Assembly (NCBI GenBank): GCA_026388545.1
Contig: JAPLJS010000071.1
Coordinates: forward strand, 1-64,000
Length of the DNA: 64,000 nucleotides
Reading direction: 5' to 3'
DNA from: Deltaproteobacteria bacterium
Lineage (GTDB): Bacteria; Desulfobacterota; Syntrophia; Syntrophales; UBA2185
Part shown: positions 1 through 64,000 of the stretch, piece after piece
Layout: each line of letters starts with the position of its first letter
How positions within the stretch are numbered: the first letter of the stretch is position 1
Translations under genes and position numbers: made by a program
Notes under the pieces: generated by a model
Databases searched by the model: none
What the model was told of the DNA's origin: nothing
Seen by the model: the letters and a program-made list of their open reading frames with translations, nothing else

Positions 1-62
1 TGGGCCATGGCAATGGCTTCACGTCTTTCTAATTCCTGAATTTTTGGAGGTTTTTCACTCAT
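1..62 (-). CDS. Acyl-CoA carboxylase carboxyltransferase subunit (N-terminus only)
   Basis: Only the first 20 codons are in the window; the gene runs off the left edge. The start ATG lies at 62 with a purine-rich GAGGAGAG ribosome site just upstream. The N-terminus (MSEKPPKIQELERREAIAMA) has the charged amphipathic start usual for carboxyltransferase subunits of propionyl-CoA carboxylase or methylmalonyl-CoA decarboxylase, ahead of their Gly-rich stretch. It sits 26 bp after methylmalonyl-CoA epimerase on the same strand, an arrangement common in propionate pathways. The assignment rests mostly on context because so little is visible. Confidence 0.5.
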   Translation of the reverse strand, partial: MSEKPPKIQELERREAIAMA

Positions 63-88
63 TACTTCTCTCCTCTTTTTTATAGTTG

Positions 89-493
89 TTATATTTTCTG
101 ACAGAGTTCCACTAAAACACCATTCGTATCCTTCGGATGGAGGAAGGCGATCTTTTTACCGCCCGCTCCCATACGGGGCACCTTGTCAATCAGACGAACC
201 CCTTTGGCCTCCAGCTCTTTCAACGCTGCTTCAATGTTGTCTACGACAAAAGCGACATGCTGGACACCCTCTCCCTTCTTTTCAATAAAGCCGGCGATAG
301 GACCATCCGGGGCGGTGGACTGTAAAAGCTCTATCTCCGTATCACCCACAGGCATAAAAGTCGTCGTTACCTTCTGTTCGGCAACGGTTTCACTGCCTTC
401 CACTTTCAACCCCAATGTATCCGAGAAAAACTTGAGGGCCGCGTCAATACTGTTTACTGCAACACCGATATGGTCTACTCTTATAATCTTCAT
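89..493 (-). CDS. mce: Methylmalonyl-CoA epimerase
   Basis: A 134-residue VOC-fold protein interconverting (R)- and (S)-methylmalonyl-CoA. It opens with KIIRVDHIGVAV, giving the metal-binding His of the first betaalphabetabetabeta module; the second module carries GVQHVAF with the second His, and the protein ends with NGVLVELCQ, which holds the conserved Glu. The length is normal. Two consecutive ATGs (496, 493) follow AGGAGG; the one at 493 has the better spacing. It lies between sucD and a probable carboxyltransferase gene, so the operon would link succinyl-CoA with methylmalonyl-CoA, in either propionate oxidation or formation. Confidence 0.93.
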   Translation of the reverse strand: MKIIRVDHIGVAVNSIDAALKFFSDTLGLKVEGSETVAEQKVTTTFMPVGDTEIELLQSTAPDGPIAGFIEKKGEGVQHVAFVVDNIEAALKELEAKGVRLIDKVPRMGAGGKKIAFLHPKDTNGVLVELCQKI

Positions 494-611
494 CATGACC
501 TCCTTATATCCTTAAGATTATACGTTATAGTTTTCCTGAAGGTCCAAAAATTTACTTCATATCCGCATATAACTTTGCATGCATGCCCGTTATCAAGCGA
601 TAACTACCGGC

Positions 612-1502
612 CTACTTTTTTCCCTTACTTTTTTTAGCAAGAATTTCCTGTATCCTTTTGCCGATTTCAGCCGGGTTCTTCTCGACGATGACACCCGCTG
701 CTTCCAGCGCCTTGAATTTTTCGTCTGCTGTGCCTTTTCCACCGGAGATGATGGCGCCGGCATGGCCCATTCTTCTCCCCGGAGGGGCGGTTCTCCCGGC
801 GATGAAAGATACGACCGGCTTGGTAAGATTGGATTTGATAAATTCAGCGGCCTCTTCCTCGGCGGTGCCACCGATCTCGCCGATCATGACGAGAGCGACT
901 GTATCCGGATCTTTCTCGTACAGTGCCAGCAGATCAACAAAACCTGAACCGGGAATGGGATCACCGCCAATACCGATAGATGTGGTCTGGCCTATCCCCA
1001 GATTCGTCAGCTGCCAGATCGCTTCATAGGTCAGGGTGCCACTTCTTGAGATCACGCCGACATTACCCTTCTTATGGATGAAGCTCGGCATAAACCCGAT
1101 CTTGCCTACACCGGGGGTCGTGATTCCCGGGCAGTTGCAACCGATCATCCGGGCTTTAGATGCCTTCAGTACCTGCTTGACCTTAATCATATCCGTTACG
1201 GGAATACCTTCCGTCATGCACACAACCAGACCGATCCCTGCTTCGATCGATTCAATAATCGCATCAGCAGAAAAAGCGGCGGGAGTGTACAAGGCGGCAA
1301 CATTGGCGCCCTGTTTTTCTACCGCATCGGCCACCCGGTTATAAACGGGAATTCCACTAACTTCCTGGCCGCCTTTCCCCGGGGTGACCCCGGCGACGAC
1401 TTTTGTTCCGAATTTCACCGATTCGAGGGTATGAAAGGTCCCTTCGGAACCGGTAATCCCCTGTACGACTACACGAGAGTTTTTATCTAAAAGTATTGCC
1501 AT
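612..1502 (-). CDS. sucD: Succinyl-CoA synthetase (succinate-CoA ligase) alpha subunit
   Basis: The alpha subunit binds CoA through an N-terminal Rossmann domain and carries the phospho-histidine that shuttles phosphate between succinyl-CoA and the nucleotide site of SucC. Visible features are [14 protein letters not shown] near the N-terminus, NCPGITTPG in the middle, and the active-site His in [15 protein letters not shown] near residue 245. The family length is about 290-300 aa. The ATG at 1502 follows GGGTGAG at suitable spacing, better than a TTG two codons upstream. It is 38 bp downstream of sucC in the same operon. Confidence 0.95.
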
Positions 1503-1540
1503 GTTCAACTCACCCTTTCTTTATAATTTATATTCAATAG

Positions 1541-2707
1541 TTATTTAATTAATGCAACAACCTTTTCAGCCGCTTCATAGAGACCGTCGGCCACGGTGAA
1601 TTTCAAACCAGATTCCTTAAGGATTTTCTTGCCTTCTTCAACATTGGTTCCCTGGAGTCTGATCACCATGGGCAGTTTCATATCGATGTTCTTGGCTGCC
1701 TGGACAATGCCGTTCGCCACGCGGTCACACCGGAGAATACCACCGAAGATATTGACCAAAATGGCTTTAACATTAGGATCAGAGGTGAGAATCTTAAAGG
1801 CTTTCTCAATCTGATCAGGATTGGCTCCTCCACCGACATCGAGGAAGTTGGCCGGTTCGCCGCCCGCCATTTTGATGAGATCCATCGTCGTCATGGCAAG
1901 GCCTGCACCGTTAACCATACACGCTATATTGCCATCAAGCTTGATATAATTTACGCCTGCATTTTTAGCAATAACTTCCAGGGGATCTTCTTCATTTTCG
2001 TCTCTCAGCGCCTTGATGTCCGGATTGCGGAACAGTCCGTCATCATCAAAGTTTATTTTGGCATCGACGGCAATAAGATTCCCCTCTGTCGTGAGCACCA
2101 GGGGGTTGATCTCTACGAGAGAAGCATCCTTATCTATAAAGAGCTGATACAATCCCTTTGCGATATTCGCGAATTGAGCGCTCAGCGCCTTATCACCCAA
2201 TCCCAATCCATAGGCCAGTTTTCTTGCTTCAAATGGGCTGAATCCAACTGCGGGGGGAACGGCGCATTTGATGATTTTTTCAGGAGTGTTTTTAGCTACC
2301 TCCTCAATATCCATACCGCCGGCTTCCGAAGCCATGAAAACGACACATTCCTTATCACGCGCACGATCCACTACCATGCCAAGATAAAGCTCTTTATTGA
2401 TATTCGATGTTTCTTCAACCAGGACTTTCTGCACCTTTATCCCTTCCGGGCCGGTCTGGTGAGTAATCAGCTGCATACCGAGGATTGCCTTTGCATTGTT
2501 ATAGGCTTCATCAGGAGTTTTCGCTATTTTCACTCCACCGCCCTTTCCTCTTCCGCCGGCATGAATCTGTGCCTTTACAATAGACACCTTGTTCAGGGAT
2601 TTGGCAATTTCTCGAGCCTTCTCAGGTGTGTCAGCGACATCACCATTGGGTACGGGTACATTGTATGCCCGCAAGAGACTTTTAGCCTGATATTCGTGAA
2701 TCTTCAT
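1541..2707 (-). CDS. sucC: Succinyl-CoA synthetase beta subunit
   Basis: A 388-residue ATP-grasp protein giving nucleotide specificity and the succinate site. It starts MKIHEYQAKSLL, typical of SucC, with GGRGKGGG in the ATP-grasp domain, EINPLVLTTEGNLIAVDAK at the metal site, and the C-terminal ligase domain motifs DVGGGANPDQIEKAF and VNIFGGILRCDRVA. The start is supported by GGAGG 7 nt upstream. It is the first gene of the minus-strand sucC-sucD-mce operon, making or hydrolysing succinyl-CoA in the TCA/methylmalonyl-CoA route. Confidence 0.96.
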   Translation of the reverse strand: MKIHEYQAKSLLRAYNVPVPNGDVADTPEKAREIAKSLNKVSIVKAQIHAGGRGKGGGVKIAKTPDEAYNNAKAILGMQLITHQTGPEGIKVQKVLVEETSNINKELYLGMVVDRARDKECVVFMASEAGGMDIEEVAKNTPEKIIKCAVPPAVGFSPFEARKLAYGLGLGDKALSAQFANIAKGLYQLFIDKDASLVEINPLVLTTEGNLIAVDAKINFDDDGLFRNPDIKALRDENEEDPLEVIAKNAGVNYIKLDGNIACMVNGAGLAMTTMDLIKMAGGEPANFLDVGGGANPDQIEKAFKILTSDPNVKAILVNIFGGILRCDRVANGIVQAAKNIDMKLPMVIRLQGTNVEEGKKILKESGLKFTVADGLYEAAEKVVALIK

Positions 2708-2948
2708 TATGAACCTCCATTCCTTTTAGTTTATAATAATTAACTTCTTGAAATTTCTAAATAATAATACTTGATGAGCGGCCTGAAACCATAGAGAAAC
2801 AAAATCCCTGCACGGGTACTCTAAACACCTGCACGAGACTTACATTCTCTTGGGAAACATCTGACCACTACGAAAATTTCTACTGCCTTTCTTCTTAAGT
2901 TTATGAAGAGTTTGATGAAAGTTTTGCGGACTACTTGAACAGTCGCGG

Positions 2949-2977
2949 TACATATCACCCAAAAATGTTTCTGTCAA
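2949..2977 (-). promoter_or_regulatory. Sigma-70-type promoter for sucCD-mce
   Basis: On the minus strand TTGACA (2977-2972) and TATGTA (2954-2949) are separated by exactly 17 bp. The -35 is a perfect consensus and the -10 keeps the key T-A-T of its first half. It points towards sucC. Confidence 0.5.
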
Positions 2978-3196
2978 CTTTTTTCTGTATCCTTTCTGTA
3001 AATTTTCCCAGTAACCTTAATAATGGAGAATTTGTGATGGTTCGGATGCGATTAAATAATTGGTGTCCACTATCTATCTAAAGGAATAGAGGAGAAACTC
3101 CGGAAGGGGTATGTGGTGTTAAAACTTTTGAGGAATAAAAATCGATATCTAAAATATAAAGGACGTGCACCGTGGTTCAAGTGGTCGTATACAAAT

Positions 3197-3240
3197 GAGA
3201 CCTTTAAGTAATGGTTGATAATCAACTACTTAAAGGTCTC
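3197..3240. repeat. Long hairpin/cruciform
   Basis: GAGACCTTTAAGTA (3197-3210) is exactly complementary to TACTTAAAGGTCTC (3227-3240). Inside, GTTGAT and ATCAAC pair around a single A, with a 3-nt bulge (ATG) on one side, so nearly the whole 44 nt folds. It lies 37 bp beyond the stop of the monooxygenase-fold gene and could be its terminator, although no T-run follows. Confidence 0.6.
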
Positions 3241-3276
3241 AAAGGAAGCAAATGAGATTTCCCTTACATTCCACCG

Positions 3277-3567
3277 TTACGGACGGTATTCATAAACTTC
3301 GTATTCCGTTTTTGCGCCCAGCAACGTGTCAATCTGATCCTGAATCGTAGCCCTCTCTTTACTTCCGAGCCAGGCTTTCCAGGCATTATCGCTTTCCCAT
3401 GTACTGATAACCAGATACTCATCCGGCCTCACTGCACTCTTTAACGACTCCCCTGATACATAACCGGGTTGTTTTAAACAAAGTGCCCTGAGCTGCATGA
3501 TTAGATCTTTTAATTTTACTCCTTTGTCCGCGGATACTTTTCTCTTGATCATAATCTTAACAGTCAT
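3277..3567 (-). CDS. Antibiotic biosynthesis monooxygenase (ABM) domain protein
   Basis: A 96-residue single-domain protein of the dimeric alpha+beta barrel ABM/YgiN type. The pattern includes an N-terminal beta strand (TVKIMIKRKV), a central helix (LKDLIMQLRALCLKQPGYVSGESL), YLVISTWESDNAWKAWLGSKER, where the Trp-containing segment is characteristic, and a final beta strand YEVYEYRP. The ATG at 3567 follows AGGAGGTGAG, so I prefer it over a start three codons upstream. Such proteins range from quinol monooxygenases to heme-degrading or purely structural forms; the substrate cannot be told. Confidence 0.8.
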   Translation of the reverse strand: MTVKIMIKRKVSADKGVKLKDLIMQLRALCLKQPGYVSGESLKSAVRPDEYLVISTWESDNAWKAWLGSKERATIQDQIDTLLGAKTEYEVYEYRP

Positions 3568-3712
3568 TTGTCTCACCTCCTAAGTTATTTCCTGGGATGT
3601 CCATATGAAGTTTATGACTATTACCTCGGCCGCCCTTTTTATCTATTTTATAACGATATTCTGCCCTACTGTCAAGTTTTTATATACTCTTTCCTCATAA
3701 AAAAGCTCGGCT

Positions 3713-3907
3713 TCAGAAGGAGAGACCGTTGATCCTAATATTATCGCGAATTTCCTCAATGATGAAAGAATTGCGGTAAGTCCGGGGGGCTTGTGCGCAT
3801 TCCCGCTTACTCAAAGCCTCAATGCCGGAGGGATTGTCCGGGATAAGCTGCTCCCTGTATAAATCGCTAAGGAAATCGATATATCTTATAGACTCATTGA
3901 TTTCCAT
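3713..3907 (-). CDS. Doubtful small ORF, unknown
   Basis: A 64-codon frame starting MEINESIRYIDFLSDLY. No ribosome site precedes the ATG at 3907 and no family is recognised. The composition is plausible for a small helical protein, but it may be the decayed 3' end of a lost gene. Confidence 0.2.
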   Translation of the reverse strand: MEINESIRYIDFLSDLYREQLIPDNPSGIEALSKRECAQAPRTYRNSFIIEEIRDNIRINGLSF

Positions 3908-3943
3908 TATTTCAAAGAAAATCAATTAATTGTCAAATATTTC

Positions 3944-3973
3944 TTGACACAAAACGTACTTTTTGCTTACAGT
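3944..3973 (+). promoter_or_regulatory. Candidate promoter for the fumarase gene
   Basis: TTGACA (3944-3949) and TACAGT (3968-3973) are separated by 18 bp, about 160 bp before the fumarase ATG. The -35 is perfect and the -10 is weak. Confidence 0.4.
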
Positions 3974-4131
3974 CCCCCCACATAAAACCGGAACAGGGAA
4001 AGATTCCACATGACAGGCGCGCCAGGGCCGGTACGCGAGGAATACAGAACAGAACACTAAGTGTTACGGCTTACAGCGCAACGCCGCAGATGGACTTTTA
4101 CCGAAGCCGGCAATGAAAGGAGAATAATATT

Positions 4132-5751
4132 ATGGCTACACCGGAATTCAAGTATCAGGATCCGTTTCCACTCGGACCCGACAGCACCAAGTACCGCCTC
4201 CTCGGCAAGGACGGCGTATCGGTCGCTACTTTCGAAGGGAAGGAAGTTTTGAAGATCGACCCATCAGCACTAACCTTCATCGCCAACCAGGCGATGCGCG
4301 ATGTTTCGTTCCTCTTGCGCCCCGAACATAATGAGATGGTCGCCAAGATCCTCACCGACCCGGAGGCCTCCATGAACGAAAAAGGGGTTGCCATCGCCAT
4401 GCTGCGCAACGCGGAAGTTGCCGCCAAATTCGTGCTTCCCCTCTGCCAGGACACCGGCACCGCTACCATCGTAGGCAAAAAGGGGCAGCAGGTATGGACA
4501 GGCGCGAAGGATGAAGAGTACCTCTCCAAGGGGGTCTACAAAACCTACACCGAAGAGAACCTCCGCTATTCTCAGACCGTGGCGCTGGACATGTACAAGG
4601 AGACCAACACCGGTACCAACATGCCGGCCCAGATCGACCTCTACGCCACCGAGGGAATGGAGTACAAGTTCCTCTTCGTCGCCAAGGGGGGCGGCTCCGC
4701 CAATAAGAGCTATCTCTACCAGGAGACCAAGGCGCTCCTGAACCCAACCAGTCTCTTCAACTTCCTCGTCGACAAGATGAAGTCTCTGGGCACCGCCGCC
4801 TGCCCGCCGTACCACATAGCCTTTGTGATTGGCGGCACCAGCGCTGAGGGATGCCTGAAGACCGTAAAGCTCGCCTCGGCCAAGTACCTCGACACCCTCC
4901 CCACCAAAGGGAACGAGCAAGGCCAGGCCTTCCGTGACGTGGAACTTGAGAAGAAACTTATCGAAGCAGCGCAAAAGCTCGGAATCGGCGCCCAGTTCGG
5001 CGGCAAGTACCTCGCCCACGATGTGCGCGTGGTTCGTCTGCCGCGCCATGGCGCCTCCTGCCCGGTCGGGATGGGGGTTTCCTGCTCCGCCGACCGCAAC
5101 ATCAAGGCAAAGATCAACAAGGACGGCATCTGGATCGAGGAAATGGACACCAACCCAGGCCGTCTCATCCCCGATGCATACCGCCGCAAGCATGATCAGG
5201 GCGTGAAGATCGATCTCAACAAGCCGATGAAGGAGATCCTGGCTGAATTGACAAAGTACCCTGTCTCTACAATGCTCATGCTCACCGGCACGATCGTCGT
5301 CGGCCGGGACATTGCCCACGCCAAGTTCAAGGAGATCATCGACGCAGGTAAACCTGTCCCCGAATATCTTCTCAAACACCCGATCTACTATGCCGGCCCG
5401 GCCAAGCAGCCGAAGGATAAGCCCTCCGGATCTTTCGGCCCGACCACTGCCGGCCGAATGGATTCATACGTCGATCTGCTCCAGTCCAAGGGCGCTGCAC
5501 TCGTCATGATCGCTAAAGGAAACCGGAGCCAGCAGGTGACGGACGCGTGCAAGAAGCACGGCGGCTTCTACCTCGGTTCCATCGGCGGCCCGGCCGCACT
5601 TCTGGCTGAGGAAAACATCAAGAAGGTCGAATGTATTGACTTTCCCGAACTCGGTATGGAGGCGGTCTGGAAGATTGAGGTCGTTGACTTCCCGGCGTTT
5701 ATCCTGGTGGATGACAAGGGAAATGACTTTTATAAGCAGTTAGGTTGCTAA
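4132..5751 (+). CDS. fumA: Fumarate hydratase class I (Fe-S), single chain
   Basis: A 539-residue oxygen-sensitive [4Fe-4S] fumarase that interconverts fumarate and malate. The N-terminal catalytic domain supplies cysteines in [29 protein letters not shown] and [12 protein letters not shown]; the C-terminal domain contains [11 protein letters not shown] and [19 protein letters not shown]. The start follows AAAGGAGAATAATATT. The sequence is visibly GC-rich (a 60-bp sample at 4621-4680 is 35/60 G+C) with strong C/G third positions, unlike flanking AT-rich genes, suggesting transfer, perhaps from a Geobacter-like donor. It is monocistronic with its own promoter and terminator. The function fits the methylmalonyl-CoA/succinate pathway encoded alongside. 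Confidence 0.94.
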
Positions 5752-5764
5752 TATCAAAAACGAA

Positions 5765-5800
5765 TCCCCCGGTTGCAGAAGCTGCCGGGGGATTTTTTTT
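5765..5800 (+). terminator. Intrinsic terminator after the fumarase gene
   Basis: CCCCCGG and CCGGGGG form a GC stem extended by GCAG/CTGC around a short loop, followed by a run of eight T. It begins 14 bp after the stop codon. Confidence 0.85.
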
Positions 5801-5926
5801 GATTTTGAACATGATGACTGTGGGACACATTTATTAGTACAGCCATTCTCCGAATTCTACATTTGTCAATCTAAATCCAACGTAAATAACAACGTCCCGG
5901 TTCTGTGTGTTTAAGAAGGAAATTCG

Positions 5927-6208
5927 TCAGTAAAGTCCCCGGATGATTCGCTCAGCGTCCTTTTTGCTCAATATCCTGAGGATGATGACGTTATTACTCT
6001 CGATCATGTAAAAAATCCTATACTTGTCCACCCGTAACCGATAATAATCAGAATGCGTCGCTCTGATCTTTCTGATTAGTTTTCCCCGGGGGAATGGATT
6101 TTCACCGAGCACCTTTATGGATTTAATGATTCGGCTACAGAGGACATCGTTCAGCTTATCGAGGTCTTTCGATGCTTTTGTTGAGAGGATTATCTCGAAT
6201 CTATCCAC
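5927..6208 (-). CDS. RelE/ParE-family toxin
   Basis: A 93-residue RelE-fold protein, probably a ribosome-dependent mRNA interferase. Evidence: EIILSTKASKDLDKLN at the N-terminus, GKLIRKIRATHSDYYRLRVDKYRIFYMI with the basic core of the fold, and IILRILSKKDAERI near the end. It starts with GTG and overlaps the upstream antitoxin gene by 8 bp, the standard coupled arrangement. The residues Y-R-L-R-V-D-K-Y-R-I-F-Y match the RelE catalytic face. Confidence 0.9.
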   Translation of the reverse strand: MDRFEIILSTKASKDLDKLNDVLCSRIIKSIKVLGENPFPRGKLIRKIRATHSDYYRLRVDKYRIFYMIESNNVIILRILSKKDAERIIRGLY

Positions 6209-6464
6209 TCTCCTTTTGCCTCTTTGACAGATATTCCTCCATCGTTATACCGCCCCTGGCGCGATATTCTTCCCTTGCTTCAGCAAGAATATCAATTAGG
6301 TCGGGAGTACGTTCAAGGAGGTAGTCTTCGAAATCGTCTTCCGAAACTGCGGTAAGAACAGCCCTTGGCTTGCCTCTGGATGTAATTATCACCGCTTCCT
6401 TTTCAGCCTGTCTGAGGATTTCAGATGTCTTATTTTTGAGTTCCCTGACATTTGCAAATTTCAT
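6201..6464 (-). CDS. Phd/YefM-family antitoxin
   Basis: An 87-residue antitoxin starting MKFANVRELKNKTSEILRQAE, followed by VIITSRGKPRAVLTAV, the classic Phd/YefM DNA-binding N-terminal domain. The acidic C-terminus (LAEAREEYRARGGITMEEYL) would wrap the toxin. GAGGTGATAAA precedes the ATG. It is the first gene of the pair. Direct repeats CAAAGTAGC and CAAAGGTAGC on the minus strand (about 6478-6503) lie just upstream and could be the autoregulatory operator. Confidence 0.9.
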   Translation of the reverse strand: MKFANVRELKNKTSEILRQAEKEAVIITSRGKPRAVLTAVSEDDFEDYLLERTPDLIDILAEAREEYRARGGITMEEYLSKRQKESG

Positions 6465-6868
6465 TTTATCACCTCTATGTAGCTACCTTTGAGGCTACTT
6501 TGACATAATCCTCTTACACTGTCAAACAAATTATTTGATTTTTCAATTATATGATTTCCGAAATCATCATTGAGATATCAAATTGTAACTATGCTGGAAT
6601 TCCTCACGAAGCGTGTGGGGAATTCCGGCCGGTGGATTTATGAGTTAGGTGACTTATTTTTTTTTCTGCAAGCAATCGTATCTTGGGAAAGCGTATTTTT
6701 GTGGCCAAAATGGGCAGTTTAAGGCTAAATATGGGTCGTTTTTTAATCATATTCTTTATGATACCTACTACTTATCTTTGTCCGACCCCCATTGAGTCCC
6801 ATTGACTGTCCTTTAACAAAGAGTTGACCTGCTACGACGGGTCGAACGATTCGTTATTAAATATTCGA
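6465..6868. other. Gene-free AT-rich region with palindromes
   Basis: No gene is seen in these 404 bp. ATGATTTC-C-GAAATCAT (6551-6567) is a perfect 17-bp palindrome. GGAATTCCTCACG (6596-6608) pairs with CGTGTGGGGAATTCC (6612-6626) through a 2-nt bulge, a REP-like hairpin. The remainder is low-complexity AT-rich sequence between the toxin-antitoxin pair and the 3' end of the cyclase-like gene. Confidence 0.5.
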
Positions 6869-7612
6869 TCATTGTCCAATTTCAGGGGTTACCATACTCT
6901 GAGCTATATATTCTTTATTAACTGTATTAAGATAAAATTCGGTATTATCTATATATTTTCGAAGGTGACCTGATGTTTTAAACCTTAATTTATCAAATGA
7001 TGCAAATAGTTTATCAGTCATTTTTTGATTTTCAGGCACGGCCGGAAATATAAACATTGGAGAAATTGTTAAATGCAAGGCATTGCCATTCTTAAAATGG
7101 CATAAATATTTCATAACAAACGATACTGGTCTGTCCTTTTTTTTCTCTATTTCCTGTTCAATTGTTGCATGCGCGACAATTCCATAAAAATATAATTCTT
7201 CTTGCAAGAGATATGCATCAATTAAAGGCCGACCAAAAAAAATTGAATTAACAGTATCTATTGTCATCGTCCCGAATGCTATGGCTCCCTTATGTGGAAT
7301 GGCATTGCTAAGTAACTCATTGGTCAATGCAGAAACTGTACTGATTATTGAATCCAGTGAATCATAGCTATCATCTTTCGAATAAATAATGATGCTATCA
7401 GAATAGGTAGTAGTTTTTATAAGATTTATGGGGTTTTTAGCCCAATTTATTCCGGTGGTAAGTTTTATTCCTTTGTCAATTTTTTTCATCATTTCATATA
7501 TTTCATTATGGGAAAATCTTGCTACCATGTCTTTAAACCCCATAATGTCAAAATAAGCAACGTATCGATTAGCTGTTATTTCCCAGCTGTTCTCATCAGA
7601 AGTCTTTTCCAT
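6869..7612 (-). CDS. Divergent class III nucleotidyl cyclase-like protein
   Basis: A 247-residue soluble protein with the layout of a class III adenylyl/guanylyl cyclase domain: VAYFDIMGFKDMV (Asp22, like the first metal Asp of FxDIxGFT), TTYSDSIII (Asp72, like the second metal Asp), HKGAIAFG (108-114, like the R-x-G-I-x-x-G strand) and FFGRPLIDAYLLQE (126-138, at the position of G-D-x-V-N-x-A-x-R-L-E). The Asn and Arg that stabilise the transition state are not conserved there (Asp132; Leu/Gln). GAGGTGAAGAA precedes the ATG. The gene is AT-rich and lies between a toxin-antitoxin pair and selC. It could be a defence or signalling nucleotide synthase, or a degenerate sensor; no effector gene is obvious beside it. 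Confidence 0.6.
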   Translation of the reverse strand: MEKTSDENSWEITANRYVAYFDIMGFKDMVARFSHNEIYEMMKKIDKGIKLTTGINWAKNPINLIKTTTYSDSIIIYSKDDSYDSLDSIISTVSALTNELLSNAIPHKGAIAFGTMTIDTVNSIFFGRPLIDAYLLQEELYFYGIVAHATIEQEIEKKKDRPVSFVMKYLCHFKNGNALHLTISPMFIFPAVPENQKMTDKLFASFDKLRFKTSGHLRKYIDNTEFYLNTVNKEYIAQSMVTPEIGQ

Positions 7613-7988
7613 TTCTTCACCTCATGAAGTTTCAAGTTTCTGGAATTCCGGTGACATCATACATATTTCTCTGTGAGTTAAGGAAGCCGTCCACAGAATT
7701 TTCCTTTATCACGCAGACCAAGCCCCTCACAAAAAAAGATCCAAAGTTCTGTCCTTCATATCATAATCTTCAAAAAAGTAACATTAATGATAACGGATTG
7801 AAAGCATGTATCTTTATCAAAGTTGACGGTTTGTGGATAACAAGGAAGAAAGAGATAACCTGTTTTGACTTTTCTAACAGTTCAAAATATTAAATTTTTA
7901 AAATATTATATCAGATGTACCAACCCATTTATCGGATCGGCATCGGATCGGTCTTGAAACTATAAGTTATTGAACTAATGAGATAAAT
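7613..7988. other. AT-rich intergenic region between the cyclase-like gene and selC
   Basis: The region holds the ribosome site of the minus-strand cyclase-like gene at its left end. A plus-strand open frame (7624-7893) lacks a ribosome site and shows no family features, so I do not call it. No terminator was recognised downstream of selC. Confidence 0.4.
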
Positions 7989-8086
7989 TGGCGGAAGTGC
8001 ATGGGAATCGAACCCACCCGAGACGGTTTTAGCGCCCCGCACTGGATTTGAAGTCCAGGAGGCCCACCAGTGACCTTGGCACTTCC
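7989..8086 (-). tRNA. selC: tRNA-Sec (anticodon TCA)
   Basis: On the minus strand the 98-nt sequence begins GGAAGTGC and ends GCACTTCC-G-CCA with encoded CCA, giving the 8-bp acceptor stem typical of tRNA-Sec. The anticodon arm CTGGACTTCAAATCCAG contains TCA, a long variable arm follows (GCGGGGCGC...), and the T-arm has GGTTCGATTCC. It starts 6 bp after moeA on the same strand, so the two are probably co-transcribed. Its presence means the organism decodes UGA as selenocysteine, although I found no clear selenoprotein in the window. Confidence 0.97.
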
Positions 8087-8092
8087 GCGTAT

Positions 8093-9346
8093 TTAAAGAT
8101 ATTCAGGTTTTGCTGTCTGTTCGAAGGTTCGGTCTATCAACTGCACCGTTACCTTATCACCTTTTTTGACCGAGGTTGCATTTTCATGCAGAACGATCAG
8201 TCCATTTGCCCTGACCATTGACTTCAGTATGCCGGACCCCTGTTCTCCTGTCGTTGTCACGGCAAATTCTCCCTCTCTGTATTCAACCCGGGCCCTGATG
8301 AAATGTTTCGTCCCTTTCTTTTTTGTGATGTCTTCTTCGAGAGTTGCTTTAATAGTCCTTCTGAACAGATTCTTGTGGCCCGTCATTTTGAGTATGGACG
8401 GCCGCACAAACTGTTCAAAGGAAACCATAGAGGATACGGGATTTCCGGGAAGACCAAATATCGGAATGCCACCCATGGAGCCGAAGGCAAGGGGTTTTCC
8501 GGGCCTCATGGCAACCTGCCAGAATTGCATCTGATTTCCTACTTCCTTCATGATATCCTTTACGAGATCATAATCTCCCACAGAAACACCACCCGAGGAA
8601 ATAATTATATCAGCCCGCATTGCTTCCCTGAATTTTCCGATGAGATCATCCCTTGTATCTTTTGCTATTCCGATTTGCAGTGGAGCGCCGCCGCATTCAA
8701 TAATCTGCGCGGCAGTTGAATAGCTGTTACTGCTGACAATCTGCCACGGCGAAGGTACCGTATCGATATCAACAAGTTCATCACCGGTTGCAATAACAGC
8801 AACCAACGGTCTCTGGTATACATAGAGAAAGGAACGTCCCAGGGCGGCAAGCATACCGACCTCTGCCGGTCTGATGACATCCCCCTGAGAAATGACGAGA
8901 TGCCCCTCTCTGACGTCTTCTCCCGCGCACCTGATATCCTGTCCCTTTTCAGCCTCCTCAAATATTGTAACTCTCTGCCCGTCCTTCTGTGTGTCCTCTA
9001 CTCTCACCACTGCATTGGCTCCCGCCGGTAAGGGAGCGCCGGTCATAATTCTGGATGCCTCGCCGGCAGCAACACTCTTTCGGGGAATAGCACCGGCAGG
9101 TATGTCTTCGACGACATTGAGAATAACGGGCTTTTCTTTTGAAGCCCCACGGGTGTCCTCCCAGCGGAGGGCGTATCCATCCATTGCGGAGTTATCTTTT
9201 GGCGGAATGTTTCGACGTGCATAGATATCCTCACCAATAACTCTCCCAAGGGAATCAAGGATGTTGACCTTCTCTCTCCCCAGGGGAACAATTACTTCGA
9301 GAATCCGGCATAACGCTTCTTCAACACTGATCATTTTCTGAGACAC
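8093..9346 (-). CDS. moeA: Molybdopterin molybdenumtransferase
   Basis: A 417-residue MoeA inserting Mo (or W) into adenylylated molybdopterin. Motifs in order: DNSAMDGYALR, TGAPLPAGANAVVRVEDT, VAVIATGDELV, ISSGGVSVGDYDLVKD, and MRPGKPLAFG...PIFGLPGNPVSS. A C-terminal domain IV follows (RTIKATLEEDITKKKGTKHF). The start is uncertain: GTG at 9346 or ATG at 9334. With selC immediately downstream, cofactor and selenocysteine supply for Mo/W selenoenzymes such as formate dehydrogenase may be co-expressed. Confidence 0.95.
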   Translation of the reverse strand: MSQKMISVEEALCRILEVIVPLGREKVNILDSLGRVIGEDIYARRNIPPKDNSAMDGYALRWEDTRGASKEKPVILNVVEDIPAGAIPRKSVAAGEASRIMTGAPLPAGANAVVRVEDTQKDGQRVTIFEEAEKGQDIRCAGEDVREGHLVISQGDVIRPAEVGMLAALGRSFLYVYQRPLVAVIATGDELVDIDTVPSPWQIVSSNSYSTAAQIIECGGAPLQIGIAKDTRDDLIGKFREAMRADIIISSGGVSVGDYDLVKDIMKEVGNQMQFWQVAMRPGKPLAFGSMGGIPIFGLPGNPVSSMVSFEQFVRPSILKMTGHKNLFRRTIKATLEEDITKKKGTKHFIRARVEYREGEFAVTTTGEQGSGILKSMVRANGLIVLHENATSVKKGDKVTVQLIDRTFEQTAKPEYL

Positions 9347-9488
9347 CGTAATAGTTTGTCAGGTTAGCTATCCCAAATGCCATCCCTTGTCAATGGATAA
9401 GGTAAGCATATTTACCCTTGAATAAAAAATGTATATATTATAGGTGTTCTTATTAAGCTACTGAGGATTTTAAAAGAGGTCGACATTA

Positions 9489-10397
9489 ATGGATTTTGAG
9501 TCATTGCAGAAAAAGATCAGACGGCTCCTTGCAGAAAGAAATGCAGTCCTTCTGGTACACTATTATCAGAGGGGTGAGATTCAGGATATTGCTGATATTC
9601 TTGGTGATTCTCTTGCCCTGAGCATGGGGGCCGCCAAAACAGATGCCGATATTATCGTGTTCGCGGGTGTTCATTTCATGGCGGAGAGCGCCTCCATACT
9701 ATGCCCGGACAAGACTGTCCTTCTGCCGAGACGGGAGGCCGGTTGTGCCCTCGCAGACATGATTGACGCGGGTCTCCTGTCAAGGGCAAAAAAAGACCAT
9801 CCGGATGCACCGGTTGTGACCTACATCAATTCATCCGCTGAAATCAAAGCCCTCAGTGACATCTGCTGCACTTCTTCCAACGCGATAAACGTGGTGAACT
9901 CCCTCAGCAGTAAGAAGGTTATGATGGCGCCCGATGGAAACCTGGCCCGCTACACGGCGCATTTTACCGATAAGGAAATAATTCCATGGAACGGCTACTG
10001 TCCGGTTCATCACTTTCTTACGGCGGATTCTGTAAGACAGGTGAAAGCGAAATTTCCCGGGGCGCTTTTCGCAGCCCATCCTGAATGTACGGCCGAGGTT
10101 TTAGCAATGGCCGATTTTGTAGGAAGTACGGGAAAGATTCTAAAATATGCCGGAGAATGCGAGGCGAAGGAGATAATTGTCGGTACAGAAATGGGAATTA
10201 TGCATCAGTTGAAAAAGCAGAATCCTGATAAGACTTTTATTCCTGCATCGGATAATTTGATCTGTCAGACTATGAAATGTACTACCCTCGAAGATATATT
10301 GAATGCATTGCTCGAAATGAAACACGTGATAAAGGTGCCTGAAGAGATAAGAATCCCGGCAAAAAAAACCCTCGACAGGATGCTTGCTATTGCATGA
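9489..10397 (+). CDS. nadA: Quinolinate synthase A
   Basis: A 302-residue [4Fe-4S] enzyme condensing iminoaspartate with dihydroxyacetone phosphate in de novo NAD synthesis. Motifs include VLLVHYYQRGEIQDIADILGDSLALS, REAGCALADMI (first Cys), SNAINVVN, NGYCPVHHFLTAD (second Cys), HPECTAEVLAMADFVGST and CQTMKCTTLEDILNAL (third cluster Cys). GAGGT precedes the ATG. No nadB or nadC is adjacent, so the gene is isolated from its pathway partners here. Confidence 0.95.
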   Translation: MDFESLQKKIRRLLAERNAVLLVHYYQRGEIQDIADILGDSLALSMGAAKTDADIIVFAGVHFMAESASILCPDKTVLLPRREAGCALADMIDAGLLSRAKKDHPDAPVVTYINSSAEIKALSDICCTSSNAINVVNSLSSKKVMMAPDGNLARYTAHFTDKEIIPWNGYCPVHHFLTADSVRQVKAKFPGALFAAHPECTAEVLAMADFVGSTGKILKYAGECEAKEIIVGTEMGIMHQLKKQNPDKTFIPASDNLICQTMKCTTLEDILNALLEMKHVIKVPEEIRIPAKKTLDRMLAIA

Positions 10398-10504
10398 CCG
10401 AAGGCGAATCACGCAGGCTCCGACTTATAGGCGGGCTGGAGGGGCGCAATGTAAAACAATTTCTTCCTTGCCGGAAAGCCCCGCTCCGCGGAAAGGGAGC
10501 TTGA
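10394..10504 (+). CDS. Doubtful 36-codon ORF overlapping the nadA stop
   Basis: ATG at 10394 overlaps the nadA stop (ATGA). The product would begin MTEGESRRLRLIGGLEGRN, vaguely like the N-terminus of RsmD-type methyltransferases (RxIGG...GR). It ends just before mfd. It is too short to judge and may be the remnant of a lost gene. Confidence 0.2.
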   Translation: MTEGESRRLRLIGGLEGRNVKQFLPCRKAPLRGKGA

Positions 10505-10508
10505 ATAT

Positions 10509-13500
10509 GTGTGCACAGTGTCCGTGAGAAAAATTGTCGAGAAAATTGAACGTCATCCCTTTATCACTTTGTTCGACAGGATCAATCGGGGAGAAAAAAA
10601 ATTACATGTCGGCGGTCTTCACGGTTCAGCAAAATCCTTCCTCCTTTCATTAATTTCCCGACGCACAAACAGGACATTGATCGTAATCACACCGACGGAG
10701 AAGGAAGCAAAGGATCTCTATCAGGATATTTCTTTTTTTCTTGGTGAAGAAAATAAGGTTGCCCTGTACCCGCAATGGGATTTCTCTGCGACGGATATAT
10801 TAGCCTTTCAAAGGGATGTGGAACTTTCACGGATAGAGGTCCTCAGCCGCTTACTTATTGAAAAACTTCCTGTAGTAATTGTTCCCATGAAGGCCCTGAT
10901 GCAAAAGGTCATACCGAGGGAAGTCCTCGAAGATTATTTAGAGGTCATTTCCATCGGGGATACCGTAGACAGGGATGGTCTGGTTCTGAAATTATCGGCA
11001 GGCGGCTACCACAGGGTAATACTTGTAGATGAAAAGGGTCAATTCAGCTTGAGGGGACATATAATAGACATATATCCTCCAACCGCTTTGCGGCCTGTCA
11101 GAATGGAATTCATCGGGGACGAACTGGAATCAATCAGGGAATTTGACCCCGCGTCCCAGAGATCCACAGGGGAGTTGATCGATTTCACGCTGGCCCCGAC
11201 AAGGGATGTAATCCTGTCTGAAGACAGGAGAAAACAGGCCATAGTAAATATAAAGTATCGCGCCCTCGAACTGGAACTGCCCCGGATAACCAGGACCCGC
11301 CTTACCGAAGTGATCGAAAATGATCTTATTTCTTCGATAAATCCCCTGTTCCTGCCGCTGTTTTACGAATCGTTCGAGAGGGCAAGCAGAGATATTTCCT
11401 CTGGATCTCCGGCAGAGGCAGGAAAAGAAGATTTTCAGCCTGTTCTCGGAACGTTCTTTGATTACATGCCTGAAGACTGCATCCTCATTTTTGACGATTT
11501 TCCGGCTATCGAAAGGGCTCGGGAGAATATTGAAAACGAGACAGATCGATTTTTACTGAAGGCCCGCAATGAAGAGAAGTTTTATTTGGAAAAGGATTCC
11601 TGTTATTCAGCAAGAGAACTCCTTCTTCAAAAATGTAATGATTTCCGAAAAGTTTATCTCGAAGGCTTACCTATCGGAACTGAAGGGCATGACGACAATA
11701 ATGCTGCTGTTTTTCATGTGAACGCTCAAATGAACACGGATGTAAAGCCAACGATAACACCGCAGAAATTGGGCGAGGGAGATGGATTCCTGAAACCCCT
11801 CGCAGAGAAAATCAAGTTGTGGCTTCATGAAGGGAATCTGGTAACATTTTTAGGAACAGGACAGGAAGAGGTAGAGCGTTTAGGCCACCTCTTGGAACAA
11901 TATAACATCCCTGCCGCCAGGTCAAATGTTCCTTTCGCAGTTGATGTCGATCAGTATAGTGATAAGGGGCGGCTTGTTATCAGAGAAGGCAAAATTACGG
12001 GAGGATTCCGGCTGCCTGATTTGAAACTGATTGTAATCACAGAAGAGGAAGTCTTCGGCAGGAAGGTCTCCCGAAGGCGACCAAGACCCGGTAGGGAAGG
12101 GTTCTTTCTGAAGTCGTTCGGTGATTTAAATGAGGGAGATTATGCGGTCCACACCGACCACGGCATCGGAGTGTACCGGGGGCTTAAAAAACTTTCCATC
12201 GGTGAAATCGAAACCGATTTTCTCCTTCTTGAATATCTGGAGGGCGACAAACTTTATATACCGATAGATCGCCTCGACCAGATCCAGAGGTATATCGGCC
12301 CGGAGGGCTTCGCGCCGAGGATTGAAAAACTGGGCGGTTCTTCGTGGGAAGCCTTAAAAGAGAAGGTAAAAAAGTCCGTCCGTGAAGTTGCCGAGGAACT
12401 GGTTTCTATTTATGCCGCCAGGGAGGTGATGGATGGATATTCATTTTCCCAACCCGACAGGGCTTACGATGAATTTTGTTCCACCTTTGAATATGAGGAA
12501 ACACCCGATCAGTCCAGATCCATCGAGGATGTTCTTCTTGACATGGGCAATGACAAGCCTATGGACAGGCTGGTTTGCGGCGACGCGGGGTTCGGTAAAA
12601 CCGAAGTTGCTCTGAGGGCGTCTTTCAGGGCGGCAATGGACGGAAAACAGGTGGGCATTCTTGTCCCCACAACGATATTAGCGGAACAGCACTATCAAAC
12701 ATTTTCCCGGAGATTAAACAACTATCCTGTCTGCGTTGAAGTCCTGAACCGGTTGAAGACAAGGGCAGAGCAGCAGAAAATTGTGGAAGGAATAAACGGG
12801 GGGACTGTGGATATTGTGATCGGGACCCACCGGCTATTGCAAAGTGATATCAAGTTCAAAGACCTGGGGCTTGTCATTATCGATGAGGAACAGCGTTTTG
12901 GAGTCGCCCATAAGGAGAAACTAAAAAAGCTCAGAACCCTTGTCGACGTCCTCACCCTGACGGCAACACCCATACCGAGAACGTTGCATCTGTCGCTCGT
13001 CGGCATCCGTGATTTATCGATCATCAATACCCCCCCGGAGGACAGGCTTCCTATCAAAACCTGCGTGTTTGAATTTAATGAAGACATAATCAGAGATTCG
13101 ATTCGGCAGGAACTCAGCAGGCAAGGCCAGGTTTTTTTTCTGCACGACCGGGTGCAATCCATATACACCATGGCGCGGCTGGTTGAAAAACTCGTCCCGG
13201 AGGCAAAAATTGGTATTGTTCATGGTCGTATGAAGGGCAATGATATTGAAAATACGATGGCAAAATTTATCCGGGGGGATTACAATGTTCTTGTTAGTAC
13301 GTCAATAATCGCATCCGGTGTAGATATTCCAACAGCCAATACCATAATCATCAACCGGGCCGACCGGTTCGGGCTCGCTCAACTGTATCAAATCAGAGGG
13401 AGGGTCGGCAGGTCTAAAGAAGAGGCTAATGCCATCCTCCTGGTCCCCAAAGGATCAATGTTATCGAAGGATACTCAAAGGCGGCTTCGTGTCATAATGG

Positions 13501-14120
13501 ATTTTTCCGAACCCGGTTCGGGATTCAGAATCGCCTCCAACGATCTGGAAATACGAGGGGCGGGAAACATTCTGGGGACATCCCAGTCAGGACAGATTGC
13601 CGCAGTAGGATACGAGTTGTATACTGAACTAATGGAAAGGACCATCAGAGAAATCAGGGGAGAAAAAATGCCCGAGGATGAGGCAAAACCGGAAATCCAT
13701 TTGGGCTTGCCGGCGTTCATTCCCGAGGATTACATGCCTGATGTACACCGCAGGCTCGTAACGTATAAAAGATTATCCATCGCTGCTACCGATGAAGAAC
13801 TGTCAAAGATCAGAGAGGAAATTATCGACTGCTACGGATTTGTCCCCTTCGAGATGGAAAACCTCTTTGAGGTGATCAGCATCAGGAACCTTCTGAAAGT
13901 CATACGAGGGAAAAAGATGGGGTACGACGGAAAAAACTTGTTCATCGACTTTCACCGGAACAGCCCCGTCAATCCGTCAACGATCGTCGAGCTATCCCGG
14001 AAAAAAGTGAAGGGAGTGAAGCTTACACCGGATTTCAAGCTCACTATCTTCATGCCCGACCTCCGGGAAAATGAGATTACAAGACAGGCAAAGGAGCTTT
14101 TACAGAAACTAAGCAATTGA
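10509..14120 (+). CDS. mfd: Transcription-repair coupling factor
   Basis: A 1203-residue SF2 translocase that removes RNA polymerase stalled at DNA lesions and recruits UvrA. It has an N-terminal UvrB-like region, a central RNA-polymerase-interacting domain (FGDLNEGDYAVHTDHGIGVYRGL), then the motor with Walker A GDAGFGKTEVALRA, the DEEQRFGVAHKEKLK box, LTATPIPRTLHLSL, and helicase motif VI region QIRGRVGRSKEEANAILL, and a C-terminal TRCF domain. The GTG start follows GGGAG by 9 nt. The frame runs to a TGATG overlap with the next gene. uvrA, its repair partner, lies about 2.2 kb downstream. Confidence 0.96.
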   Translation: MCTVSVRKIVEKIERHPFITLFDRINRGEKKLHVGGLHGSAKSFLLSLISRRTNRTLIVITPTEKEAKDLYQDISFFLGEENKVALYPQWDFSATDILAFQRDVELSRIEVLSRLLIEKLPVVIVPMKALMQKVIPREVLEDYLEVISIGDTVDRDGLVLKLSAGGYHRVILVDEKGQFSLRGHIIDIYPPTALRPVRMEFIGDELESIREFDPASQRSTGELIDFTLAPTRDVILSEDRRKQAIVNIKYRALELELPRITRTRLTEVIENDLISSINPLFLPLFYESFERASRDISSGSPAEAGKEDFQPVLGTFFDYMPEDCILIFDDFPAIERARENIENETDRFLLKARNEEKFYLEKDSCYSARELLLQKCNDFRKVYLEGLPIGTEGHDDNNAAVFHVNAQMNTDVKPTITPQKLGEGDGFLKPLAEKIKLWLHEGNLVTFLGTGQEEVERLGHLLEQYNIPAARSNVPFAVDVDQYSDKGRLVIREGKITGGFRLPDLKLIVITEEEVFGRKVSRRRPRPGREGFFLKSFGDLNEGDYAVHTDHGIGVYRGLKKLSIGEIETDFLLLEYLEGDKLYIPIDRLDQIQRYIGPEGFAPRIEKLGGSSWEALKEKVKKSVREVAEELVSIYAAREVMDGYSFSQPDRAYDEFCSTFEYEETPDQSRSIEDVLLDMGNDKPMDRLVCGDAGFGKTEVALRASFRAAMDGKQVGILVPTTILAEQHYQTFSRRLNNYPVCVEVLNRLKTRAEQQKIVEGINGGTVDIVIGTHRLLQSDIKFKDLGLVIIDEEQRFGVAHKEKLKKLRTLVDVLTLTATPIPRTLHLSLVGIRDLSIINTPPEDRLPIKTCVFEFNEDIIRDSIRQELSRQGQVFFLHDRVQSIYTMARLVEKLVPEAKIGIVHGRMKGNDIENTMAKFIRGDYNVLVSTSIIASGVDIPTANTIIINRADRFGLAQLYQIRGRVGRSKEEANAILLVPKGSMLSKDTQRRLRVIMDFSEPGSGFRIASNDLEIRGAGNILGTSQSGQIAAVGYELYTELMERTIREIRGEKMPEDEAKPEIHLGLPAFIPEDYMPDVHRRLVTYKRLSIAATDEELSKIREEIIDCYGFVPFEMENLFEVISIRNLLKVIRGKKMGYDGKNLFIDFHRNSPVNPSTIVELSRKKVKGVKLTPDFKLTIFMPDLRENEITRQAKELLQKLSN

Positions 14121-15247
14121 TGAATTCTATGTGGAAAACTGCCTTAACCAGAGCTCAAATGTCATTCCCGTGCAAACGGGAATCCAGTATTCGTTTTGCG
14201 GTTTCCCGCTTACGCGAGAACCGTGTATGGATTCCCGCTTTCGCGGGAATGACGAAAAGGGTACTTTTGCAAAGATCCAAATTTAACAAAATCCTTTTCA
14301 AGCTTCTCTGCGCTCTTTATATCTTCACCGTATGCGGCTGTCAGGAGAATGCCCCAACAAGACCGGTGGCGACTGTTGATGGCGTGAAAATCTCGATCAG
14401 TGAATTCAATGAGAGATTCACGAGAGAGATGAATGTATCAATGGACAAATCACCGTTAACTCCGGCAGACTATGACCGCCTGAAGGAAGAAGTTTTAAAT
14501 GCCCTGATCAATGAAAAGGTTATGCTCCTGCGCGCCGGAGAGCTTTCCATCTCCGTCAGCGATGCAGAATTGATGAAGAAAATTGAGGAGATCAAGGAAA
14601 GTTATTTATTGGATGACGGCTTTGAAAGGGTTCTCGCGGCACAAAGGGTTAACTATGGCATCTGGAAGGAGGAGCTGAGAAAGCGGATGATTCTGGAAAA
14701 ACTGATTGTATCCGATGTGAATGCCAATGTTACCGTAAAAGAAAATGAGGCAAGGCAATTCCATAGAACCCACAGGGGGATATACGCCCCGGAGAAAAGG
14801 GTGCATGTGGCCCAGATCGTAGTCCACAAGCGGGAGAGAGCGGAAATGATCCTGAATAGGTTGAAGAGAGGCGAGAATTTTGATATGGTTGCTGCGCTTG
14901 AATCTATCGGCCCGGAGGGGGCAAAAGGCGGCGATCTTGGTTTTGTCGGTCCCGGCGTCATGCCGGAAGAAATTGATGCTGTTATCTTTTCTCAGCGGTC
15001 CGGCGAAATCAGTTCGGTTATAAAAAGCCAATACGGATATCACATTGTAAAGATCATCGAAATTGACAAAGGGACCAAGAAAAAGTGGGCGGATGTTAAA
15101 GAAAGAGTCCTGACCGATTTCAGGAAACAGAAAGAAGAACAGGCATATGTGCTGTGGCTTGAGTCCTTGAAATCGAAGGCAGTAATAAAAATTGACCAGG
15201 AACTGCTGAAAAAAGAAACGGTTCCGCTCAATCATGGAACAGAATAA
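14120..15247 (+). CDS. PpiC-type peptidyl-prolyl isomerase lipoprotein (SurA-like) with in-frame REP insertion
   Basis: The ORF overlaps the mfd stop (TGATG). After an abnormal N-terminus, a signal peptide FNKILFKLLCALYIFTVCGC ends in a lipobox (T-V-C-G-C), then a SurA_N-like helical domain (VATVDGVKISISEFNERF...) and one parvulin domain (KRVHVAQIVV...GGDLGFVGPGVMPEEIDAVIF...YGYHIVKI). It is probably an outer-membrane-protein or periplasmic foldase anchored in a membrane. Codons from about 14161 to 14253 are a REP-like palindrome translated in frame between the start and the signal peptide. Translation may begin instead at a TTG near 14267. The gene precedes a second SurA-like gene by 11 bp. 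Confidence 0.82.
   Translation: MNSMWKTALTRAQMSFPCKRESSIRFAVSRLRENRVWIPAFAGMTKRVLLQRSKFNKILFKLLCALYIFTVCGCQENAPTRPVATVDGVKISISEFNERFTREMNVSMDKSPLTPADYDRLKEEVLNALINEKVMLLRAGELSISVSDAELMKKIEEIKESYLLDDGFERVLAAQRVNYGIWKEELRKRMILEKLIVSDVNANVTVKENEARQFHRTHRGIYAPEKRVHVAQIVVHKRERAEMILNRLKRGENFDMVAALESIGPEGAKGGDLGFVGPGVMPEEIDAVIFSQRSGEISSVIKSQYGYHIVKIIEIDKGTKKKWADVKERVLTDFRKQKEEQAYVLWLESLKSKAVIKIDQELLKKETVPLNHGTE
14161..14253. repeat. REP-like palindromic element, copy 1
   Basis: The 93-bp unit is bounded by GTCATTCCCG and CGGGAATGAC (perfect 10-bp inverted ends) and has a second internal palindromic part (TTCCCGCTTACGCGAGAA and ATTCCCGCTTTCGCGGGAAT). The same kind of element recurs at 45034-45126. 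Here it is translated in frame as MSFPCKRES...WIPAFAGMT, the signature peptide of this widespread repeat class. Confidence 0.88.
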
Positions 15248-15258
15248 CGAGGGGTCAT

Positions 15259-16227
15259 GTGAAACTATTAAAGATATGTACATACATCATCGTAGCGGGG
15301 ATATTCTTATCCGTTTCGGCGTATGCCGAAATTATGGACAGAATCGTAGCAACGGTAAATGGCGAGGTTATAACGCTTTCGGAATTAAAGAGCGCCTTTG
15401 AACCCTACCTGAAAAGGATTGAGGAATCATACAAGGCCGATGACAAGCAGAAGGTAATAGCCGAAAACAGAATGACAATGTTGAATAAATTGATCGATAA
15501 TATCCTGATTGATCAGCAAGCGAAAAAATCCGGGATGGTAATCCAAGACAATGAAGTCATGGAATCAATCAATGAAATGCTTGCCCGGAGAAAAATGAAG
15601 ATGGACGGCCTGATCTCTGAACTTGCCGGAGAGAACACTACTCTTGAGGCGTACAAGAAGGAAGTCCAGGGGCACCTCCTGAGAATGCGACTCCTCAGGC
15701 GCGAACTAAAGTCCAAGATTACCGTAAGCGAAGAAGAAATAGGCGACTATTACCTCAAACACCGGGAAATCTATGAGGGAAAAGAGGCCGTCAGGATCAA
15801 GCAGATCCTCATTCTGTTTCCCAGGAACTTAGATGCGCACATTAAGGCAAAACTCAAAGCGGAAATGGATACAATACATAAACGCCTGCAAAATGGAGAG
15901 TCATTTGATCTCCTTGCCGCACAGTATTCCCAGGGACCTGCTGCTGCAACCGGTGGTGATATCGGTTTTATTGAGAAGGGATTAATGCTTCCCGCTGTAG
16001 AAAGTGTTGCCTTTATCTTAAAAAAAGATGGAATCAGCAAGGTCGTTGAATCACCTGTAGGTTTCCATATAATCAAAGCCCTCGATAAAAGAGGCGCAGG
16101 CATTAAACCCATAGAATCCGTCCGCGAAGAAATTAAAGCGAAAATTGAGGAAGATAAGATGGATAAGAAGTACGACGAATGGATTAAAGAGTTGAGAAGC
16201 AAGTCTCTCATCGAGATAAAACTTTAA
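15259..16227 (+). CDS. surA: SurA-type periplasmic chaperone/peptidyl-prolyl isomerase
   Basis: A 322-residue protein with a cleavable signal peptide (LLKICTYIIVAGIFLSVSAYA), a SurA N-terminal domain (IMDRIVATVNGEVITLSELKSAF...), a helical linker and one parvulin domain (AVRIKQILILFP...GGDIGFIEKGLMLPAVESVAF...VGFHIIKALDKR). It should assist folding of outer-membrane proteins. GTG at 15259 follows GAGGGG. It has a single PPIase domain where E. coli SurA has two. It is probably co-transcribed with the lipoprotein gene upstream and ends at a GC-rich inverted repeat. Confidence 0.9.
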   Translation: MKLLKICTYIIVAGIFLSVSAYAEIMDRIVATVNGEVITLSELKSAFEPYLKRIEESYKADDKQKVIAENRMTMLNKLIDNILIDQQAKKSGMVIQDNEVMESINEMLARRKMKMDGLISELAGENTTLEAYKKEVQGHLLRMRLLRRELKSKITVSEEEIGDYYLKHREIYEGKEAVRIKQILILFPRNLDAHIKAKLKAEMDTIHKRLQNGESFDLLAAQYSQGPAAATGGDIGFIEKGLMLPAVESVAFILKKDGISKVVESPVGFHIIKALDKRGAGIKPIESVREEIKAKIEEDKMDKKYDEWIKELRSKSLIEIKL

Positions 16228-16231
16228 AAAG

Positions 16232-16293
16232 CAGGGATCAGGGCTCAGGGAACAGGGATTAGAAATGACGTATTTCCTGACCCCTGATCCCTG
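16232..16293. terminator. Inverted repeat after surA
   Basis: CAGGGATCAGGG (16232-16243) is exactly complementary to CCCTGATCCCTG (16282-16293), with a loop of 38 nt. It lies between surA and uvrA. No T-run follows, so it may be a Rho-independent-like barrier or a dispersed repeat. Confidence 0.5.
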
Positions 16294-16323
16294 TCCCCTC
16301 TATTATCCCCGACCCCTGGCATT

Positions 16324-19134
16324 ATGAATTATATAAAAATAAAGGGCGCCTCCCAGCATAACCTTAAACATATCAACATTGATATCCCTCGAGATAAACT
16401 GGTTATTATAACCGGAGTCAGCGGATCGGGTAAGTCCTCCCTCGCCTTTGATACCATCTATGCCGAGGGTCAGAGACGTTACGTGGAGTCCCTGTCCACC
16501 TATGCCAGGCAATTTATCGGTCAGATGGACAAGCCGGACGTTGAATTCATCGAGGGCCTGTCGCCCGCGATTGCCATTGAACAGAGGACGGCAAGCCACA
16601 ATCCCCGTTCTACCGTGGGAACAGTAACCGAGATCTACGACTACCTGCGCCTTCTTTACGCAAGAACTGGAATTCCCCACTGCCAGCAGTGCGGAAGAGT
16701 GATTAAATCCCAGACTATCGACATAATGGTTGACAACATCCTTGCCTTTCCTGAAAAGACCAGAATCAGCATCCTCTCCCCCATCGCCAGAGGTAAAAAG
16801 GGAGAATTTCAAAAAGAACTGAAGAAACTGCAAAAGGATGGTTTTGTCCGGGTTCGCATCGATGGAGAACTCCGTGAAATAGGCGATGATATAAATTTGG
16901 ACAAAAATAAGCGCCACAGCATCGATGTCGTTGTTGACCGGTTGTTTATAAAGGAAGGGATCAGAAGGCGCCTCAGGGATTCCCTAGAGATTGCCGCACA
17001 CCTTTCCGATGGACTGGTTCGTATTGATGTTGCAGGGGGAGAAGAAGTTCTTTTCAGTGAGAAGTATGCCTGCCCTGACTGTGGCGTCAGCATGTCGGAA
17101 CTGGCTCCCCGGAATTTTTCCTTTAACAGCCCTTACGGCGCCTGTCCTGATTGTGACGGTCTTGGAACCAGAATGTACTTCGACGAAAATCTGGTCGTTC
17201 CCGATCGGGAACTTTCGATCCGGGAGGGGGCTATCGCCCCATGGGCAGGCCGGAGTTCCACGTATCATTTCCAGATGCTGGATGCTCTGTCCCAGCATTA
17301 TCATTTTGATGTCAACTGCCCCTTCAATCAATTGCCGAAAGAGATCCAGACAGTTCTTCTCTATGGTTCGGGAAACGAAATGATCAAGTTCTATCTTGAC
17401 AGAGGCGGCAGACGTTTTTTCTACAGCAAGCCTTTTGAGGGGCTCCTTAACCAGCTTGACCGGCGTTACCGGGAAACGAACTCAAATTCTGTAAGAATGG
17501 ACCTGGCACGGTATATTAACTTACAGGAGTGTCCTGCCTGTCATGGTTCACGTTTAAAGAAAGAAAGCCTGTCTGTCACCGTTGGGGATAAGAACATCTA
17601 TGAGTTATGCAGGCTGTCGATCAAAGAGTGCCTACAATTTTTTGAATCATTACCTCTGTCACGCCAGGAAGTCCTCGTTTCAGAAAGAATCCTCAAAGAA
17701 ATCAGAGAGAGACTGAAATTCCTCGTGGATGTAGGCATAGATTACCTCAGCTTGGATCGTTCATCGGGCAGCCTTTCGGGCGGCGAGGGTCAGCGCATCA
17801 GACTGGCGACCCAGATCGGATCAGGGCTCGTCGGTGTTCTTTATGTTCTCGATGAACCGACAATAGGTCTCCACCAGAGGGATAACGGCAGACTCATTTC
17901 CACTCTCAAACGCCTGCGGGATATGGGGAATACGGTCTTGGTTGTGGAACATGACGCAGCCATGATGATGTCTTCCGATTATATTATCGACATAGGACCC
18001 GGCGCGGGATTCGATGGTGGTGAAGTTGTCTTTCAGGGAACACCGGAAGAAATCTGTAAAAGCGATACATCACTGACAGGAATGTATCTCTCGGGGAAAA
18101 TGTCCATTCCCGTTCCTGAAAAGCGGAGATCATCACCAGAGAGGTTTATTCTCCTGGAAGGGGCCAGCGAACATAATCTCAAAAATGTAAACATCAAAAT
18201 TCCCATAGGACTTCTTACCGCGGTAACGGGGGTGTCCGGTTCCGGGAAAAGCACCATGATCATTGAAACCCTTTACAAAGCCCTTGCCCGGAGATTCAAC
18301 CACTATAAGGGCGGGATGGGAAAGATACGGCGGATTGTAGACATGGGAGGCATCGAAAGGGTCATCATGATGAATCAACAGCCTATAGGACGCACACCCC
18401 GTTCAAATCCGGTAACGTACACCGGTGTCTTTTCCCATATTCGGGATCTCTTCACCGGCCTTCCCGAATCGAGGATCAGGGGCTATAAGCCCGGCCGTTT
18501 CAGTTTTAATGTCAAGGGGGGTCGATGTGAGGCATGTGAGGGAAACGGCTTAATCAAAATAGAAATGCACTTTCTGCCCGATGTCTACGTGACGTGTGAC
18601 GTCTGTCGCGGGAAGAGATTTAATCTGGATACTCTTGAAATCAAATACAAGGATAAAAACATAGCGGGTGTCCTCGATATGTCTGTTAGCCAGGCATTGT
18701 ATTTCTTCGATAATATTCCCGCCATACGATCCAAACTTCAGCTTCTGTTCGATGTCGGTCTGGGTTATATCAGGTTAGGGCAGTCGGCAACAACCCTGTC
18801 CGGAGGTGAGGCCCAGCGGATAAAATTATCAAGAGAACTGGGAAAGCGAAGCAACAGCAACACCCTCTATATCCTTGATGAGCCTACCATAGGTCTCCAC
18901 TCGGCGGATATTCAGAAATTGCTGGATGTTCTTTTGAGATTGGTCGATATGGGTAACACCGTAGTGGTTATAGAACACAACCTGGATGTCATTAAATGTG
19001 CCGACCATATCATTGACCTCGGCCCTGAAGGGGGGCCTGGCGGAGGCCGAATCGTCGCATCCGGCACCCCTGAAGAGGTTGCTCGCGCAGAAGAATCTTT
19101 TACGGGCCAATTCCTGCAAAAAGTACTGCATTAA
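16324..19134 (+). CDS. uvrA: Excinuclease ABC subunit A
   Basis: A 936-residue damage-recognition ATPase of nucleotide excision repair. It has two ABC modules: Walker A GVSGSGKSS (near residue 36) and GVSGSGKST (near 638), signature sequences GSLSGGEGQR and [10 protein letters not shown], Walker B motifs [12 protein letters not shown] and [12 protein letters not shown], and zinc modules (CQQCGRVI; CPDCGVSMSE...[12 protein letters not shown]...CDVCRGKR). The ORF is full length. Its last 819 coding bases (from 18316) are repeated at 27360-28178; an island separates the two copies. Its 3' part may therefore be chimeric by recombination. Confidence 0.97.
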   Translation: MNYIKIKGASQHNLKHINIDIPRDKLVIITGVSGSGKSSLAFDTIYAEGQRRYVESLSTYARQFIGQMDKPDVEFIEGLSPAIAIEQRTASHNPRSTVGTVTEIYDYLRLLYARTGIPHCQQCGRVIKSQTIDIMVDNILAFPEKTRISILSPIARGKKGEFQKELKKLQKDGFVRVRIDGELREIGDDINLDKNKRHSIDVVVDRLFIKEGIRRRLRDSLEIAAHLSDGLVRIDVAGGEEVLFSEKYACPDCGVSMSELAPRNFSFNSPYGACPDCDGLGTRMYFDENLVVPDRELSIREGAIAPWAGRSSTYHFQMLDALSQHYHFDVNCPFNQLPKEIQTVLLYGSGNEMIKFYLDRGGRRFFYSKPFEGLLNQLDRRYRETNSNSVRMDLARYINLQECPACHGSRLKKESLSVTVGDKNIYELCRLSIKECLQFFESLPLSRQEVLVSERILKEIRERLKFLVDVGIDYLSLDRSSGSLSGGEGQRIRLATQIGSGLVGVLYVLDEPTIGLHQRDNGRLISTLKRLRDMGNTVLVVEHDAAMMMSSDYIIDIGPGAGFDGGEVVFQGTPEEICKSDTSLTGMYLSGKMSIPVPEKRRSSPERFILLEGASEHNLKNVNIKIPIGLLTAVTGVSGSGKSTMIIETLYKALARRFNHYKGGMGKIRRIVDMGGIERVIMMNQQPIGRTPRSNPVTYTGVFSHIRDLFTGLPESRIRGYKPGRFSFNVKGGRCEACEGNGLIKIEMHFLPDVYVTCDVCRGKRFNLDTLEIKYKDKNIAGVLDMSVSQALYFFDNIPAIRSKLQLLFDVGLGYIRLGQSATTLSGGEAQRIKLSRELGKRSNSNTLYILDEPTIGLHSADIQKLLDVLLRLVDMGNTVVVIEHNLDVIKCADHIIDLGPEGGPGGGRIVASGTPEEVARAEESFTGQFLQKVLH

Positions 19135-19163
19135 CACCTCTCTGTCGGAATTTAAAAAACCAC
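18305..19163. repeat. Direct repeat, copy 1: uvrA 3' end (left island boundary)
   Basis: Matches 27349-28208 without any indel through the coding part (constant offset 9044) and continues about 29 bp past the stop. By hand count the 819 coding bases differ at 31 positions (about 96% identity), of which 25 are synonymous. Identity begins in ATAA-GGCGGG and fades after AAAAAACCAC. Confidence 0.95.
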
Positions 19164-19171
19164 TCGTTGTA

Positions 19172-19564
19172 TCAGGGGACTATCTTGTCCAGTTGGTCAA
19201 TGGCGTCAAAATGCCTATCCCGTGTAAAGAGCGTACCGCCGGCATTCATGCAGCATGCGGCAATCCACACATCGTTGATGGGAATTTTTGTTCCCTTTTT
19301 TGAAAGGGACACCATGATAGTGGCGTATTTCCTGGCAACCTCGTCATCGACATCAATAATTTTTACTTTCAAATGGGTAATGAATTGATTTAATTTCGCC
19401 TCGTTGAGCTGCCTATTTCTCCCTTTCATGAATCCATAATGCAGCTCTCCCAGTACAATGGAGGGGATAAATATCTGTGTGCCGTGCATCGCCAATATTT
19501 CCACAACATCCGGTAAGCCCTCGGCATAATCCGTGTAGATGTTCGTATCGAGAACAAGCTTCAT
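19172..19564 (-). CDS. vapC: VapC-family PIN-domain toxin
   Basis: A 130-residue PIN ribonuclease. MKLVLDTNIYTDYAEG gives the first acidic residue (Asp6), IPSIVLGELHYGF the Glu, INDVWIAACCM the third Asp, and LFTRDRHFDAI the last. It overlaps the antitoxin gene by 4 bp. It is the first gene inside the island, converging on uvrA with only 37 bp between stops. VapC toxins generally cleave tRNA or rRNA; the target cannot be read here. Confidence 0.93.
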   Translation of the reverse strand: MKLVLDTNIYTDYAEGLPDVVEILAMHGTQIFIPSIVLGELHYGFMKGRNRQLNEAKLNQFITHLKVKIIDVDDEVARKYATIMVSLSKKGTKIPINDVWIAACCMNAGGTLFTRDRHFDAIDQLDKIVP

Positions 19565-19800
19565 TTCCAGTCTTCCTCGTTGACCTTCTCGAAGACATCC
19601 AGAGAACGCCGTAGTTCATCGGCTTCGTCAGAGGTTAGCCAGCCTGCGAAACGACGAATGAATTGTTCGCGATCCCCTGAAATGCCCAATTTATCATCAA
19701 TGGCCTCCAGGATGAACTTTGTTTTTGTTTTGCCTGCCAGAGAAGCCTGTTTTTTTATTATCTCTTCCTTGTCGGACGGTATCCGGAGACTGATGGGCAT
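19561..19800 (-). CDS. vapB: Ribbon-helix-helix antitoxin (VapB-like)
   Basis: A 79-residue protein beginning MPISLRIPSDKEEIIKKQASLAGKT, a ribbon-helix-helix DNA-binding start, with an acidic C-terminus (TSDEADELRRSLDVFEKVNEEDWK) for toxin binding. The ATG at 19800 follows AGAGGTGATTTCT, preferable to a GTG three codons upstream. It is first in the operon with vapC, presumably autoregulated. Confidence 0.85.
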   Translation of the reverse strand: MPISLRIPSDKEEIIKKQASLAGKTKTKFILEAIDDKLGISGDREQFIRRFAGWLTSDEADELRRSLDVFEKVNEEDWK

Positions 19801-20167
19801 AGAAATCACCTCTTGTATCTCATTTTCGTGAATTGTATCTCATTTATAAATTTTAAGCAAGAATATTTTTCTGGCGCCTTCCGGAAATTACAGACAGTCT
19901 TTTACGTGAGGCATGGGGAAGGATTGCGGCGGGCAGGTATTCCTGAATCTGTACCCTCCAGAGTCTGCGCCATCTCGCCCGTTAAATCCATAAATAATCA
20001 GTGGCTTTCCCCTATATAGTCTAATTATTATGTCCCCCGATTTCTTCTAAGAGACAGAGAAGATGTACGCCACTATATCGAGATCACTGCGGAGAAGAAC
20101 AGAGCACAGCGATTTGCCAAAAAAAGATGGCTTGACCGAAAGACCGGATAGATGTTATAAAGGCATC
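19801..20167. other. Spacer between the two toxin-antitoxin pairs
   Basis: Contains the vapBC promoter region, one copy of the motif ATGTCCCCCGATTTC (20030-20044) and an open frame ending at 20151 (reading ...REDVRHYIEITAEKNRA...KTG) that looks like the C-terminal remnant of a lost gene. I do not recognise its family. Confidence 0.35.
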
Positions 20168-20425
20168 ATGAAAGCAATAACATACAACAACGCCAAGAAA
20201 AACCTGCGAGCCCTTATCAGGGAGGTATGTAAAAACGCCGAGCCGACCATTATCGTAAATAACGAAAGCGATGAGCAAGCCGTGCTCATTTCCCTGGAAG
20301 ACTATCAGAATATGGAGGAGACCGCGTATCTCTTGCGTTCACCTGCCAACCGTGCCCATCTGGAAAAATCATTGAGGAATATTCAGGAAGGAAAGCTGGT
20401 CGCCTTTCCCGTTGAGGATCTATGA
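20168..20425 (+). CDS. yefM: YefM-family antitoxin
   Basis: An 85-residue Phd/YefM protein: MKAITYNNAKKNLRALIREVCKN, then PTIIVNNESDEQAVLISLEDYQNMEETAYLLRSPAN, the diagnostic YefM block. The ATG at 20168 follows AAAGG; a longer frame upstream is not supported by a ribosome site. It overlaps the toxin by 4 bp. It neutralises YoeB and would repress the operon. Confidence 0.95.
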   Translation: MKAITYNNAKKNLRALIREVCKNAEPTIIVNNESDEQAVLISLEDYQNMEETAYLLRSPANRAHLEKSLRNIQEGKLVAFPVEDL

Positions 20426-20676
20426 CCATTCAGTTTACGGACGAGGCCTGGAGGGATTTTGAGTGGTTCCTGGATTACGATAAACAAATTGTAAAACGTA
20501 TCCGCATGTTATTAAAAGATATGCTGAGGAATCCTGAAGAAGGAATAGGCAAACCCGAAAAACTGAGATTTGATCTGTCAGGATGCTGGTCCCGACGAAT
20601 TAACGACGAGCATCGCCTAGTCTACAAGATAGAAAAAGACACTATCATCGTCATCGGTTGCCGATATCACTATTAG
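20422..20676 (+). CDS. yoeB: YoeB-family mRNA interferase toxin
   Basis: An 84-residue RelE-superfamily toxin of normal length. Key features are FTDEAWRDFEWFLDYDKQIVKRI, NPEEGIGKPEKLRFDLSGCWSRRINDEHRLVYKI (with catalytic Glu, Arg, His) and the C-terminal GCRYHY, whose His-Tyr end is characteristic of YoeB. It cleaves mRNA at the ribosomal A site. Confidence 0.95.
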   Translation: MTIQFTDEAWRDFEWFLDYDKQIVKRIRMLLKDMLRNPEEGIGKPEKLRFDLSGCWSRRINDEHRLVYKIEKDTIIVIGCRYHY

Positions 20677-20827
20677 TCAATCAATCCCACAAATGTAGAA
20701 TATGGGGCAGCCGCATGCTCGGGCGATAAATACCTGCTCGTCCGCTCTCACGGGCCTTCAAAAAAAAGGCGGTTGAAGAAAAACTCCAACCTCCGGGATA
20801 AATCATCATTGACTTTTAATCGGTGTT

Positions 20828-20858
20828 ATGTCCCCCGATTTCAATGTCCCCCGATTTC
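20828..20858. repeat. Tandem ATGTCCCCCGATTTC motif
   Basis: Two copies (20828-20842 and 20844-20858) separated by one base; a third copy lies at 20030-20044. The three flank yefM-yoeB and may be ends of a small mobile unit. Confidence 0.6.
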
Positions 20859-20963
20859 ACCGAATTCGATATTCGGTAACATCGAATTATGAGTCAACGA
20901 TCCTTTTTATTCACCTCCTTGGGTAACCATTAAATGTGAGGCAATTCGGATGCAAAATATCCC

Positions 20964-20992
20964 TTGACAAGCAAAATCGGCACCCTTATACT
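20964..20992 (+). promoter_or_regulatory. Promoter module A
   Basis: TTGACA (20964-20969), 17 bp, TATACT (20987-20992); 14 nt further on, GCAATATCTTATC begins at 21007. The same promoter plus early-transcript motif recurs at 24258 and 26612. Confidence 0.6.
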
Positions 20993-21021
20993 TCAACCCC
21001 CCGAAAGCAATATCTTATCCA

Positions 21022-21150
21022 ATGTTGAAGAAAGGATTTGCAGACTCCTTCAACTTCTACAACGAAAAAAGGTGGCATCAAAATTTTGAAAGGAAAACTC
21101 CAGACATGGTTTACTACGAAGCGCTACCGCGGAAACAGGCTGCTGCATGA
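21022..21150 (+). pseudogene. IS3-family transposase C-terminal remnant
   Basis: The frame encodes DSFNFYNEKRWHQNF and then TPDMVYYEALPRKQAAA before a TGA, the pattern (FYNxxRxHQ...TPxxVY) that ends the integrase domain of IS3-type OrfB. Only the last roughly 36 codons remain; no DDE residues or IS ends are present. Confidence 0.65.
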
Positions 21151-21175
21151 TCAGAAGGCCAGAGCAGTTTACCCT

Positions 21176-21211
21176 TTAACAATCCCTATTCCCTTAACAA
21201 TCCCTATTCCC
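21176..21211. repeat. Tandem duplication of an 18-bp unit
   Basis: TTAACAATCCCTATTCCC occurs twice in direct succession (21176-21193 and 21194-21211), 44 bp before the secreted-protein gene. Confidence 0.9.
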
Positions 21212-21255
21212 TGTCTAAACAAATCCGACCACTCATAAATACATAGGAGGATATT

Positions 21256-21687
21256 ATGGAAGAAGTTTACAAAGATAGAAAAGTTAGATTATTCAAGTAT
21301 GTTGTTATGTTGTTTAGTTTTATTGTTCTTTTTACTGGTAGTGCATTTGCTGATGACAACAAAATATTAGGTTTTAAAGTAGTTTCGCAAACATCTAACG
21401 AACTTGTTATTGAGGTTACATACAACTATTCAGGTGATCATGGTGATAACGTCTTTATAAAAGTAGTACCGGCAATTGACAGAAAATCCTCTAGATTTTT
21501 TGGTTATAAGCCAAACAGAATATCAGCGGGAATAAATACTCTAACGACAAAAATTAAGCCCAACCCCAAATCTAAAGTACCTGATGGTTATACTACTAAT
21601 CAGCTTGGTATTTCTATGTATGTCGGAGGACAGGGGACTTTCTTAGCACCATCCTATTACGATTTTGAGAAGAATTGGAGTGAATAA
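21256..21687 (+). CDS. Secreted protein of unknown function
   Basis: A 143-residue protein with a signal peptide whose hydrophobic core is YVVMLFSFIVLFTGSAFA, giving a mature domain of about 110 residues rich in alternating beta-type segments (NELVIEVTYNYSG, NVFIKVVPAI, INTLTTKIKPNP, QLGISMYVGG). It is probably a small exported beta-sandwich. GGAGGATATT precedes the ATG. Low GC and A/T-ending codons set it apart from chromosomal genes outside the island. No family recognised. Confidence 0.75.
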   Translation: MEEVYKDRKVRLFKYVVMLFSFIVLFTGSAFADDNKILGFKVVSQTSNELVIEVTYNYSGDHGDNVFIKVVPAIDRKSSRFFGYKPNRISAGINTLTTKIKPNPKSKVPDGYTTNQLGISMYVGGQGTFLAPSYYDFEKNWSE

Positions 21688-21899
21688 GAACAGTGGTAAA
21701 TGCATCTATGATTAACTCTAAGCATAACGAAAAAATCTGGAACATTAAGAGTCGCGTTTTATTTATGGACAATATCATAAATCAAAGCGCGGCAGTTGTT
21801 TTTCCATAGATTGATATGCCGAACAATTGGAGGTAGCGGACTTGGCCGCTCCCTCTGCCATGAACCGTTGCTGAAACAAATTAAAAGGAGACCACCATT

Positions 21900-23432
21900 A
21901 TGAGAATCGGATACAGGTCTTTCGTCAATTGTATGTTTTTGTTTTTTTTGTTTATCAGCACAGCAAATGCAAGTATGGTTACCTTTGTCAAGGAATACAC
22001 CTACCAAGCGAGCGAAATTGATAGCAAGGTAAGCTGCCGGGCCAACGCAATGGAACAAGTAAAGCGGTTATTACTTGAAGAGCTTGGCACTTACCTGGAG
22101 AGTAAAACAGAAGTCAAGAATTTTCAGTTGACGCAAGACCAGATTACAGTTTTAACCGCAGGCATTGTCAGTGCCGAGATAGTTAGAGAAAAGTGGGATG
22201 GAGATAGCTATTTCCTTAAAGCAAAGATTACCGCTGACCCAAATGAAGTTGCTTTATCAGTAGATAAATTGCGAAAAGACAATGACAAGGTAAATGACTT
22301 AAATGAAACACGAAAGTTAGCAAATAAATATGCAGAAGAAATTAAATTGCTAAAAAAGGAACTGGAATCTGTACATAGTATCAAAACAGATCAACGTACT
22401 GAATCTACTAAAATAAAAGATTATAACAAGGCGATTGATGGATTAACTGCTAGTGATTTATATGCCAAAGGATATAGTCTATACACTGCAAAAAAATACA
22501 ACGGAGCTATAGCAAAATTTGGCGAAGCAATACGACTAAAACCTGATTATGATCAAGCATATAGAGATCGTGGTTTAATGTATTCTTTGGTTAATAACCA
22601 CCGGCAGGCAATTGAAAATTATAACAAGGCTATTGAGATAAACCCAGCAGATGCTAGCTCATACAATATGCGCGGAAGATCATATCGTTCTTTGGGTGAC
22701 AACCATAAAGCAATTGAAGATTTCGACAAGGCTATTAAGCTGAAGCCTAATTTTGGTGCTGCATACTATAACCGCGGGCTTACATATGATAAAATTGGCA
22801 ATGAACAAAAGGCCATTGAAGACATGAAAAGAAGTGCAGCATTAGGCTCTGGTCCACCAATACAATATCTTAAAAAGCGTGGTATCACGAATTGGCAGTC
22901 AGCGGCAGATCAATCGACTGAAACAACTAAGAATAGTATTCCCAATAATGATGCATTAACTGCCAGTGATTATTATAATAATGGGAAAAGTCTCTTTTCT
23001 GCTAAAAAATATGCCGAAGCTATAGTCCAATTCAGTGAAGCAATACGAAAAAAACCGGATTATGATCAAGCATATAGAGACCGTGGTTTAATGTATTCTC
23101 TGGTACACAATTACCAAAAGGCAATTGAGGATTACAATAAGGCTATTGAGATAAACCCAGCAGATGTTCTCTCATATAATAGTCGCGGAATATCATATCG
23201 CACTTTGGGTGACAGCATTTTAGCAATCGAAAATTTCGACAGAGCTATTGAGTTAAAACCTAATTTTGGTGCTGCATACTTCAATCGAGCGCTCGCATAT
23301 GAACAGTTGAGTAAAAAGCAAGATAAATTGCGTAATGAGCAACAGGCAATTGAAGATATGAAAAGTTCCGCCAAATTAGGGTTTGGTACAGCAAAATACT
23401 ATCTTAAAAAAGCAGGTATTGATTGGCAGTAG
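21900..23432 (+). CDS. Exported TPR protein with internal duplication
   Basis: A 510-residue protein: signal peptide (CMFLFFLFISTANA), an N-terminal domain of roughly 100 residues (SCRANAMEQVKRLLLEELGTYLE...DQITVLTAGIVSAEIVREKWDG) resembling the FlgT-N/LPP20-like domain seen in exported proteins, a charged coiled coil near residues 130-165, and two TPR blocks (about 182-300 and 350-480) with units such as YDQAYRDRGLMYSLV and AIENYNKAIEINPAD. The blocks are also alike at DNA level, so the second arose by a fairly recent internal duplication. AAAAGGAG precedes the start. Presumably it makes protein-protein contacts in the periplasm. Confidence 0.85.
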   Translation: MRIGYRSFVNCMFLFFLFISTANASMVTFVKEYTYQASEIDSKVSCRANAMEQVKRLLLEELGTYLESKTEVKNFQLTQDQITVLTAGIVSAEIVREKWDGDSYFLKAKITADPNEVALSVDKLRKDNDKVNDLNETRKLANKYAEEIKLLKKELESVHSIKTDQRTESTKIKDYNKAIDGLTASDLYAKGYSLYTAKKYNGAIAKFGEAIRLKPDYDQAYRDRGLMYSLVNNHRQAIENYNKAIEINPADASSYNMRGRSYRSLGDNHKAIEDFDKAIKLKPNFGAAYYNRGLTYDKIGNEQKAIEDMKRSAALGSGPPIQYLKKRGITNWQSAADQSTETTKNSIPNNDALTASDYYNNGKSLFSAKKYAEAIVQFSEAIRKKPDYDQAYRDRGLMYSLVHNYQKAIEDYNKAIEINPADVLSYNSRGISYRTLGDSILAIENFDRAIELKPNFGAAYFNRALAYEQLSKKQDKLRNEQQAIEDMKSSAKLGFGTAKYYLKKAGIDWQ

Positions 23433-23501
23433 ATTTATGGCAGCAAAAAATGCAAAGGTTAACAGTTGAGGGCGGTTTGATTTTCGCAAAGGAGATAAGT
23501 C

Positions 23502-23743
23502 ATGGCCGCCCCTGCCGCTGTTTATCGACCACGAAACCCACAGTCTTCCGATTATTACCGCTGTGTAGAGGACTATTTGGAAACCTTTGCCCATATCTAT
23601 GACGAGCATTTCTCACGGGAGTACGGGTTCTGGCGACCCTATGTCGAGCAGGTGATCTATCGCTATCTCGATTGCGGCGATCTCCACAATGACTTTGCCC
23701 GCGTGATGTGTAAAGATTGCGGCCAGGAATATCTCTTGGCATT
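23502..23743 (+). pseudogene. IS91-family transposase, truncated N-terminus
   Basis: The frame starts after AAAGGAG and encodes RPRNPQSSDYYRCVEDYLET, then EYGFWRPYVEQVIYRYLDCGDLH and CKDCGQEYLLA, the zinc-binding N-terminal region of IS91/ISCR-type rolling-circle transposases. After YLLA the similarity stops; the remaining Cys pairs and the catalytic HUH and Tyr motifs are absent. It marks past one-ended transposition near the middle of the island. Confidence 0.8.
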
Positions 23744-24346
23744 AGGTGAAATACAGATTCACTCCTCCCATTTTACCCCAGCGTCCCAAGGTATTTTATA
23801 ACATTAATTGATCCATAAGAACACAAGGTGTGTTTCAGCATTTTCATGATGGGTGGTTTTAAAAATCGAACATTGAGCCTTTTATTGAAAGCTTCCTGTA
23901 CTACACAACCATCCATCCTCGGCAAGTATGCAGGACTTCGAATAAGTGTCAATCCGAAGTTGTTCAACGGAAGAATATGAAAATATTCAACGTATTGAAA
24001 ACAATTTTGGATTGACGCATGAAGAACGGAGCCGCTGCGGCAGGGACAAAATATAGCTATGGGGTTTCAACCGGGGTATGCCCCATAAAAATCCTGTGAT
24101 TTCAGAATAATAAAACATACGCTATTATAAACCATTATTTGTCACTAATGCAAGGCTCCAAATCTACCGCGCAGCGGTTTAGTTCTTCAATTCGTAATAA
24201 ACACAATTCACGCCCAAACATCGACAACACACCTAACAATCTGTGGCCAAAATTCAATTGACTTGCAAGATCTTTCTTCATATACTCCCAACGCGAAAAA
24301 GCAATGCCTTATCAATCAATATTAGAAGGGGTCTGGTTTTTTTGAG
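23744..24346. other. Gene-free region after the IS91 remnant
   Basis: Six hundred bases without a credible gene. TATGGGG (24058-24064) pairs with CCCCATA (24081-24087). GTGGCCAAAATT lies just before promoter module B. The minus strand has a 64-codon frame (23773-23967) without ribosome site or family features, perhaps decayed sequence. Confidence 0.5.
24258..24286 (+). promoter_or_regulatory. Promoter module B
   Basis: TTGACT (24258-24263), 17 bp, TATACT (24281-24286), then 14 nt and GCAATGCCTTATC (24301-24313). Upstream GTGGCCAAAATT is shared with module C. Confidence 0.6.
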
Positions 24347-24856
24347 ATGATCGCGCACACCATTAAATCTCTAATGAACATTAAAAAGATTCAAGTTTTT
24401 ATTGGTTTGGCGGCATTGTTTTTTGGAGTTGCAGTTTACATAATCCGTTCTCCTGGCCGCGTTTATTTTGTTCCGAAATATTTCTCTTATCTCCGGTTAC
24501 CCGACGATATCGTAAACGTCGTTAGAATTGTCGGAGGCAATCTCCCTGATTTTATCCATCCATTCGCATTCATATTGATAACAGCGGGATTGATATCTTT
24601 AGATAATAGAAAAACCCAGTTCTTTATTTGCCTGGGTTGGTTTCTTTTAGAAAGTTTTTTTGAATTGGGGCAACATTTCAAGGAAGCTTATCTGCTATTC
24701 ATCCCATCTTGGTTTGACAATATACCTATTTTGGATCATACAAAAAACTATTTTTTAAACGGCACATTTGATGTATTGGATATGCTTTCGTTTTTTGCGG
24801 GTACTGTTGCCGCATTTTGTGTACTATGGATTACTTCCAAAAGGAGGATGGAATAA
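24347..24856 (+). CDS. Four-TM membrane protein, unknown
   Basis: A 169-residue protein with hydrophobic segments at about residues 18-36 (VFIGLAALFFGVAVYII), 68-85 (FIHPFAFILITAGLISL), 90-107 and 140-160 (MLSFFAGTVAAFCVLWI). No family recognised. The ATG at 24347 has no close ribosome site; an internal ATG at 24374 is an alternative. It overlaps the next gene by one base (TAATG), so the two are translationally coupled. Its 3' end is duplicated at about 25819-25920. Confidence 0.65.
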   Translation: MIAHTIKSLMNIKKIQVFIGLAALFFGVAVYIIRSPGRVYFVPKYFSYLRLPDDIVNVVRIVGGNLPDFIHPFAFILITAGLISLDNRKTQFFICLGWFLLESFFELGQHFKEAYLLFIPSWFDNIPILDHTKNYFLNGTFDVLDMLSFFAGTVAAFCVLWITSKRRME

Positions 24857-25650
24857 TGAGGATCAACAAAGGTCTACTGATTTATGTTCGGATGCTGATT
24901 GTGGGACTTGTAGGTTTATTTGGAGTATTGACTATTATAGCGAGCGTGGAGAATCCACCGAAAAAGGATTATGTATGGGTCAAACCAAACGGAACAGGTC
25001 AAGATTATAACAGAGATAACTATGCCTGCATGCAAGAATCTCAGCAAAGAGTTTCTGAGTATTCTCGTGAAGGTCGTAGCGCCGCTTCGTCGAGTACGGT
25101 ACAAACCAACGAGACCTTGTATAATGCATGTATGAACGCTCGTGGCTGGTCGTTACAGGAGTATAAGTCAGAGGAGGACAAGGCGGCAGAAAAGGCGGCG
25201 GCAAAGAAGGCAATGGAAGCAGCAAAGAAGGCAAAGAAGCAAGCACGTGAAATCAGAAGGGACGGCAGTTTTATCGCCTATGACAACGGGACGGTTTTGG
25301 ACACGAGCACGAACCTGATGTGGGCAGCAAAGGATAACGGTATAGACATTGACTGGGGTGATGCCAAGGGCTATTGCGAAAATTATCGCGGAGGTGGCTA
25401 TATAGACTGGCGGATGCCGACGCAGGCTGAGCTCGCGACATTGAATGATGCGAATCAATCCCGACCGACACCATGCAATCCTAAATATAGCATACATATT
25501 GCGACAAAGTTGATTGATATTACCTGTTTCAGAGTATATGCATCTAAACAACTCCCCATCGGTGCTGAGAACTTCAATTTTTACGCAAGCAAAGGGGAGG
25601 GGAATTTCGTAGCCTCCACACACCGAGCACTCCCAGTGCGTGACGAATAG
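24856..25650 (+). CDS. Membrane-anchored DUF1566 (Lcl C-terminal-like) protein
   Basis: A 264-residue protein starting MRINKGLLIYVRMLIVGLVG; one N-terminal hydrophobic segment ends in TIIASV. Next comes a Cys-containing block (DNYACMQESQQRVSEYSREG...YNACMNARGW), an Ala/Lys/Glu-rich helix (residues about 110-135) and a C-terminal DUF1566 domain (DGSFIAYDNGTVLDTSTNLMW...WGDAKGYCENYRGGGYIDWRMPTQAELATL). This domain is common in exported proteins of deltaproteobacteria; its function is unknown. AAAGGAGG precedes the ATG. Its N-terminal half has a paralogue at 25923. Confidence 0.8.
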   Translation: MRINKGLLIYVRMLIVGLVGLFGVLTIIASVENPPKKDYVWVKPNGTGQDYNRDNYACMQESQQRVSEYSREGRSAASSSTVQTNETLYNACMNARGWSLQEYKSEEDKAAEKAAAKKAMEAAKKAKKQAREIRRDGSFIAYDNGTVLDTSTNLMWAAKDNGIDIDWGDAKGYCENYRGGGYIDWRMPTQAELATLNDANQSRPTPCNPKYSIHIATKLIDITCFRVYASKQLPIGAENFNFYASKGEGNFVASTHRALPVRDE

Positions 25651-25818
25651 GTTGTTTTGTTATTGGGTTTTTTGATCATTTTCTTTTGGGTGCTGGGCGG
25701 AGCCTTGGTCGCGGGGGAAAATATGGACCTGATCTTTACCAGACATAACTAATGGCCCAGTATGAGAATCTTCCCATCTACCGGAAGGTAATTTCTGAAC
25801 TAAAAAGGGGCATGATTT

Positions 25819-26230
25819 ATTTTTTATACGGCACCGTTGATGTATTGGATATGCTCTCAGTTTTTGCTGGTACTGTTGCCGTATTTTGTGTACTATTGAC
25901 CTTCAAAAAGGAGGATGGAATAATGAGGATCAACAAAGGTCTACTGATTTATGTTCGCCTGATGATTGTGGGACTTGTAGTTTTATTTGGTGTGTTGACT
26001 ATTATAGCGAGTGTGCCGAAACCGAAACCGACACCGACGCTAAGATGGTACAAGCCAGGCTTTACCCCTGAAGGTTTTGCAAAAGATAGATATGCCTGTC
26101 TAAAAGAATCTCAGCAAAGAGTTTCTGAGTATTCTCGTGAGGGTCGTAGCAGCGCTTCATCGAGTGCAGTAATAACAAACGATAACTTGTTTAATGCATG
26201 CATGAATGCTCGTGGCTGGATATTACAGGA
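25819..26230. repeat. Partial tandem duplication of 24752-25160
   Basis: From ACGGCAC through the 3' end of the four-TM gene and the first 100 codons of the DUF1566 gene, the sequence repeats at recognisable DNA identity. The shortened tail of the first gene (2 nt lost before AAAGGAGG) shifts frame and fuses into the following ORF. Confidence 0.85.
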
Positions 26231-26291
26231 TGAGACGATAACGATACAGGAACAGAAGAAACAGAAGAAGGCAAAGAGCGATGACTCCTGA
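25923..26291 (+). CDS. Truncated paralogue of the DUF1566 protein
   Basis: A 122-residue product beginning MRINKGLLIYVRLMIVGLVV with the same membrane segment and Cys block (DRYACLKESQQRVSEYSREG...FNACMNARGW) as the gene at 24856, but ending in a short charged tail (EQKKQKKAKSDDS) instead of DUF1566. AAAGGAGG precedes the ATG, as in the parent gene. An in-frame extension to 25752 encodes the decayed end of the duplicated four-TM protein and is probably not translated. The conserved Cys block suggests this region is a functional unit by itself. Confidence 0.7.
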   Translation: MRINKGLLIYVRLMIVGLVVLFGVLTIIASVPKPKPTPTLRWYKPGFTPEGFAKDRYACLKESQQRVSEYSREGRSSASSSAVITNDNLFNACMNARGWILQDETITIQEQKKQKKAKSDDS

Positions 26292-26715
26292 TTCGGTTGT
26301 AAAAGAATCGGATATCCTCAAAGATGCTTTGCCGGGCCTCTGCACTGGTCTGGCCCGGTGAGCCCTAGCGGTGAACGCTGTTTCCCGTAATCCTTAACTT
26401 ATAGGTGGATGCCCCCATACACCCTTTGGTCGTAACGTATCGATAATTGGAGACGTTCAGGAAAGAGGGCTGTCTGAATTACGGCCGAATCGGCCTTTAT
26501 GACGGGTGAAAAAACCAAAAGGTAAGCAGATTTCTCATAAGGTCGGATCTCGCAATACATCCCTGGTGCGGTCATCAGTGCCGCACCCCACATTTTGTGG
26601 CCAAGATTTCCTTGACATACCAGACCGCGTTTATTATACCCATGAACAATAAACAAGCAATGCCTTATCAAAAAGGAAATTAACCTCTAAATCAAATGAG
26701 AAAGGTGTCTACGCA
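26292..26715. other. Intergenic region with hairpins and promoter module C
   Basis: CCGGGCC (26332-26338) pairs with GGCCCGG (26352-26358), followed by a small AGCG/CGCT hairpin, probably ending the upstream transcript although no T-run follows. TTGTGGCCAAGATT precedes module C. No gene is seen. Confidence 0.5.
26612..26640 (+). promoter_or_regulatory. Promoter module C
   Basis: TTGACA (26612-26617), 17 bp, TATACC (26635-26640), then 16 nt and GCAATGCCTTATC (26657-26669), identical over these 13 bases with module B. It lies about 80 bp before the CHAP gene. Confidence 0.6.
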
Positions 26716-27183
26716 ATGAAAAGATTCTTAACGATTTTTTTAGGGCTTTGTATATGTTTTATGATGATCCAACCATCTTTTGGAAAAAACAATAAGAAAA
26801 ATAATGCTAAAAAAGAACCGCAGGTAACTACTAAGAGACTTGGTTCAGATCCAAATGGTGGCAATTGTGCAGGATATGCACAGAGCCAAATTAAAAATTT
26901 AGGGCATGGACTTACAAGTAAAAAAGATAAAGAAGACAGAAGAAATTCATATCGACCCAAGAAAAATACCGCTGCTATCATTAATGAGGGGCCATATGGA
27001 CATGTTGCTGTTGTTGAGAAGGTTGATAATAAAGGGAAAAATAAAAGTATTACTATTCGGGAAACTAACTATGGTTATAACGGCGTAACGGAAAGGAAAG
27101 TAACTGGAAGAAATATGAAGGAAATTGAGAAAAAAATTAACATAGTTGGATATATCGATCCAAACAAAAAAAATAAGAAATAA
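26716..27183 (+). CDS. Secreted CHAP-domain protein
   Basis: A 155-residue protein with a signal peptide (FLTIFLGLCICFMMIQPSFG) and a small NlpC/P60-like CHAP domain: catalytic Cys in GGNCAGYAQSQIK, His in EGPYGHVAVVEKV, and ITIRETNYGYNG supplying the polar third residue. Such domains cleave peptidoglycan peptides or amides. The basic Lys/Asn-rich segments before and after are odd. The ATG follows AAAGGTG. It may be a cell-wall hydrolase or an exported toxin; no immunity gene is evident. AT-rich like its island neighbours. Confidence 0.75.
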   Translation: MKRFLTIFLGLCICFMMIQPSFGKNNKKNNAKKEPQVTTKRLGSDPNGGNCAGYAQSQIKNLGHGLTSKKDKEDRRNSYRPKKNTAAIINEGPYGHVAVVEKVDNKGKNKSITIRETNYGYNGVTERKVTGRNMKEIEKKINIVGYIDPNKKNKK

Positions 27184-27348
27184 TAATCGGGGGGGAAAAG
27201 GGTCAAATCTTTTCTATTGACAATTCAGATTAATGACATTGCGATCCCGCACCATTTCTGACATTCCGGCGGTTGGAGATTTTTCTTCAATCGCTGTTTT
27301 TTTGTTTTTTTGTGGGGAGGCGATGAGTGGACTGATAATACGAACTGA

Positions 27349-28208
27349 ATAAAGGCGGGATGGGAAAGATACGGCGGATTGTAGACATGGGAGGCATCGA
27401 AAGGGTCATCATGATGAATCAACAGCCTATAGGACGCACCCCTCGTTCAAATCCGGTAACGTACACCGGCGTCTTTTCCCATATTCGGGATCTCTTCACC
27501 GGCCTTCCCGAATCGAGGATCAGGGGCTATAAGCCAGGACGTTTCAGTTTTAATGTCAAGGGGGGTCGATGCGAGGCCTGTGAGGGGAATGGTTTAATCA
27601 AAATAGAAATGCACTTTCTGCCCGATGTCTACGTGACGTGTGACGTCTGTCGCGGGAAGAGATTTAATCTGGATACGCTTGAAATCAAATACAAGGATAA
27701 AAACATAGCGGGTGTCCTCGATATGTCTGTTCACCAGGCATTGTCTTTCTTCGATAATATTCCCGCCATACGATCCAAACTTCAGCTTCTGTTCGATGTC
27801 GGTCTGGGGTATATCAGGTTAGGGCAGTCGGCAACAACCCTGTCCGGAGGCGAGGCCCAGCGGATAAAATTATCAAGAGAACTGGGAAAGCGAAGCAACA
27901 GCAACACCCTCTATATCCTTGATGAGCCTACCATAGGCCTCCACTCGGCGGATATTCAGAAATTGCTGGATGTTCTCTTGAGATTGGTCGATATGGGCAA
28001 CACCGTAGTGGTTATAGAACACAACATGGATGTCATTAAATGCGCCGACCACATCATTGACCTCGGCCCTGAAGGAGGTCCCGGCGGAGGCCGGATCGTT
28101 GCATCCGGCACCCCTGAAGAGGTTGCTCGCGCAGAAGAATCCATTACGGGCCAATTCCTTCAAAAAATACTGCATTAACACCTCTCTGTCGGAAATCAAA
28201 AAAACCAC
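27349..28208. repeat. Direct repeat, copy 2: uvrA 3' end (right island boundary)
   Basis: Second copy of 18305-19163. The left junction falls within GAATAAAGGCGGG, with unrelated AT-rich sequence before it; the right junction lies past the stop in GTCGGAA...AAAAAAACCAC. Confidence 0.95.
27360..28178 (+). pseudogene. uvrA: Truncated uvrA (C-terminal 272 codons)
   Basis: An uninterrupted frame equal to residues 665-936 of the UvrA upstream. It keeps the zinc module, signature [10 protein letters not shown] and Walker B, but lacks both Walker A motifs, so it cannot work as an excinuclease subunit. Only five residues differ from the full copy (Ser-to-His and Tyr-to-Ser in the SQALYF region, Leu-to-Met, Phe-to-Ile, Val-to-Ile). 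There are no stops or frameshifts, so either it is young or it was a functional allele when acquired. Confidence 0.9.
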
Positions 28209-28281
28209 AGAACTCTATCGTAATATATGATATATACATGGGGCAGGTTACGGACATTATACAGTATGGGTGTACGAAGAT

Positions 28282-29994
28282 ATGAAAATCATTTATCTGG
28301 CTGATATCCATGGAGACTTTGATAAACTGAATGATCTCCTGAACGAAACATTTGCCGATGTGTATATTATCTCCGGTGATCTGATCGATATCCCTTTCTA
28401 CAGTATGAATACCTCCATACGCTACCACGAACTGCAATCATATTTCCATGGGTTAAGACGAAAGATGTCAAGGGAAGATATGCTTATTGAGGATTTTGTC
28501 GATGATCTTTTAGAAAAGCCCGATATTCCCGACGATATACAGGAATCAGGAACCCAATACCAGGAGTACACGATCAGAGCCCGCAGGGTTATGCAGCAAA
28601 AATATAAGGTATTAGGAAGCATTATCTCCATGAAACAGAGATCGCGGGTTTTCTGCCTTCCGGGAAATTATGATATGGATCTTAAATATACGGCTTTGCA
28701 TGAGCATGACCTGCACTTGCATTGGTATCAACTGGAGGATTTGAGGATTTGCGGTTATGGCGGAGCGGCCATATGGACGCCTGGGATCCCTGAAAGGTAT
28801 GTCGTTCATTCCCAGGAAAAAATGAAGTACCATGACAGGGACAATGAGATGTACCACTTTTTCAAGGCGATAAATCCGCACATTATTGTAACCCATCAGC
28901 CTGCATACGGAATCCATGATCAATTGACTTCAGGTGGATCGATCGGATCTACGGCGCTGCGCAGTTACTGTGAAGACAATTCGGTGATGATGTGCCTGAC
29001 GGGCCATATCCATCAACATTGGGGCGCTCAGCTTGATGAGAATACCCTGTACCTTAACCCATCGAATTTCGGAGAGGTGACCTTAACATCCGGGAATGTC
29101 GCGGAGGGCGGATTTTATTATTCTATTAACGTAGAGGCTGAGCAGGTACGGGGGATTATATTCAAGAAATTCTATAACGGGAGGATTTATGACGTTGCCG
29201 ACTATCATATCAATAATGGCAAATTAATCAGAGAGATAATAGACCCGGATAGATACAACGCCCTAGAGGCGGGGAAGAACTATGATGAAAAGGATATTAA
29301 GGATTCTCACATACCTGAAGTCACATTGTATAATGATATAAAGCAGTTTTACAGGAAATTCCAGACCCAGGAAACGGAGGAACGGCTTAACGCTTTAGAG
29401 GATATCACGTATCTGATCGAAGATAAACTGAAAGCCGATATTGCAATGGACGTTATGGGCTCTGTTAATTTCGGCATATCGCAGTCAGATTCGGATATAG
29501 ATGTCGTCCTTTATCTGCGGTGTGATAATAAATACATGCAATGTAACGGAAAATGTGTCGGCGGCAGTGAGGTGTGCGACTATCTGAAAAACGCAGAGGA
29601 GATGATCGCGGAAATCCTTAAGGATAAATTTGACTACCATCTTCTTGATTACGTTGATCTTAACCGTGTTGAAGAAAGTATACGGGAAAAGAATTATGAG
29701 AGTGCAATTCTGCAGCGTTTTGTGTTTTACAGATCACTATGCCGTCCCATAAACTACCGGGTAATCGCCCCGACAGAAGACATGCTCAACAAGGATATGA
29801 TGCTCCGTAAGGAGATTGAGGGGAGTCTCCAAGTATATTTTAAGATATTTGTTACCACCTCTCGGCATATAAGATCGTTCATGAAATACGAGTCCCGTCT
29901 ATCGGATTTAGGAATAAAACTGCCCACCTGGCTAAGGGAAAAAGTAAAGCTTTATCTGGGTGAATCGAAAGGGGAATATGTTAGTTCGCCGTGA
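28282..29994 (+). CDS. Metallophosphoesterase-nucleotidyltransferase fusion protein
   Basis: A 570-residue two-domain protein. The N-terminal part is a calcineurin-like phosphoesterase: YLADIHGD, SGDLID, PGNYD, THQPAYG and GHIHQHWG supply the two-metal site in family order. The C-terminal part (about 390-500) is a polymerase-beta-type nucleotidyltransferase with GSVNFGISQSDSDIDVVLYL, the GS...DxD motif, followed by a helical region. A Cys-rich loop (CDNKYMQCNGKCVGGSEVC) follows the NTase motif. The ATG at 28282 is preceded by GGGTG; GTG at 28270 is possible. It might add and remove a nucleotide or process RNA ends; the substrate is unknown. It directly follows the truncated uvrA. Confidence 0.8.
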   Translation: MKIIYLADIHGDFDKLNDLLNETFADVYIISGDLIDIPFYSMNTSIRYHELQSYFHGLRRKMSREDMLIEDFVDDLLEKPDIPDDIQESGTQYQEYTIRARRVMQQKYKVLGSIISMKQRSRVFCLPGNYDMDLKYTALHEHDLHLHWYQLEDLRICGYGGAAIWTPGIPERYVVHSQEKMKYHDRDNEMYHFFKAINPHIIVTHQPAYGIHDQLTSGGSIGSTALRSYCEDNSVMMCLTGHIHQHWGAQLDENTLYLNPSNFGEVTLTSGNVAEGGFYYSINVEAEQVRGIIFKKFYNGRIYDVADYHINNGKLIREIIDPDRYNALEAGKNYDEKDIKDSHIPEVTLYNDIKQFYRKFQTQETEERLNALEDITYLIEDKLKADIAMDVMGSVNFGISQSDSDIDVVLYLRCDNKYMQCNGKCVGGSEVCDYLKNAEEMIAEILKDKFDYHLLDYVDLNRVEESIREKNYESAILQRFVFYRSLCRPINYRVIAPTEDMLNKDMMLRKEIEGSLQVYFKIFVTTSRHIRSFMKYESRLSDLGIKLPTWLREKVKLYLGESKGEYVSSP

Positions 29995-30016
29995 GATGGA
30001 TTTAATTCTGTAATCC

Positions 30017-31321
30017 TTACGGAGCTTTTCCGCCGTTGTCAACGAGTGCTTTCACCGCCTCGAGGCCGTATGGCGAACCCTCCTCAATGGCCTTTAACAC
30101 CGTACCGCCGCCTGTGAAGAAATAGTATTTCGAATTATCCAGCGTCGATAAATAAAGGCCGGGGCACAGATTTTTAAACTCCTGAAGCGTATCCCCGCCT
30201 CCGTAGAGTTTATGTGCTGCCACATTCTGATCGATTTTGCTATCGAGGGCCGCAGAGCCTTCGTTAAAATACGGCGTATATCCCATAACAGCATTAACAA
30301 AAATGGTTTTTGCTGAGTTCAGCGTATCTGATACCTCCGGATCTTCGAACGATTCTTTTGCAATATCAAGGATATAAGGAAGTTTCGCACCTTTTTTGAA
30401 CTCCTTTATCGACCTGATCCTGTATTTCCCCTCAACCTTTCCTTCCATGGTATCCGATTCATACACATACGGAAGTTCCAGTATTTTGTGCTGTTTCTTG
30501 TCCATCTCGACGAGATTCCCGGCAGCTTCGATATCCTCCTGTTCAATACCGCTGATCGATATATTATACTTCGCACAAAGATAGGTATTATAAATGATGC
30601 CGCCGAGGATCAATTTGTCAACTTTCTTATAGATTTCGTTGAGGGGACCGATCTTTGTATTATATTTTGAACCTGCCACGACGGAGATGAACGGCCTTTC
30701 GGGCTGCAGAACCTGCGAAAGATTCTGTATCTCCTTTTGCATGAGATATCCCGCAAACGATGGGAGATACTTCGTTATATGATAGGTGGAGACGTGCGGC
30801 TGCCAGGAGCCGAAGGCATCGTTCACGAAGACATCGGCCAGGCCTGCCAGTTGGCGTGCGAAGTCGTCGCTGTACTCCGTTTTTGACTCTTCTCCCTGGA
30901 ACCATCTCGTATTCGGAAGGTATATGGCGCCGATCCTTTTTTCTCTCAGATTTTTTACGGCAAGATTTATCGAGGTGTCGATGCTTTTTATTCCTTCATC
31001 ACCTTCCGGCCTGAACGTTGGGCAGTATATCTTTGTATGAAGTTTGCGCTCCAGATATTCGGCAATTGGTTCCACCGATGTTGATTTATCTACTTTAATT
31101 TTGCCTGCTTTGTCCCGCGGCCTTCCGATATGCGTCATGATGATCGGTCTGCCGCCCCTTTCGACAATATTGAAGATGGTTCCAATGGTCTGATCTATTC
31201 TGAACGGGTCTTCGATGGCTCCTTTTTTAACAACATTATGGTCAACACGCAACAGGACAATTTTATCTTCTACATCGGCATTCTGTAAGAGTGGAAGTTT
31301 GGGATCAAGTTGTTGTTCCAT
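30017..31321 (-). CDS. pgk: Phosphoglycerate kinase, divergent
   Basis: A 434-residue protein with PGK architecture: VLLRVDHNVV (usually DFNVP), RIDQTIGTIFNIVERGGRPIIMTHIGRPR, FVNDAFGSWQPHVSTY, PFISVVAGSKYNTKIGPL (usually GGAKVSDK), FVNAVMGYTPYFNEG (usually NGPMGVFE) and GGGDTLQEF...FFTGGGTVLKAIEEG. The overall order is preserved but many normally invariant positions differ and the chain is about 40 residues longer than typical. AGGGGAAAGGGGA precedes the ATG at 31321. It may be a lineage-specific PGK or a paralogue with altered role; no gapdh or tpi lies nearby. Confidence 0.8.
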   Translation of the reverse strand: MEQQLDPKLPLLQNADVEDKIVLLRVDHNVVKKGAIEDPFRIDQTIGTIFNIVERGGRPIIMTHIGRPRDKAGKIKVDKSTSVEPIAEYLERKLHTKIYCPTFRPEGDEGIKSIDTSINLAVKNLREKRIGAIYLPNTRWFQGEESKTEYSDDFARQLAGLADVFVNDAFGSWQPHVSTYHITKYLPSFAGYLMQKEIQNLSQVLQPERPFISVVAGSKYNTKIGPLNEIYKKVDKLILGGIIYNTYLCAKYNISISGIEQEDIEAAGNLVEMDKKQHKILELPYVYESDTMEGKVEGKYRIRSIKEFKKGAKLPYILDIAKESFEDPEVSDTLNSAKTIFVNAVMGYTPYFNEGSAALDSKIDQNVAAHKLYGGGDTLQEFKNLCPGLYLSTLDNSKYYFFTGGGTVLKAIEEGSPYGLEAVKALVDNGGKAP

Positions 31322-31423
31322 GGCATTCCCCTTTCCCCTGACAATTTGCATCGATAGTAAGGATTTTTTCTGAAAATTACAAGATAAATTAATTCGTGAA
31401 TAAGGAGAACGGAATTATTTTTC

Positions 31424-31822
31424 TCATTCGAGCGGGGTCAGCCTGACAATTACCTTTCTCGTCCGCGGGCCGTCAAATTCACAGAAAAAAATTGACTGCC
31501 AGGTACCGAGGACCAGTTCGCCGTCTTCTATAAACACCGTTTCCGATACACCCATCATGGACGCTTTGATGTGCGCTGCTGAATTCCCCTCACTGTGCCG
31601 GTAGTGATCATTGAGCGGAACAATTTTATCAAGCTCCATCAGGATGTCCCGCGGCACATCCGGATCGGCGTTCTCATTGATGGTAACGGCTGCCGTGGTG
31701 TGGGGAACGAAAACGTGACAGATGCCGTTTTTGATCCTTTTTTCTCTCAACATGGCTCTGATGCGGTCGGTGATGTCGATCATCTCGGCCCTGGCATTGG
31801 TACGAACGGTAAACTGTTTCAT
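31424..31822 (-). CDS. YjbQ/UPF0047 family protein
   Basis: A 132-residue trimeric-barrel protein of the UPF0047 family, some members of which show thiamine-phosphate synthase activity. Motifs: EMIDITDRIRAML, GICHVFVPHTTAAVTINENADPDVPRDIL, HYRHSEGNSAAHIKASMMG and ELVLGTWQSIFFCEFDGPRTRKVIV. Conserved His and Glu residues are present. It overlaps the upstream TrpF-like gene by 4 bp (ATGA). Confidence 0.93.
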   Translation of the reverse strand: MKQFTVRTNARAEMIDITDRIRAMLREKRIKNGICHVFVPHTTAAVTINENADPDVPRDILMELDKIVPLNDHYRHSEGNSAAHIKASMMGVSETVFIEDGELVLGTWQSIFFCEFDGPRTRKVIVRLTPLE

Positions 31823-32538
31823 GGTTTCACTCTCCCCTTAAAACCCTGTAAAAAGAGTTCATCGTTGCAGAGATCAGAAAAAGCCGATAGTGCTTCCATG
31901 ACAAATGCCCGAACACGCTCAGTATTTTTCCTGCCGTCGGGGCCCTCTACACCCGTATGCGCATCCACACCGGCGGGACGCACATGCGCTATGGCTCTAC
32001 GGACATTCTCCGGATGAAGACCGCCGGCCAGCATGACCGGCCTGGGAGAGATATCGACAAGTCTGCGGCTGATATCCCAATTATGGGTTTTGCCGGTCGC
32101 CCCGCATGCGCCGGTCATCGGATCGTATGTATCTGTAATAAATGCATCAACGTGAGGACTGTATGTGGAAATGGAAGATTCCAGCTCCGAAAGGTTATGA
32201 TCTCTCACGATGAGACTTTTAATAACCATGAGCTCGGGGGCAAGCACCTTCAGTCTGAAAAGCTCTGTAACAGATATATCGCCATGCAACTGTACCTTGC
32301 CGGTTCCAATTCTTTTGCAGAAATCCAGGATCTTTTCCGCCTCATTCAAATAGGTAATCAATACGGCGGATCCGCGCGGATTCAGCGGGCGGATGATTTC
32401 AGACGCATCCTCTTCGGTGATGTCCTCTTTATGAACGGCAAGTCCGAACGGGAACCCGATCTGATGGACGCCTGCGTCAACAAGCATATCAGCTTCTTCC
32501 TGATCGATAATACCGGCTATCTGGATGATTCCTTGCAT
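31819..32538 (-). CDS. TrpF-like (betaalpha)8 barrel protein lacking the catalytic Cys
   Basis: A 239-residue barrel related to phosphoribosylanthranilate isomerase. The phosphate-binding end is recognisable (VMLAGGLHPENVRRAI...GVDAHTGVEGPDGRKNTERV) and the catalytic Asp lies in AFITDTYD followed by GATGKTHNWDISR. The first strand, normally VKICG with the general-base Cys, reads IQIAG, so that Cys is Ala8. No trp genes are near; instead it is coupled to yjbQ (4-bp overlap) and follows a cyclophilin-fold gene. It probably has a different reaction, perhaps shared with YjbQ. Confidence 0.75.
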   Translation of the reverse strand: MQGIIQIAGIIDQEEADMLVDAGVHQIGFPFGLAVHKEDITEEDASEIIRPLNPRGSAVLITYLNEAEKILDFCKRIGTGKVQLHGDISVTELFRLKVLAPELMVIKSLIVRDHNLSELESSISTYSPHVDAFITDTYDPMTGACGATGKTHNWDISRRLVDISPRPVMLAGGLHPENVRRAIAHVRPAGVDAHTGVEGPDGRKNTERVRAFVMEALSAFSDLCNDELFLQGFKGRVKP

Positions 32539-32560
32539 CGGTGATACCCAACGACGATTA

Positions 32561-32944
32561 TTATTTATCCCCTACTTTTTCAATCCTGATGGCAGCGGCA
32601 GGCTTTGCCTTCTTCAAAAGGGTCGCATCATCTGTCACTTTCCCTACAAGATTGACTGCACTTGCGGGAACGGGGTCGGAACCGGCGCTCATCGGCGTGG
32701 GGCCGAAGAATATGGCCATTGCCTTTCCCGGCGGCCAATATCCGATGTCACCAACTTTTACCATTGTCGTTGCCGTTTCATCGAGGGACACAGTTACCGG
32801 TATCTCAAAATAAAATTCATCTCCCCATTCGTCAGGGCTTGCCTCAATGGGAAGCCTTTCAACAATGGCTTTCGCACATGCTGTATCAAACAGTTCGGCC
32901 CTCACTATCACATTATCCACCGTTATCCTGATCTGCGTTGGCAT
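32561..32944 (-). CDS. Cyclophilin-like fold protein (DUF3830/TM1367-type)
   Basis: A 127-residue protein starting MPTQIRITVDNVIVRAELFDT, followed by AIVERLPIEASPDEWGDEFYFEIPV and GDIGYWPPGKAMAIFFGPTPMS, the pattern of small cyclophilin-like barrel proteins of the TM1367 group. These lack demonstrated isomerase activity. GGAGGGG lies upstream of the ATG at 32944. It is 22 bp before the TrpF-like gene on the same strand, implying one operon with DUF6599, TrpF-like and yjbQ genes. Confidence 0.8.
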   Translation of the reverse strand: MPTQIRITVDNVIVRAELFDTACAKAIVERLPIEASPDEWGDEFYFEIPVTVSLDETATTMVKVGDIGYWPPGKAMAIFFGPTPMSAGSDPVPASAVNLVGKVTDDATLLKKAKPAAAIRIEKVGDK

Positions 32945-32966
32945 GATATAAAATCCCCTCCCTGCA

Positions 32967-33890
32967 TTAGCCGCCGCCAAGGCGTCCCCGCATCTGTTCG
33001 ACAAGTTGCTTCGCCGCGGAAGGCACTTTCACTCTCACAGCACCGATAATATAACGGCCTGACTGCTCCACGAACACACCCCTGTACAGGGGATCGACAG
33101 CCTCTATAGAGATCCGATCCGGGGCTTCGGTCACGTGAACGCCCTTTCCTGATGAATTCAGGTAAGATCGGTAGTGATCCAATGTCTTTCTCGCAGCATC
33201 CTGAGAATTCTCAGGCACCACGAAGACCTGCACCTGTTCACCTTCTAAAATTGCATCGGCTATAATGCCCCTGCGGAAAAATGCATATCCCAGGAGGCTT
33301 TGAGCGATATACCGTTCAGTCTTCGGTACAACACCCGGTATCCTGAGAATCTCAAGCTCTCCGGGACGGCCTGCATTGAGCGGAAGGTTCTGTGAAACAG
33401 CCCGGCCACACGCAAGAAATATGTCTTGTTCAATGCTCGTTGTTCCCGCGGCTTGAAGCCTCACAAAATACCTGTCCTGATAGAACATCAACTGAGACGA
33501 AGAGACAAATCCCTCGGCGCCGATCGTAACCCCTCCCGCATCGGCCCTCCGGTAGTTGGAGTAAATCCCGAAGGCATCAAGCAGAGAGGCCATCCTGTAG
33601 ACATCTACCTCGACCGCCAACCGTTGATCTCTCTTGTTTATATAGGTGGCCGTGGCGAGTTGCTCAAACCCGTAGGGGAAATAGAGTTCCGCTTCGCCAT
33701 TTATATGATCGAACAGGGTATCCTTGGTGTAGAGGGTTGCCTTGCCGTCCACGACCCAGTCTTCCGCAAACCCGCGTGCGGGCAGAACGCTTGTGATGGA
33801 ACTGTCAGCAGCAAAGACCGGCCCGGGCACAGACAATGTGAGCACTAAAACGCATGTGATGATTGCAGAGATCACACCAAATCGATCCAT
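32967..33890 (-). CDS. Exported DUF6599-like protein
   Basis: A 307-residue protein with a signal peptide (ISAIITCVLVLTLSVPGPVFAA) and a mature part with DTLFDHINGEAELYFPYGFEQLATATYI, the signature of the DUF6599 family, plus VDVYRMASLLDAFGIYSNYR and YFVRLQAAG. Function unknown. The start may be ATG at 33890 or 33899. It ends 22 bp before the cyclophilin-fold gene and is 19 bp from the Fe-S aldo/keto reductase gene, all in the same direction. Confidence 0.7.
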   Translation of the reverse strand: MDRFGVISAIITCVLVLTLSVPGPVFAADSSITSVLPARGFAEDWVVDGKATLYTKDTLFDHINGEAELYFPYGFEQLATATYINKRDQRLAVEVDVYRMASLLDAFGIYSNYRRADAGGVTIGAEGFVSSSQLMFYQDRYFVRLQAAGTTSIEQDIFLACGRAVSQNLPLNAGRPGELEILRIPGVVPKTERYIAQSLLGYAFFRRGIIADAILEGEQVQVFVVPENSQDAARKTLDHYRSYLNSSGKGVHVTEAPDRISIEAVDPLYRGVFVEQSGRYIIGAVRVKVPSAAKQLVEQMRGRLGGG

Positions 33891-33933
33891 TGACACCATC
33901 CCTGTCCGGCACAAATTACCGTGTATTATTTCC

Positions 33934-35109
33934 CTATGCCAGAAGCTTCCTGGCCCGCTCCATCTTCACCGGAATATCGAGTCCGTGGACACAGCTTGCC
34001 ACACAGTCCGTGCAATTGAGGCAAGCAGAAGCGGATACGCGCGAAGGAATCTCATAGTACGTGGACCGGGCAAGTTCAGCGCTCCTGTAAGCCTCTGCGT
34101 ACATAAGGCAACGGTTGATCGTACTGATCTCTACACCCCTTGGACACGTTTTCTCACACATTCCGCAGAGGTGGCAGTAGTAAGGCCGTACAGCGGCGCC
34201 ATAGCGTTTCAGGATAAGCCCGTCGAGATACCCGAAACGCATCCCCATTACAGCGATGTCTTCCCTGAGTTCCGCCATGTCTCTCATGCCGGGAATTGCG
34301 GCGGTGATATGCTTATTCTGAAGCGCCCATTTGAGGGCGGCCTGGTGGGGGCTGATCGGACCCAACGCGCCGGTTGTATAACCTCCGGCCTGTGTTTTCA
34401 TTGCAATTATCCCGATGTTTGCCTGGGCGGCCCTTGCTATCGCCTCCGTTACATCCTTGCCGCTCTTGAAGTTGTACGCTACGAGGGCCGTGTGGAAGAA
34501 CCTGTCGCGATCTTCCACAAGTGCATGGAGCACCTCTGCCTGATTTGTATGCGTGGTCACCCCGAAGAAACGCACCTTTCCCTGCTCTTTCAGCCTGACG
34601 AGGGCCTCTCGCGTCTCCGGAATGAATGCCCGATCCTTGCCGGTGAGATTATGGAGCTGGATGACATCTATATAGTCGGTTTCAAGCGCCCTGAGGCTTG
34701 TCTCAACATCCTTGATAATGGCCTCTTTCGACTTCGAGGCAGGTTGTGTCTTCGTCGCCACATATATCTTGTCACGCTTGCCCTTCAAGGCCTTTGCGAC
34801 GATTTCCTCGTTTTTGCCTCCCATGTATCGCCGCGCGGTATCGACATAGTTGACGCCGTGATCAAAGGCGACCCTCATCACCTCTGCCTCAGGTGTAAGC
34901 ATCGCCCCGAAACTTACAACCGTAATCTTCATTCCTGTTCGTCCTAGGGTTCGATAGACAGGTGTGGGAAAGACGAAGTCCCCCGATGATGCATAGTTCA
35001 TGGCTTCGGCAAGGTTTTCCCACCCGAGCAGAGCCGATGTGGTCCCGAGCAGGCCAACTCTCAAGAAATCTCTCCTGTTCAATCCTGCGCATCCCTTTCC
35101 TTTGTGCAT
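33934..35109 (-). CDS. TAT-exported aldo/keto reductase with ferredoxin-type domain
   Basis: A 391-residue protein. The N-terminus holds a twin-arginine signal (LNRRDFLRVGLLGTTSALLG); the AKR barrel follows with GVNYVDTARRYMGGKNEEIV (catalytic Asp and Tyr), KIYVATKT (Lys) and IDVIQLHNL (His). At the C-terminus CHLCGMCEKTCPRG and CLNCTDCVASCVHG supply ligands for two [4Fe-4S] clusters. GAGGG precedes the ATG at 35109. It would act outside the cytoplasmic membrane as an electron-linked oxidoreductase; the substrate is unknown. Confidence 0.92.
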   Translation of the reverse strand: MHKGKGCAGLNRRDFLRVGLLGTTSALLGWENLAEAMNYASSGDFVFPTPVYRTLGRTGMKITVVSFGAMLTPEAEVMRVAFDHGVNYVDTARRYMGGKNEEIVAKALKGKRDKIYVATKTQPASKSKEAIIKDVETSLRALETDYIDVIQLHNLTGKDRAFIPETREALVRLKEQGKVRFFGVTTHTNQAEVLHALVEDRDRFFHTALVAYNFKSGKDVTEAIARAAQANIGIIAMKTQAGGYTTGALGPISPHQAALKWALQNKHITAAIPGMRDMAELREDIAVMGMRFGYLDGLILKRYGAAVRPYYCHLCGMCEKTCPRGVEISTINRCLMYAEAYRSAELARSTYYEIPSRVSASACLNCTDCVASCVHGLDIPVKMERARKLLA

Positions 35110-35564
35110 GACACCCTCATTGCGATTCAACTAATCTTGGCCGTTACCATCAAGGAAACAAAACAATTCGTTCGAATTATACATGAAAACCGGAGTTTCC
35201 TCCATACCATATTTTATGTCAAAACTCTGAGATTTCTATGCACCGGTGCGGAAAGGTTACATGTTGAAAACCTTTTCCAAACCTGACTCCCCACTTCTGA
35301 TGCCAAGAAAGGCAATACTATTCTTGTGATTTGCGTCACTGAACGAATTGTTCATATATGATCATATGCATTGAAGCTCCCCGCAGCCCGCCTCGGGGAA
35401 TCTTCGATCCTTAATGTGAAAGGCATCAATTGTAATTATTTTATCTTTGTGGTTTAAAACGCTGTAACAATGGTATAATATAATGGTATGGATATGATAG
35501 AAGGTCGCTTATTTTCCGGAAACGAAATCAATAACTTCCTTATTAATGAATGGAGGTTTCGCAA
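35110..35564. other. Intergenic region between the divergent reductase and HD-GYP genes
   Basis: About 455 bp without a gene. TATAAT occurs at about 35475 on the plus strand, 90 bp before the HD-GYP start, with only a poor -35 (TTTAAA, 15-bp spacing). GGAGG at 35552 is the ribosome site of the next gene. Nothing else is recognised. Confidence 0.5.
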
Positions 35565-36281
35565 ATGAACGACGAAGACAAAACGAAACAAGAACTTATT
35601 AGCAAGCTGAATGAAATGCATCTTCACCTCGACGAAATGAAAAAATCAGAAGATGAAACCGGACATGCCCAATCTACAATACAAATCTCAGAAACCCGAT
35701 ACCGGCGGCTCTTTGAAACTGCTCAGGCCATGGCCTTCACTCTTGAAAAAAATGATGCTTACAAGGCGGGACACCATCTGAGGGTGACTAATCTTGCCTT
35801 TGCCATTGGGACAGAAATGAATCTTACGAGTGATCAGCTCGATGGCATCCGCATAGCAAGCATGATTCATGATATCGGCAAGATATTCGTCCCTGTAGAG
35901 CTTCTCAGCAAGACGACGAGATTAACAGATTCAGAATTCCAGGTAATGAAAACACATGTCCTGTCCGGGTATGACATTCTGAAGGATATTGACTTTCCCT
36001 GGCAAATTGCCAGGATGGTTCTTGAACATCATGAGAGGATGAATGGTTCGGGATACCCGAATGGGTTAACGGGAGACAATCTTCTCGTGGAATCACGGAT
36101 CCTGTCTGTCGCCGATGTGGTGGATGCCATTGCTTCCCACCGACCCTACAGGCCGGCCTGGGGAATTAATGTAGCAATGTATGATATTAAAGGAACCAGG
36201 GGCATACTCTATGACCCTGAAGTAGTGGATGTCTGTTTACGGCTCTTTAATGAGAAAGGTTATAAGATGTCAGATGATTAA
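35565..36281 (+). CDS. HD-GYP domain cyclic-di-GMP phosphodiesterase
   Basis: A 238-residue protein: a short charged coiled coil (about 1-50), then a complete HD-GYP domain with AGHHLRVTNLA, MIHDIGKIFVP, MKTHVLSGYDIL, LEHHERMNGSGYPNGL and SVADVVDAIASHRPYRPAWG. All metal ligands and the GYP motif are present, so hydrolysis of c-di-GMP is likely. There is no receiver or PAS domain, so regulation must come from the N-terminal helix or expression. The ATG at 35565 sits 8 nt after GGAGG. Confidence 0.93.
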   Translation: MNDEDKTKQELISKLNEMHLHLDEMKKSEDETGHAQSTIQISETRYRRLFETAQAMAFTLEKNDAYKAGHHLRVTNLAFAIGTEMNLTSDQLDGIRIASMIHDIGKIFVPVELLSKTTRLTDSEFQVMKTHVLSGYDILKDIDFPWQIARMVLEHHERMNGSGYPNGLTGDNLLVESRILSVADVVDAIASHRPYRPAWGINVAMYDIKGTRGILYDPEVVDVCLRLFNEKGYKMSDD

Positions 36282-36353
36282 CAATAACCGATTGGAAATG
36301 TTCTATAAGTAAGGCAAAAAAAGTCAAAAAACGTAACTTACACATAATAAGAA

Positions 36354-37247
36354 TCATGTCTCAAAGTCTGATAGGCCCCCCTTGGTTAATTCATCAGCCT
36401 TACGCTCAAATTCTGCTATAACCTGAGCACCCAACAGAAGGATTAACGCTGCAGCCTCTATACTGAGAAGGAACACTACAACTGTGGCGAAAGAACCATA
36501 AATTAAATTTACAAAGGATATGGACGAGTAATACCAGACAAGTATGCGACGGGTGATCTCCCATAAAATCGTTGCGGTAATCCCTCCGATCAGAGCATGA
36601 TGAAAGGTAATACGCCCCACAGGCATAACCAGATAGAGTGACGTGAGCATAAGCACCTCACCAATCATCCCCAGTATATACAGCACAACTCCGGGGGTGT
36701 TTTCAAGGCTCAAACTCCATCCAAAAATTATCAATTGCCTGTCTGCCAGTATCTCTAATGTCCCTGCAATAAACGATACCAGGAATATACCCAGAGCGAT
36801 CAAAAAGATATACACATACGGAATGATGGCGGAAACGAGAAAGTGGCGACGGAGAATTCTGACACGCCGAAAAAAGATCACCGACATGGCGTTTTCAAGC
36901 ACCGTGAAGGCTATGGAACTAAAAAACAACATGACCAGAAATCCAATAATACCAATCACCTTGCGGTGCTCAAGAAATACTCGCGCCTGATCAGTCAAAG
37001 TTGCAGCATAGCCGGGTATCATCATTTCCAGATACCTCGATAATGTATGAACCAACTGACCTTCGTCTATAAAATGCGACAGCACAATTAAGATGAGGAT
37101 TGACATGGGTACGATTGATAACAGGGTGTAATAGGCGACAGCACCAGACAACAGAATGCCCTGATTGCGCTTAAAGCCGCGTAATATCCTCACCAGGAAG
37201 TCGATGAGCCTACCAACTTCCCTAATTATATTATGCAGTTTGTTCAC
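36354..37247 (-). CDS. YihY/UPF0761 family membrane protein
   Basis: A 297-residue integral membrane protein with six predicted hydrophobic segments. Family motifs include LLSGAVAYYTLLSIVPMSILIL, VIGIIGFLVMLFFSSIAFTVLENAMSVIF and GGITATILWEITRRILVWYYSSISFVNLIYGSFATVVVFLL. It was historically misnamed RNase BN. Translation apparently starts at GTG (37247) without a clear ribosome site. It converges on the HD-GYP gene. Confidence 0.9.
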   Translation of the reverse strand: MNKLHNIIREVGRLIDFLVRILRGFKRNQGILLSGAVAYYTLLSIVPMSILILIVLSHFIDEGQLVHTLSRYLEMMIPGYAATLTDQARVFLEHRKVIGIIGFLVMLFFSSIAFTVLENAMSVIFFRRVRILRRHFLVSAIIPYVYIFLIALGIFLVSFIAGTLEILADRQLIIFGWSLSLENTPGVVLYILGMIGEVLMLTSLYLVMPVGRITFHHALIGGITATILWEITRRILVWYYSSISFVNLIYGSFATVVVFLLSIEAAALILLLGAQVIAEFERKADELTKGGLSDFET

Positions 37248-37383
37248 AATGGGATATGAAATTTATACAAATAATTATTTTTACTTTCACAAACATTTCC
37301 ATGAACAATCTGCATCTTTTAATGAGTGCGTTTGCAGGAAAAGACGCGGTATCTCCTTATACAATGCGTGACGCCGGCACCTG

Positions 37384-37995
37384 TTATTTTACAAGCCTGG
37401 CTGTAATCGTGGCAACATGGCGGCCCTGGAACCGGGCTGCGGCCAGCTCGTTTTCACTCGGCATGCGCGCGCCTGTACTTCCTGCAATCGTAGAAGCCCC
37501 GTAGGGAGACCCACCACTCACTTCATCCGTCCGCGTCTGACCCTGAAACGAATACGGCAACCCCACCAGGATCATCCCTTGATGGAGCAGGGTAACATGG
37601 AAACTGAGAATAGTCGATTCCTGCCCCCCGTGCTGCGTGCCGGTACTTGTAAATACACTCCCAACCTTACCGACAAGGGCGCCTTTTGCCCAGAGCCCCC
37701 CTGTCGCATCGAGAAACTGACGCATCTGCCCACACATATTTCCAAAGCGTGTCGGCGTTCCGAAGATAATAGCATCGGCAGCGGCAAGCTCATCCATAGT
37801 ACATAGGGGTATGTCAGCAAAACCTTTCTGATCTTCCAGAGCCCCCATTTTTTTGAGGACTTCTTCCGGAAGTGTTTCCGGAACACGGCGCATCAGGACT
37901 TCCGCACCGGCAACCTCACGTGCCCCTTCCGCAACGGCCTCGGCCATGCGATGGATATGGCCGTACATGGAATAATAAACGATCAGTATCTTCAT
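37384..37995 (-). CDS. wrbA: NAD(P)H:quinone oxidoreductase, WrbA type
   Basis: A 203-residue flavodoxin-like tetrameric enzyme. [20 protein letters not shown] binds FMN phosphate, [51 protein letters not shown] is the WrbA-specific block, and [13 protein letters not shown] the C-terminal FMN/NADH site. It reduces quinones by two electrons, avoiding semiquinones. The start is at an ATG with GAGATTACAAG upstream. Confidence 0.95.
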
Positions 37996-38096
37996 CTTGT
38001 AATCTCTCCTTCACCTCATAATTTGAGAATTTACCGCCCAAGGTGCTCAAAAACATTTGCAGCAAGGCTTGGGGGAAATTAAAATTTGTTTATGCC

Positions 38097-38510
38097 TCAC
38101 ACAATTCCGACGAGCCGCAACCCAGAGATAATCGTGATAACTGCGAACAGGAGAACGAATCGGCCGGACCATCGATGCATAACCCTGATTTCCACTGAAT
38201 AACCTTGAACTTTAAATTGCAGGATACCCAGCAAGGGCGTTATAAAAGCAACCACACCGGTTACGGCGCCAATATACGTATGTGTTCCACCGAAGTGCTC
38301 TCCACCGGAAAAAGTAATCATGGAGATGACTGCAGCAAAACCAAAAAGAACACTCACGGCGCCCAGAATACCTGCGGCTTTGTGAAATCTGAGCCACCAC
38401 CTCTTGCGCCTCAGAAACATGGCTACCGTTGCACCCGACATCATTGAAAAGAATCCTGCAAGCATGAAACCTGCATGAAAATACAGGAGAGAACCAATAA
38501 GGTCCGCCAT
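38097..38510 (-). CDS. Cytochrome b561-like four-TM protein
   Basis: A 137-residue membrane protein with four hydrophobic helices. A His occurs in each: FHAGFML, RFHKAAGILG, GTHTYIGAVTGV and VMHRWSGRFV. This spacing fits b561-type bis-His coordination of two hemes. It probably moves electrons across the membrane. Its neighbour 11 bp upstream encodes an exported superoxide-reductase-like protein, a possible electron partner. The start at 38510 is chosen over a TTG two codons earlier. Confidence 0.7.
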   Translation of the reverse strand: MADLIGSLLYFHAGFMLAGFFSMMSGATVAMFLRRKRWWLRFHKAAGILGAVSVLFGFAAVISMITFSGGEHFGGTHTYIGAVTGVVAFITPLLGILQFKVQGYSVEIRVMHRWSGRFVLLFAVITIISGLRLVGIV

Positions 38511-38521
38511 AATCAACGTGC

Positions 38522-38926
38522 CTATTTACCAACAGTCAATTTTACTGCTTTTGAACCGTATATATTGCATGTTGCGGTCACTTCTAGGACGTCATTTTGG
38601 ACTGCCTGCACCTTATAAGAGTAGACAAATTTTGTCTTATCCGGTTGACTCTTGTAATCATTAACACCGATAGACGTACCATTCTTTGTGATTTCCACTT
38701 TTTTGATGTAATGCCAAGTGGGTGAAGCTGATTCATGCACTATAGTCACCTCCAACGTTTGCGAGGCACTATTGTATACAAGTGTTACGTCCTTTGGAGG
38801 ATTTGCATAAGCCGTTATCGGGCTAACTGTTAGCAGGGGAAGAAGAGCAAAAAGAGCAAATAAAATTATACCGGCCTTAGAACTCTTCCCTACCCTTATT
38901 GTACTGGATTTTGCTTCATCCTTCAT
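38522..38926 (-). CDS. Exported superoxide-reductase-like (desulfoferrodoxin-fold) protein
   Basis: A 134-residue protein with a signal peptide (AGIILFALFALLPLLTVSPITAYA). The mature part resembles the iron domain of superoxide reductase: TIVHESASPTWHYIKKVEITKNG recalls EHPM...HYIxWIE, and VTATCNIYGSKAVKLTV recalls the CNxHGxW loop. The Cys and two His are present, but the loop His is Tyr and another His seems absent, so the metal site would be altered or lost. GGAGG lies 9 nt before the ATG at 38926. It pairs with the b561-like gene. Confidence 0.55.
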   Translation of the reverse strand: MKDEAKSSTIRVGKSSKAGIILFALFALLPLLTVSPITAYANPPKDVTLVYNSASQTLEVTIVHESASPTWHYIKKVEITKNGTSIGVNDYKSQPDKTKFVYSYKVQAVQNDVLEVTATCNIYGSKAVKLTVGK

Positions 38927-38976
38927 TTTCCATACCTCCATAAATATGATTCACTCTCAAATCAACAGACACTTAT

Positions 38977-39816
38977 CTACAATTTAATTTCCATCCCCTG
39001 ATGAAGGGCAAAACATTCCAACTCGGCATGATTATTCGCGACGACTTCACGGCAATCTTCAACTATCTCGTCCACGCCTTTATCATACCTTTCCTGGTTG
39101 TGATGAAACAACCCGAATTTTTTCACTCTGGCTTCGAGGGCTAACTGCAAGGCATCTTTATAAACAGAATGTCCCCAGGACCTCGTCTTTTTATATTCCT
39201 GCTCCGTATACTCGGCGTCATGTACCAAAAGGTCGGCGCCGTCGGAAAAATCGCGATAATGCTGAAAATCAGCACCGCCCGGATGTTTAAACCTCAACTC
39301 ATTATCCGTAAGGAAAACAAAACTCTTGCCGTCTTCAACAAATCTATACCCAACGCCCTGATTGGGATGACTTAACGGGATTGGAGTAATTGTCATCGAT
39401 TTTATCGTAAAAACACTCTGGCACGCTTCATGGTAATCAATCTCGGCCCGTATTTTTTCAAAATTGACCGGAAAATTGGGAGGCGCCATAATTTTAGAGA
39501 TCATGTGTTTTACCGACACCTGCGCAAACGGGCATCCGTACATGGAGATACGTGTTTTCTTTGAATAGATGGGGTTGAAAAAAGGAAACCCCATGATATG
39601 GTCCCAATGGGCATGGGTAAAAATCATTGTACATTGAAAGCGTTTTTCGGAAATAAGCCTGTGACCGAGTCTCCTGATGCCTGATCCGGCATCAATGACG
39701 ATGATTTCATCATCTTTTGTTCTTATTTCCAGACAGGTTGTATCACCTCCATACTTTACGTATTCCTCCCCGGAAACCGGTATTGAACCCCGTGCGCCCC
39801 AGCATCTGATGATCAT
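38977..39816 (-). CDS. MBL-fold metallohydrolase
   Basis: A 279-residue metallo-beta-lactamase-fold enzyme of the PhnP/RNase-Z-like type. It begins IIRCWGARGSIPVSGEEYVKYGGDTTCLEI, has IVIDAGSGIRRLG, the metal motif THAHWDH, SHPNQGVGYRF, LTDNE, and LLVHDAEYT...WGHS with the distal ligands, and LFHHNQ near the end. Family members include phosphodiesterases and, in signalling proteins, sensor-associated domains. The substrate is unknown. Normal length and intact metal ligands suggest an active enzyme. Confidence 0.88.
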   Translation of the reverse strand: MIIRCWGARGSIPVSGEEYVKYGGDTTCLEIRTKDDEIIVIDAGSGIRRLGHRLISEKRFQCTMIFTHAHWDHIMGFPFFNPIYSKKTRISMYGCPFAQVSVKHMISKIMAPPNFPVNFEKIRAEIDYHEACQSVFTIKSMTITPIPLSHPNQGVGYRFVEDGKSFVFLTDNELRFKHPGGADFQHYRDFSDGADLLVHDAEYTEQEYKKTRSWGHSVYKDALQLALEARVKKFGLFHHNQERYDKGVDEIVEDCREVVANNHAELECFALHQGMEIKL

Positions 39817-39905
39817 TGATTATGTCCCTTCGGTTCCTTTATTTGTTTATGCTTCCCTGAAATATCTGATCTATATACGATAAATATAGAAAAGGTGTCA
39901 ACAGC

Positions 39906-41264
39906 TCAATTTCTCCTGATGGGACAACTGACCGATCTCCAGCCTGCCAGTCCGCCCAGTACGACAACCAGATATTGCCATCCTTCACGTTTCAAAAGGC
40001 TTGCAGCTATCATTGAACGGAGACCGCTGCCGCAAAAGATAAATACAGTGCGATCCCTGGGGACTTCATTCACACGACCCATAAGCTCGGTCAGATGGAT
40101 ATGATAAGCGCCCGTCACCACGCCTGCATATTCAAGCTCTGTATCGCTCCTTACATCTAAAATCCATGGCGGTGCTCCCTGATCAAGGAGAGAGCAGAAC
40201 GACTGCACGGCAACCGTTTTAATCGATGAGGTTTCCCGGCCGGCCATATGCCACGCGAGCATCCCTCCGGAAAGAAAACCGGAAATATTACTATATCCCA
40301 GACGAAACAGATATCGGGTAACTTGATCCGGGTTGTTGGATTCATTGACCAGAAGTATCGGCTTATCGCAGGGAAGAAACCATCCGGCAAAACTTGGCAA
40401 TCCGGCAGACCATATGGAGAGAGCTTTCGGCACATATGAGGCGCCGAAAGCAAGCTCCGTCCTTGTATCGAGAACGATTGCATCCTGAACAACGCTTGTA
40501 AATTCATGTATTGTAAGAGGCACAGGAAGAATCTCACAGAGGGAAGCTCCCTCAAGGTTGAGTTTTTCCATCTGCCGGAAATAGGGGGGGTATCCCAGTT
40601 TTTTTGCCGTGAGTGAAATAAATTCATCCCGATCGGCAACCTGTAATTTAGGATTATCTCGGCGCTCCAGGCCGATGGTTGTCCACATCCTCTCACCGAT
40701 GTCACCGGCGCAAACAGAACCGGGACCATGGGCAGGGCAAACAATAACTCCGTCACCCAAAGGAAGAAGCTTATCGAATAGGGTATCGTATAAGTGGCCT
40801 GCCATCTCGGGCGCACGATCCATACCCATTAAATCGACGCGCCCAACGTCACCCGCAAAAAGGGCATCACCCGTGAAGACCATCCAGGGCATACCGTCGG
40901 GATCGTAGAGAAGATAGCTCATGCTCCCCGGCGTGTGGCCCGGCGAATGCATGGATTCCAGTTTGAGCCTCCCGATTTTCCATGTCTGGCCGTCTTTAAC
41001 CGCACTGCCGTACCGGTAATCCCACTGGCTGTCGGCATGCCAGATGTCGGCGCCGGTTCGCACAGCCAGCGCCGCCGATCCTAAAACAAAATCTTCATGA
41101 CGGTGGGTTTCCAGGATATGATGTATATGGAAACCTTCCAGGTGGGCTTCCTCCACATAAATGCCGCAGTCAAGCCTCGGGTCGATTACCGCGGCCTCCC
41201 TGCCGTCACCGATGATATATGAATACTGCGCGATACCTTCGGATTCGATCCGCTTGAAGAGCAT
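39906..41264 (-). CDS. MBL-fold hydrolase with two rhodanese domains (persulfide-dioxygenase-like)
   Basis: A 452-residue protein. The N-terminal MBL domain (about 1-235) has THRHEDFVLG at the HxHxD position (Glu instead of His at the third place), HSPGHTPGSMSYLL, FTGDALFAGDVGRVDL and CPAHGPGS, close to ETHE1/Blh-type persulfide dioxygenases. Two rhodanese domains follow; the first has no Cys at its loop (ILLVNESNN) and the second has the active loop FIFCGSGLRSM. It probably handles glutathione- or protein-bound sulfane sulfur. It precedes a separate thiosulfate sulfurtransferase in the same direction. Confidence 0.87.
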   Translation of the reverse strand: MLFKRIESEGIAQYSYIIGDGREAAVIDPRLDCGIYVEEAHLEGFHIHHILETHRHEDFVLGSAALAVRTGADIWHADSQWDYRYGSAVKDGQTWKIGRLKLESMHSPGHTPGSMSYLLYDPDGMPWMVFTGDALFAGDVGRVDLMGMDRAPEMAGHLYDTLFDKLLPLGDGVIVCPAHGPGSVCAGDIGERMWTTIGLERRDNPKLQVADRDEFISLTAKKLGYPPYFRQMEKLNLEGASLCEILPVPLTIHEFTSVVQDAIVLDTRTELAFGASYVPKALSIWSAGLPSFAGWFLPCDKPILLVNESNNPDQVTRYLFRLGYSNISGFLSGGMLAWHMAGRETSSIKTVAVQSFCSLLDQGAPPWILDVRSDTELEYAGVVTGAYHIHLTELMGRVNEVPRDRTVFIFCGSGLRSMIAASLLKREGWQYLVVVLGGLAGWRSVSCPIRRN

Positions 41265-41313
41265 CGTTCACATCTCCGTTCAATTTACGCTATCCCGATG
41301 CACCCACAACCGC

Positions 41314-42186
41314 CTACCGGGGGTTTTTACCCGTCACGGTTGGGTTTTCCGGGTACGCTGTCCATTCGGTGAATGAACCTTCGTATATCTTAACATTCGG
41401 ATAGTTGAGGTACCACTTGAAGAAGATAAATTCATTCGTCGCCTCACGGCCCGTACCGCACGTGCAGATTATGGTTTTATCCGGTCTCACTTCGTTTGCA
41501 TTCAGGATAGCCATTATTTCTTCGTCAGGCTTGAGAAGACGCTTGTTTTTATCATCCATCAGAGATGCCCAGGGTACATTGACAGCTCCGGGGATGTGGC
41601 CGGGTTTGATCCAGAACGCCTGCCCCTCATACGCCGCGGCCGGACGCGCATCCAGGACCATAACACCATCACGGTCCTTCATGGCCTTGAAGTCTTTATA
41701 ATCAACATAGAAATCGGATTGAACGCGGACGGTGAAGTCGGACGATTCCGTTTTGGGAAACTGTTTCGTTAAGGGCTTCCCCTCTCCCTTCCACTTGTCA
41801 AGACCGCCGTCAAGGACATAAATGGAATCATGGCCGAAACGCGCCAGGCTGTATCCCATCATCGTCTGCTCCAGACCATCCCCCCACCCCTTGGCGGCGC
41901 CTGTTCCTGTATACACCACAACTGGGAGCTTCGGTTTCAGTCCTGCATAACGGAGAACCGGCTGAACTGTCTCCGGGGGAACATACCTGGCAGGCACCCC
42001 ATCAATGGTGGTCCGCAATAATCCCTCACTGATATAAATGGCCCCGGAAATATGCTCCTCAATGTAGTCATGAATATTCGGCTGGACGTCGAGTATCATC
42101 ATTTCCTGCTTATTCAGATTTTCATACAGCCAGTCCGTGGAAACCCACCGGACTGTTCCTGTACCATAAGGATAATGCTTTATCAT
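41314..42186 (-). CDS. Thiosulfate/3-mercaptopyruvate sulfurtransferase
   Basis: A 290-residue two-domain rhodanese. The first domain (ILDVQPNIHDYIEEHISGAIYI...VVVYTGTGAAKGWGD) lacks Cys, as usual; the second (MVLDARPAAAYEG...HIPGAVNVPWASLM...IICTCGTGREAT) has the active Cys in CTCGTGREA. There is no signal peptide. GGGAGGAGG precedes the ATG at 42186. It is 49 bp upstream of the MBL-rhodanese gene on the same strand, forming a sulfur-transfer operon. Confidence 0.92.
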   Translation of the reverse strand: MIKHYPYGTGTVRWVSTDWLYENLNKQEMMILDVQPNIHDYIEEHISGAIYISEGLLRTTIDGVPARYVPPETVQPVLRYAGLKPKLPVVVYTGTGAAKGWGDGLEQTMMGYSLARFGHDSIYVLDGGLDKWKGEGKPLTKQFPKTESSDFTVRVQSDFYVDYKDFKAMKDRDGVMVLDARPAAAYEGQAFWIKPGHIPGAVNVPWASLMDDKNKRLLKPDEEIMAILNANEVRPDKTIICTCGTGREATNEFIFFKWYLNYPNVKIYEGSFTEWTAYPENPTVTGKNPR

Positions 42187-42515
42187 GGTAGACCTCCTCC
42201 CACAAATAAACAATTGTGGCGGGTTATAATATCGATACGCTTTGCCGAGTTCCCTTAAAAAAAGTATTCAATAGGAAGTGCTCTTAAGATGTAAGTATAA
42301 GTATTGTTAAAATAACCAGTTACAAACGTCTTGTCAAGAAATTAATCCGTTTGGCCATTCTGCTGTATGATATTTTGAACAACAGCATAAAGATTATTTA
42401 TTGAAGTGGCATTCAAGGTATGGTAAAAAAATCATTGAATTTAGATTGCTTACACTATTGCCTGAATTATGATGTCCATAGAGAGACATCAAATCCATAA
42501 AGGGGGGAAGATGTT
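42187..42515. other. Divergent intergenic region before copZ
   Basis: About 330 bp of AT-rich sequence separating the sulfurtransferase and copper genes. TTGCTT and TATGAT with 16-bp spacing (about 42449-42476) could form a plus-strand promoter for copZA. AAAGGGGGG precedes copZ. No clear CueR or CsoR palindrome was identified. Confidence 0.4.
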
Positions 42516-42713
42516 ATGACAACAATAAAAATCAAGGGCATGTCCTGTAATCACTGTGTAATGGCGGTCACCAAGGTCTTGAGGGATATCGACGGAATCA
42601 GAAACGTCAAAGTAGATCTTAAAAACGGTGAGGCAGCGTTCGATGAGGTGGATCCGGTTGATATGGAAACCATCAAAGAACGTATCCGGAAGGCGGGGTA
42701 TGAAGTCGCCTGA
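42516..42713 (+). CDS. copZ: Copper chaperone CopZ (HMA domain)
   Basis: A 65-residue heavy-metal-associated domain with [11 protein letters not shown] as the CxxC metal site and the usual ferredoxin-like pattern ending [24 protein letters not shown] precedes the ATG. It overlaps the ATPase gene by 14 bp, so chaperone and pump are translated together; CopZ would deliver Cu(I) to CopA. Confidence 0.93.
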
Positions 42714-44940
42714 AAAGACCTCAATCTCTGTCGGAGGCATGACCTGTGCGGCCTGTGTACGCCGTGTGGAGTCGGCTCTAAAGTCAGTTGACGGCGTGAC
42801 CGACGTGGCGGTTAATCTTGCTACGGCCAGGGCAACAATCACACACGAGACAAAATGGGGAGGCATTGAAGCCCTGGAGAAGATAATCTCCAATCAGGGT
42901 TACGAATATTTGGGCGTCCCGGACGACACCCGTGAAGATCCTGTCACTGCATCGAGGGAAAAGGAAGTTAAAGAACTCACAATCAAATTTATCGTCGGTG
43001 CGGTTCTCAGCGTTATTATTTTCATGGGCTCCATGCAGCACTGGTTTCCCTTTCTCATGGCCGTTCCGAGACAGGCCATGCTGATTTTCCTGTTTTTCCT
43101 CACGACTCCCGTCGTGTTCTGGGTGGGAAGCAGGTTTTACATCGGCGCCATAAAGGCGGCAAGACTTAAAACCACGGATATGAATACACTTGTGGCGGTA
43201 GGGGCGCTTGCAGCCTACCTCTACTCTGTCCTTGCTACTTTTTATCCCCGGTTTTTCGCAAGCGCCGATATAGCTCCTCATGTCTACTATGACGGCGCCG
43301 CTATGATCATCACCTTGATCCTTCTGGGCCGTCTTCTGGAAGCAAAGGCCAAAGGAAAGACCTCCGCAGCCATCAAACGGCTGATGGGGCTCAGGCCAAA
43401 AACAGCCAGAGTAATCCGGGATGAGTCAGAGGTGGATATTCCCATCGAAGAAGTCATAAAAGGGGACCTCATCCTGGTCCGGCCGGGAGAAAAGATCCCA
43501 ACCGACGGGCTGGTTATTTCGGGAACCTCTGCCGTCGACGAGTCCATGCTTACCGGCGAGAGTATGCCTGTCGTCAAAGAAGCGGGACAGCAGGTATTCG
43601 CTGCCACCATGAATAAACGCGGAAGCTTTGTATTTCAAGCAACCAAGGTAGGAGCTGAAACAGCCCTCGCCCAGATTATCCGTCTCGTCGAGGAGGCTCA
43701 GGAATCAAAGGCCCCTATCCAGAGGCTGGCGGACAAAGTTGCATCCATCTTTGTACCGGTTGTATTTGTAATCGGTATGGCCACCTTTGTTGTCTGGTAT
43801 TTCTTCGTCCCCGATCCTGTCTTCAGCCGGGCCCTGTTAAATTTTGTATCCGTCCTGGTTATCGCCTGTCCCTGTGCCCTGGGCCTGGCAACACCAACGG
43901 CGGTTATGGTGGGAACCGGCCTGGGCGCTGAACACGGTATTTTGATCAAAGGGGGAGAAAGTCTGGAGAAGGCCTACAAACTCACGACCGTAGTTTTCGA
44001 CAAGACCGGCACACTGACCAGAGGAGAACTTGAGGTTACTGACGTACTGGCCGGACCCGGCGAAGAGCAGAGCAGGGTTTTACAAATTGCCATGGCCCTC
44101 GAAGCCCTTTCAGAACATCCCATCGCGGCGGCCATAGTTGACCGAGGTCATCGTGAACAATTGCGGTCCGTCCATATCGATCAATTTGAGGCCATCTCAG
44201 GTCTCGGCGCCAGGGCTGTCATGAATGGTCATCAATGCCTCCTGGGAAACCTCAAACTTATGGAAAAAGAAGGTATACAGGTTAACGGACTTGCCGATGA
44301 CGCAAAAAGACTCGCCGATGAGGGAAAGACGTGTGTATTTATTGCCGAAGGAAGTAAGGCCATCGGAATTATCGGCCTTTCCGATGTTCCCAGGGAATCG
44401 GCAAAAGAAACTATTACCACACTGAAGGACATGGGGCTTAAGGTCGCCATGATCACAGGAGACAATATCAGCACGGCCAGGGCTGTTGGCATCGCTCTCG
44501 GCATAGAGCAAATCATGGCTGAGGTCCTGCCGGCAGATAAGGCAACCGAAATCAATCGCCTGCGGGAACAGGGTGAGGTTGTTGCAATGGTGGGAGACGG
44601 CATTAATGATGCGCCGGCACTGACAGCGGCAGATATCGGGATTGCCATCGGGGCCGGAACGGACGTGGCTATGGAAGCAAGCGACATTACCCTTATAAAG
44701 GACGATCTCAAGTCGGTGCCCATGGCAATCAGGCTCTCTTTCGAGACCATGAAGGTAATCAGACAAAATCTCTTCTGGGCGTTTTTCTATAACATACTGG
44801 GAATTCCCGTTGCAGCAGGTGTTTTGTATCCATTCTTCGGAATTCTTCTCAATCCGGAGTTTGCCGCAGCCGCCATGGCATTGAGTTCCGTATCTGTGGT
44901 CAGCAATTCGCTGCGCCTGAAGAGGGTATGGAAGGCATAA
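42700..44940 (+). CDS. copA: Copper-exporting P1B-type ATPase
   Basis: A 746-residue Cu(I) pump. One N-terminal HMA domain ([16 protein letters not shown]), then the transmembrane region, the actuator loop [12 protein letters not shown], the metal-translocating [14 protein letters not shown], the phosphorylation site [11 protein letters not shown], the His-Pro locus [10 protein letters not shown], and [20 protein letters not shown]. The start at 42700 lies inside copZ; upstream in-frame codons belong to CopZ in another frame. It exports cytosolic copper, with copZ the only operon partner. Confidence 0.96.
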
Positions 44941-45033
44941 GCTTTCTTATGGCCGGGACACTATCCGTAACCCTGTTTGAAAACAGCGATATAAGCTTTA
45001 AGGTTGATGAACTCGTAAAAAGTCAAAAACCAT

Positions 45034-45126
45034 GTCACTCCCGCGGAGGCGGGAGTCCAGACACTGCCCTCGCGCAAGCGGAGAACCACGAAATCATTAC
45101 TGGATTCCCGCTTTCGCGGGAATGAC
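45034..45126. repeat. REP-like palindromic element, copy 2
   Basis: GTCACTCCCGC...CGGGAATGAC with internal palindromes (CTCCCGCGGAGGCGGGAG; ATTCCCGCTTTCGCGGGAAT). Same class and the same length (93 bp) as 14161-14253. It is preceded by AACTCGTAAAAAGTC, a sequence often found beside such elements in this phylum. It lies in the spacer between copA and the esterase gene. Confidence 0.88.
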
Positions 45127-45167
45127 AAATAGAGACGAAACATGCCCATTATTCAATTTGACCAAAC

Positions 45168-45956
45168 ATGAGTGACATTCGGATTATCCGTGATTTTTAT
45201 TCCTACCCGGAAAGGACGGTAAGAACGTTACGCATCTATACCCCGGATGCCTGTTATTCGGAACCGGAACGGCGCCTTCCGGTGCTTTACATGTTTGACG
45301 GACAAAATGTATTCAGCCATCCGGAGTCGGCCCTTTACCATACGTGGTGCGCAAACACGACCATGGACTGGCTCGTCATGGAAGGTCGAATCCTGCCCTG
45401 GATCATCGTTGCCGTCGATCACCTGCCTGACCGCTTTTCGGAATATTCTCCCTGGTGGGAACCGGCTGTAGAGAGCGGCGGGCGCGGATGGCTGTTCGTC
45501 GACTTCCTGGTCAATCATCTGAAGCCGTTTATTGATCAGAGCTATCGCACTCTTACGGAGCCCCATTGGACCGGGGTGATGGGATCAAGTCTTGGCAGTT
45601 TGATGAGCCTCGTAACAGGCAGGCTACACCCGGGCATTTTCGGCAGGATCGGCGCTGTCTCCCCTGCGGTTATGTGGGCGGACGGCGAGATATTCCGGTT
45701 TTGGTACAGTCCCACCGGTCGCTGGTGCAAAATTTACATGGATACGGGATCGCTCGAACAGTATTGGTTCTCTACTTCCCACCTGGATTACGTTGAGGCG
45801 ACGAAAGATTTTTACAACCATTTGAAAAGCCTTGGCATAGGAGACCATGAACTGCGCTATGTCGTGGCGCAGAATCATTTCCACAACGAGGAGGCATGGC
45901 AGGCCCGCCTGCCGGATATCTTCCAATGGCTTTTAGTGGATGCAAAAGGCATCTGA
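45168..45956 (+). CDS. Alpha/beta-hydrolase esterase (Fes/esterase D-like)
   Basis: A 262-residue protein of the putative-esterase family. It starts with a beta domain (TVRTLRIYTPDACY), LPVLYMFDGQNVFSHPES, PWIIVAVDHLPDRFSEYSPW, and the nucleophile elbow GVMGSSLGSLMSL (GxSxG); the catalytic His is probably in AQNHFHNEEAW near the end. There is no signal peptide. No ribosome site is obvious before the ATG. The substrate is unknown; relatives hydrolyse carboxylic esters or siderophore lactones. Confidence 0.85.
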   Translation: MSDIRIIRDFYSYPERTVRTLRIYTPDACYSEPERRLPVLYMFDGQNVFSHPESALYHTWCANTTMDWLVMEGRILPWIIVAVDHLPDRFSEYSPWWEPAVESGGRGWLFVDFLVNHLKPFIDQSYRTLTEPHWTGVMGSSLGSLMSLVTGRLHPGIFGRIGAVSPAVMWADGEIFRFWYSPTGRWCKIYMDTGSLEQYWFSTSHLDYVEATKDFYNHLKSLGIGDHELRYVVAQNHFHNEEAWQARLPDIFQWLLVDAKGI

Positions 45957-46019
45957 GGGACTATCAAACGGTCATTTCGAGCCGAAGGCAAGAAAGCCGG
46001 AAGCCTTTTTCTTATCCCG

Positions 46020-46412
46020 TCACTTCCCGCAAATTACTGAAATCTCAATTGATGCGTCCCGCGGCAATTGGGCTGCTTGAACGGTCTCGCGGGCAGGGAG
46101 AATATCGCTAAAATATCTGCTGTAAATCTCGTTGAATTTTCCAAAATTACCGAGGTCTTTTAAAAAGACAGAGGCTTTCAGGACATTCTTCAGGCTCATA
46201 TCGCCCGCTTCTACCACTGCCTTGAGATTTTCAAGAACGAGTGTCACTTCCGCCTCGAAATTCCCGGTTAGTAATTCACCCGTCTTCGGGTCAATGGGAA
46301 TCATCCCCGAAACAAATAACAGATCGCCATACCGGATTGCCTGGGCATAAGGACCGATAGCCTTGGGGGCGTTGGGAGTGCTTATAATTGTTCTTTCCGA
46401 TGTCGTATTCAT
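46020..46412 (-). CDS. ridA: RidA family enamine/imine deaminase
   Basis: A 130-residue YjgF/YER057c protein: STPNAPKAIGPYAQAIRYGDLLFVSGMIPIDPKTGEL and the C-terminal PARETVQAAQLPRDASIEIS with the conserved Arg and Glu of the RidA active site. It clears reactive 2-aminoacrylate and related imines. It stands alone on this strand. Confidence 0.94.
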   Translation of the reverse strand: MNTTSERTIISTPNAPKAIGPYAQAIRYGDLLFVSGMIPIDPKTGELLTGNFEAEVTLVLENLKAVVEAGDMSLKNVLKASVFLKDLGNFGKFNEIYSRYFSDILPARETVQAAQLPRDASIEISVICGK

Positions 46413-46513
46413 AGTGAGTCTCTTTTCATTTCAAGGAGGAAAACCATCACAGAAAAACAGGAGATTTTTATTGTTGGTATTTCTCCCATTTAGTTGCAAA
46501 AAGGATTCAATCT

Positions 46514-46717
46514 TCAGTAACTTCGTTTAATATAATCTCTACAGTGGGGACAAAATATTCTGTTCGTTGAGTCACAATAAGAATCTTTTGTTTGGCATGA
46601 TGGGCAATAAAAGATGCTTTTAAAATGGGGTTCGGATTGGGGAAGATCTTTACCACAGAATTGACAGACAACCGCTTCTTTTTTGATAATCTCCGCACAG
46701 AAGGGACATTCTGTCAT
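46514..46717 (-). CDS. Small double zinc-ribbon protein
   Basis: A 67-residue protein with two CxxC pairs at the N-terminus (ECPFCAEIIKKEAVVCQFCGKDL) and two more at the C-terminus (YCPSCQTKDSYC...FCPHCRDYI). GAGGGAAAGTGT precedes the ATG at 46717. It probably binds two zinc ions; a role in protein or nucleic-acid binding cannot be decided. Confidence 0.7.
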   Translation of the reverse strand: MTECPFCAEIIKKEAVVCQFCGKDLPQSEPHFKSIFYCPSCQTKDSYCDSTNRIFCPHCRDYIKRSY

Positions 46718-46871
46718 ACACTTTCCCTCTAAATAATAACACCAACTTCCCGGCATTCCGCAACGTTAACGGCCCCCAACTCCCAACAGGAAGGTCACGC
46801 TAACGTCACACCAAGTCGTCGCCGCTCCAGGATAGTACGTTTCAACGCTTCCTGAGAAATAATCACAGCTT

Positions 46872-47297
46872 CTATTTCACCACGGATTTTTTCAGCGTAA
46901 TAAAGGCCGCTTCATTATCACTTGTCGACATGATCACCCTTACAGGACATGCCTCAATGCTTGTCGTTGCATAGATGTATCTGATATTGATCCCCTTGTG
47001 CACCAACAAACCCGTAACGGTCTTTAACGCTCCCGGGTTGTTATCGAGTTCAACCAGGATTACGTCGTTTTCCTCAACGGTACCAAACCCTCTCTCTTTT
47101 ATTGCGTCGCTTGCACGGCGGGTATTGTCTACGACCATCATGATTGTAGACTGGTTTGACCCTGGTATTTCATAGCCTGCAATCGCCTCGATGTTGATTC
47201 CGCGATCCGCCAGATACCCTGCCATTACGTCCAACACACCAATTTTGTTGACCACAGTTACCGAGATCTGTTTTGTTAATTGTGCTTTTTTTAACAT
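46872..47297 (-). CDS. Tandem ACT-domain protein
   Basis: A 141-residue protein made of two ACT domains (TKQISVTVVNKIGVLDVMAGYLADRGINIEAI; VILVELDNNPGALKTVTGLLVHKGINIRYIY). ACT pairs typically bind amino acids and regulate an enzyme or act alone. AAAGGAGG precedes the ATG at 47297. No amino-acid biosynthesis gene is adjacent. The first domain resembles acetolactate synthase regulatory subunits, but the chain is shorter. Confidence 0.85.
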   Translation of the reverse strand: MLKKAQLTKQISVTVVNKIGVLDVMAGYLADRGINIEAIAGYEIPGSNQSTIMMVVDNTRRASDAIKERGFGTVEENDVILVELDNNPGALKTVTGLLVHKGINIRYIYATTSIEACPVRVIMSTSDNEAAFITLKKSVVK

Positions 47298-47475
47298 CTC
47301 TTTACCTCCTTTTATCCTTCCAATTTTGTGGTCTGTCCAAACACGGTTTATACGCACATCGTAGGGAACATCAGCTTACGCTATAGACATATAGTTACAG
47401 GCGAAGAAATAATGAATGACCCCCCATACTCAATCATATATTTATGTAATTATTTAACATTTATTTATTTTTGTG

Positions 47476-48165
47476 TCAAACACCTTCTTTCTCGAACTTG
47501 GATTTATCGGCGCCACAGACGGGGCATGTCCAGTCTGCGGGGAGGTCTTCAAATGATGTTCCGGGCTTGACACCTGAATCAGGGTCTCCCTTTACCGGAT
47601 CATAGGTATATCCGCATACTGAGCAGGTATAACTGGCCATCTTTTCGTCCTTTTTGGGAGCTTCCTGATAGGTCGGCGCCGTCTTTGGAGCCTTTCCGCG
47701 TTTTACCTCCTGGTAATAGGCATAGGTCATTGGTTCTTCATACTCTTTGAGGACATCGCAGTCCCGCACCTGACCGACAAAGATCGTATGGCTGCCGCAG
47801 TCCATCTGATTGATCACCTCGGCCTCTATATAGGCTATGGCATTATCCAGCACAACGGGAACCCCCGTTCCTCCAAGCTTGATATTTACATTTTCAAATT
47901 TGTTGATATCCCTTCCGCATTTAAAACCAAAAAGACCGATAAATGGCATCGGCGCCGACTTCGATATGACGGAGACTGCAAATTTCCTGCTTGCCTGGAT
48001 ATATTCATGGGTGAGATTTTGCTTGTTGATGCTCACCGCAACGGTCGGCGGTTCCGATGTCACCTGAAAAGCCGTATTGGCAATCTGTCCGTTGAACTTA
48101 CCATCTTTCATTGAACTGACAACGTACAGGCCGTAACTCAATTTGTAGAATGCAGTCTTATTCAT
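47476..48165 (-). CDS. Flavin reductase-rubredoxin fusion (high-molecular-weight rubredoxin)
   Basis: A 229-residue protein: an FMN-binding flavin-reductase domain ([50 protein letters not shown]... about 1-160), a linker of roughly 15 residues and a C-terminal rubredoxin ([47 protein letters not shown]) with both CxxC knuckles. This is the Hrb arrangement known from Moorella and other anaerobes, where it passes electrons from NAD(P)H to flavodiiron O2/NO reductases. AAAGGAG precedes the ATG. No flavodiiron gene is nearby. Confidence 0.93.
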
Positions 48166-48200
48166 GTTCTTTTATCTCCTTTACTTCAGGTTTTGTAATG

Positions 48201-48944
48201 CTATTCTTTTACCTCCGGCGAGGCATTCGGATCAAAGGGGTTCGTCCGCATGGCAAAGGAAAAGAGGTAGGGATAATTTTCCTTCAGGTGCTTCATATAG
48301 CTTAGCCACTCCGAAATCAGCAGGCTATATACCCTTTTCATATCATTGGCTATATGCTTCTTGTCCGCTTCCGAAAGCTGCATAATATCAGCCCGTGATT
48401 CCATTTCTTCCGTTAAATGAAACACGGCCATGAGAAGATTGGTAAACGTATCATGCTCAAGAAGATTTTGGTTCTCCAAAAGACGAAGCAAAAACTCCCT
48501 TTCTCGAATAAGTAACTGTCTCAGTCCTTCCAGGTCACTCTTCGTAATATCAATTTCCTGGTTGTACTGCTTCAAACGATTGCTCATATCGATAAATTGC
48601 TTATCGGACCACTTGTCTGTCACCACCAGATCCTGTCGAATTCTCTCCGCTTGAGGATCACAGGCCGAGAATAACCTCAGGAGATCTTTTCCCACTTCAC
48701 TGAAAAAAGATCCTATGACAATGTTTAATTTTTCAAGAAGAATGCGCTTCTCCCTGACAGCAAGCACTTCATGAATAATCATGGTAACTAAGAGGACTTC
48801 GATAAAGACGAAGGCGATATCACTGAGAAATAAAGAAAAAATATGATGGGCATCCCTGAAAATAAGGTAATGAATAAAATAAACAATCGCAGAGAGGGTG
48901 ATCAGGGATACACCCAAAATGATCTGCCACTTGAAATGCTTCAT
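48201..48944 (-). CDS. Membrane-anchored helical protein, unknown
   Basis: A 247-residue protein with two hydrophobic segments (WQIILGVSLITLSAIVYFIHYLIF; LFLSDIAFVFIEVLLVTMIIHEVLAV) followed by about 170 residues of charged, mostly helical sequence. It is reminiscent of membrane sensor stubs without an output domain. AAGGAGGAG precedes the ATG. It starts 9 bp after yggS on the same strand, so it is co-transcribed. No family recognised. Confidence 0.7.
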   Translation of the reverse strand: MKHFKWQIILGVSLITLSAIVYFIHYLIFRDAHHIFSLFLSDIAFVFIEVLLVTMIIHEVLAVREKRILLEKLNIVIGSFFSEVGKDLLRLFSACDPQAERIRQDLVVTDKWSDKQFIDMSNRLKQYNQEIDITKSDLEGLRQLLIREREFLLRLLENQNLLEHDTFTNLLMAVFHLTEEMESRADIMQLSEADKKHIANDMKRVYSLLISEWLSYMKHLKENYPYLFSFAMRTNPFDPNASPEVKE

Positions 48945-48953
48945 ATCTCCTCC

Positions 48954-49664
48954 TTAACTGGGCGGTATTACCGATGGTCTTTCCCCAAAGATGCTCCTTC
49001 CAACCCTCACGATGGTTGAGCCCTCCTCCACGGCAACCTCGTAGTCTCCCGACATGCCCATGGAGAGTTCCCGCATTTCGACACGCTCCATATTTTCATC
49101 GATAATCCTGTCCCTCAGTTCCCGCAGTGCTATAAAATAGGGTCTCGCATCTTCGGGTTCATCGAACCAGGGGGGCATGGTCATCAGACCTTGTATCGAA
49201 AGATTGTTGAGGGAAGCAACGTCCCTGATCAACTGTATGGCTTCCTTAGAGGGAACACCGCTTTTTGTCTCCTCCCCGCTGGCGTTAACCTCGATCAGGA
49301 TTTTCATTACACGGTCAGCAGCTTTCGCTCTCCTGTCGAGTTCGTGAGCCAAATCCATCCTGTCCACGGAATGGATCATATCAAAGAGCTTCACCGCATA
49401 TTTGGCCTTGTTGCTCTGAAGATAGCCGATCATATGCCACTCGATATTTCTCCCCATTTTTTCAATCTTTCTCTTGGCCTCCTGGATGTAGCTTTCCCCG
49501 ATGATATCAACACCTGCCTCGATGGCCTCCATAATCAGGTCGTCACCCACCGTTTTGGTCACGGCCATGAGCCTGACATCGGACGCATTTCTGCCGGACC
49601 GTACAGCCGCATCGGCAACAGTATTTCTTATGCGCGCAATATTAGCCCTTACGGTTGACTCCAT
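48954..49664 (-). CDS. yggS: PLP homeostasis protein (YggS/PLPBP family)
   Basis: A 236-residue single-domain PLP-binding barrel. It has VRLMAVTKTVGDDLI with the PLP Lys, IGESYIQEAKRKIE, WHMIGYLQSNKAKYAV, IHSVDRMDLAHEL, KILIEVNASGEETKSGV, GLMTMPP and ELSMGMSGDYEVAVEEGSTIVRVGRSIFG. It buffers pyridoxal phosphate. It overlaps maf by 23 bp and belongs to the manC-maf-yggS run. Confidence 0.95.
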   Translation of the reverse strand: MESTVRANIARIRNTVADAAVRSGRNASDVRLMAVTKTVGDDLIMEAIEAGVDIIGESYIQEAKRKIEKMGRNIEWHMIGYLQSNKAKYAVKLFDMIHSVDRMDLAHELDRRAKAADRVMKILIEVNASGEETKSGVPSKEAIQLIRDVASLNNLSIQGLMTMPPWFDEPEDARPYFIALRELRDRIIDENMERVEMRELSMGMSGDYEVAVEEGSTIVRVGRSIFGERPSVIPPS

Positions 49665-50262
49665 GGCTTCCTCCGTTAAACGCTATTGCCCCGACACTTT
49701 TCAGCACATCCACGACCTCGCACAGGGGAAGACCCATGACATTCGTATACGAACCGAATATCTCCTTGATGAAGAAGGCCCCCATACCCTGTACGGCGTA
49801 TCCTCCCGCCTTGTCGTACGGTTCTTCCGATTGAATATACCACGCCATTTCATCCTCTGGAATTTCCCTGAATCGGACGGAAGACTCAATTGCATCCTTG
49901 ATGAGAACATGAGCATTCTTTCGTGCGACGGTAAAGCCGGTGAATACCGTATGAACACGCCCGCTCAGCTTGCCCAGCATCTCTTTCGCCTCATCAGGCG
50001 TCCGGGGTTTGCCAAGAACTTCACCATTGATGAACACAATGGTATCCGCGCCCATTACCCAGGCATCCGGATGGAGAACGGACGAGCTCCGCGTCTTTTC
50101 TTCCGAGAGCCGCAAGACATGTTCCCTCGGCGTCTCTCCCTCCATAAACGCTTCATTAACGAGGCTCGGCATGATCTCAAAGCGCAACCCGAGGAGAGTC
50201 AAAAGCTCAATACGGCGGGGAGAGGCGGAGGCCAGAATAAATTTTCCCGACATGACAACCAT
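49642..50262 (-). CDS. maf: Maf-family nucleoside triphosphate pyrophosphatase
   Basis: A 206-residue Maf protein: FILASASPRRIELLTLLGL at the N-terminus, VMGADTIVFINGEVLGKP with the catalytic Asp, HTVFTGFTV, and PYDKAGGYAVQGMGAFFIKEIFGSYTNVMGLPL. It hydrolyses non-canonical dTTP/UTP-type nucleotides. The ATG at 50262 overlaps the manC stop by one base (TAATG), although ATG at 50253 fits family N-termini better. Confidence 0.94.
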   Translation of the reverse strand: MVVMSGKFILASASPRRIELLTLLGLRFEIMPSLVNEAFMEGETPREHVLRLSEEKTRSSSVLHPDAWVMGADTIVFINGEVLGKPRTPDEAKEMLGKLSGRVHTVFTGFTVARKNAHVLIKDAIESSVRFREIPEDEMAWYIQSEEPYDKAGGYAVQGMGAFFIKEIFGSYTNVMGLPLCEVVDVLKSVGAIAFNGGSHGVNRKG

Positions 50263-51338
50263 TAAAGATATTCCTTCATATTTTTGTCTTCCAGGATCTC
50301 CACCACCTTCTTTACATCCTGGGAACGGCCCCTCTTACAGATAAGAAGAGAATCTTCCGTCTCGACCACAATCAGGTCTTCCACCCCAACCAGGGCGACC
50401 AACTTCCGGGGACTGTGGATGAGAGTATTCTTCGCTTCAACGCCGACAAAAAGACCACGCACATGTGCGGCATTTCCATTTTCATCTTTCTCCGACACCT
50501 CCCAGAGGGAATCCCAGCTTCCCATATCAGACCAGCCAAAATCTCCCCTCATGAGAAGGACATTATCAGCCTTTTCCATAACACCATAATCAATGGAACT
50601 GGATGTAATCGCGCGATACACACGGTTGACCATTTCCTTTTCCTGCTCTGTTCCTATTGAGTCTTCAATCTGCAACAGACCCTTATGAAGTTCGGGAAGC
50701 CACCGCCCGATCGCCCGCAATATCGCGTCAACCCCCCAGACAAACATTCCGCTGTTCCAGTAGAAACCCCCTTTTTCCAGAAAAACCTTCGCCTGATCAA
50801 GGGCGGGTTTTTCCCGAATAGATTTTACCTCATAAATTTCTTCACCTTTGATCGTAGCTTTCAGAGACCCCTGTTCGATGTACCCATACCCGGTTTCCGG
50901 AAAAGTAGGTTTGATGCCGATGGTGAGTAAATAATCGCCTCGACGTGCCATTTCTGCGGCAAGGGAAAGGAGGCGGCGAAACTGTACCGCATCATTAATC
51001 AGATGGTCAGCCGGCAATACAACCATGACGGCATCAGGAGACTTTCTCTTGATATGGAGCGCCGCAAGGCCGATACAGGGCGCGGTATTTCTGCCGACCG
51101 GTTCAATAATGATGTTTTCCTCAGGGATCTGGGGCGCTTGTTTCATCAGTTCATCGGCATGACTGAGACCTGTGACAATCAGGATATTTTCCGCAGGGAT
51201 AAGAGGGAGTATCCTGTCAATGGTTTCCTGGATGATGGTCCTTTCACTTACAATATCCAGCAGATGCTTGGGCATCTTCTCTCTGCTCTTGGGCCAGAAA
51301 CGCGTACCCTTGCCGCCGGCCATGATGACTGCATACAT
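50262..51338 (-). CDS. manC: Mannose-1-phosphate guanylyltransferase
   Basis: A 358-residue nucleotidyltransferase making GDP-mannose. VIMAGGKGTRFWPKSREKMPKHLLDI is the GTP-binding signature; EPVGRNTAPCIGLAALHI, VVLPADHLI, ETGYGYIEQG, FYWNSGMFVWGVDAIL, IDYGVMEKADNVLLMRGDFGWSDMGSWDSLWEV complete the domain. The C-terminal PMI barrel of bifunctional enzymes is absent. It is first of the manC-maf-yggS operon and would supply surface polysaccharide synthesis. Confidence 0.94.
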   Translation of the reverse strand: MYAVIMAGGKGTRFWPKSREKMPKHLLDIVSERTIIQETIDRILPLIPAENILIVTGLSHADELMKQAPQIPEENIIIEPVGRNTAPCIGLAALHIKRKSPDAVMVVLPADHLINDAVQFRRLLSLAAEMARRGDYLLTIGIKPTFPETGYGYIEQGSLKATIKGEEIYEVKSIREKPALDQAKVFLEKGGFYWNSGMFVWGVDAILRAIGRWLPELHKGLLQIEDSIGTEQEKEMVNRVYRAITSSSIDYGVMEKADNVLLMRGDFGWSDMGSWDSLWEVSEKDENGNAAHVRGLFVGVEAKNTLIHSPRKLVALVGVEDLIVVETEDSLLICKRGRSQDVKKVVEILEDKNMKEYL

Positions 51339-51492
51339 ATTTTCTCTGTATCTCCTTTTTCCCAGGGTGTGACTAACGTATCAAAAGAAATGGTGATTAT
51401 CAAAAGAAATTTTGTTCACCTTCGTGTAAAGGCCCTTGCATTTTAAGGAATAAGCCGATACATTACCGGAAAACAACATTATTCCTCTTGCC

Positions 51493-52680
51493 GTGAGACA
51501 AAGATATCCCAAAATATTCCTCAAACCAGGTCGTGAAGCCTCGCTGCTTCGGGGGCATCCGTGGATCTTTTCCGGCGCAATTGCCTCCGTGGAAGGAAAA
51601 CCTGAACCCGGCGACATTGCTGTTGCGGTAACCCACAAAGGGGACCCCCTGGCCCTGGGATTTTACAACCACGTCTCGGACATCTCATTTAGACTGCTGA
51701 CGAGCGACACATCGACATCTGTCAATCACCTCTTCTGGCAAAAGCGCATCCGGTCGGCACTGGCTTTAAGGGCGAAAGTTGTACCGGAGGGAACAACGGC
51801 ATATCGCCTGATCAATGCTGAAGGTGATTGGATGCCGGGACTGGTCGTCGACAGATATGACAATTATTTAGTTTTATCCATAGCAACAGCGGGCATGGAG
51901 AAACACCGTCAGACTCTTCTAACAGTCCTCTCTGAAGAGATACAACCCCTTGGCATCTACGAACGAAGCGAGGGACGATCACGGCAGTTGGAAGGGTTAG
52001 AGGATCATACCGGCCTCGTTTATGGTGAACACCTGCCCGACGTGATCGAGATTACCGAAAATCACCTGCACTTTAACGTGGATATAATTACAGGGCAGAA
52101 GACCGGCTTCTTCCTTGATCAACGGCCAAACAGGGAAATTCTTGAAAAGATCAGTATCCAGGCTGCCGTTCTTAACTGCTTCTCATACACCGGCGCTTTT
52201 TCCGTTTACTGCGCCCGTGGGGGCGCCAGTCGCGTGATTTCCGTTGAAGCATCGGAAACGGCAAATGAGACAGCCCGTTGGAATCTGAAGAGAAACGGTT
52301 TTTCAACAGACAAGCACCCTGCTTTCCGGGCCGATGTATTTACCTACCTCCGTGAGATGGATGAACTCTTCGATGTAATTATTCTGGACCCGCCAGCCTT
52401 CGCAAAATCAAAAAAGGACGTGGCAAGAGCGGCGCGGGGATACAAGGATATCAACCTGCAGGCCGCGAGCTCCCTCAGAGAGGGTGGAATACTCGCCACA
52501 TTTTCCTGCTCCAACTATATCGATGAGATGCTTTTCCAAAAGATTGTCCTCGGCGCCGTGCGTGACGCCGGGAAAACTGCCCGATTGCTTCAAACCCTGG
52601 GACCCGGCCCGGATCATCCCACAAATCTTGCGCACCCGGAGGGCCGATATCTCAAGGGATTATTACTCAACGTGTCATGA
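51493..52680 (+). CDS. Class I SAM-dependent rRNA methyltransferase (RlmI-type)
   Basis: A 395-residue protein with an N-terminal PUA domain (KPGREASLLRGHPWIFSGAIASVEGKPEPGD), a central beta domain and a methyltransferase domain (GQKTGFFLDQRPNREILEK, VLNCFSYTGAFSVYCARGGASRVISVEAS, FDVIILDPPAFAKSK, LATFSCSNYI). This order and length are those of RlmI/RlmO 23S rRNA m5C methyltransferases. It starts at GTG. It is divergent from manC. Confidence 0.92.
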   Translation: MRQRYPKIFLKPGREASLLRGHPWIFSGAIASVEGKPEPGDIAVAVTHKGDPLALGFYNHVSDISFRLLTSDTSTSVNHLFWQKRIRSALALRAKVVPEGTTAYRLINAEGDWMPGLVVDRYDNYLVLSIATAGMEKHRQTLLTVLSEEIQPLGIYERSEGRSRQLEGLEDHTGLVYGEHLPDVIEITENHLHFNVDIITGQKTGFFLDQRPNREILEKISIQAAVLNCFSYTGAFSVYCARGGASRVISVEASETANETARWNLKRNGFSTDKHPAFRADVFTYLREMDELFDVIILDPPAFAKSKKDVARAARGYKDINLQAASSLREGGILATFSCSNYIDEMLFQKIVLGAVRDAGKTARLLQTLGPGPDHPTNLAHPEGRYLKGLLLNVS

Positions 52681-52782
52681 TAGCAGGTTCTTCCCTAAGA
52701 CCACAAGAGAGACGACGAGGCACTCATCGAAGCGGCGGCACTCCTCAAAGAAAAGAATTTCAATAAGTATAGGGGGTATAAA

Positions 52783-53226
52783 TTACTTTTTTTCCACAAT
52801 AGCAGGTTTCAGGAGGTTATTGGTAATTTTATCGAGGATAAGCTGTGATGCAATGTTATTGCCCGACAAACCTACGCGAACGGACACTAAGGTTTGATTC
52901 TTTGACTCATATTCAACCAATATCTGGATCTTCTCATCATAGACGATGGCGTTCATAGTACCCGACGCTATCTTAAGATTCTTCTCAACGACAGACGCTT
53001 TCATATCCGCGAGGGTTTGTTCACATGCCTTCCAGACCTTATCGATGGGGTAGTTGTAACTCGCCATTAAATATCCGTCTGTATAGATGAAATTGCCGGA
53101 ACTGACGCCGATTGTTTTATCGCCCACTGTTAATGCAGTATCGCAGCCTACGATCAGCAGTATACCTATGAGGGATAACCGTAACCAATGAATGTTCTTC
53201 GATATAATGTTCTTTTCCGTATTCAT
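52783..53226 (-). CDS. DUF3568-family lipoprotein
   Basis: A 147-residue protein with an N-terminal hydrophobic segment ending in a lipobox (LLIVGC, Cys near residue 28) and the domain GNFIYTDGYLMASYNYPIDKVWKACEQTLADM, typical of the DUF3568 family. AGGAGG precedes the start by 11 nt. These lipoproteins are common in this phylum and of unknown role. It stands alone between convergent and divergent neighbours. Confidence 0.8.
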   Translation of the reverse strand: MNTEKNIISKNIHWLRLSLIGILLIVGCDTALTVGDKTIGVSSGNFIYTDGYLMASYNYPIDKVWKACEQTLADMKASVVEKNLKIASGTMNAIVYDEKIQILVEYESKNQTLVSVRVGLSGNNIASQLILDKITNNLLKPAIVEKK

Positions 53227-53351
53227 CTGCCAGCTAACCTCCTTACGAAACTTGCCTAATATACTCGGAATTCCTCCCGATAAAGGCGGGCATAGAGAAA
53301 ATTTAGTGTGTTTTCATGTTAGGATAATATGGTAAACTTGTCAATGTGATT

Positions 53352-54206
53352 TCAGAAGACGGAAACGCTAAAAGAATAGTACACTGCCTGAAGTATGGCC
53401 CATAGCAAAATAACAGTGGTTAAAACAATACAGCCTATTGCCAGAACCTGATGGAGGAGGGTTTCGCTTTTCTTTTCATGATAACCCGTCAAAAAAGCAA
53501 ACAGAACGCCTGAGGCTATACCTCCCCCATGTGCCCAGTTGTTGATCCCCGGCACCAGAAGGCCGAATAAGACAAGTCCGACAACCCATCCCATGGCTTG
53601 CCTGTAAATAACCTCTCCATAAGAGCCTCCTCTGCTTTTCCCATAATAGAGAATGGCGCCGATGAGACCGCAGATGCTGGCCGATGCACCGATAGTAAAG
53701 GGAATGCCTGCTAAATAGGACATGAAAAACCCTGCAACACCCGTCACACTATAGATAATAAAAAAACGGTTAAACCCGAACTCACGTAAAACAAACGGCC
53801 CCAGTTGACCCAGCGCGGCCATATTAAAAAAGATATGCAGGATACCGCCATGGAGGAAGGAAGCTGAGACCAGTGTCCACCAGCGGCCATAAAAATTAAT
53901 CGGCATGGTTCCCGTTGCACCAAGAAGGAAGAGGCTCTTATCGGATGGGGATAAAAAGTTCAGGGGATTTGCCGATAACCCCAGACCCGACGGGTTCAAG
54001 AATATCGATAGGACAAAGAAGGTAATATTGACATATATTAAGATTTTAACCACATCGATGGAAGCCGCTGAAAATCTGTTTAAAAAAAGTTTTTTCAGCC
54101 GCGATCCAGGTTTTGACAACCCGCAATAGGGGCATGCCGGTTCATCAGAGCTGATGAGCTTTCGGCAACTTGGACAAAGCATTGAGTTTTTTTCTCTTAC
54201 GGACAT
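53352..54206 (-). CDS. Rhomboid-family intramembrane serine protease with zinc ribbon
   Basis: A 284-residue protein. It opens with a CPSCRKLISSDEPACPYCGLSKPG ribbon, followed by a rhomboid core: FYGRWWTLVSASFLHGGILHIFFNMAALGQLGPFV (with the HxxxN-like L1/TM2 block), GASASICGLIGAILYYGKS with the catalytic Ser, and INNWAHGGGIASGVLFAFL with the catalytic His. Six hydrophobic segments and a seventh near the C-terminus. It cleaves membrane proteins within the bilayer. TraB follows 9 bp upstream on the same strand. Confidence 0.93.
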   Translation of the reverse strand: MSVREKNSMLCPSCRKLISSDEPACPYCGLSKPGSRLKKLFLNRFSAASIDVVKILIYVNITFFVLSIFLNPSGLGLSANPLNFLSPSDKSLFLLGATGTMPINFYGRWWTLVSASFLHGGILHIFFNMAALGQLGPFVLREFGFNRFFIIYSVTGVAGFFMSYLAGIPFTIGASASICGLIGAILYYGKSRGGSYGEVIYRQAMGWVVGLVLFGLLVPGINNWAHGGGIASGVLFAFLTGYHEKKSETLLHQVLAIGCIVLTTVILLWAILQAVYYSFSVSVF

Positions 54207-54215
54207 TTTACAAAC

Positions 54216-55373
54216 CTAAAAATACCTCAGTATTACCGGAATTGCCACAAAGGTGCCGATAGAGGTTGTGATGTTGACGAAGGCGACAAGGAGGAGAATT
54301 CGTGTAATTTTGTTACGAAAGAATCCTCGTATGGATGTAATATCGTTTGTCAGGTCGAGGAAATCTTTAACCTGGGGTTTTCGGATTGTCGCTTCAACCA
54401 GGCCGGCAACCCACCCGGCGGCTATCAGCGGATGGAGTGTGGTAATGGGTGCAGCAATAGCTGAAGCCGCGATTGTAAGCGGATGAGCCAGAAGGATCAG
54501 GGCGCCGACAGCAGAACATGTCGCCGTGATCACGACCCACCACTTGATCATGTTCACGCTTGCCTCAGAGCCCGAATAAAAAAAACCGGCAATGAAAAGA
54601 CCAATAACGGCAACCGAAAATACCCATCCTGCAAGCTTCGACCAGAGGCCAGGCGGTGGGATTTGATTAATCGCTTCCACGTCGATTTCCCTGCCGAGAT
54701 TATTTATAACGCCGGGAATATGCCCGGCGCCCACGACGGCAACAATTTTACGGCCTTGAGCATGGCTTATGGTATGCGCGAGGTATTGGTCTCTCTCATC
54801 GATCAGGATAGCCTTCAAGTCAGGCAGCTTTTCGCCGACTGTCTGCAATGCCATCTCCAGCACATCGTGTTTCTTGAGTTGTTCTATTTCCTCCTCCGTA
54901 ATCTCATGTGTGATAAACAAGGAGAAAATCACTTCCGGAATAACCTTCACCTTACTCCGGAAACCCATCATTCGCCAGGCCCGGAGGAGGGTGACACGTA
55001 TCTCCCGGTCAGCAAGGACAACTTCCGCATCGATTTCTACCGCCTTACTGATCGCCCGGATCATTTCCTCTCCGGGAGTAATGTTAAATTTTTGAGCGAT
55101 CTTTTTCTGGAATGATAGCATGATCAACTGGAATAAGAGCAGGGCTGTCTGTTTTTCACGAACCACTTTCACAATATCGGTTCCATGCCATTTATCCTTC
55201 TGCATGATGGCATCGAAACGCGCTTTACAGAGTTCAACACAAACAACATCGGGTCTTTCCTCTGAAATAACCTTCTCTACCAGTTCGGCACTGTCCCTCG
55301 AAACATGGGCAGTACCGATCAGAATAATTTCTCTGCCGCCTAATGTCAGGCGGTGTATATTTTCATGGTTCAT
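54216..55373 (-). CDS. TraB/PrgY-family protein
   Basis: A 385-residue protein of the TraB/PrgY family. The N-terminal TIKI-like domain has IILIGTAHVSRDSAELVEKVISEERPDVVCVELCKARFD and VVAVVGAGHIPGVINNL; the C-terminal part holds several hydrophobic helices (VFSVAVIGLFIAGFFYSG; TATCSAVGALILLAHPLTIAASAIAAPITTLHPLIAAGWVAGLVEA; ILLLVAFVNITTSIGTFVAIPVIL). Members bind or cleave peptide signals or have unknown roles. The ATG at 55373 is preferred because the segment before it lacks family sequence. It is coupled to rhomboid downstream. Confidence 0.9.
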   Translation of the reverse strand: MNHENIHRLTLGGREIILIGTAHVSRDSAELVEKVISEERPDVVCVELCKARFDAIMQKDKWHGTDIVKVVREKQTALLLFQLIMLSFQKKIAQKFNITPGEEMIRAISKAVEIDAEVVLADREIRVTLLRAWRMMGFRSKVKVIPEVIFSLFITHEITEEEIEQLKKHDVLEMALQTVGEKLPDLKAILIDERDQYLAHTISHAQGRKIVAVVGAGHIPGVINNLGREIDVEAINQIPPPGLWSKLAGWVFSVAVIGLFIAGFFYSGSEASVNMIKWWVVITATCSAVGALILLAHPLTIAASAIAAPITTLHPLIAAGWVAGLVEATIRKPQVKDFLDLTNDITSIRGFFRNKITRILLLVAFVNITTSIGTFVAIPVILRYF

Positions 55374-55826
55374 AGTGTTACTCTGCAACATTCCACAACC
55401 AGACATTGCTCGGGGCGCCGGAATCCATATTCAATCTGTCTTCAGGGAAGTCCTGCACAACGGTTTCATCTTTTGCATGTTTCTCAAATAAGGTCTCAAC
55501 TCGTCGATTACGATGAGGTGTCGTATTACGAAGGGAAGACAAGCGGTGCTTAAATATTATGTTTTGCTTACCACGCCCATACCATAAATCGCAAGCAAGA
55601 TTTCAAACCGGTCTTCCATTCTTTGTAATACCCCTTTTAACTTGACATGCCCTCTTAACTCAGTTATTTTTTGATAAAGAATAATTTTATTGCATCTCTT
55701 TTTTAGCAGAATATTCTGATGTTGCTGTCTATTAACATCGGCCTGAATAGAGTACGGACGTGGCATCATTATAAACGACATTTTAATTACTATTACAGAG
55801 GAAGGCAGGAAGGAAGTTACGTTTAC
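55374..55826. other. Intergenic region before the UDG-like gene
   Basis: No supported gene. A minus-strand frame (55557-55781, MSFIMMPRPYSIQ...) has no ribosome site and no family features. The right part is the leader of the UDG-like gene, whose ribosome site is GAAGGAAG. Confidence 0.4.
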
Positions 55827-56510
55827 ATGGATATACAGGAATGGGCTGAAGATTTAATAAATGAAGTCTGTGAAAAATGGGAAACTTTCGAGTACAAATA
55901 CGGTTTCAGTGAACATGGCTTTCGGGTATTCTACTCTCCTGTTCGTATAAATCCAGACCTGATGATTATCGGATACAATCCCGGCAATGACGATAAGCCT
56001 TTTAGTAAAGACGAGGACAGCCTGCTCCCGGAAGCTCATGAATATTTTTATCATAAATCGAAGATAGCAAGAAAGACGAAATACCTGTTCGAAAGCATCG
56101 AAAAGGATGATTGGTTGGAAGGCAGTGTAAAACTCAATCTGGTTTTCTTCGGCAGTGAAAATGAGGCACAATGGGAAACTATGGGGAAAGACCTCAGGAA
56201 TGAACTGGAAATGTTCTGTTTTAGCAAGGTAAATGATATTATCGATACCCTCATGCCGCGATATATAATAACGGAAGGCCTTAACGTTTTTGATACCCTT
56301 ACAAATTCTGTATTGATGGGGTGTGATAAACCGGAGGGTGAAATCGGCCTCGGCGGCAGAAAAATCTACACCAGGAGCAGATATAGTCATAGTCAAATAA
56401 TCGGTTTAGCTCACCTGACGAAAGACCGGATTAGCTATCCTGACTGGAACAATATTAAGAAATTCCTGAAAGCCGATTTGAAAGAATTACACCAGATATA
56501 CCTTCATTAA
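55827..56510 (+). CDS. Uncharacterised protein with UDG-superfamily-like motifs
   Basis: A 227-residue protein. RINPDLMIIGYNPG (about 40-53) matches the first motif of MUG-type uracil-DNA glycosylases (GxNPG), and QIIGLAHLTKDR (near the C-terminus) occupies the position of the HPS-like second motif. The middle (DDWLEGSVKLNLVFFGSE; DTLMPRYIITEGLNVFDTL) is consistent with a Rossmann-like alpha/beta fold. I infer a nucleic-acid or nucleotide enzyme, but the similarity is weak. An alternative start at 55719 is possible. Confidence 0.5.
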   Translation: MDIQEWAEDLINEVCEKWETFEYKYGFSEHGFRVFYSPVRINPDLMIIGYNPGNDDKPFSKDEDSLLPEAHEYFYHKSKIARKTKYLFESIEKDDWLEGSVKLNLVFFGSENEAQWETMGKDLRNELEMFCFSKVNDIIDTLMPRYIITEGLNVFDTLTNSVLMGCDKPEGEIGLGGRKIYTRSRYSHSQIIGLAHLTKDRISYPDWNNIKKFLKADLKELHQIYLH

Positions 56511-56523
56511 AAATCCCTCCCAA

Positions 56524-56574
56524 CCTCCCTTTGCCAAAGGGAGGAGTTCATGGTTTCCCCCTTTGCAAAGGGGG
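56524..56574. repeat. Two consecutive palindromes
   Basis: CCTCCCTTTGCCAAAGGGAGG (56524-56544) and CCCCCTTTGCAAAGGGGG (56557-56574) are each self-complementary; ATCAAGGGGGATTT follows. This is a dispersed repeat style found in many genomes and could end transcription of the upstream gene. Confidence 0.8.
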
Positions 56575-56638
56575 ATCAAGGGGGATTTAGAGCAAGACGA
56601 CTCACCGGTCATTATAACAAACAAAGGAGGAGTGAAAA

Positions 56639-57070
56639 ATGGCTAAGGAAGAAAAGATTGAAGCGATCAGACAAAGGGCAAGGAAAAATTTTTCTCTGGG
56701 GTACAACTGCGCCGAGTGCGTTACTGAGGCAGTGTTAAGTCTGGTTGAAACAGGATTACCTGCAGAAGCAAAGAAAATGGCAACTGGATTTGGAGGCGGT
56801 ATCGGTCTCTACGGGGACACCTGCGGAGCCCTTGTCGGCGCCGTCATGGCGGTGAGTGCGGTCCATGGAAGAAGCTCCCTTCCCGAGGGTGAAGGTAAAG
56901 AAGCCATGTTAAAGGGCAAGGAGCAACTTTATGGAAGGCCGGGACTCTATAGATTATTCAATCAGATACCCAATCGACTTAAAGAGAAGTACGGCAAGAC
57001 CATCTGCCGGGAACTGACTTCTCAATGGCAGACAACCTGGCTCTGTCGCGATCATGCCCCATGGAATTAA
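56639..57070 (+). CDS. C_GCAxxG_C_C family redox protein
   Basis: A 143-residue protein with the family's Cys set: YNCAECVTEAV, GDTCGALVGAVMAV, KTICRELTS and WLCRDHAPWN, plus ATGFGGGIGLYG. The family is predicted to bind a metal or be redox-active and is widespread in anaerobes. GGAGGAG precedes the ATG. It stands alone after two palindromes; the final Cys present in many relatives is absent because the chain stops at APWN. Confidence 0.88.
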   Translation: MAKEEKIEAIRQRARKNFSLGYNCAECVTEAVLSLVETGLPAEAKKMATGFGGGIGLYGDTCGALVGAVMAVSAVHGRSSLPEGEGKEAMLKGKEQLYGRPGLYRLFNQIPNRLKEKYGKTICRELTSQWQTTWLCRDHAPWN

Positions 57071-57131
57071 TTGAAAAAGGACTTCTTGTTAAATTCAAAA
57101 ATATTTAATCAGGAAGTATGGGGTGACATTT

Positions 57132-57458
57132 ATGGAAATTCAGACAGCGAAAGAAAAGAATACGGTTGTTGTTTCCGTCAAAGGCAAAATCGATGCCGTT
57201 ACGGCGCCGGAATTTGAAAAAGCGCTTTCGAATTTGATTGCCCAGGGCGAAACTTTTTTTCTTCTCAACTTCAGCGGGCTTGAATACATCAGCAGCACGG
57301 GCTTGCGAAGCATCCTCGCTGCGGCAAAACAGTTAAAGGCAAAAGAAGGGAAGATTCTTTTCTCCGGCCTTCGGGGACCCGTTAAAGATGTTTTTAATAT
57401 CTCGGGTTTCGGTACCATCTTCAAGATATTTGAAACCCAGGAAGATGCATTGAAGTAG
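57132..57458 (+). CDS. Anti-sigma factor antagonist (STAS domain)
   Basis: A 108-residue STAS protein of the SpoIIAA/RsbV type: VVVSVKGKIDAVTAPEFEKAL, then FFLLNFSGLEYISSTGLRSILAAAKQL with the phosphorylatable Ser in ISSTGLR. Unphosphorylated it would bind the kinase encoded 9 bp downstream. GGGGTGA lies just upstream of the ATG at 57132; a GTG at 57123 is an alternative. Confidence 0.93.
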   Translation: MEIQTAKEKNTVVVSVKGKIDAVTAPEFEKALSNLIAQGETFFLLNFSGLEYISSTGLRSILAAAKQLKAKEGKILFSGLRGPVKDVFNISGFGTIFKIFETQEDALK

Positions 57459-57467
57459 GTCAAATTT

Positions 57468-57902
57468 ATGGCCATACCCGCAACTATTACATTGCCTGCA
57501 AGATTAGACTCCCTCTATAATTTCATGGACTTCGTGTCCTCCTGCGCCAGAGAGCAGGGATTCAGCAATGAGAGGATAAGCGAGATAGAACTGGCCCTGG
57601 AGGAAGTCCTTGTCAACATCTTTAATTATGCCTACAAAGATAGCGGTCTTAACGGTAACGTAGAGATTAACTGCAAGCTTGCCGATACGCAGAGTTTTGT
57701 CATAGAAATCGCAGATACAGGTGTACCATTCGATATATTGTCTGTCCGTGAACCGGACGTATCCGCTGAGATTGATAAACGCCCAATCGGGGGATTGGGG
57801 GTATACTTTGTTAAACGATTAATGGATGACATAAAATACAAGCGTGAGGCGGGAAAAAATATTCTCACCCTTATGGTACGCAAGACAGAACATAAATCTT
57901 GA
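57468..57902 (+). CDS. RsbW-type serine kinase/anti-sigma factor (HATPase)
   Basis: A 144-residue GHKL ATPase: ISEIELALEEVLVNIFNYAYKD (N box), FVIEIADTGVPFDIL (G1) and GGLGVYFVKRLMDDIKYKREAGKNILTL (G2). It would phosphorylate the STAS protein next door and bind a sigma factor or other target. It is preceded by the STAS gene and followed by repeats before the binding-protein gene. No sigma factor gene is in the window. Confidence 0.93.
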   Translation: MAIPATITLPARLDSLYNFMDFVSSCAREQGFSNERISEIELALEEVLVNIFNYAYKDSGLNGNVEINCKLADTQSFVIEIADTGVPFDILSVREPDVSAEIDKRPIGGLGVYFVKRLMDDIKYKREAGKNILTLMVRKTEHKS

Positions 57903-57931
57903 CATCACCTCCTAAAAAGCTTCCCCTCCCC

Positions 57932-58014
57932 AAACTTCCCTCCCCTGGTGAGAGGGGCTGCTGAGCAATGCTTTTAACTTAAGCTCCTTAAACTTCCCTC
58001 CCCTGGTGGGAGGG
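57932..58014. repeat. Two copies of a hairpin-forming 25-bp repeat
   Basis: AAACTTCCCTCCCCTGGTG followed by RGAGGG occurs at 57932-57956 and 57990-58014. In each, CCCTC(CC) pairs with (GG)GAGGG around CTGGT. It lies between the kinase and binding-protein genes and may split the operon or set expression levels. Confidence 0.8.
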
Positions 58015-58043
58015 ATTGAGGGAGGGGGGAGACAGACGCCTTT

Positions 58044-59030
58044 ATGAAATCACGTTTTAATATTCTGGTTTTCTTTATTCTGGTCACAATCTTCCTTGTC
58101 GCACCACCCTCTGCCCTCGGCGGAAATCTAAAAAAAGTGACCTTTCTCCCTCAGTGGACCCATCAGGCGCAATTCGCCGGATATTATGCGGCCAAGGAAA
58201 AAGGCATCTATGAAAAATATGGCATCGATCTCGTTATCCTGCCCGGCGGACCGGACAGTCCTCCCTGTGAAACGCTTGCGAAAGGCAAGGCGGACTTTAC
58301 GTCCATGTTCCTCGCTTCGGCGATCCAAAAACGCTCCAGCGGCGTGAAAGTGATCAACATCGGGCAGATTATTCAACGATCTGGCTTTATCCTGGTGGCC
58401 AGGAAATCCAGCGGGATTGTATCCCCACAGGATTTGAACGGAAAAAGGGTCAGCCTCTGGTTGGATTTCCAGCTCCAGTCCCTTGCTTTTTTTCGCAAAT
58501 ACAATCTGCACGTCAAAATTATCCCCCAAACCTTTACCATTAATCTCTTCTTACGGGGGGGTGTCGATGCCGCCTCTGCCATGTGGTACAACGAATATCA
58601 TACGCTTCTGAACTCCGGCCTCGATGAAGACGAATTAACGGCCTTCTTTTTCGATAAATACGGTTTGAACTTCCCTGAAGATGGTATTTATTGCCTTGAA
58701 GAGACGGTGAAAAGAGACAGGGCGTTGTGCTCGGCCTTCGTACAGGCAACCATCGAAGGGTGGAAGTACGCGTTCGCCAATCCCGATGAGGCCCTTGATA
58801 TCGTGATGAAATATGTGAATGAAGCCCATATCGGCACAAACAGGGTGCATCAGAAATGGATGTTGGAAAGGATGAAAGACCTTATCAGCCCCCAGGAAGC
58901 AAAAACCCCCATGGGTGTCTTACGCGAGGAAGACTACAACCTTGTGTCCAGAGAGCTTAAGCTGAAGGGCATGATTAACAATATCCCCTCTTTTGGTAAA
59001 TTTTATGTCCAGTGCTCCGGGAAAAACTAA
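58044..59030 (+). CDS. NMT1/THI5-type solute-binding protein
   Basis: A 328-residue exported protein: signal peptide ILVFFILVTIFLVAPPSALG, then VTFLPQWTHQAQFAGYYAAKEKGIYEKYGIDLVILPGGP, the canonical NMT1/THI5 start, and KGKADFTSMFLASAIQ, NGKRVSLWLDFQL, GVDAASAMWYNEYHTLL. Such proteins bind pyrimidine-like or sulfonate ligands for ABC importers. No permease or ATPase gene is near; instead its 3' end overlaps the sensor-phosphatase gene by 26 bp, so it may serve as the ligand sensor for that phosphatase. Confidence 0.9.
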   Translation: MKSRFNILVFFILVTIFLVAPPSALGGNLKKVTFLPQWTHQAQFAGYYAAKEKGIYEKYGIDLVILPGGPDSPPCETLAKGKADFTSMFLASAIQKRSSGVKVINIGQIIQRSGFILVARKSSGIVSPQDLNGKRVSLWLDFQLQSLAFFRKYNLHVKIIPQTFTINLFLRGGVDAASAMWYNEYHTLLNSGLDEDELTAFFFDKYGLNFPEDGIYCLEETVKRDRALCSAFVQATIEGWKYAFANPDEALDIVMKYVNEAHIGTNRVHQKWMLERMKDLISPQEAKTPMGVLREEDYNLVSRELKLKGMINNIPSFGKFYVQCSGKN

Positions 59031-60951
59031 AAGGAAAAAGCTTGCGTTCAAGATTTCCCTGTTCATTCTATCCGCTACGACATGCATCTTTCTTGCAGCC
59101 TTCGGGTACAACTACTATTACTCGCGACAACTCGTCCTGAAAAATGTTGAAGAAAACGCCCGCAATCTGACCCTGGCAGCGGTCAATAAAATCGAAACGA
59201 CTCTTTCCGGTGTAGAGAAGGTCCCCCGCTACCTCGCATCATCTTTGGAAAATCATCACTACAGCCGCGATGACCTTCTTCAGACGATAGAGGATATCCT
59301 GAATACAAATCCCGATATATTCGGTGCATCTGTATCTTTTGAACCGTTTGCCTTCCATCCGCAGTCCCGCTATTTCGCTCCCTACAAATTCAGGAAGAAG
59401 AACAGTTTCGGATTGCTTCCTCCGGAAAAGGAGTTTCAATACTTCTTGCGGGACTGGTACCTCATACCCAAAGAACTGGGCAGGCCGGTGTGGAGCGAGC
59501 CTTATTTCTCCGAAGGGGGCGGCAATGTGATTATGTCCACCTATTCCCTTCCTTTTTACCGCACGATCAAAGGGGAACGGCGATTCACGGGCGTCGTGGA
59601 AGTCGATATCGCCCTGGATTGGCTGAAGGATATCGTTTCGCGGATTTCCATTTACCAGTCCGGATATGCCTTCCTCGTCTCCCAGAACGGGGTGATCGTG
59701 ACCCATCCGAACAGGGACTGGATCATGCGGGAAAGTATTTTCAGCATTGCGGAAGCCGCCGGTGACCCCGGCCTCCGAAAAATAGGCAGGGATATGGTGC
59801 GGGGAAAAGAAGGTTTCGTGCCGATGCAGAGTCATTTCACCGGCAAGAAATCATGGATTTATTACGCGCCCCTTCCGTCCATCGGCTGGTCTATAGGGGT
59901 CGTCTTTTCTGAAGAAGAACTTTTCGCCGACATGAAAAAACTGAACTGGACGGTGTTTATCATCGGAAGTGCCGGTTTTGTCTTTCTGTTTCTGGTGATC
60001 GTCTGGATAAGCAGGCGGATTACAGGGCCGATCAGCACCCTTTCCCTGAAAACCGCCGATATTGCCAAGGGGAACCTTGATATTGAACTTCCCACCGCAA
60101 AATCGGACGACGAGGTCGGCGAACTGACTGCTTCCTTTGAGAACATGAGGCTGGCCCTGAAGGAGTACATATCCTCCCTCAAGGAAACGACGGCCGCCAA
60201 AGAGAGAATGGAAAGCGAGCTGAAAATTGCCCGGACCATCCAGATGAGCTTCCTGCCGAAGCGTTTTCCATACTTTACGGGAAAAGACGAGTTTGAAATT
60301 TATGCCACTTTAGAGCCGGCCCTGGAGGTTGGCGGTGATCTCTATGATTTCTTTCTCGTTGACGGAGATCATCTCTTTTTTTCCATTGGCGATGTTTCCG
60401 ACAAGGGCGTACCGGCAGCCCTTTTCATGGCGGTGACCAAAACCCTGATGAAAGGAATTGCCTCTCAGGACATTGCACCTTCTGAAGTCCTTAATATGGT
60501 CAATGTTGAGTTGTGCCGGGACAATGAGGCCATGATGTTCTGCACAGTTTTTTGTGGTGTATTAAACATCAAAACGGGGGAATGCCTGTATTCGAATGCG
60601 GGGCACAATCCTCCTCTCATCGTCCGCTCCGGCCAGAAGCCCCAGTGGCTTACGTTGCCAGCGGGCTTCCCCATGGGGGTCACGGAAGATAGCACCTATA
60701 GAACGGAAAAAATTGTCCTGAATCCCGGAGACACCTTCATTCTTTATACAGATGGCGTGACGGAAGCCATGGATTATGACAAAACCCTGTATTCTGCCAA
60801 CCGGTTGATCAATACTGTTGACATAAGCAGGACTCCTTCCCTTGAACAACTTGTCTCGGATATCATAAAGTCCGTCAAGGATTTTACCGGAGAGGAGCTT
60901 CAGTCAGACGATATCACCATCCTGGCCGTCCGGTTTATAGGGGGAGACTAA
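59005..60951 (+). CDS. Membrane sensor SpoIIE/PP2C-type phosphatase (dCache-HAMP)
   Basis: A 648-residue protein. TM1 (FKISLFILSATTCIFLAAFGYNYY), an extracytoplasmic dCache region of about 280 residues (FGASVSFEPFAF..., SGYAFLVSQNGVIVTHPNRDW, WIYYAPLPSIGWSIGVVFSEEEL), TM2 (TVFIIGSAGFVFLFLVIVWI), HAMP, then the phosphatase: ALEVGGDLYDFFLVDGDHLFFSIGDVSDKGVPAALFM, AGHNPPLIV, LYTDGVTEAM and QSDDITILAVRF with the metal Asp residues. It should dephosphorylate a STAS protein. It overlaps the binding-protein gene by 26 bp and converges with a STAS gene. Confidence 0.94.
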   Translation: MSSAPGKTKRKKLAFKISLFILSATTCIFLAAFGYNYYYSRQLVLKNVEENARNLTLAAVNKIETTLSGVEKVPRYLASSLENHHYSRDDLLQTIEDILNTNPDIFGASVSFEPFAFHPQSRYFAPYKFRKKNSFGLLPPEKEFQYFLRDWYLIPKELGRPVWSEPYFSEGGGNVIMSTYSLPFYRTIKGERRFTGVVEVDIALDWLKDIVSRISIYQSGYAFLVSQNGVIVTHPNRDWIMRESIFSIAEAAGDPGLRKIGRDMVRGKEGFVPMQSHFTGKKSWIYYAPLPSIGWSIGVVFSEEELFADMKKLNWTVFIIGSAGFVFLFLVIVWISRRITGPISTLSLKTADIAKGNLDIELPTAKSDDEVGELTASFENMRLALKEYISSLKETTAAKERMESELKIARTIQMSFLPKRFPYFTGKDEFEIYATLEPALEVGGDLYDFFLVDGDHLFFSIGDVSDKGVPAALFMAVTKTLMKGIASQDIAPSEVLNMVNVELCRDNEAMMFCTVFCGVLNIKTGECLYSNAGHNPPLIVRSGQKPQWLTLPAGFPMGVTEDSTYRTEKIVLNPGDTFILYTDGVTEAMDYDKTLYSANRLINTVDISRTPSLEQLVSDIIKSVKDFTGEELQSDDITILAVRFIGGD

Positions 60952-61277
60952 AGCAACAGGGCTTCATCCCTGGTAGGAAAAATGGGTATGATCGAGGAAA
61001 AGCCTGAAATATCAAATACCTCTTTTATAGTATCCTTCAGGCAGCAGAGGGCCATTTTACCGTTCGCTTGCTTCAGCTTTTTCGCTACAATAAGCAGTAT
61101 GCGGAGGCCTGCGCTGCTGATAAAATCAACCTTTGCAAAATCAACAACCAACTTCCTGGTGCCGGAATTAATAATCGGGATAAGCTTTGTTTCCAGCTCC
61201 TTGGAGGTTGCGGAATCAATCCTCCCGGTTATGACGACAATCGTTGCTTCATTAATTGTTTCAAAAGTGACATCCAT
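60948..61277 (-). CDS. Anti-sigma factor antagonist (STAS domain), convergent
   Basis: A 109-residue STAS protein: EATIVVITGRIDSATSKELETKL and LVVDFAKVDFISSAGLRILLIVAKKL, with the phosphorylatable Ser in ISSAGLR. GGGAGGC precedes the ATG at 61277. Its stop overlaps the phosphatase stop by 4 bp on the opposite strand, and it is divergent from the second phosphatase. It is the second candidate substrate for the RsbW-type kinase. Confidence 0.93.
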   Translation of the reverse strand: MDVTFETINEATIVVITGRIDSATSKELETKLIPIINSGTRKLVVDFAKVDFISSAGLRILLIVAKKLKQANGKMALCCLKDTIKEVFDISGFSSIIPIFPTRDEALLL

Positions 61278-61406
61278 TGCATCGCCTCCCGTAATATTCA
61301 TTAGTGGTACAAAATGTTCTCTTTAGTCCCTTATGATATTGTTTCTTTTTTTTATGTCAATCAAAATATAGTTGTATTTTTTTTATAAAAATATAAGATT
61401 ACCAAA

Positions 61407-63170
61407 ATGACTGATCAACTACCGGACAAGCAACCTTTAAAAGAGCAACCATTCAGGTTAAGGCTGAGCATTAGTACCAAGATACTTGCCATATCCGTCG
61501 GCATTTCTTTACTGTCACTCAGTATATTCACATTCATTTCCCTTCATAATATCCTTAAAGTCGGCAACTATGCCCTGGAGGGCATCAGCCCCCTCACCCG
61601 CATTGCAATAGAAAACAGCACCCGGGCCATGGAAGCCCTTGGTGAAAAAATGATAGAACAAAAGGCTGTCGATGTCGCGCGGCAGTTGCAGATATACATA
61701 AAAACACATCCCCGGATGACAGTTTCGCAATTGAAAAACGACAAGATGTTTCAGGACATCAACACGCAGAAGATAGGAGAAACCGGTTACATAGTAGTGA
61801 TGGATGCGGATACCTGCGAGTATTATTTCCATCCGACGAAGCCGGAACTGGTAGGCCAGAACCCTCTGATCCTTTTCAGGGAGTCCCTTCCTTCTCTTGT
61901 GAAAATACTTAACAGGATTGTCGCAGAAAGAAAGAAGGATGCGAGCGGTTACTATGCCTGGCAGGACCCTGACGGGAGGGTAAGAGACAAGTACATGCAT
62001 CTCAAAGTCGTCGATGCATATACGGGGGATAAGAAGCAGATGTTTATCGCGGCAGCGACATATATCGATGAATTCAGCGCACCCGCCAGGGAGACTGAAA
62101 AAAAACTCGCCGACGTTTCACGTAATATCAACGACCAGATCGGCGGCAGGATATCCACGGCGCAGCAATCATTCATCATCCTGTCTGTCGTGATTATACT
62201 CATTGTCGGAGGTATTACCTTCGCTTTTTCAAAAATGATAACCAATCCTTTTCTATCCCTAATACGCGGCGTGGAGGAAATAGGGAAAGGCAACCTGGAA
62301 AGCAAGGTGATTGTCAGGACAGGCGATGAACTGGAAAAGCTTGCATACACATTCAATAAAATGACTGACGATCTCAAGATCTATATAAAAAATCTTGAAG
62401 AGACAACATCGGCAAAGGAACGATTCGAAAGTGAACTGCACATTGCCCATGATATTCAGATGGGAATGCTCCCAAAAGTTTTCCCCCCCTTCCCCGACAT
62501 GCCGGAATTCGATATATATGCCGCTCTCGAACCTGCGAGGGAGGTCGGAGGCGACCTTTTTGATTTCTTCTTTCTGGACGATGACCACCTCTGCTTTAAC
62601 ATCGGGGATGTGTCGGGAAAAGGTATGCCGGCATCCCTCTTCATGGTGGTTACCAAGATCATGGTAAAGACAAAGGCAACAAAGGGTTTGTCCCCGGAAA
62701 CAGTCCTCGATCGGGTAAACCAGGACATATCCATGGATAATCCGTCACTTCTCTTCGTTACGCTATTTCTCGGAATCCTCAATATTCGAACAGGGCAGCT
62801 CCAATTCGCCAACGGCGGACATAATCCCCCCCTCATCATTCGTCCGGGCAGCGATATCGAGATGATGGAATTAACGGGTGGGCTTGCCCTGGGAGTGATG
62901 GAAGACTTTCAGTACGGTTCGAAAACCATGACGCTTCATCGCGGGGATTTGATTTTACTCTATAGCGACGGTGTTACGGAGGCCATGAATCGGGATGAAG
63001 AGCTGTTCGGCGAAAAACGGTTAATAGAGGTAATGAACACCCTGAGGGATCATTCCGTCCATGAGATCATAGCGGGCATCCTGGACAGTGTCAATGCCTT
63101 CTGTCAGGATGCGCCGAGGGCGGACGACATCACCCTCATGGCGATACGCTTCAACGGCAGTGCGATGTAA
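61407..63170 (+). CDS. Membrane sensor SpoIIE/PP2C-type phosphatase (Cache-HAMP), second
   Basis: A 587-residue protein with TM1 (ILAISVGISLLSLSIFTFISL), an extracytoplasmic single-Cache-like domain (INTQKIGETGYIVVMDADTCEYYFHPTKPELVGQNP...SGYYAWQDPDG), TM2 (FIILSVVIILIVGGITFAF), HAMP (ITNPFLSLIRGVEEIGKGNLESKV) and a PP2C domain (AREVGGDLFDFFFLDDDHLCFNIGDVSGKGMPASLFM, NGGHNPPLII, LYSDGVTEAM, RADDITLMAIRF). It is parallel in design to the phosphatase at 59005 but with a different sensor, so two signals could feed one partner-switch. Confidence 0.94.
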   Translation: MTDQLPDKQPLKEQPFRLRLSISTKILAISVGISLLSLSIFTFISLHNILKVGNYALEGISPLTRIAIENSTRAMEALGEKMIEQKAVDVARQLQIYIKTHPRMTVSQLKNDKMFQDINTQKIGETGYIVVMDADTCEYYFHPTKPELVGQNPLILFRESLPSLVKILNRIVAERKKDASGYYAWQDPDGRVRDKYMHLKVVDAYTGDKKQMFIAAATYIDEFSAPARETEKKLADVSRNINDQIGGRISTAQQSFIILSVVIILIVGGITFAFSKMITNPFLSLIRGVEEIGKGNLESKVIVRTGDELEKLAYTFNKMTDDLKIYIKNLEETTSAKERFESELHIAHDIQMGMLPKVFPPFPDMPEFDIYAALEPAREVGGDLFDFFFLDDDHLCFNIGDVSGKGMPASLFMVVTKIMVKTKATKGLSPETVLDRVNQDISMDNPSLLFVTLFLGILNIRTGQLQFANGGHNPPLIIRPGSDIEMMELTGGLALGVMEDFQYGSKTMTLHRGDLILLYSDGVTEAMNRDEELFGEKRLIEVMNTLRDHSVHEIIAGILDSVNAFCQDAPRADDITLMAIRFNGSAM

Positions 63171-63193
63171 AAGTCCGGCAATAACGGTGCATT

Positions 63194-63808
63194 ATGATAA
63201 TTAGATCTTTTTTGTCATTGTTTTTACTTCTCTCTTTCGCCTCTATCAGTATGGCTGATTCCCCCTCGGAGAACAGGGATGCATTGCTTATCATCGACAT
63301 GAGCAATGATTTCGTGGATGACAGGGGTTCCCTTTCGGCGGGCAAACCAGCGCAGGCAATCGTCCCTTATATTATTAAGACGGCGGATGAATTCCTGAAA
63401 AAAGGCAAACCTGTTATCATATGTATGGACAGCCATCAAAAGGGAGAAAAGGAGCTTGAAGGATGGCCCGACCATAACATTGAAGGCACGTGGGGACAGG
63501 AACTCTACGGTGGGCTTTCAGAATGGTACAAAAAAAACCGTTCTAATCCGGGCGTCATGTATGTGTTTAAGAAACAGTATGACGCTTTTTACGGCACAGG
63601 TCTTGAAAAAATCCTAAAAAGCGTAGGGATAAGAACGGTTCACCTGACGGGTGTCTGCACGGACATATGCGTTTTTCTGACGGGTTCAGGCGCGAATGAC
63701 AGGGGCTTCAAAACAGTCGTGCACAGGGCAGGTACGGCAACATTCACGGGAAATCATGAAGTATTTCTCAAACAGATGGAGCTTATCTTCAAGTCAGAAG
63801 TTCGTTAG
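63194..63808 (+). CDS. Exported isochorismatase-family cysteine hydrolase
   Basis: A 204-residue protein with an N-terminal signal-like segment (SFLSLFLLLSFASISMA) and an isochorismatase fold: ALLIIDMSNDFVDDRGSL (catalytic Asp), YVFKKQYDAFYGT (Lys) and HLTGVCTDICVFLT (Cys). It resembles nicotinamidases and related amidases. Export is unusual for this family, which is mostly cytoplasmic; an internal start after the hydrophobic part cannot be excluded, but no ATG with a ribosome site is evident there. Confidence 0.83.
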   Translation: MIIRSFLSLFLLLSFASISMADSPSENRDALLIIDMSNDFVDDRGSLSAGKPAQAIVPYIIKTADEFLKKGKPVIICMDSHQKGEKELEGWPDHNIEGTWGQELYGGLSEWYKKNRSNPGVMYVFKKQYDAFYGTGLEKILKSVGIRTVHLTGVCTDICVFLTGSGANDRGFKTVVHRAGTATFTGNHEVFLKQMELIFKSEVR

Positions 63809-64000
63809 GGCCCGGATATTTTCCATATCCTTTTCAATAATCCCGGCAATCAGCATATACCCGCGATCTTTTGCTTCCGCGCAGGCCGCAGATAATCTCC
63901 GAAGGGCCGTATCCCTGTCACCCATGCGAAGATTATTCAACCCTTCCGTTCTTTTTAATTCAAGTTCGCCGCGCACATCCTTCATTATGCTGAAAAGCTC
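63794..64000 (-). CDS. Partial C-terminal region of an unknown helical protein
   Basis: The frame is open to the right edge, so this is probably the C-terminal end of a larger protein; an ATG at 63985 could also start a 63-residue product. The visible part (LKRTEGLNNLRMGDRDTALRRLSAACAEAKDRGYMLIAGII) is helical and TPR-like. It overlaps the isochorismatase gene by 15 bp on the opposite strand. Confidence 0.5.
   Translation of the reverse strand, partial: ELFSIMKDVRGELELKRTEGLNNLRMGDRDTALRRLSAACAEAKDRGYMLIAGIIEKDMENIRALTNF

Follow-up and report, generated by a model that had tools for sequence, protein, structure and literature searches.

Proteins in which a nucleotidyltransferase (NTase) is fused to a hydrolase are a known kind, and the described examples (GlnD, Cca and SpoT-like enzymes) tend toward regulatory or repair switches. 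Among the metallophosphoesterases (MPEs), the His of the GNH[D/E] motif of the class III phosphodiesterases binds phosphate, and this residue was reportedly identified by Keppetipola and Shuman, in a paper cited in PMC10547211, as a determinant of 2',3'-cyclic phosphodiesterase activity. The motif of the class III cyclic-nucleotide phosphodiesterases reads in full D-Xn-GD-Xn-GNH[E/D]-Xn-H-Xn-GHXH (PMC4222275). An MPE-based version of the NTase-hydrolase fusion is without a named family in the libraries searched (Pfam, NCBIfam, PHROGs and PADLOC), and no description of such a protein was found in the literature searched, which comprised journals open without subscription.

The fusion gene described here lies in a window of 64,000 nucleotides (the whole stretch of DNA that was analysed), from a 3.28 Mb assembly whose named relatives are Deltaproteobacteria/Syntrophaceae MAGs. 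The earlier note on this DNA had read in one protein a complete calcineurin-like phosphatase site and a polymerase-beta-type nucleotidyltransferase with a GS...DSDID motif. This was borne out in both parts, as a single frame of 570 aa holds the two halves and Pfam families match each of them. The features of the gene are the following:

28282..29994, + strand: MPE-NTase fusion gene, 570 aa, one open frame from the ATG at 28282 to the stop at 29994
28282..29016, + strand: calcineurin-like MPE core, residues 1-245 (PF00149, E=1.1e-9; ligand conservation)
28405..28629, + strand: helical insert in the MPE, residues ~42-116, three helices (AlphaFold2 model, pLDDT mostly 77-93)
28669..28671, + strand: Tyr130 codon, in the GN-Y-D motif of the MPE (residue-130 comparison across the family)
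29113..29238, + strand: beta-strand region at the end of the MPE half, residues ~278-319 (from the model; kept in stand-alone MPEs of 340 aa)
29302..29991, + strand: NTase half, residues 341-570, palm and C-terminal helical bundle (PF22600; AlphaFold2)
29458..29502, + strand: NTase signature GSVNFGISQSDSDID, residues 393-407, with catalytic D405 and D407 (motif comparison)
29536..29577, + strand: Cys-containing insertion, residues ~419-432, not conserved (homologue alignment)
29647..29649, + strand: D456 codon, third acidic residue of the NTase triad (present in 57/57 intact and 9/9 degenerate members)

An alternative in-frame GTG start at 28270 is possible; the homologue alignments begin at the Met of the ATG at 28282. 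The full-length AlphaFold2 model of the 570-aa protein had a mean pLDDT of 79.7 and a pTM of 0.72, and the linker between the two halves (residues 338-353) was poorly defined, with pLDDT <50.

The score of residues 1-245 against PF00149 exceeds the gathering score, and the ligand set of the calcineurin-like superfamily (D-x-H, GD, GN, H, GHxH) is complete in the form of D8, H10, D33, N129, H205, H242 and H244. All of these ligands are kept in the 75 family members examined, save the N-terminal ones absent from one truncated copy; the loss of metal ligands in most homologues, which the earlier note had named as evidence against its reading, was thus not seen. The single 570-aa sequence matched no chain in the PDB, and a profile built from 35 homologues matched MPPED2 only (E=4e-5), which is also the best fold match of the MPE half. 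The nearest solved structures to the MPE are phosphodiesterases or related two-metal enzymes, namely MPPED2 (E=4e-7), GpdQ, Mre11 and LpxH. The class III phosphodiesterase motif is carried neither by the 570-aa protein, which has GNY-D, nor by any of the 57 members with an intact NTase, residue 130 being Tyr in all of them. GNHD is found only in members of a derived clade (described below), with His at residue 130 in 11 of 16: four of the nine with a degenerate NTase and all seven stand-alone MPEs. The PADLOC candidate model PDC-S10 also matches the MPE core (residues 118-264, E=2e-17), probably through general MPE similarity; a role in anti-phage defence was set aside, this MPE-region match being the only one and the neighbours including no conserved defence genes.

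In the C-terminal part, residues 351-477 match nucleotidyltransferase families in Pfam, the match to MTPAP-like_central (PF22600) being the stronger and that to NTP_transf_2 the weaker. The former has E=2.5e-5 with the full protein as query and 2.2e-6 when the domain is scanned by itself, in which case it exceeds the gathering score. PF22600 was matched by 43/43 of the members scanned. The motif GSxxxGx5SDxD at residues 393-407, D456 as the third Asp, and the palm topology of the model together give the pattern of the DNA polymerase-beta superfamily (G[GS]...DxD followed, on a later strand, by a third acidic residue). G393, S394, G398, S404, D405, D407 and D456 are invariant in the 57 intact members, including distant ones at ~30-35% identity, and since all of these homologues keep the whole triad, the motif is far beyond chance. 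Modelled alone, the NTase half reached a pLDDT of 88 and a pTM of 0.85. Its Foldseek matches were weak and mixed (DrrA, MNT, Cid1, LpCdnE and GlnE; best E=7.6e-3), and because of this weakness no AMP-transferase relationship was established. By sequence, the best relatives of the palm are poly(A)/terminal uridylyl transferases, with Cid1 matched in the PDB at E=0.17. The Cys-rich loop to which attention had been drawn (~residues 419-432) turned out to be an insertion that varies between homologues: 51/57 intact ones have a gap at column 423, C425 is Cys in only 28/57, and only C432 is widely kept (54/57). A zinc site at this loop was rejected, the loop not being conserved.

A search with the single protein found matches in 44 of 100 relatives. 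Across the class, 60 of the 155 genomes have matches, as do 12 further genomes elsewhere in a phylum sample of 395; 75 family members, all from Desulfobacterota genomes, were fetched and aligned, and 57 of these have an intact NTase triad. The fusion is conserved with both sites intact, and its NTase is linked exclusively to the MPE. A search of the 155 class genomes with an NTase profile returned fusions and fragments only, with no separate NTase gene, so that the other finding which the earlier note had named as evidence against its reading, the two halves existing as unrelated separate genes, was not seen either. Two members that appeared to be stand-alone MPEs without a partner (L063 and L095) are intact-type genes split in two. 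Short remnants of the NTase half were also observed in two genomes (L104 in G124 and L105 in G081), which suggests recent decay of fusion genes there. At a matched MPE identity of 0.45-0.55, identity in the NTase core was 0.48 in intact pairs versus 0.27 in degenerate pairs, indicating a stronger constraint on the core when the motif is intact; where the core is degenerate, the C-terminal helices are still partly constrained. Plasmid and phage records contained no match to the fusion family, and a mobile or phage origin was rejected on these grounds.

The search for this domain order and for conserved neighbours that had been recommended was successful in its first part, the fusion being present in many anaerobic Desulfobacterota. 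In the second, the neighbours of the intact form differed between lineages: the comparison revealed no conserved operon across genera, and such an operon was rejected. For the same reason no acceptor, operon partner or pathway could be pinned to the intact form. Directly upstream of the fusion gene in the window lies an 860-bp 3' piece of uvrA (27349-28208), which is duplicated from 18305-19163 with 95.9% identity, the complete uvrA being located at 16333-19083. The ~8 kb between the uvrA copies is flanked by them as direct repeats, as if inserted by recombination, and contains two tandem part-copies of a small secreted/lipoprotein-like gene (24749-25160 and 25818-26230, 82% identical DNA). 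A link of the fusion to uvrA/uvrB was discarded, as the upstream piece is a local duplication in one genome and a uvrB-like gene occurs in four loci only, at varying distance. Other observations in the window include a TPR-repeat protein (21900-23432) with an internal duplication (22436-22789 versus 22949-23302, 80% identity), a selenocysteine tRNA gene (7989-8086, - strand) and a divergent phosphoglycerate kinase homologue (30017-31351, - strand), which has a strong Pfam PGK match and lies far below the matched NCBIfam equivalog cut-off.

Sixteen members form one clade (FastTree support 0.987, UFBoot 97) in which the NTase has been lost. Nine of them have a degenerate NTase core that has lost D405 (L026-L031, L033, L036 and L039), and seven have no NTase at all (L032, L034, L035, L040 and L078-L080). 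The direction of change, a loss of the NTase, is argued from the motifs, which are intact and homologous in the distant groups as well as in the main ones, and not from the MPE tree, whose root and order of branches are provisional. Since the MPE persists where the NTase is dead or deleted, the NTase is not indispensable to it.

The derived clade is also strictly associated with a second gene. In all 15 derived loci with a visible downstream side, the MPE gene is directly followed by a GAF-GGDEF gene of the same orientation, the ends of the two genes usually overlapping or nearly abutting; two of these loci (L032 and L079) have a partner frame that the assembly shows in several pieces. In G059, the sixteenth genome, the MPE runs to the contig edge and the partner starts ~140 bases from the end of another contig of 3.4 kb, which is consistent with an assembly break between them. 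Across the 155 class genomes, the partner was matched at >350 bits in exactly the 16 with a degenerate or stand-alone MPE and in 0/139 others. The next matches were longer proteins of at most 349 bits, apart from two of ~380-400 aa at no more than 255 bits, and the two longer GGDEF proteins examined (L100 and L101) have a canonical GGEEF. As the genomes are related, the association does not represent 16 independent events; it arose once and was kept in several genera and families.

The active-site motif of the partner is GADEF (GADEI in one), which departs from the GG[D/E]EF of diguanylate cyclases, and in the stand-alone group an alignment to known cyclases indicates that the guanine-contact positions also look changed. 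Four Vibrio fischeri cyclases had sharply weaker effects once the second Gly of GGDEF was replaced by Ala (PMC11575326), and the partner is therefore probably no normal diguanylate cyclase; its identification as an ordinary one was disfavoured on account of the GADEF motif. The pair of stand-alone MPE and GAF-GADEF protein was observed next to glycogen-like genes in four loci of one genus (L034, L035, L032 and L040), where the neighbours, recognised by eye from sequence and not by profile, are glycosyltransferase, GH57-like, glycogen synthase-like and debranching-like genes. Glycogen metabolism as a general role was rejected, since this context is limited to one genus and to stand-alone MPEs.

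One possible explanation, which we favour tentatively and hold to be short of probable, is that the fusion is a single-chain writer-eraser enzyme and that in the derived clade control passed to a degenerate sensor of the cyclase type. The C-terminal NTase would take a nucleotide from an NTP and attach it to an acceptor (a protein, a small molecule or a nucleic acid), and the two-metal MPE at the N-terminus would remove it again as a phosphodiesterase; one chain would then add and remove, for which GlnD and GlnE use other hydrolytic modules. The constant function, or output, would be that of the MPE. In the derived lineage the NTase would have lost its first catalytic Asp and then been deleted, the MPE pocket would have changed (Tyr130 to His in most), and the GAF-GADEF protein encoded directly downstream, probably no active diguanylate cyclase but a regulator that binds a ligand, would have taken over control. 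In favour of this reading are the NTase triad and MPE ligands kept down to ~33% identity, the occurrence of the NTase in fused form only (fragments aside), the stronger constraint on an intact core, the phosphodiesterases and related two-metal enzymes nearest to the MPE, the weak fold matches of the NTase to the AMP-transferases DrrA, MNT and GlnE, and the derived clade with its strictly associated GADEF partner. The variable neighbours of the intact form, the weakness of the Foldseek matches and the persistence of the MPE after NTase loss count against it. We consider this the most economical reading of the mechanism, with a putative chemistry and substrate; a common target of the two sites, the direction in which each reaction runs and a regulatory function of the partner are likewise what we infer. 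A more specific form, in which the fusion is a regulatory enzyme of an undescribed, bifunctional kind that both makes and erases a nucleotide mark or messenger, its making half having been swapped for a separate, catalytically altered GAF-GADEF protein, appears rather doubtful.

A close second to the writer-eraser enzyme, given the survival of the MPE after NTase loss, is that the MPE alone works as an enzyme, the NTase fold being mainly a nucleotide-sensing or target-binding regulator that the GAF-GADEF protein replaced in the derived clade. Independence of the MPE from the NTase is what this scenario also predicts: the MPE is conserved in all members, NTase catalysis is lost in nine and the whole domain gone in seven, the substitute resembles a sensor and has a disabled motif, and the C-terminal helical region is partly conserved in the degenerate group. 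We nevertheless regard it as unlikely, as a GS..D.D..D triad that has stayed invariant in 57/57 members despite their long divergence implies that catalysis is under selection in the main group.

The earlier note had offered reversible modification or RNA-end processing as the role of the fusion. Two conserved activities of opposite direction fit the former, and Tyr130 in 57/57 members weakens the latter. Repair of RNA 3' ends, in which the MPE would take off terminal phosphates and the NTase re-add nucleotides, in the manner of the CCA-adding enzyme and its HD phosphodiesterase, is plausible as far as the NTase goes, its palm being closest to poly(A)/uridylyl transferases. It is further suggested by the preference of MPPED2-type MPEs for 2',3'-cAMP (PMC10547211) and by the 2',3'-cyclic phosphodiesterase activity of the HD domain of the E. 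coli tRNA nucleotidyltransferase, as cited in PMC4222275. However, the His tied to this activity is Tyr in every NTase-intact member, no RNA-binding domain was recognised in the protein and no RNA-repair genes among its neighbours, and the GAF-GADEF switch is left unexplained; we therefore judge this scenario quite unlikely. Least probable of all is a second-messenger enzyme whose NTase makes and whose MPE degrades a signalling nucleotide, a GGDEF-type cyclase having replaced the NTase in the derived clade: an intact NTase and a GGDEF-type partner exclude each other at this locus, which makes such a replacement attractive, LpCdnE is among the weak fold matches, and one derived genus carries the pair beside glycogen-type genes, glycogen debranching in Streptomyces being under c-di-GMP control (PMC9530166), but the glycogen context is limited to that genus, no effector or receptor gene is conserved nearby, and the GADEF motif, predicted inactive for c-di-GMP, together with the altered guanine contacts of the stand-alone group, counts against a simple replacement of a synthase.

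As an MPE-based addition to the known fusions that is widespread in syntrophic Desulfobacterota, the protein makes a concrete candidate for a switch of a new sort. With its strictly linked partner, altered MPE pocket and dead or deleted NTase, the derived clade leads to testable predictions on the role of the NTase and on what replaces it, and a swap of the making half would be a natural experiment on the rewiring of such switches.

As the earlier note had also concluded, no named system matches the MPE-NTase fusion. The kinase and ligase domains of Pnkp/Hen1-type RNA repair are absent from the protein according to Pfam, and none were recognised by eye among the recurrent neighbours; the PADLOC scan returned no CD-NTase model of the CBASS type, and the intact form has no conserved neighbour. 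The MNT antitoxins and DrrA-type AMP-transferases are among the best, though weak, fold matches of the NTase, but here the NTase is always fused to an MPE, and no HEPN-like partner gene was recognised among the recurrent neighbours. Cid1, TUT7 and MTPAP, the best sequence-level relatives of the palm, differ in having a PAP-associated domain, which was not found here, and the match covers ~70 residues only. The bacterial Cca likewise joins an NTase to a phosphoesterase, the latter an HD domain instead of an MPE, and the NTase of the fusion has a terminal-transferase/MTPAP-like palm outside the CCA/PolyA_pol Pfam families; the PolyA_pol-type head domain of CCA-adding enzymes and bacterial poly(A) polymerases is absent from its Pfam matches. 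With MPPED1/MPPED2 and the class III metallophosphodiesterases (Rv0805, GpdQ and SpdA) the protein has the two-metal MPE fold in common, the class III enzymes having GN-His-Asp/Glu where GN-Tyr-Asp is found here, and the fusion adding a helical insert and the NTase. No GlnD or GlnE family domains were detected by Pfam and NCBIfam scans. GlnD and GlnE, like the activities proposed here, combine a nucleotide-adding NTase and an opposing activity in one chain, and GlnE is among the weak fold matches; the removing module is an HD domain in GlnD, a second NTase in GlnE and an MPE in the present fusion.
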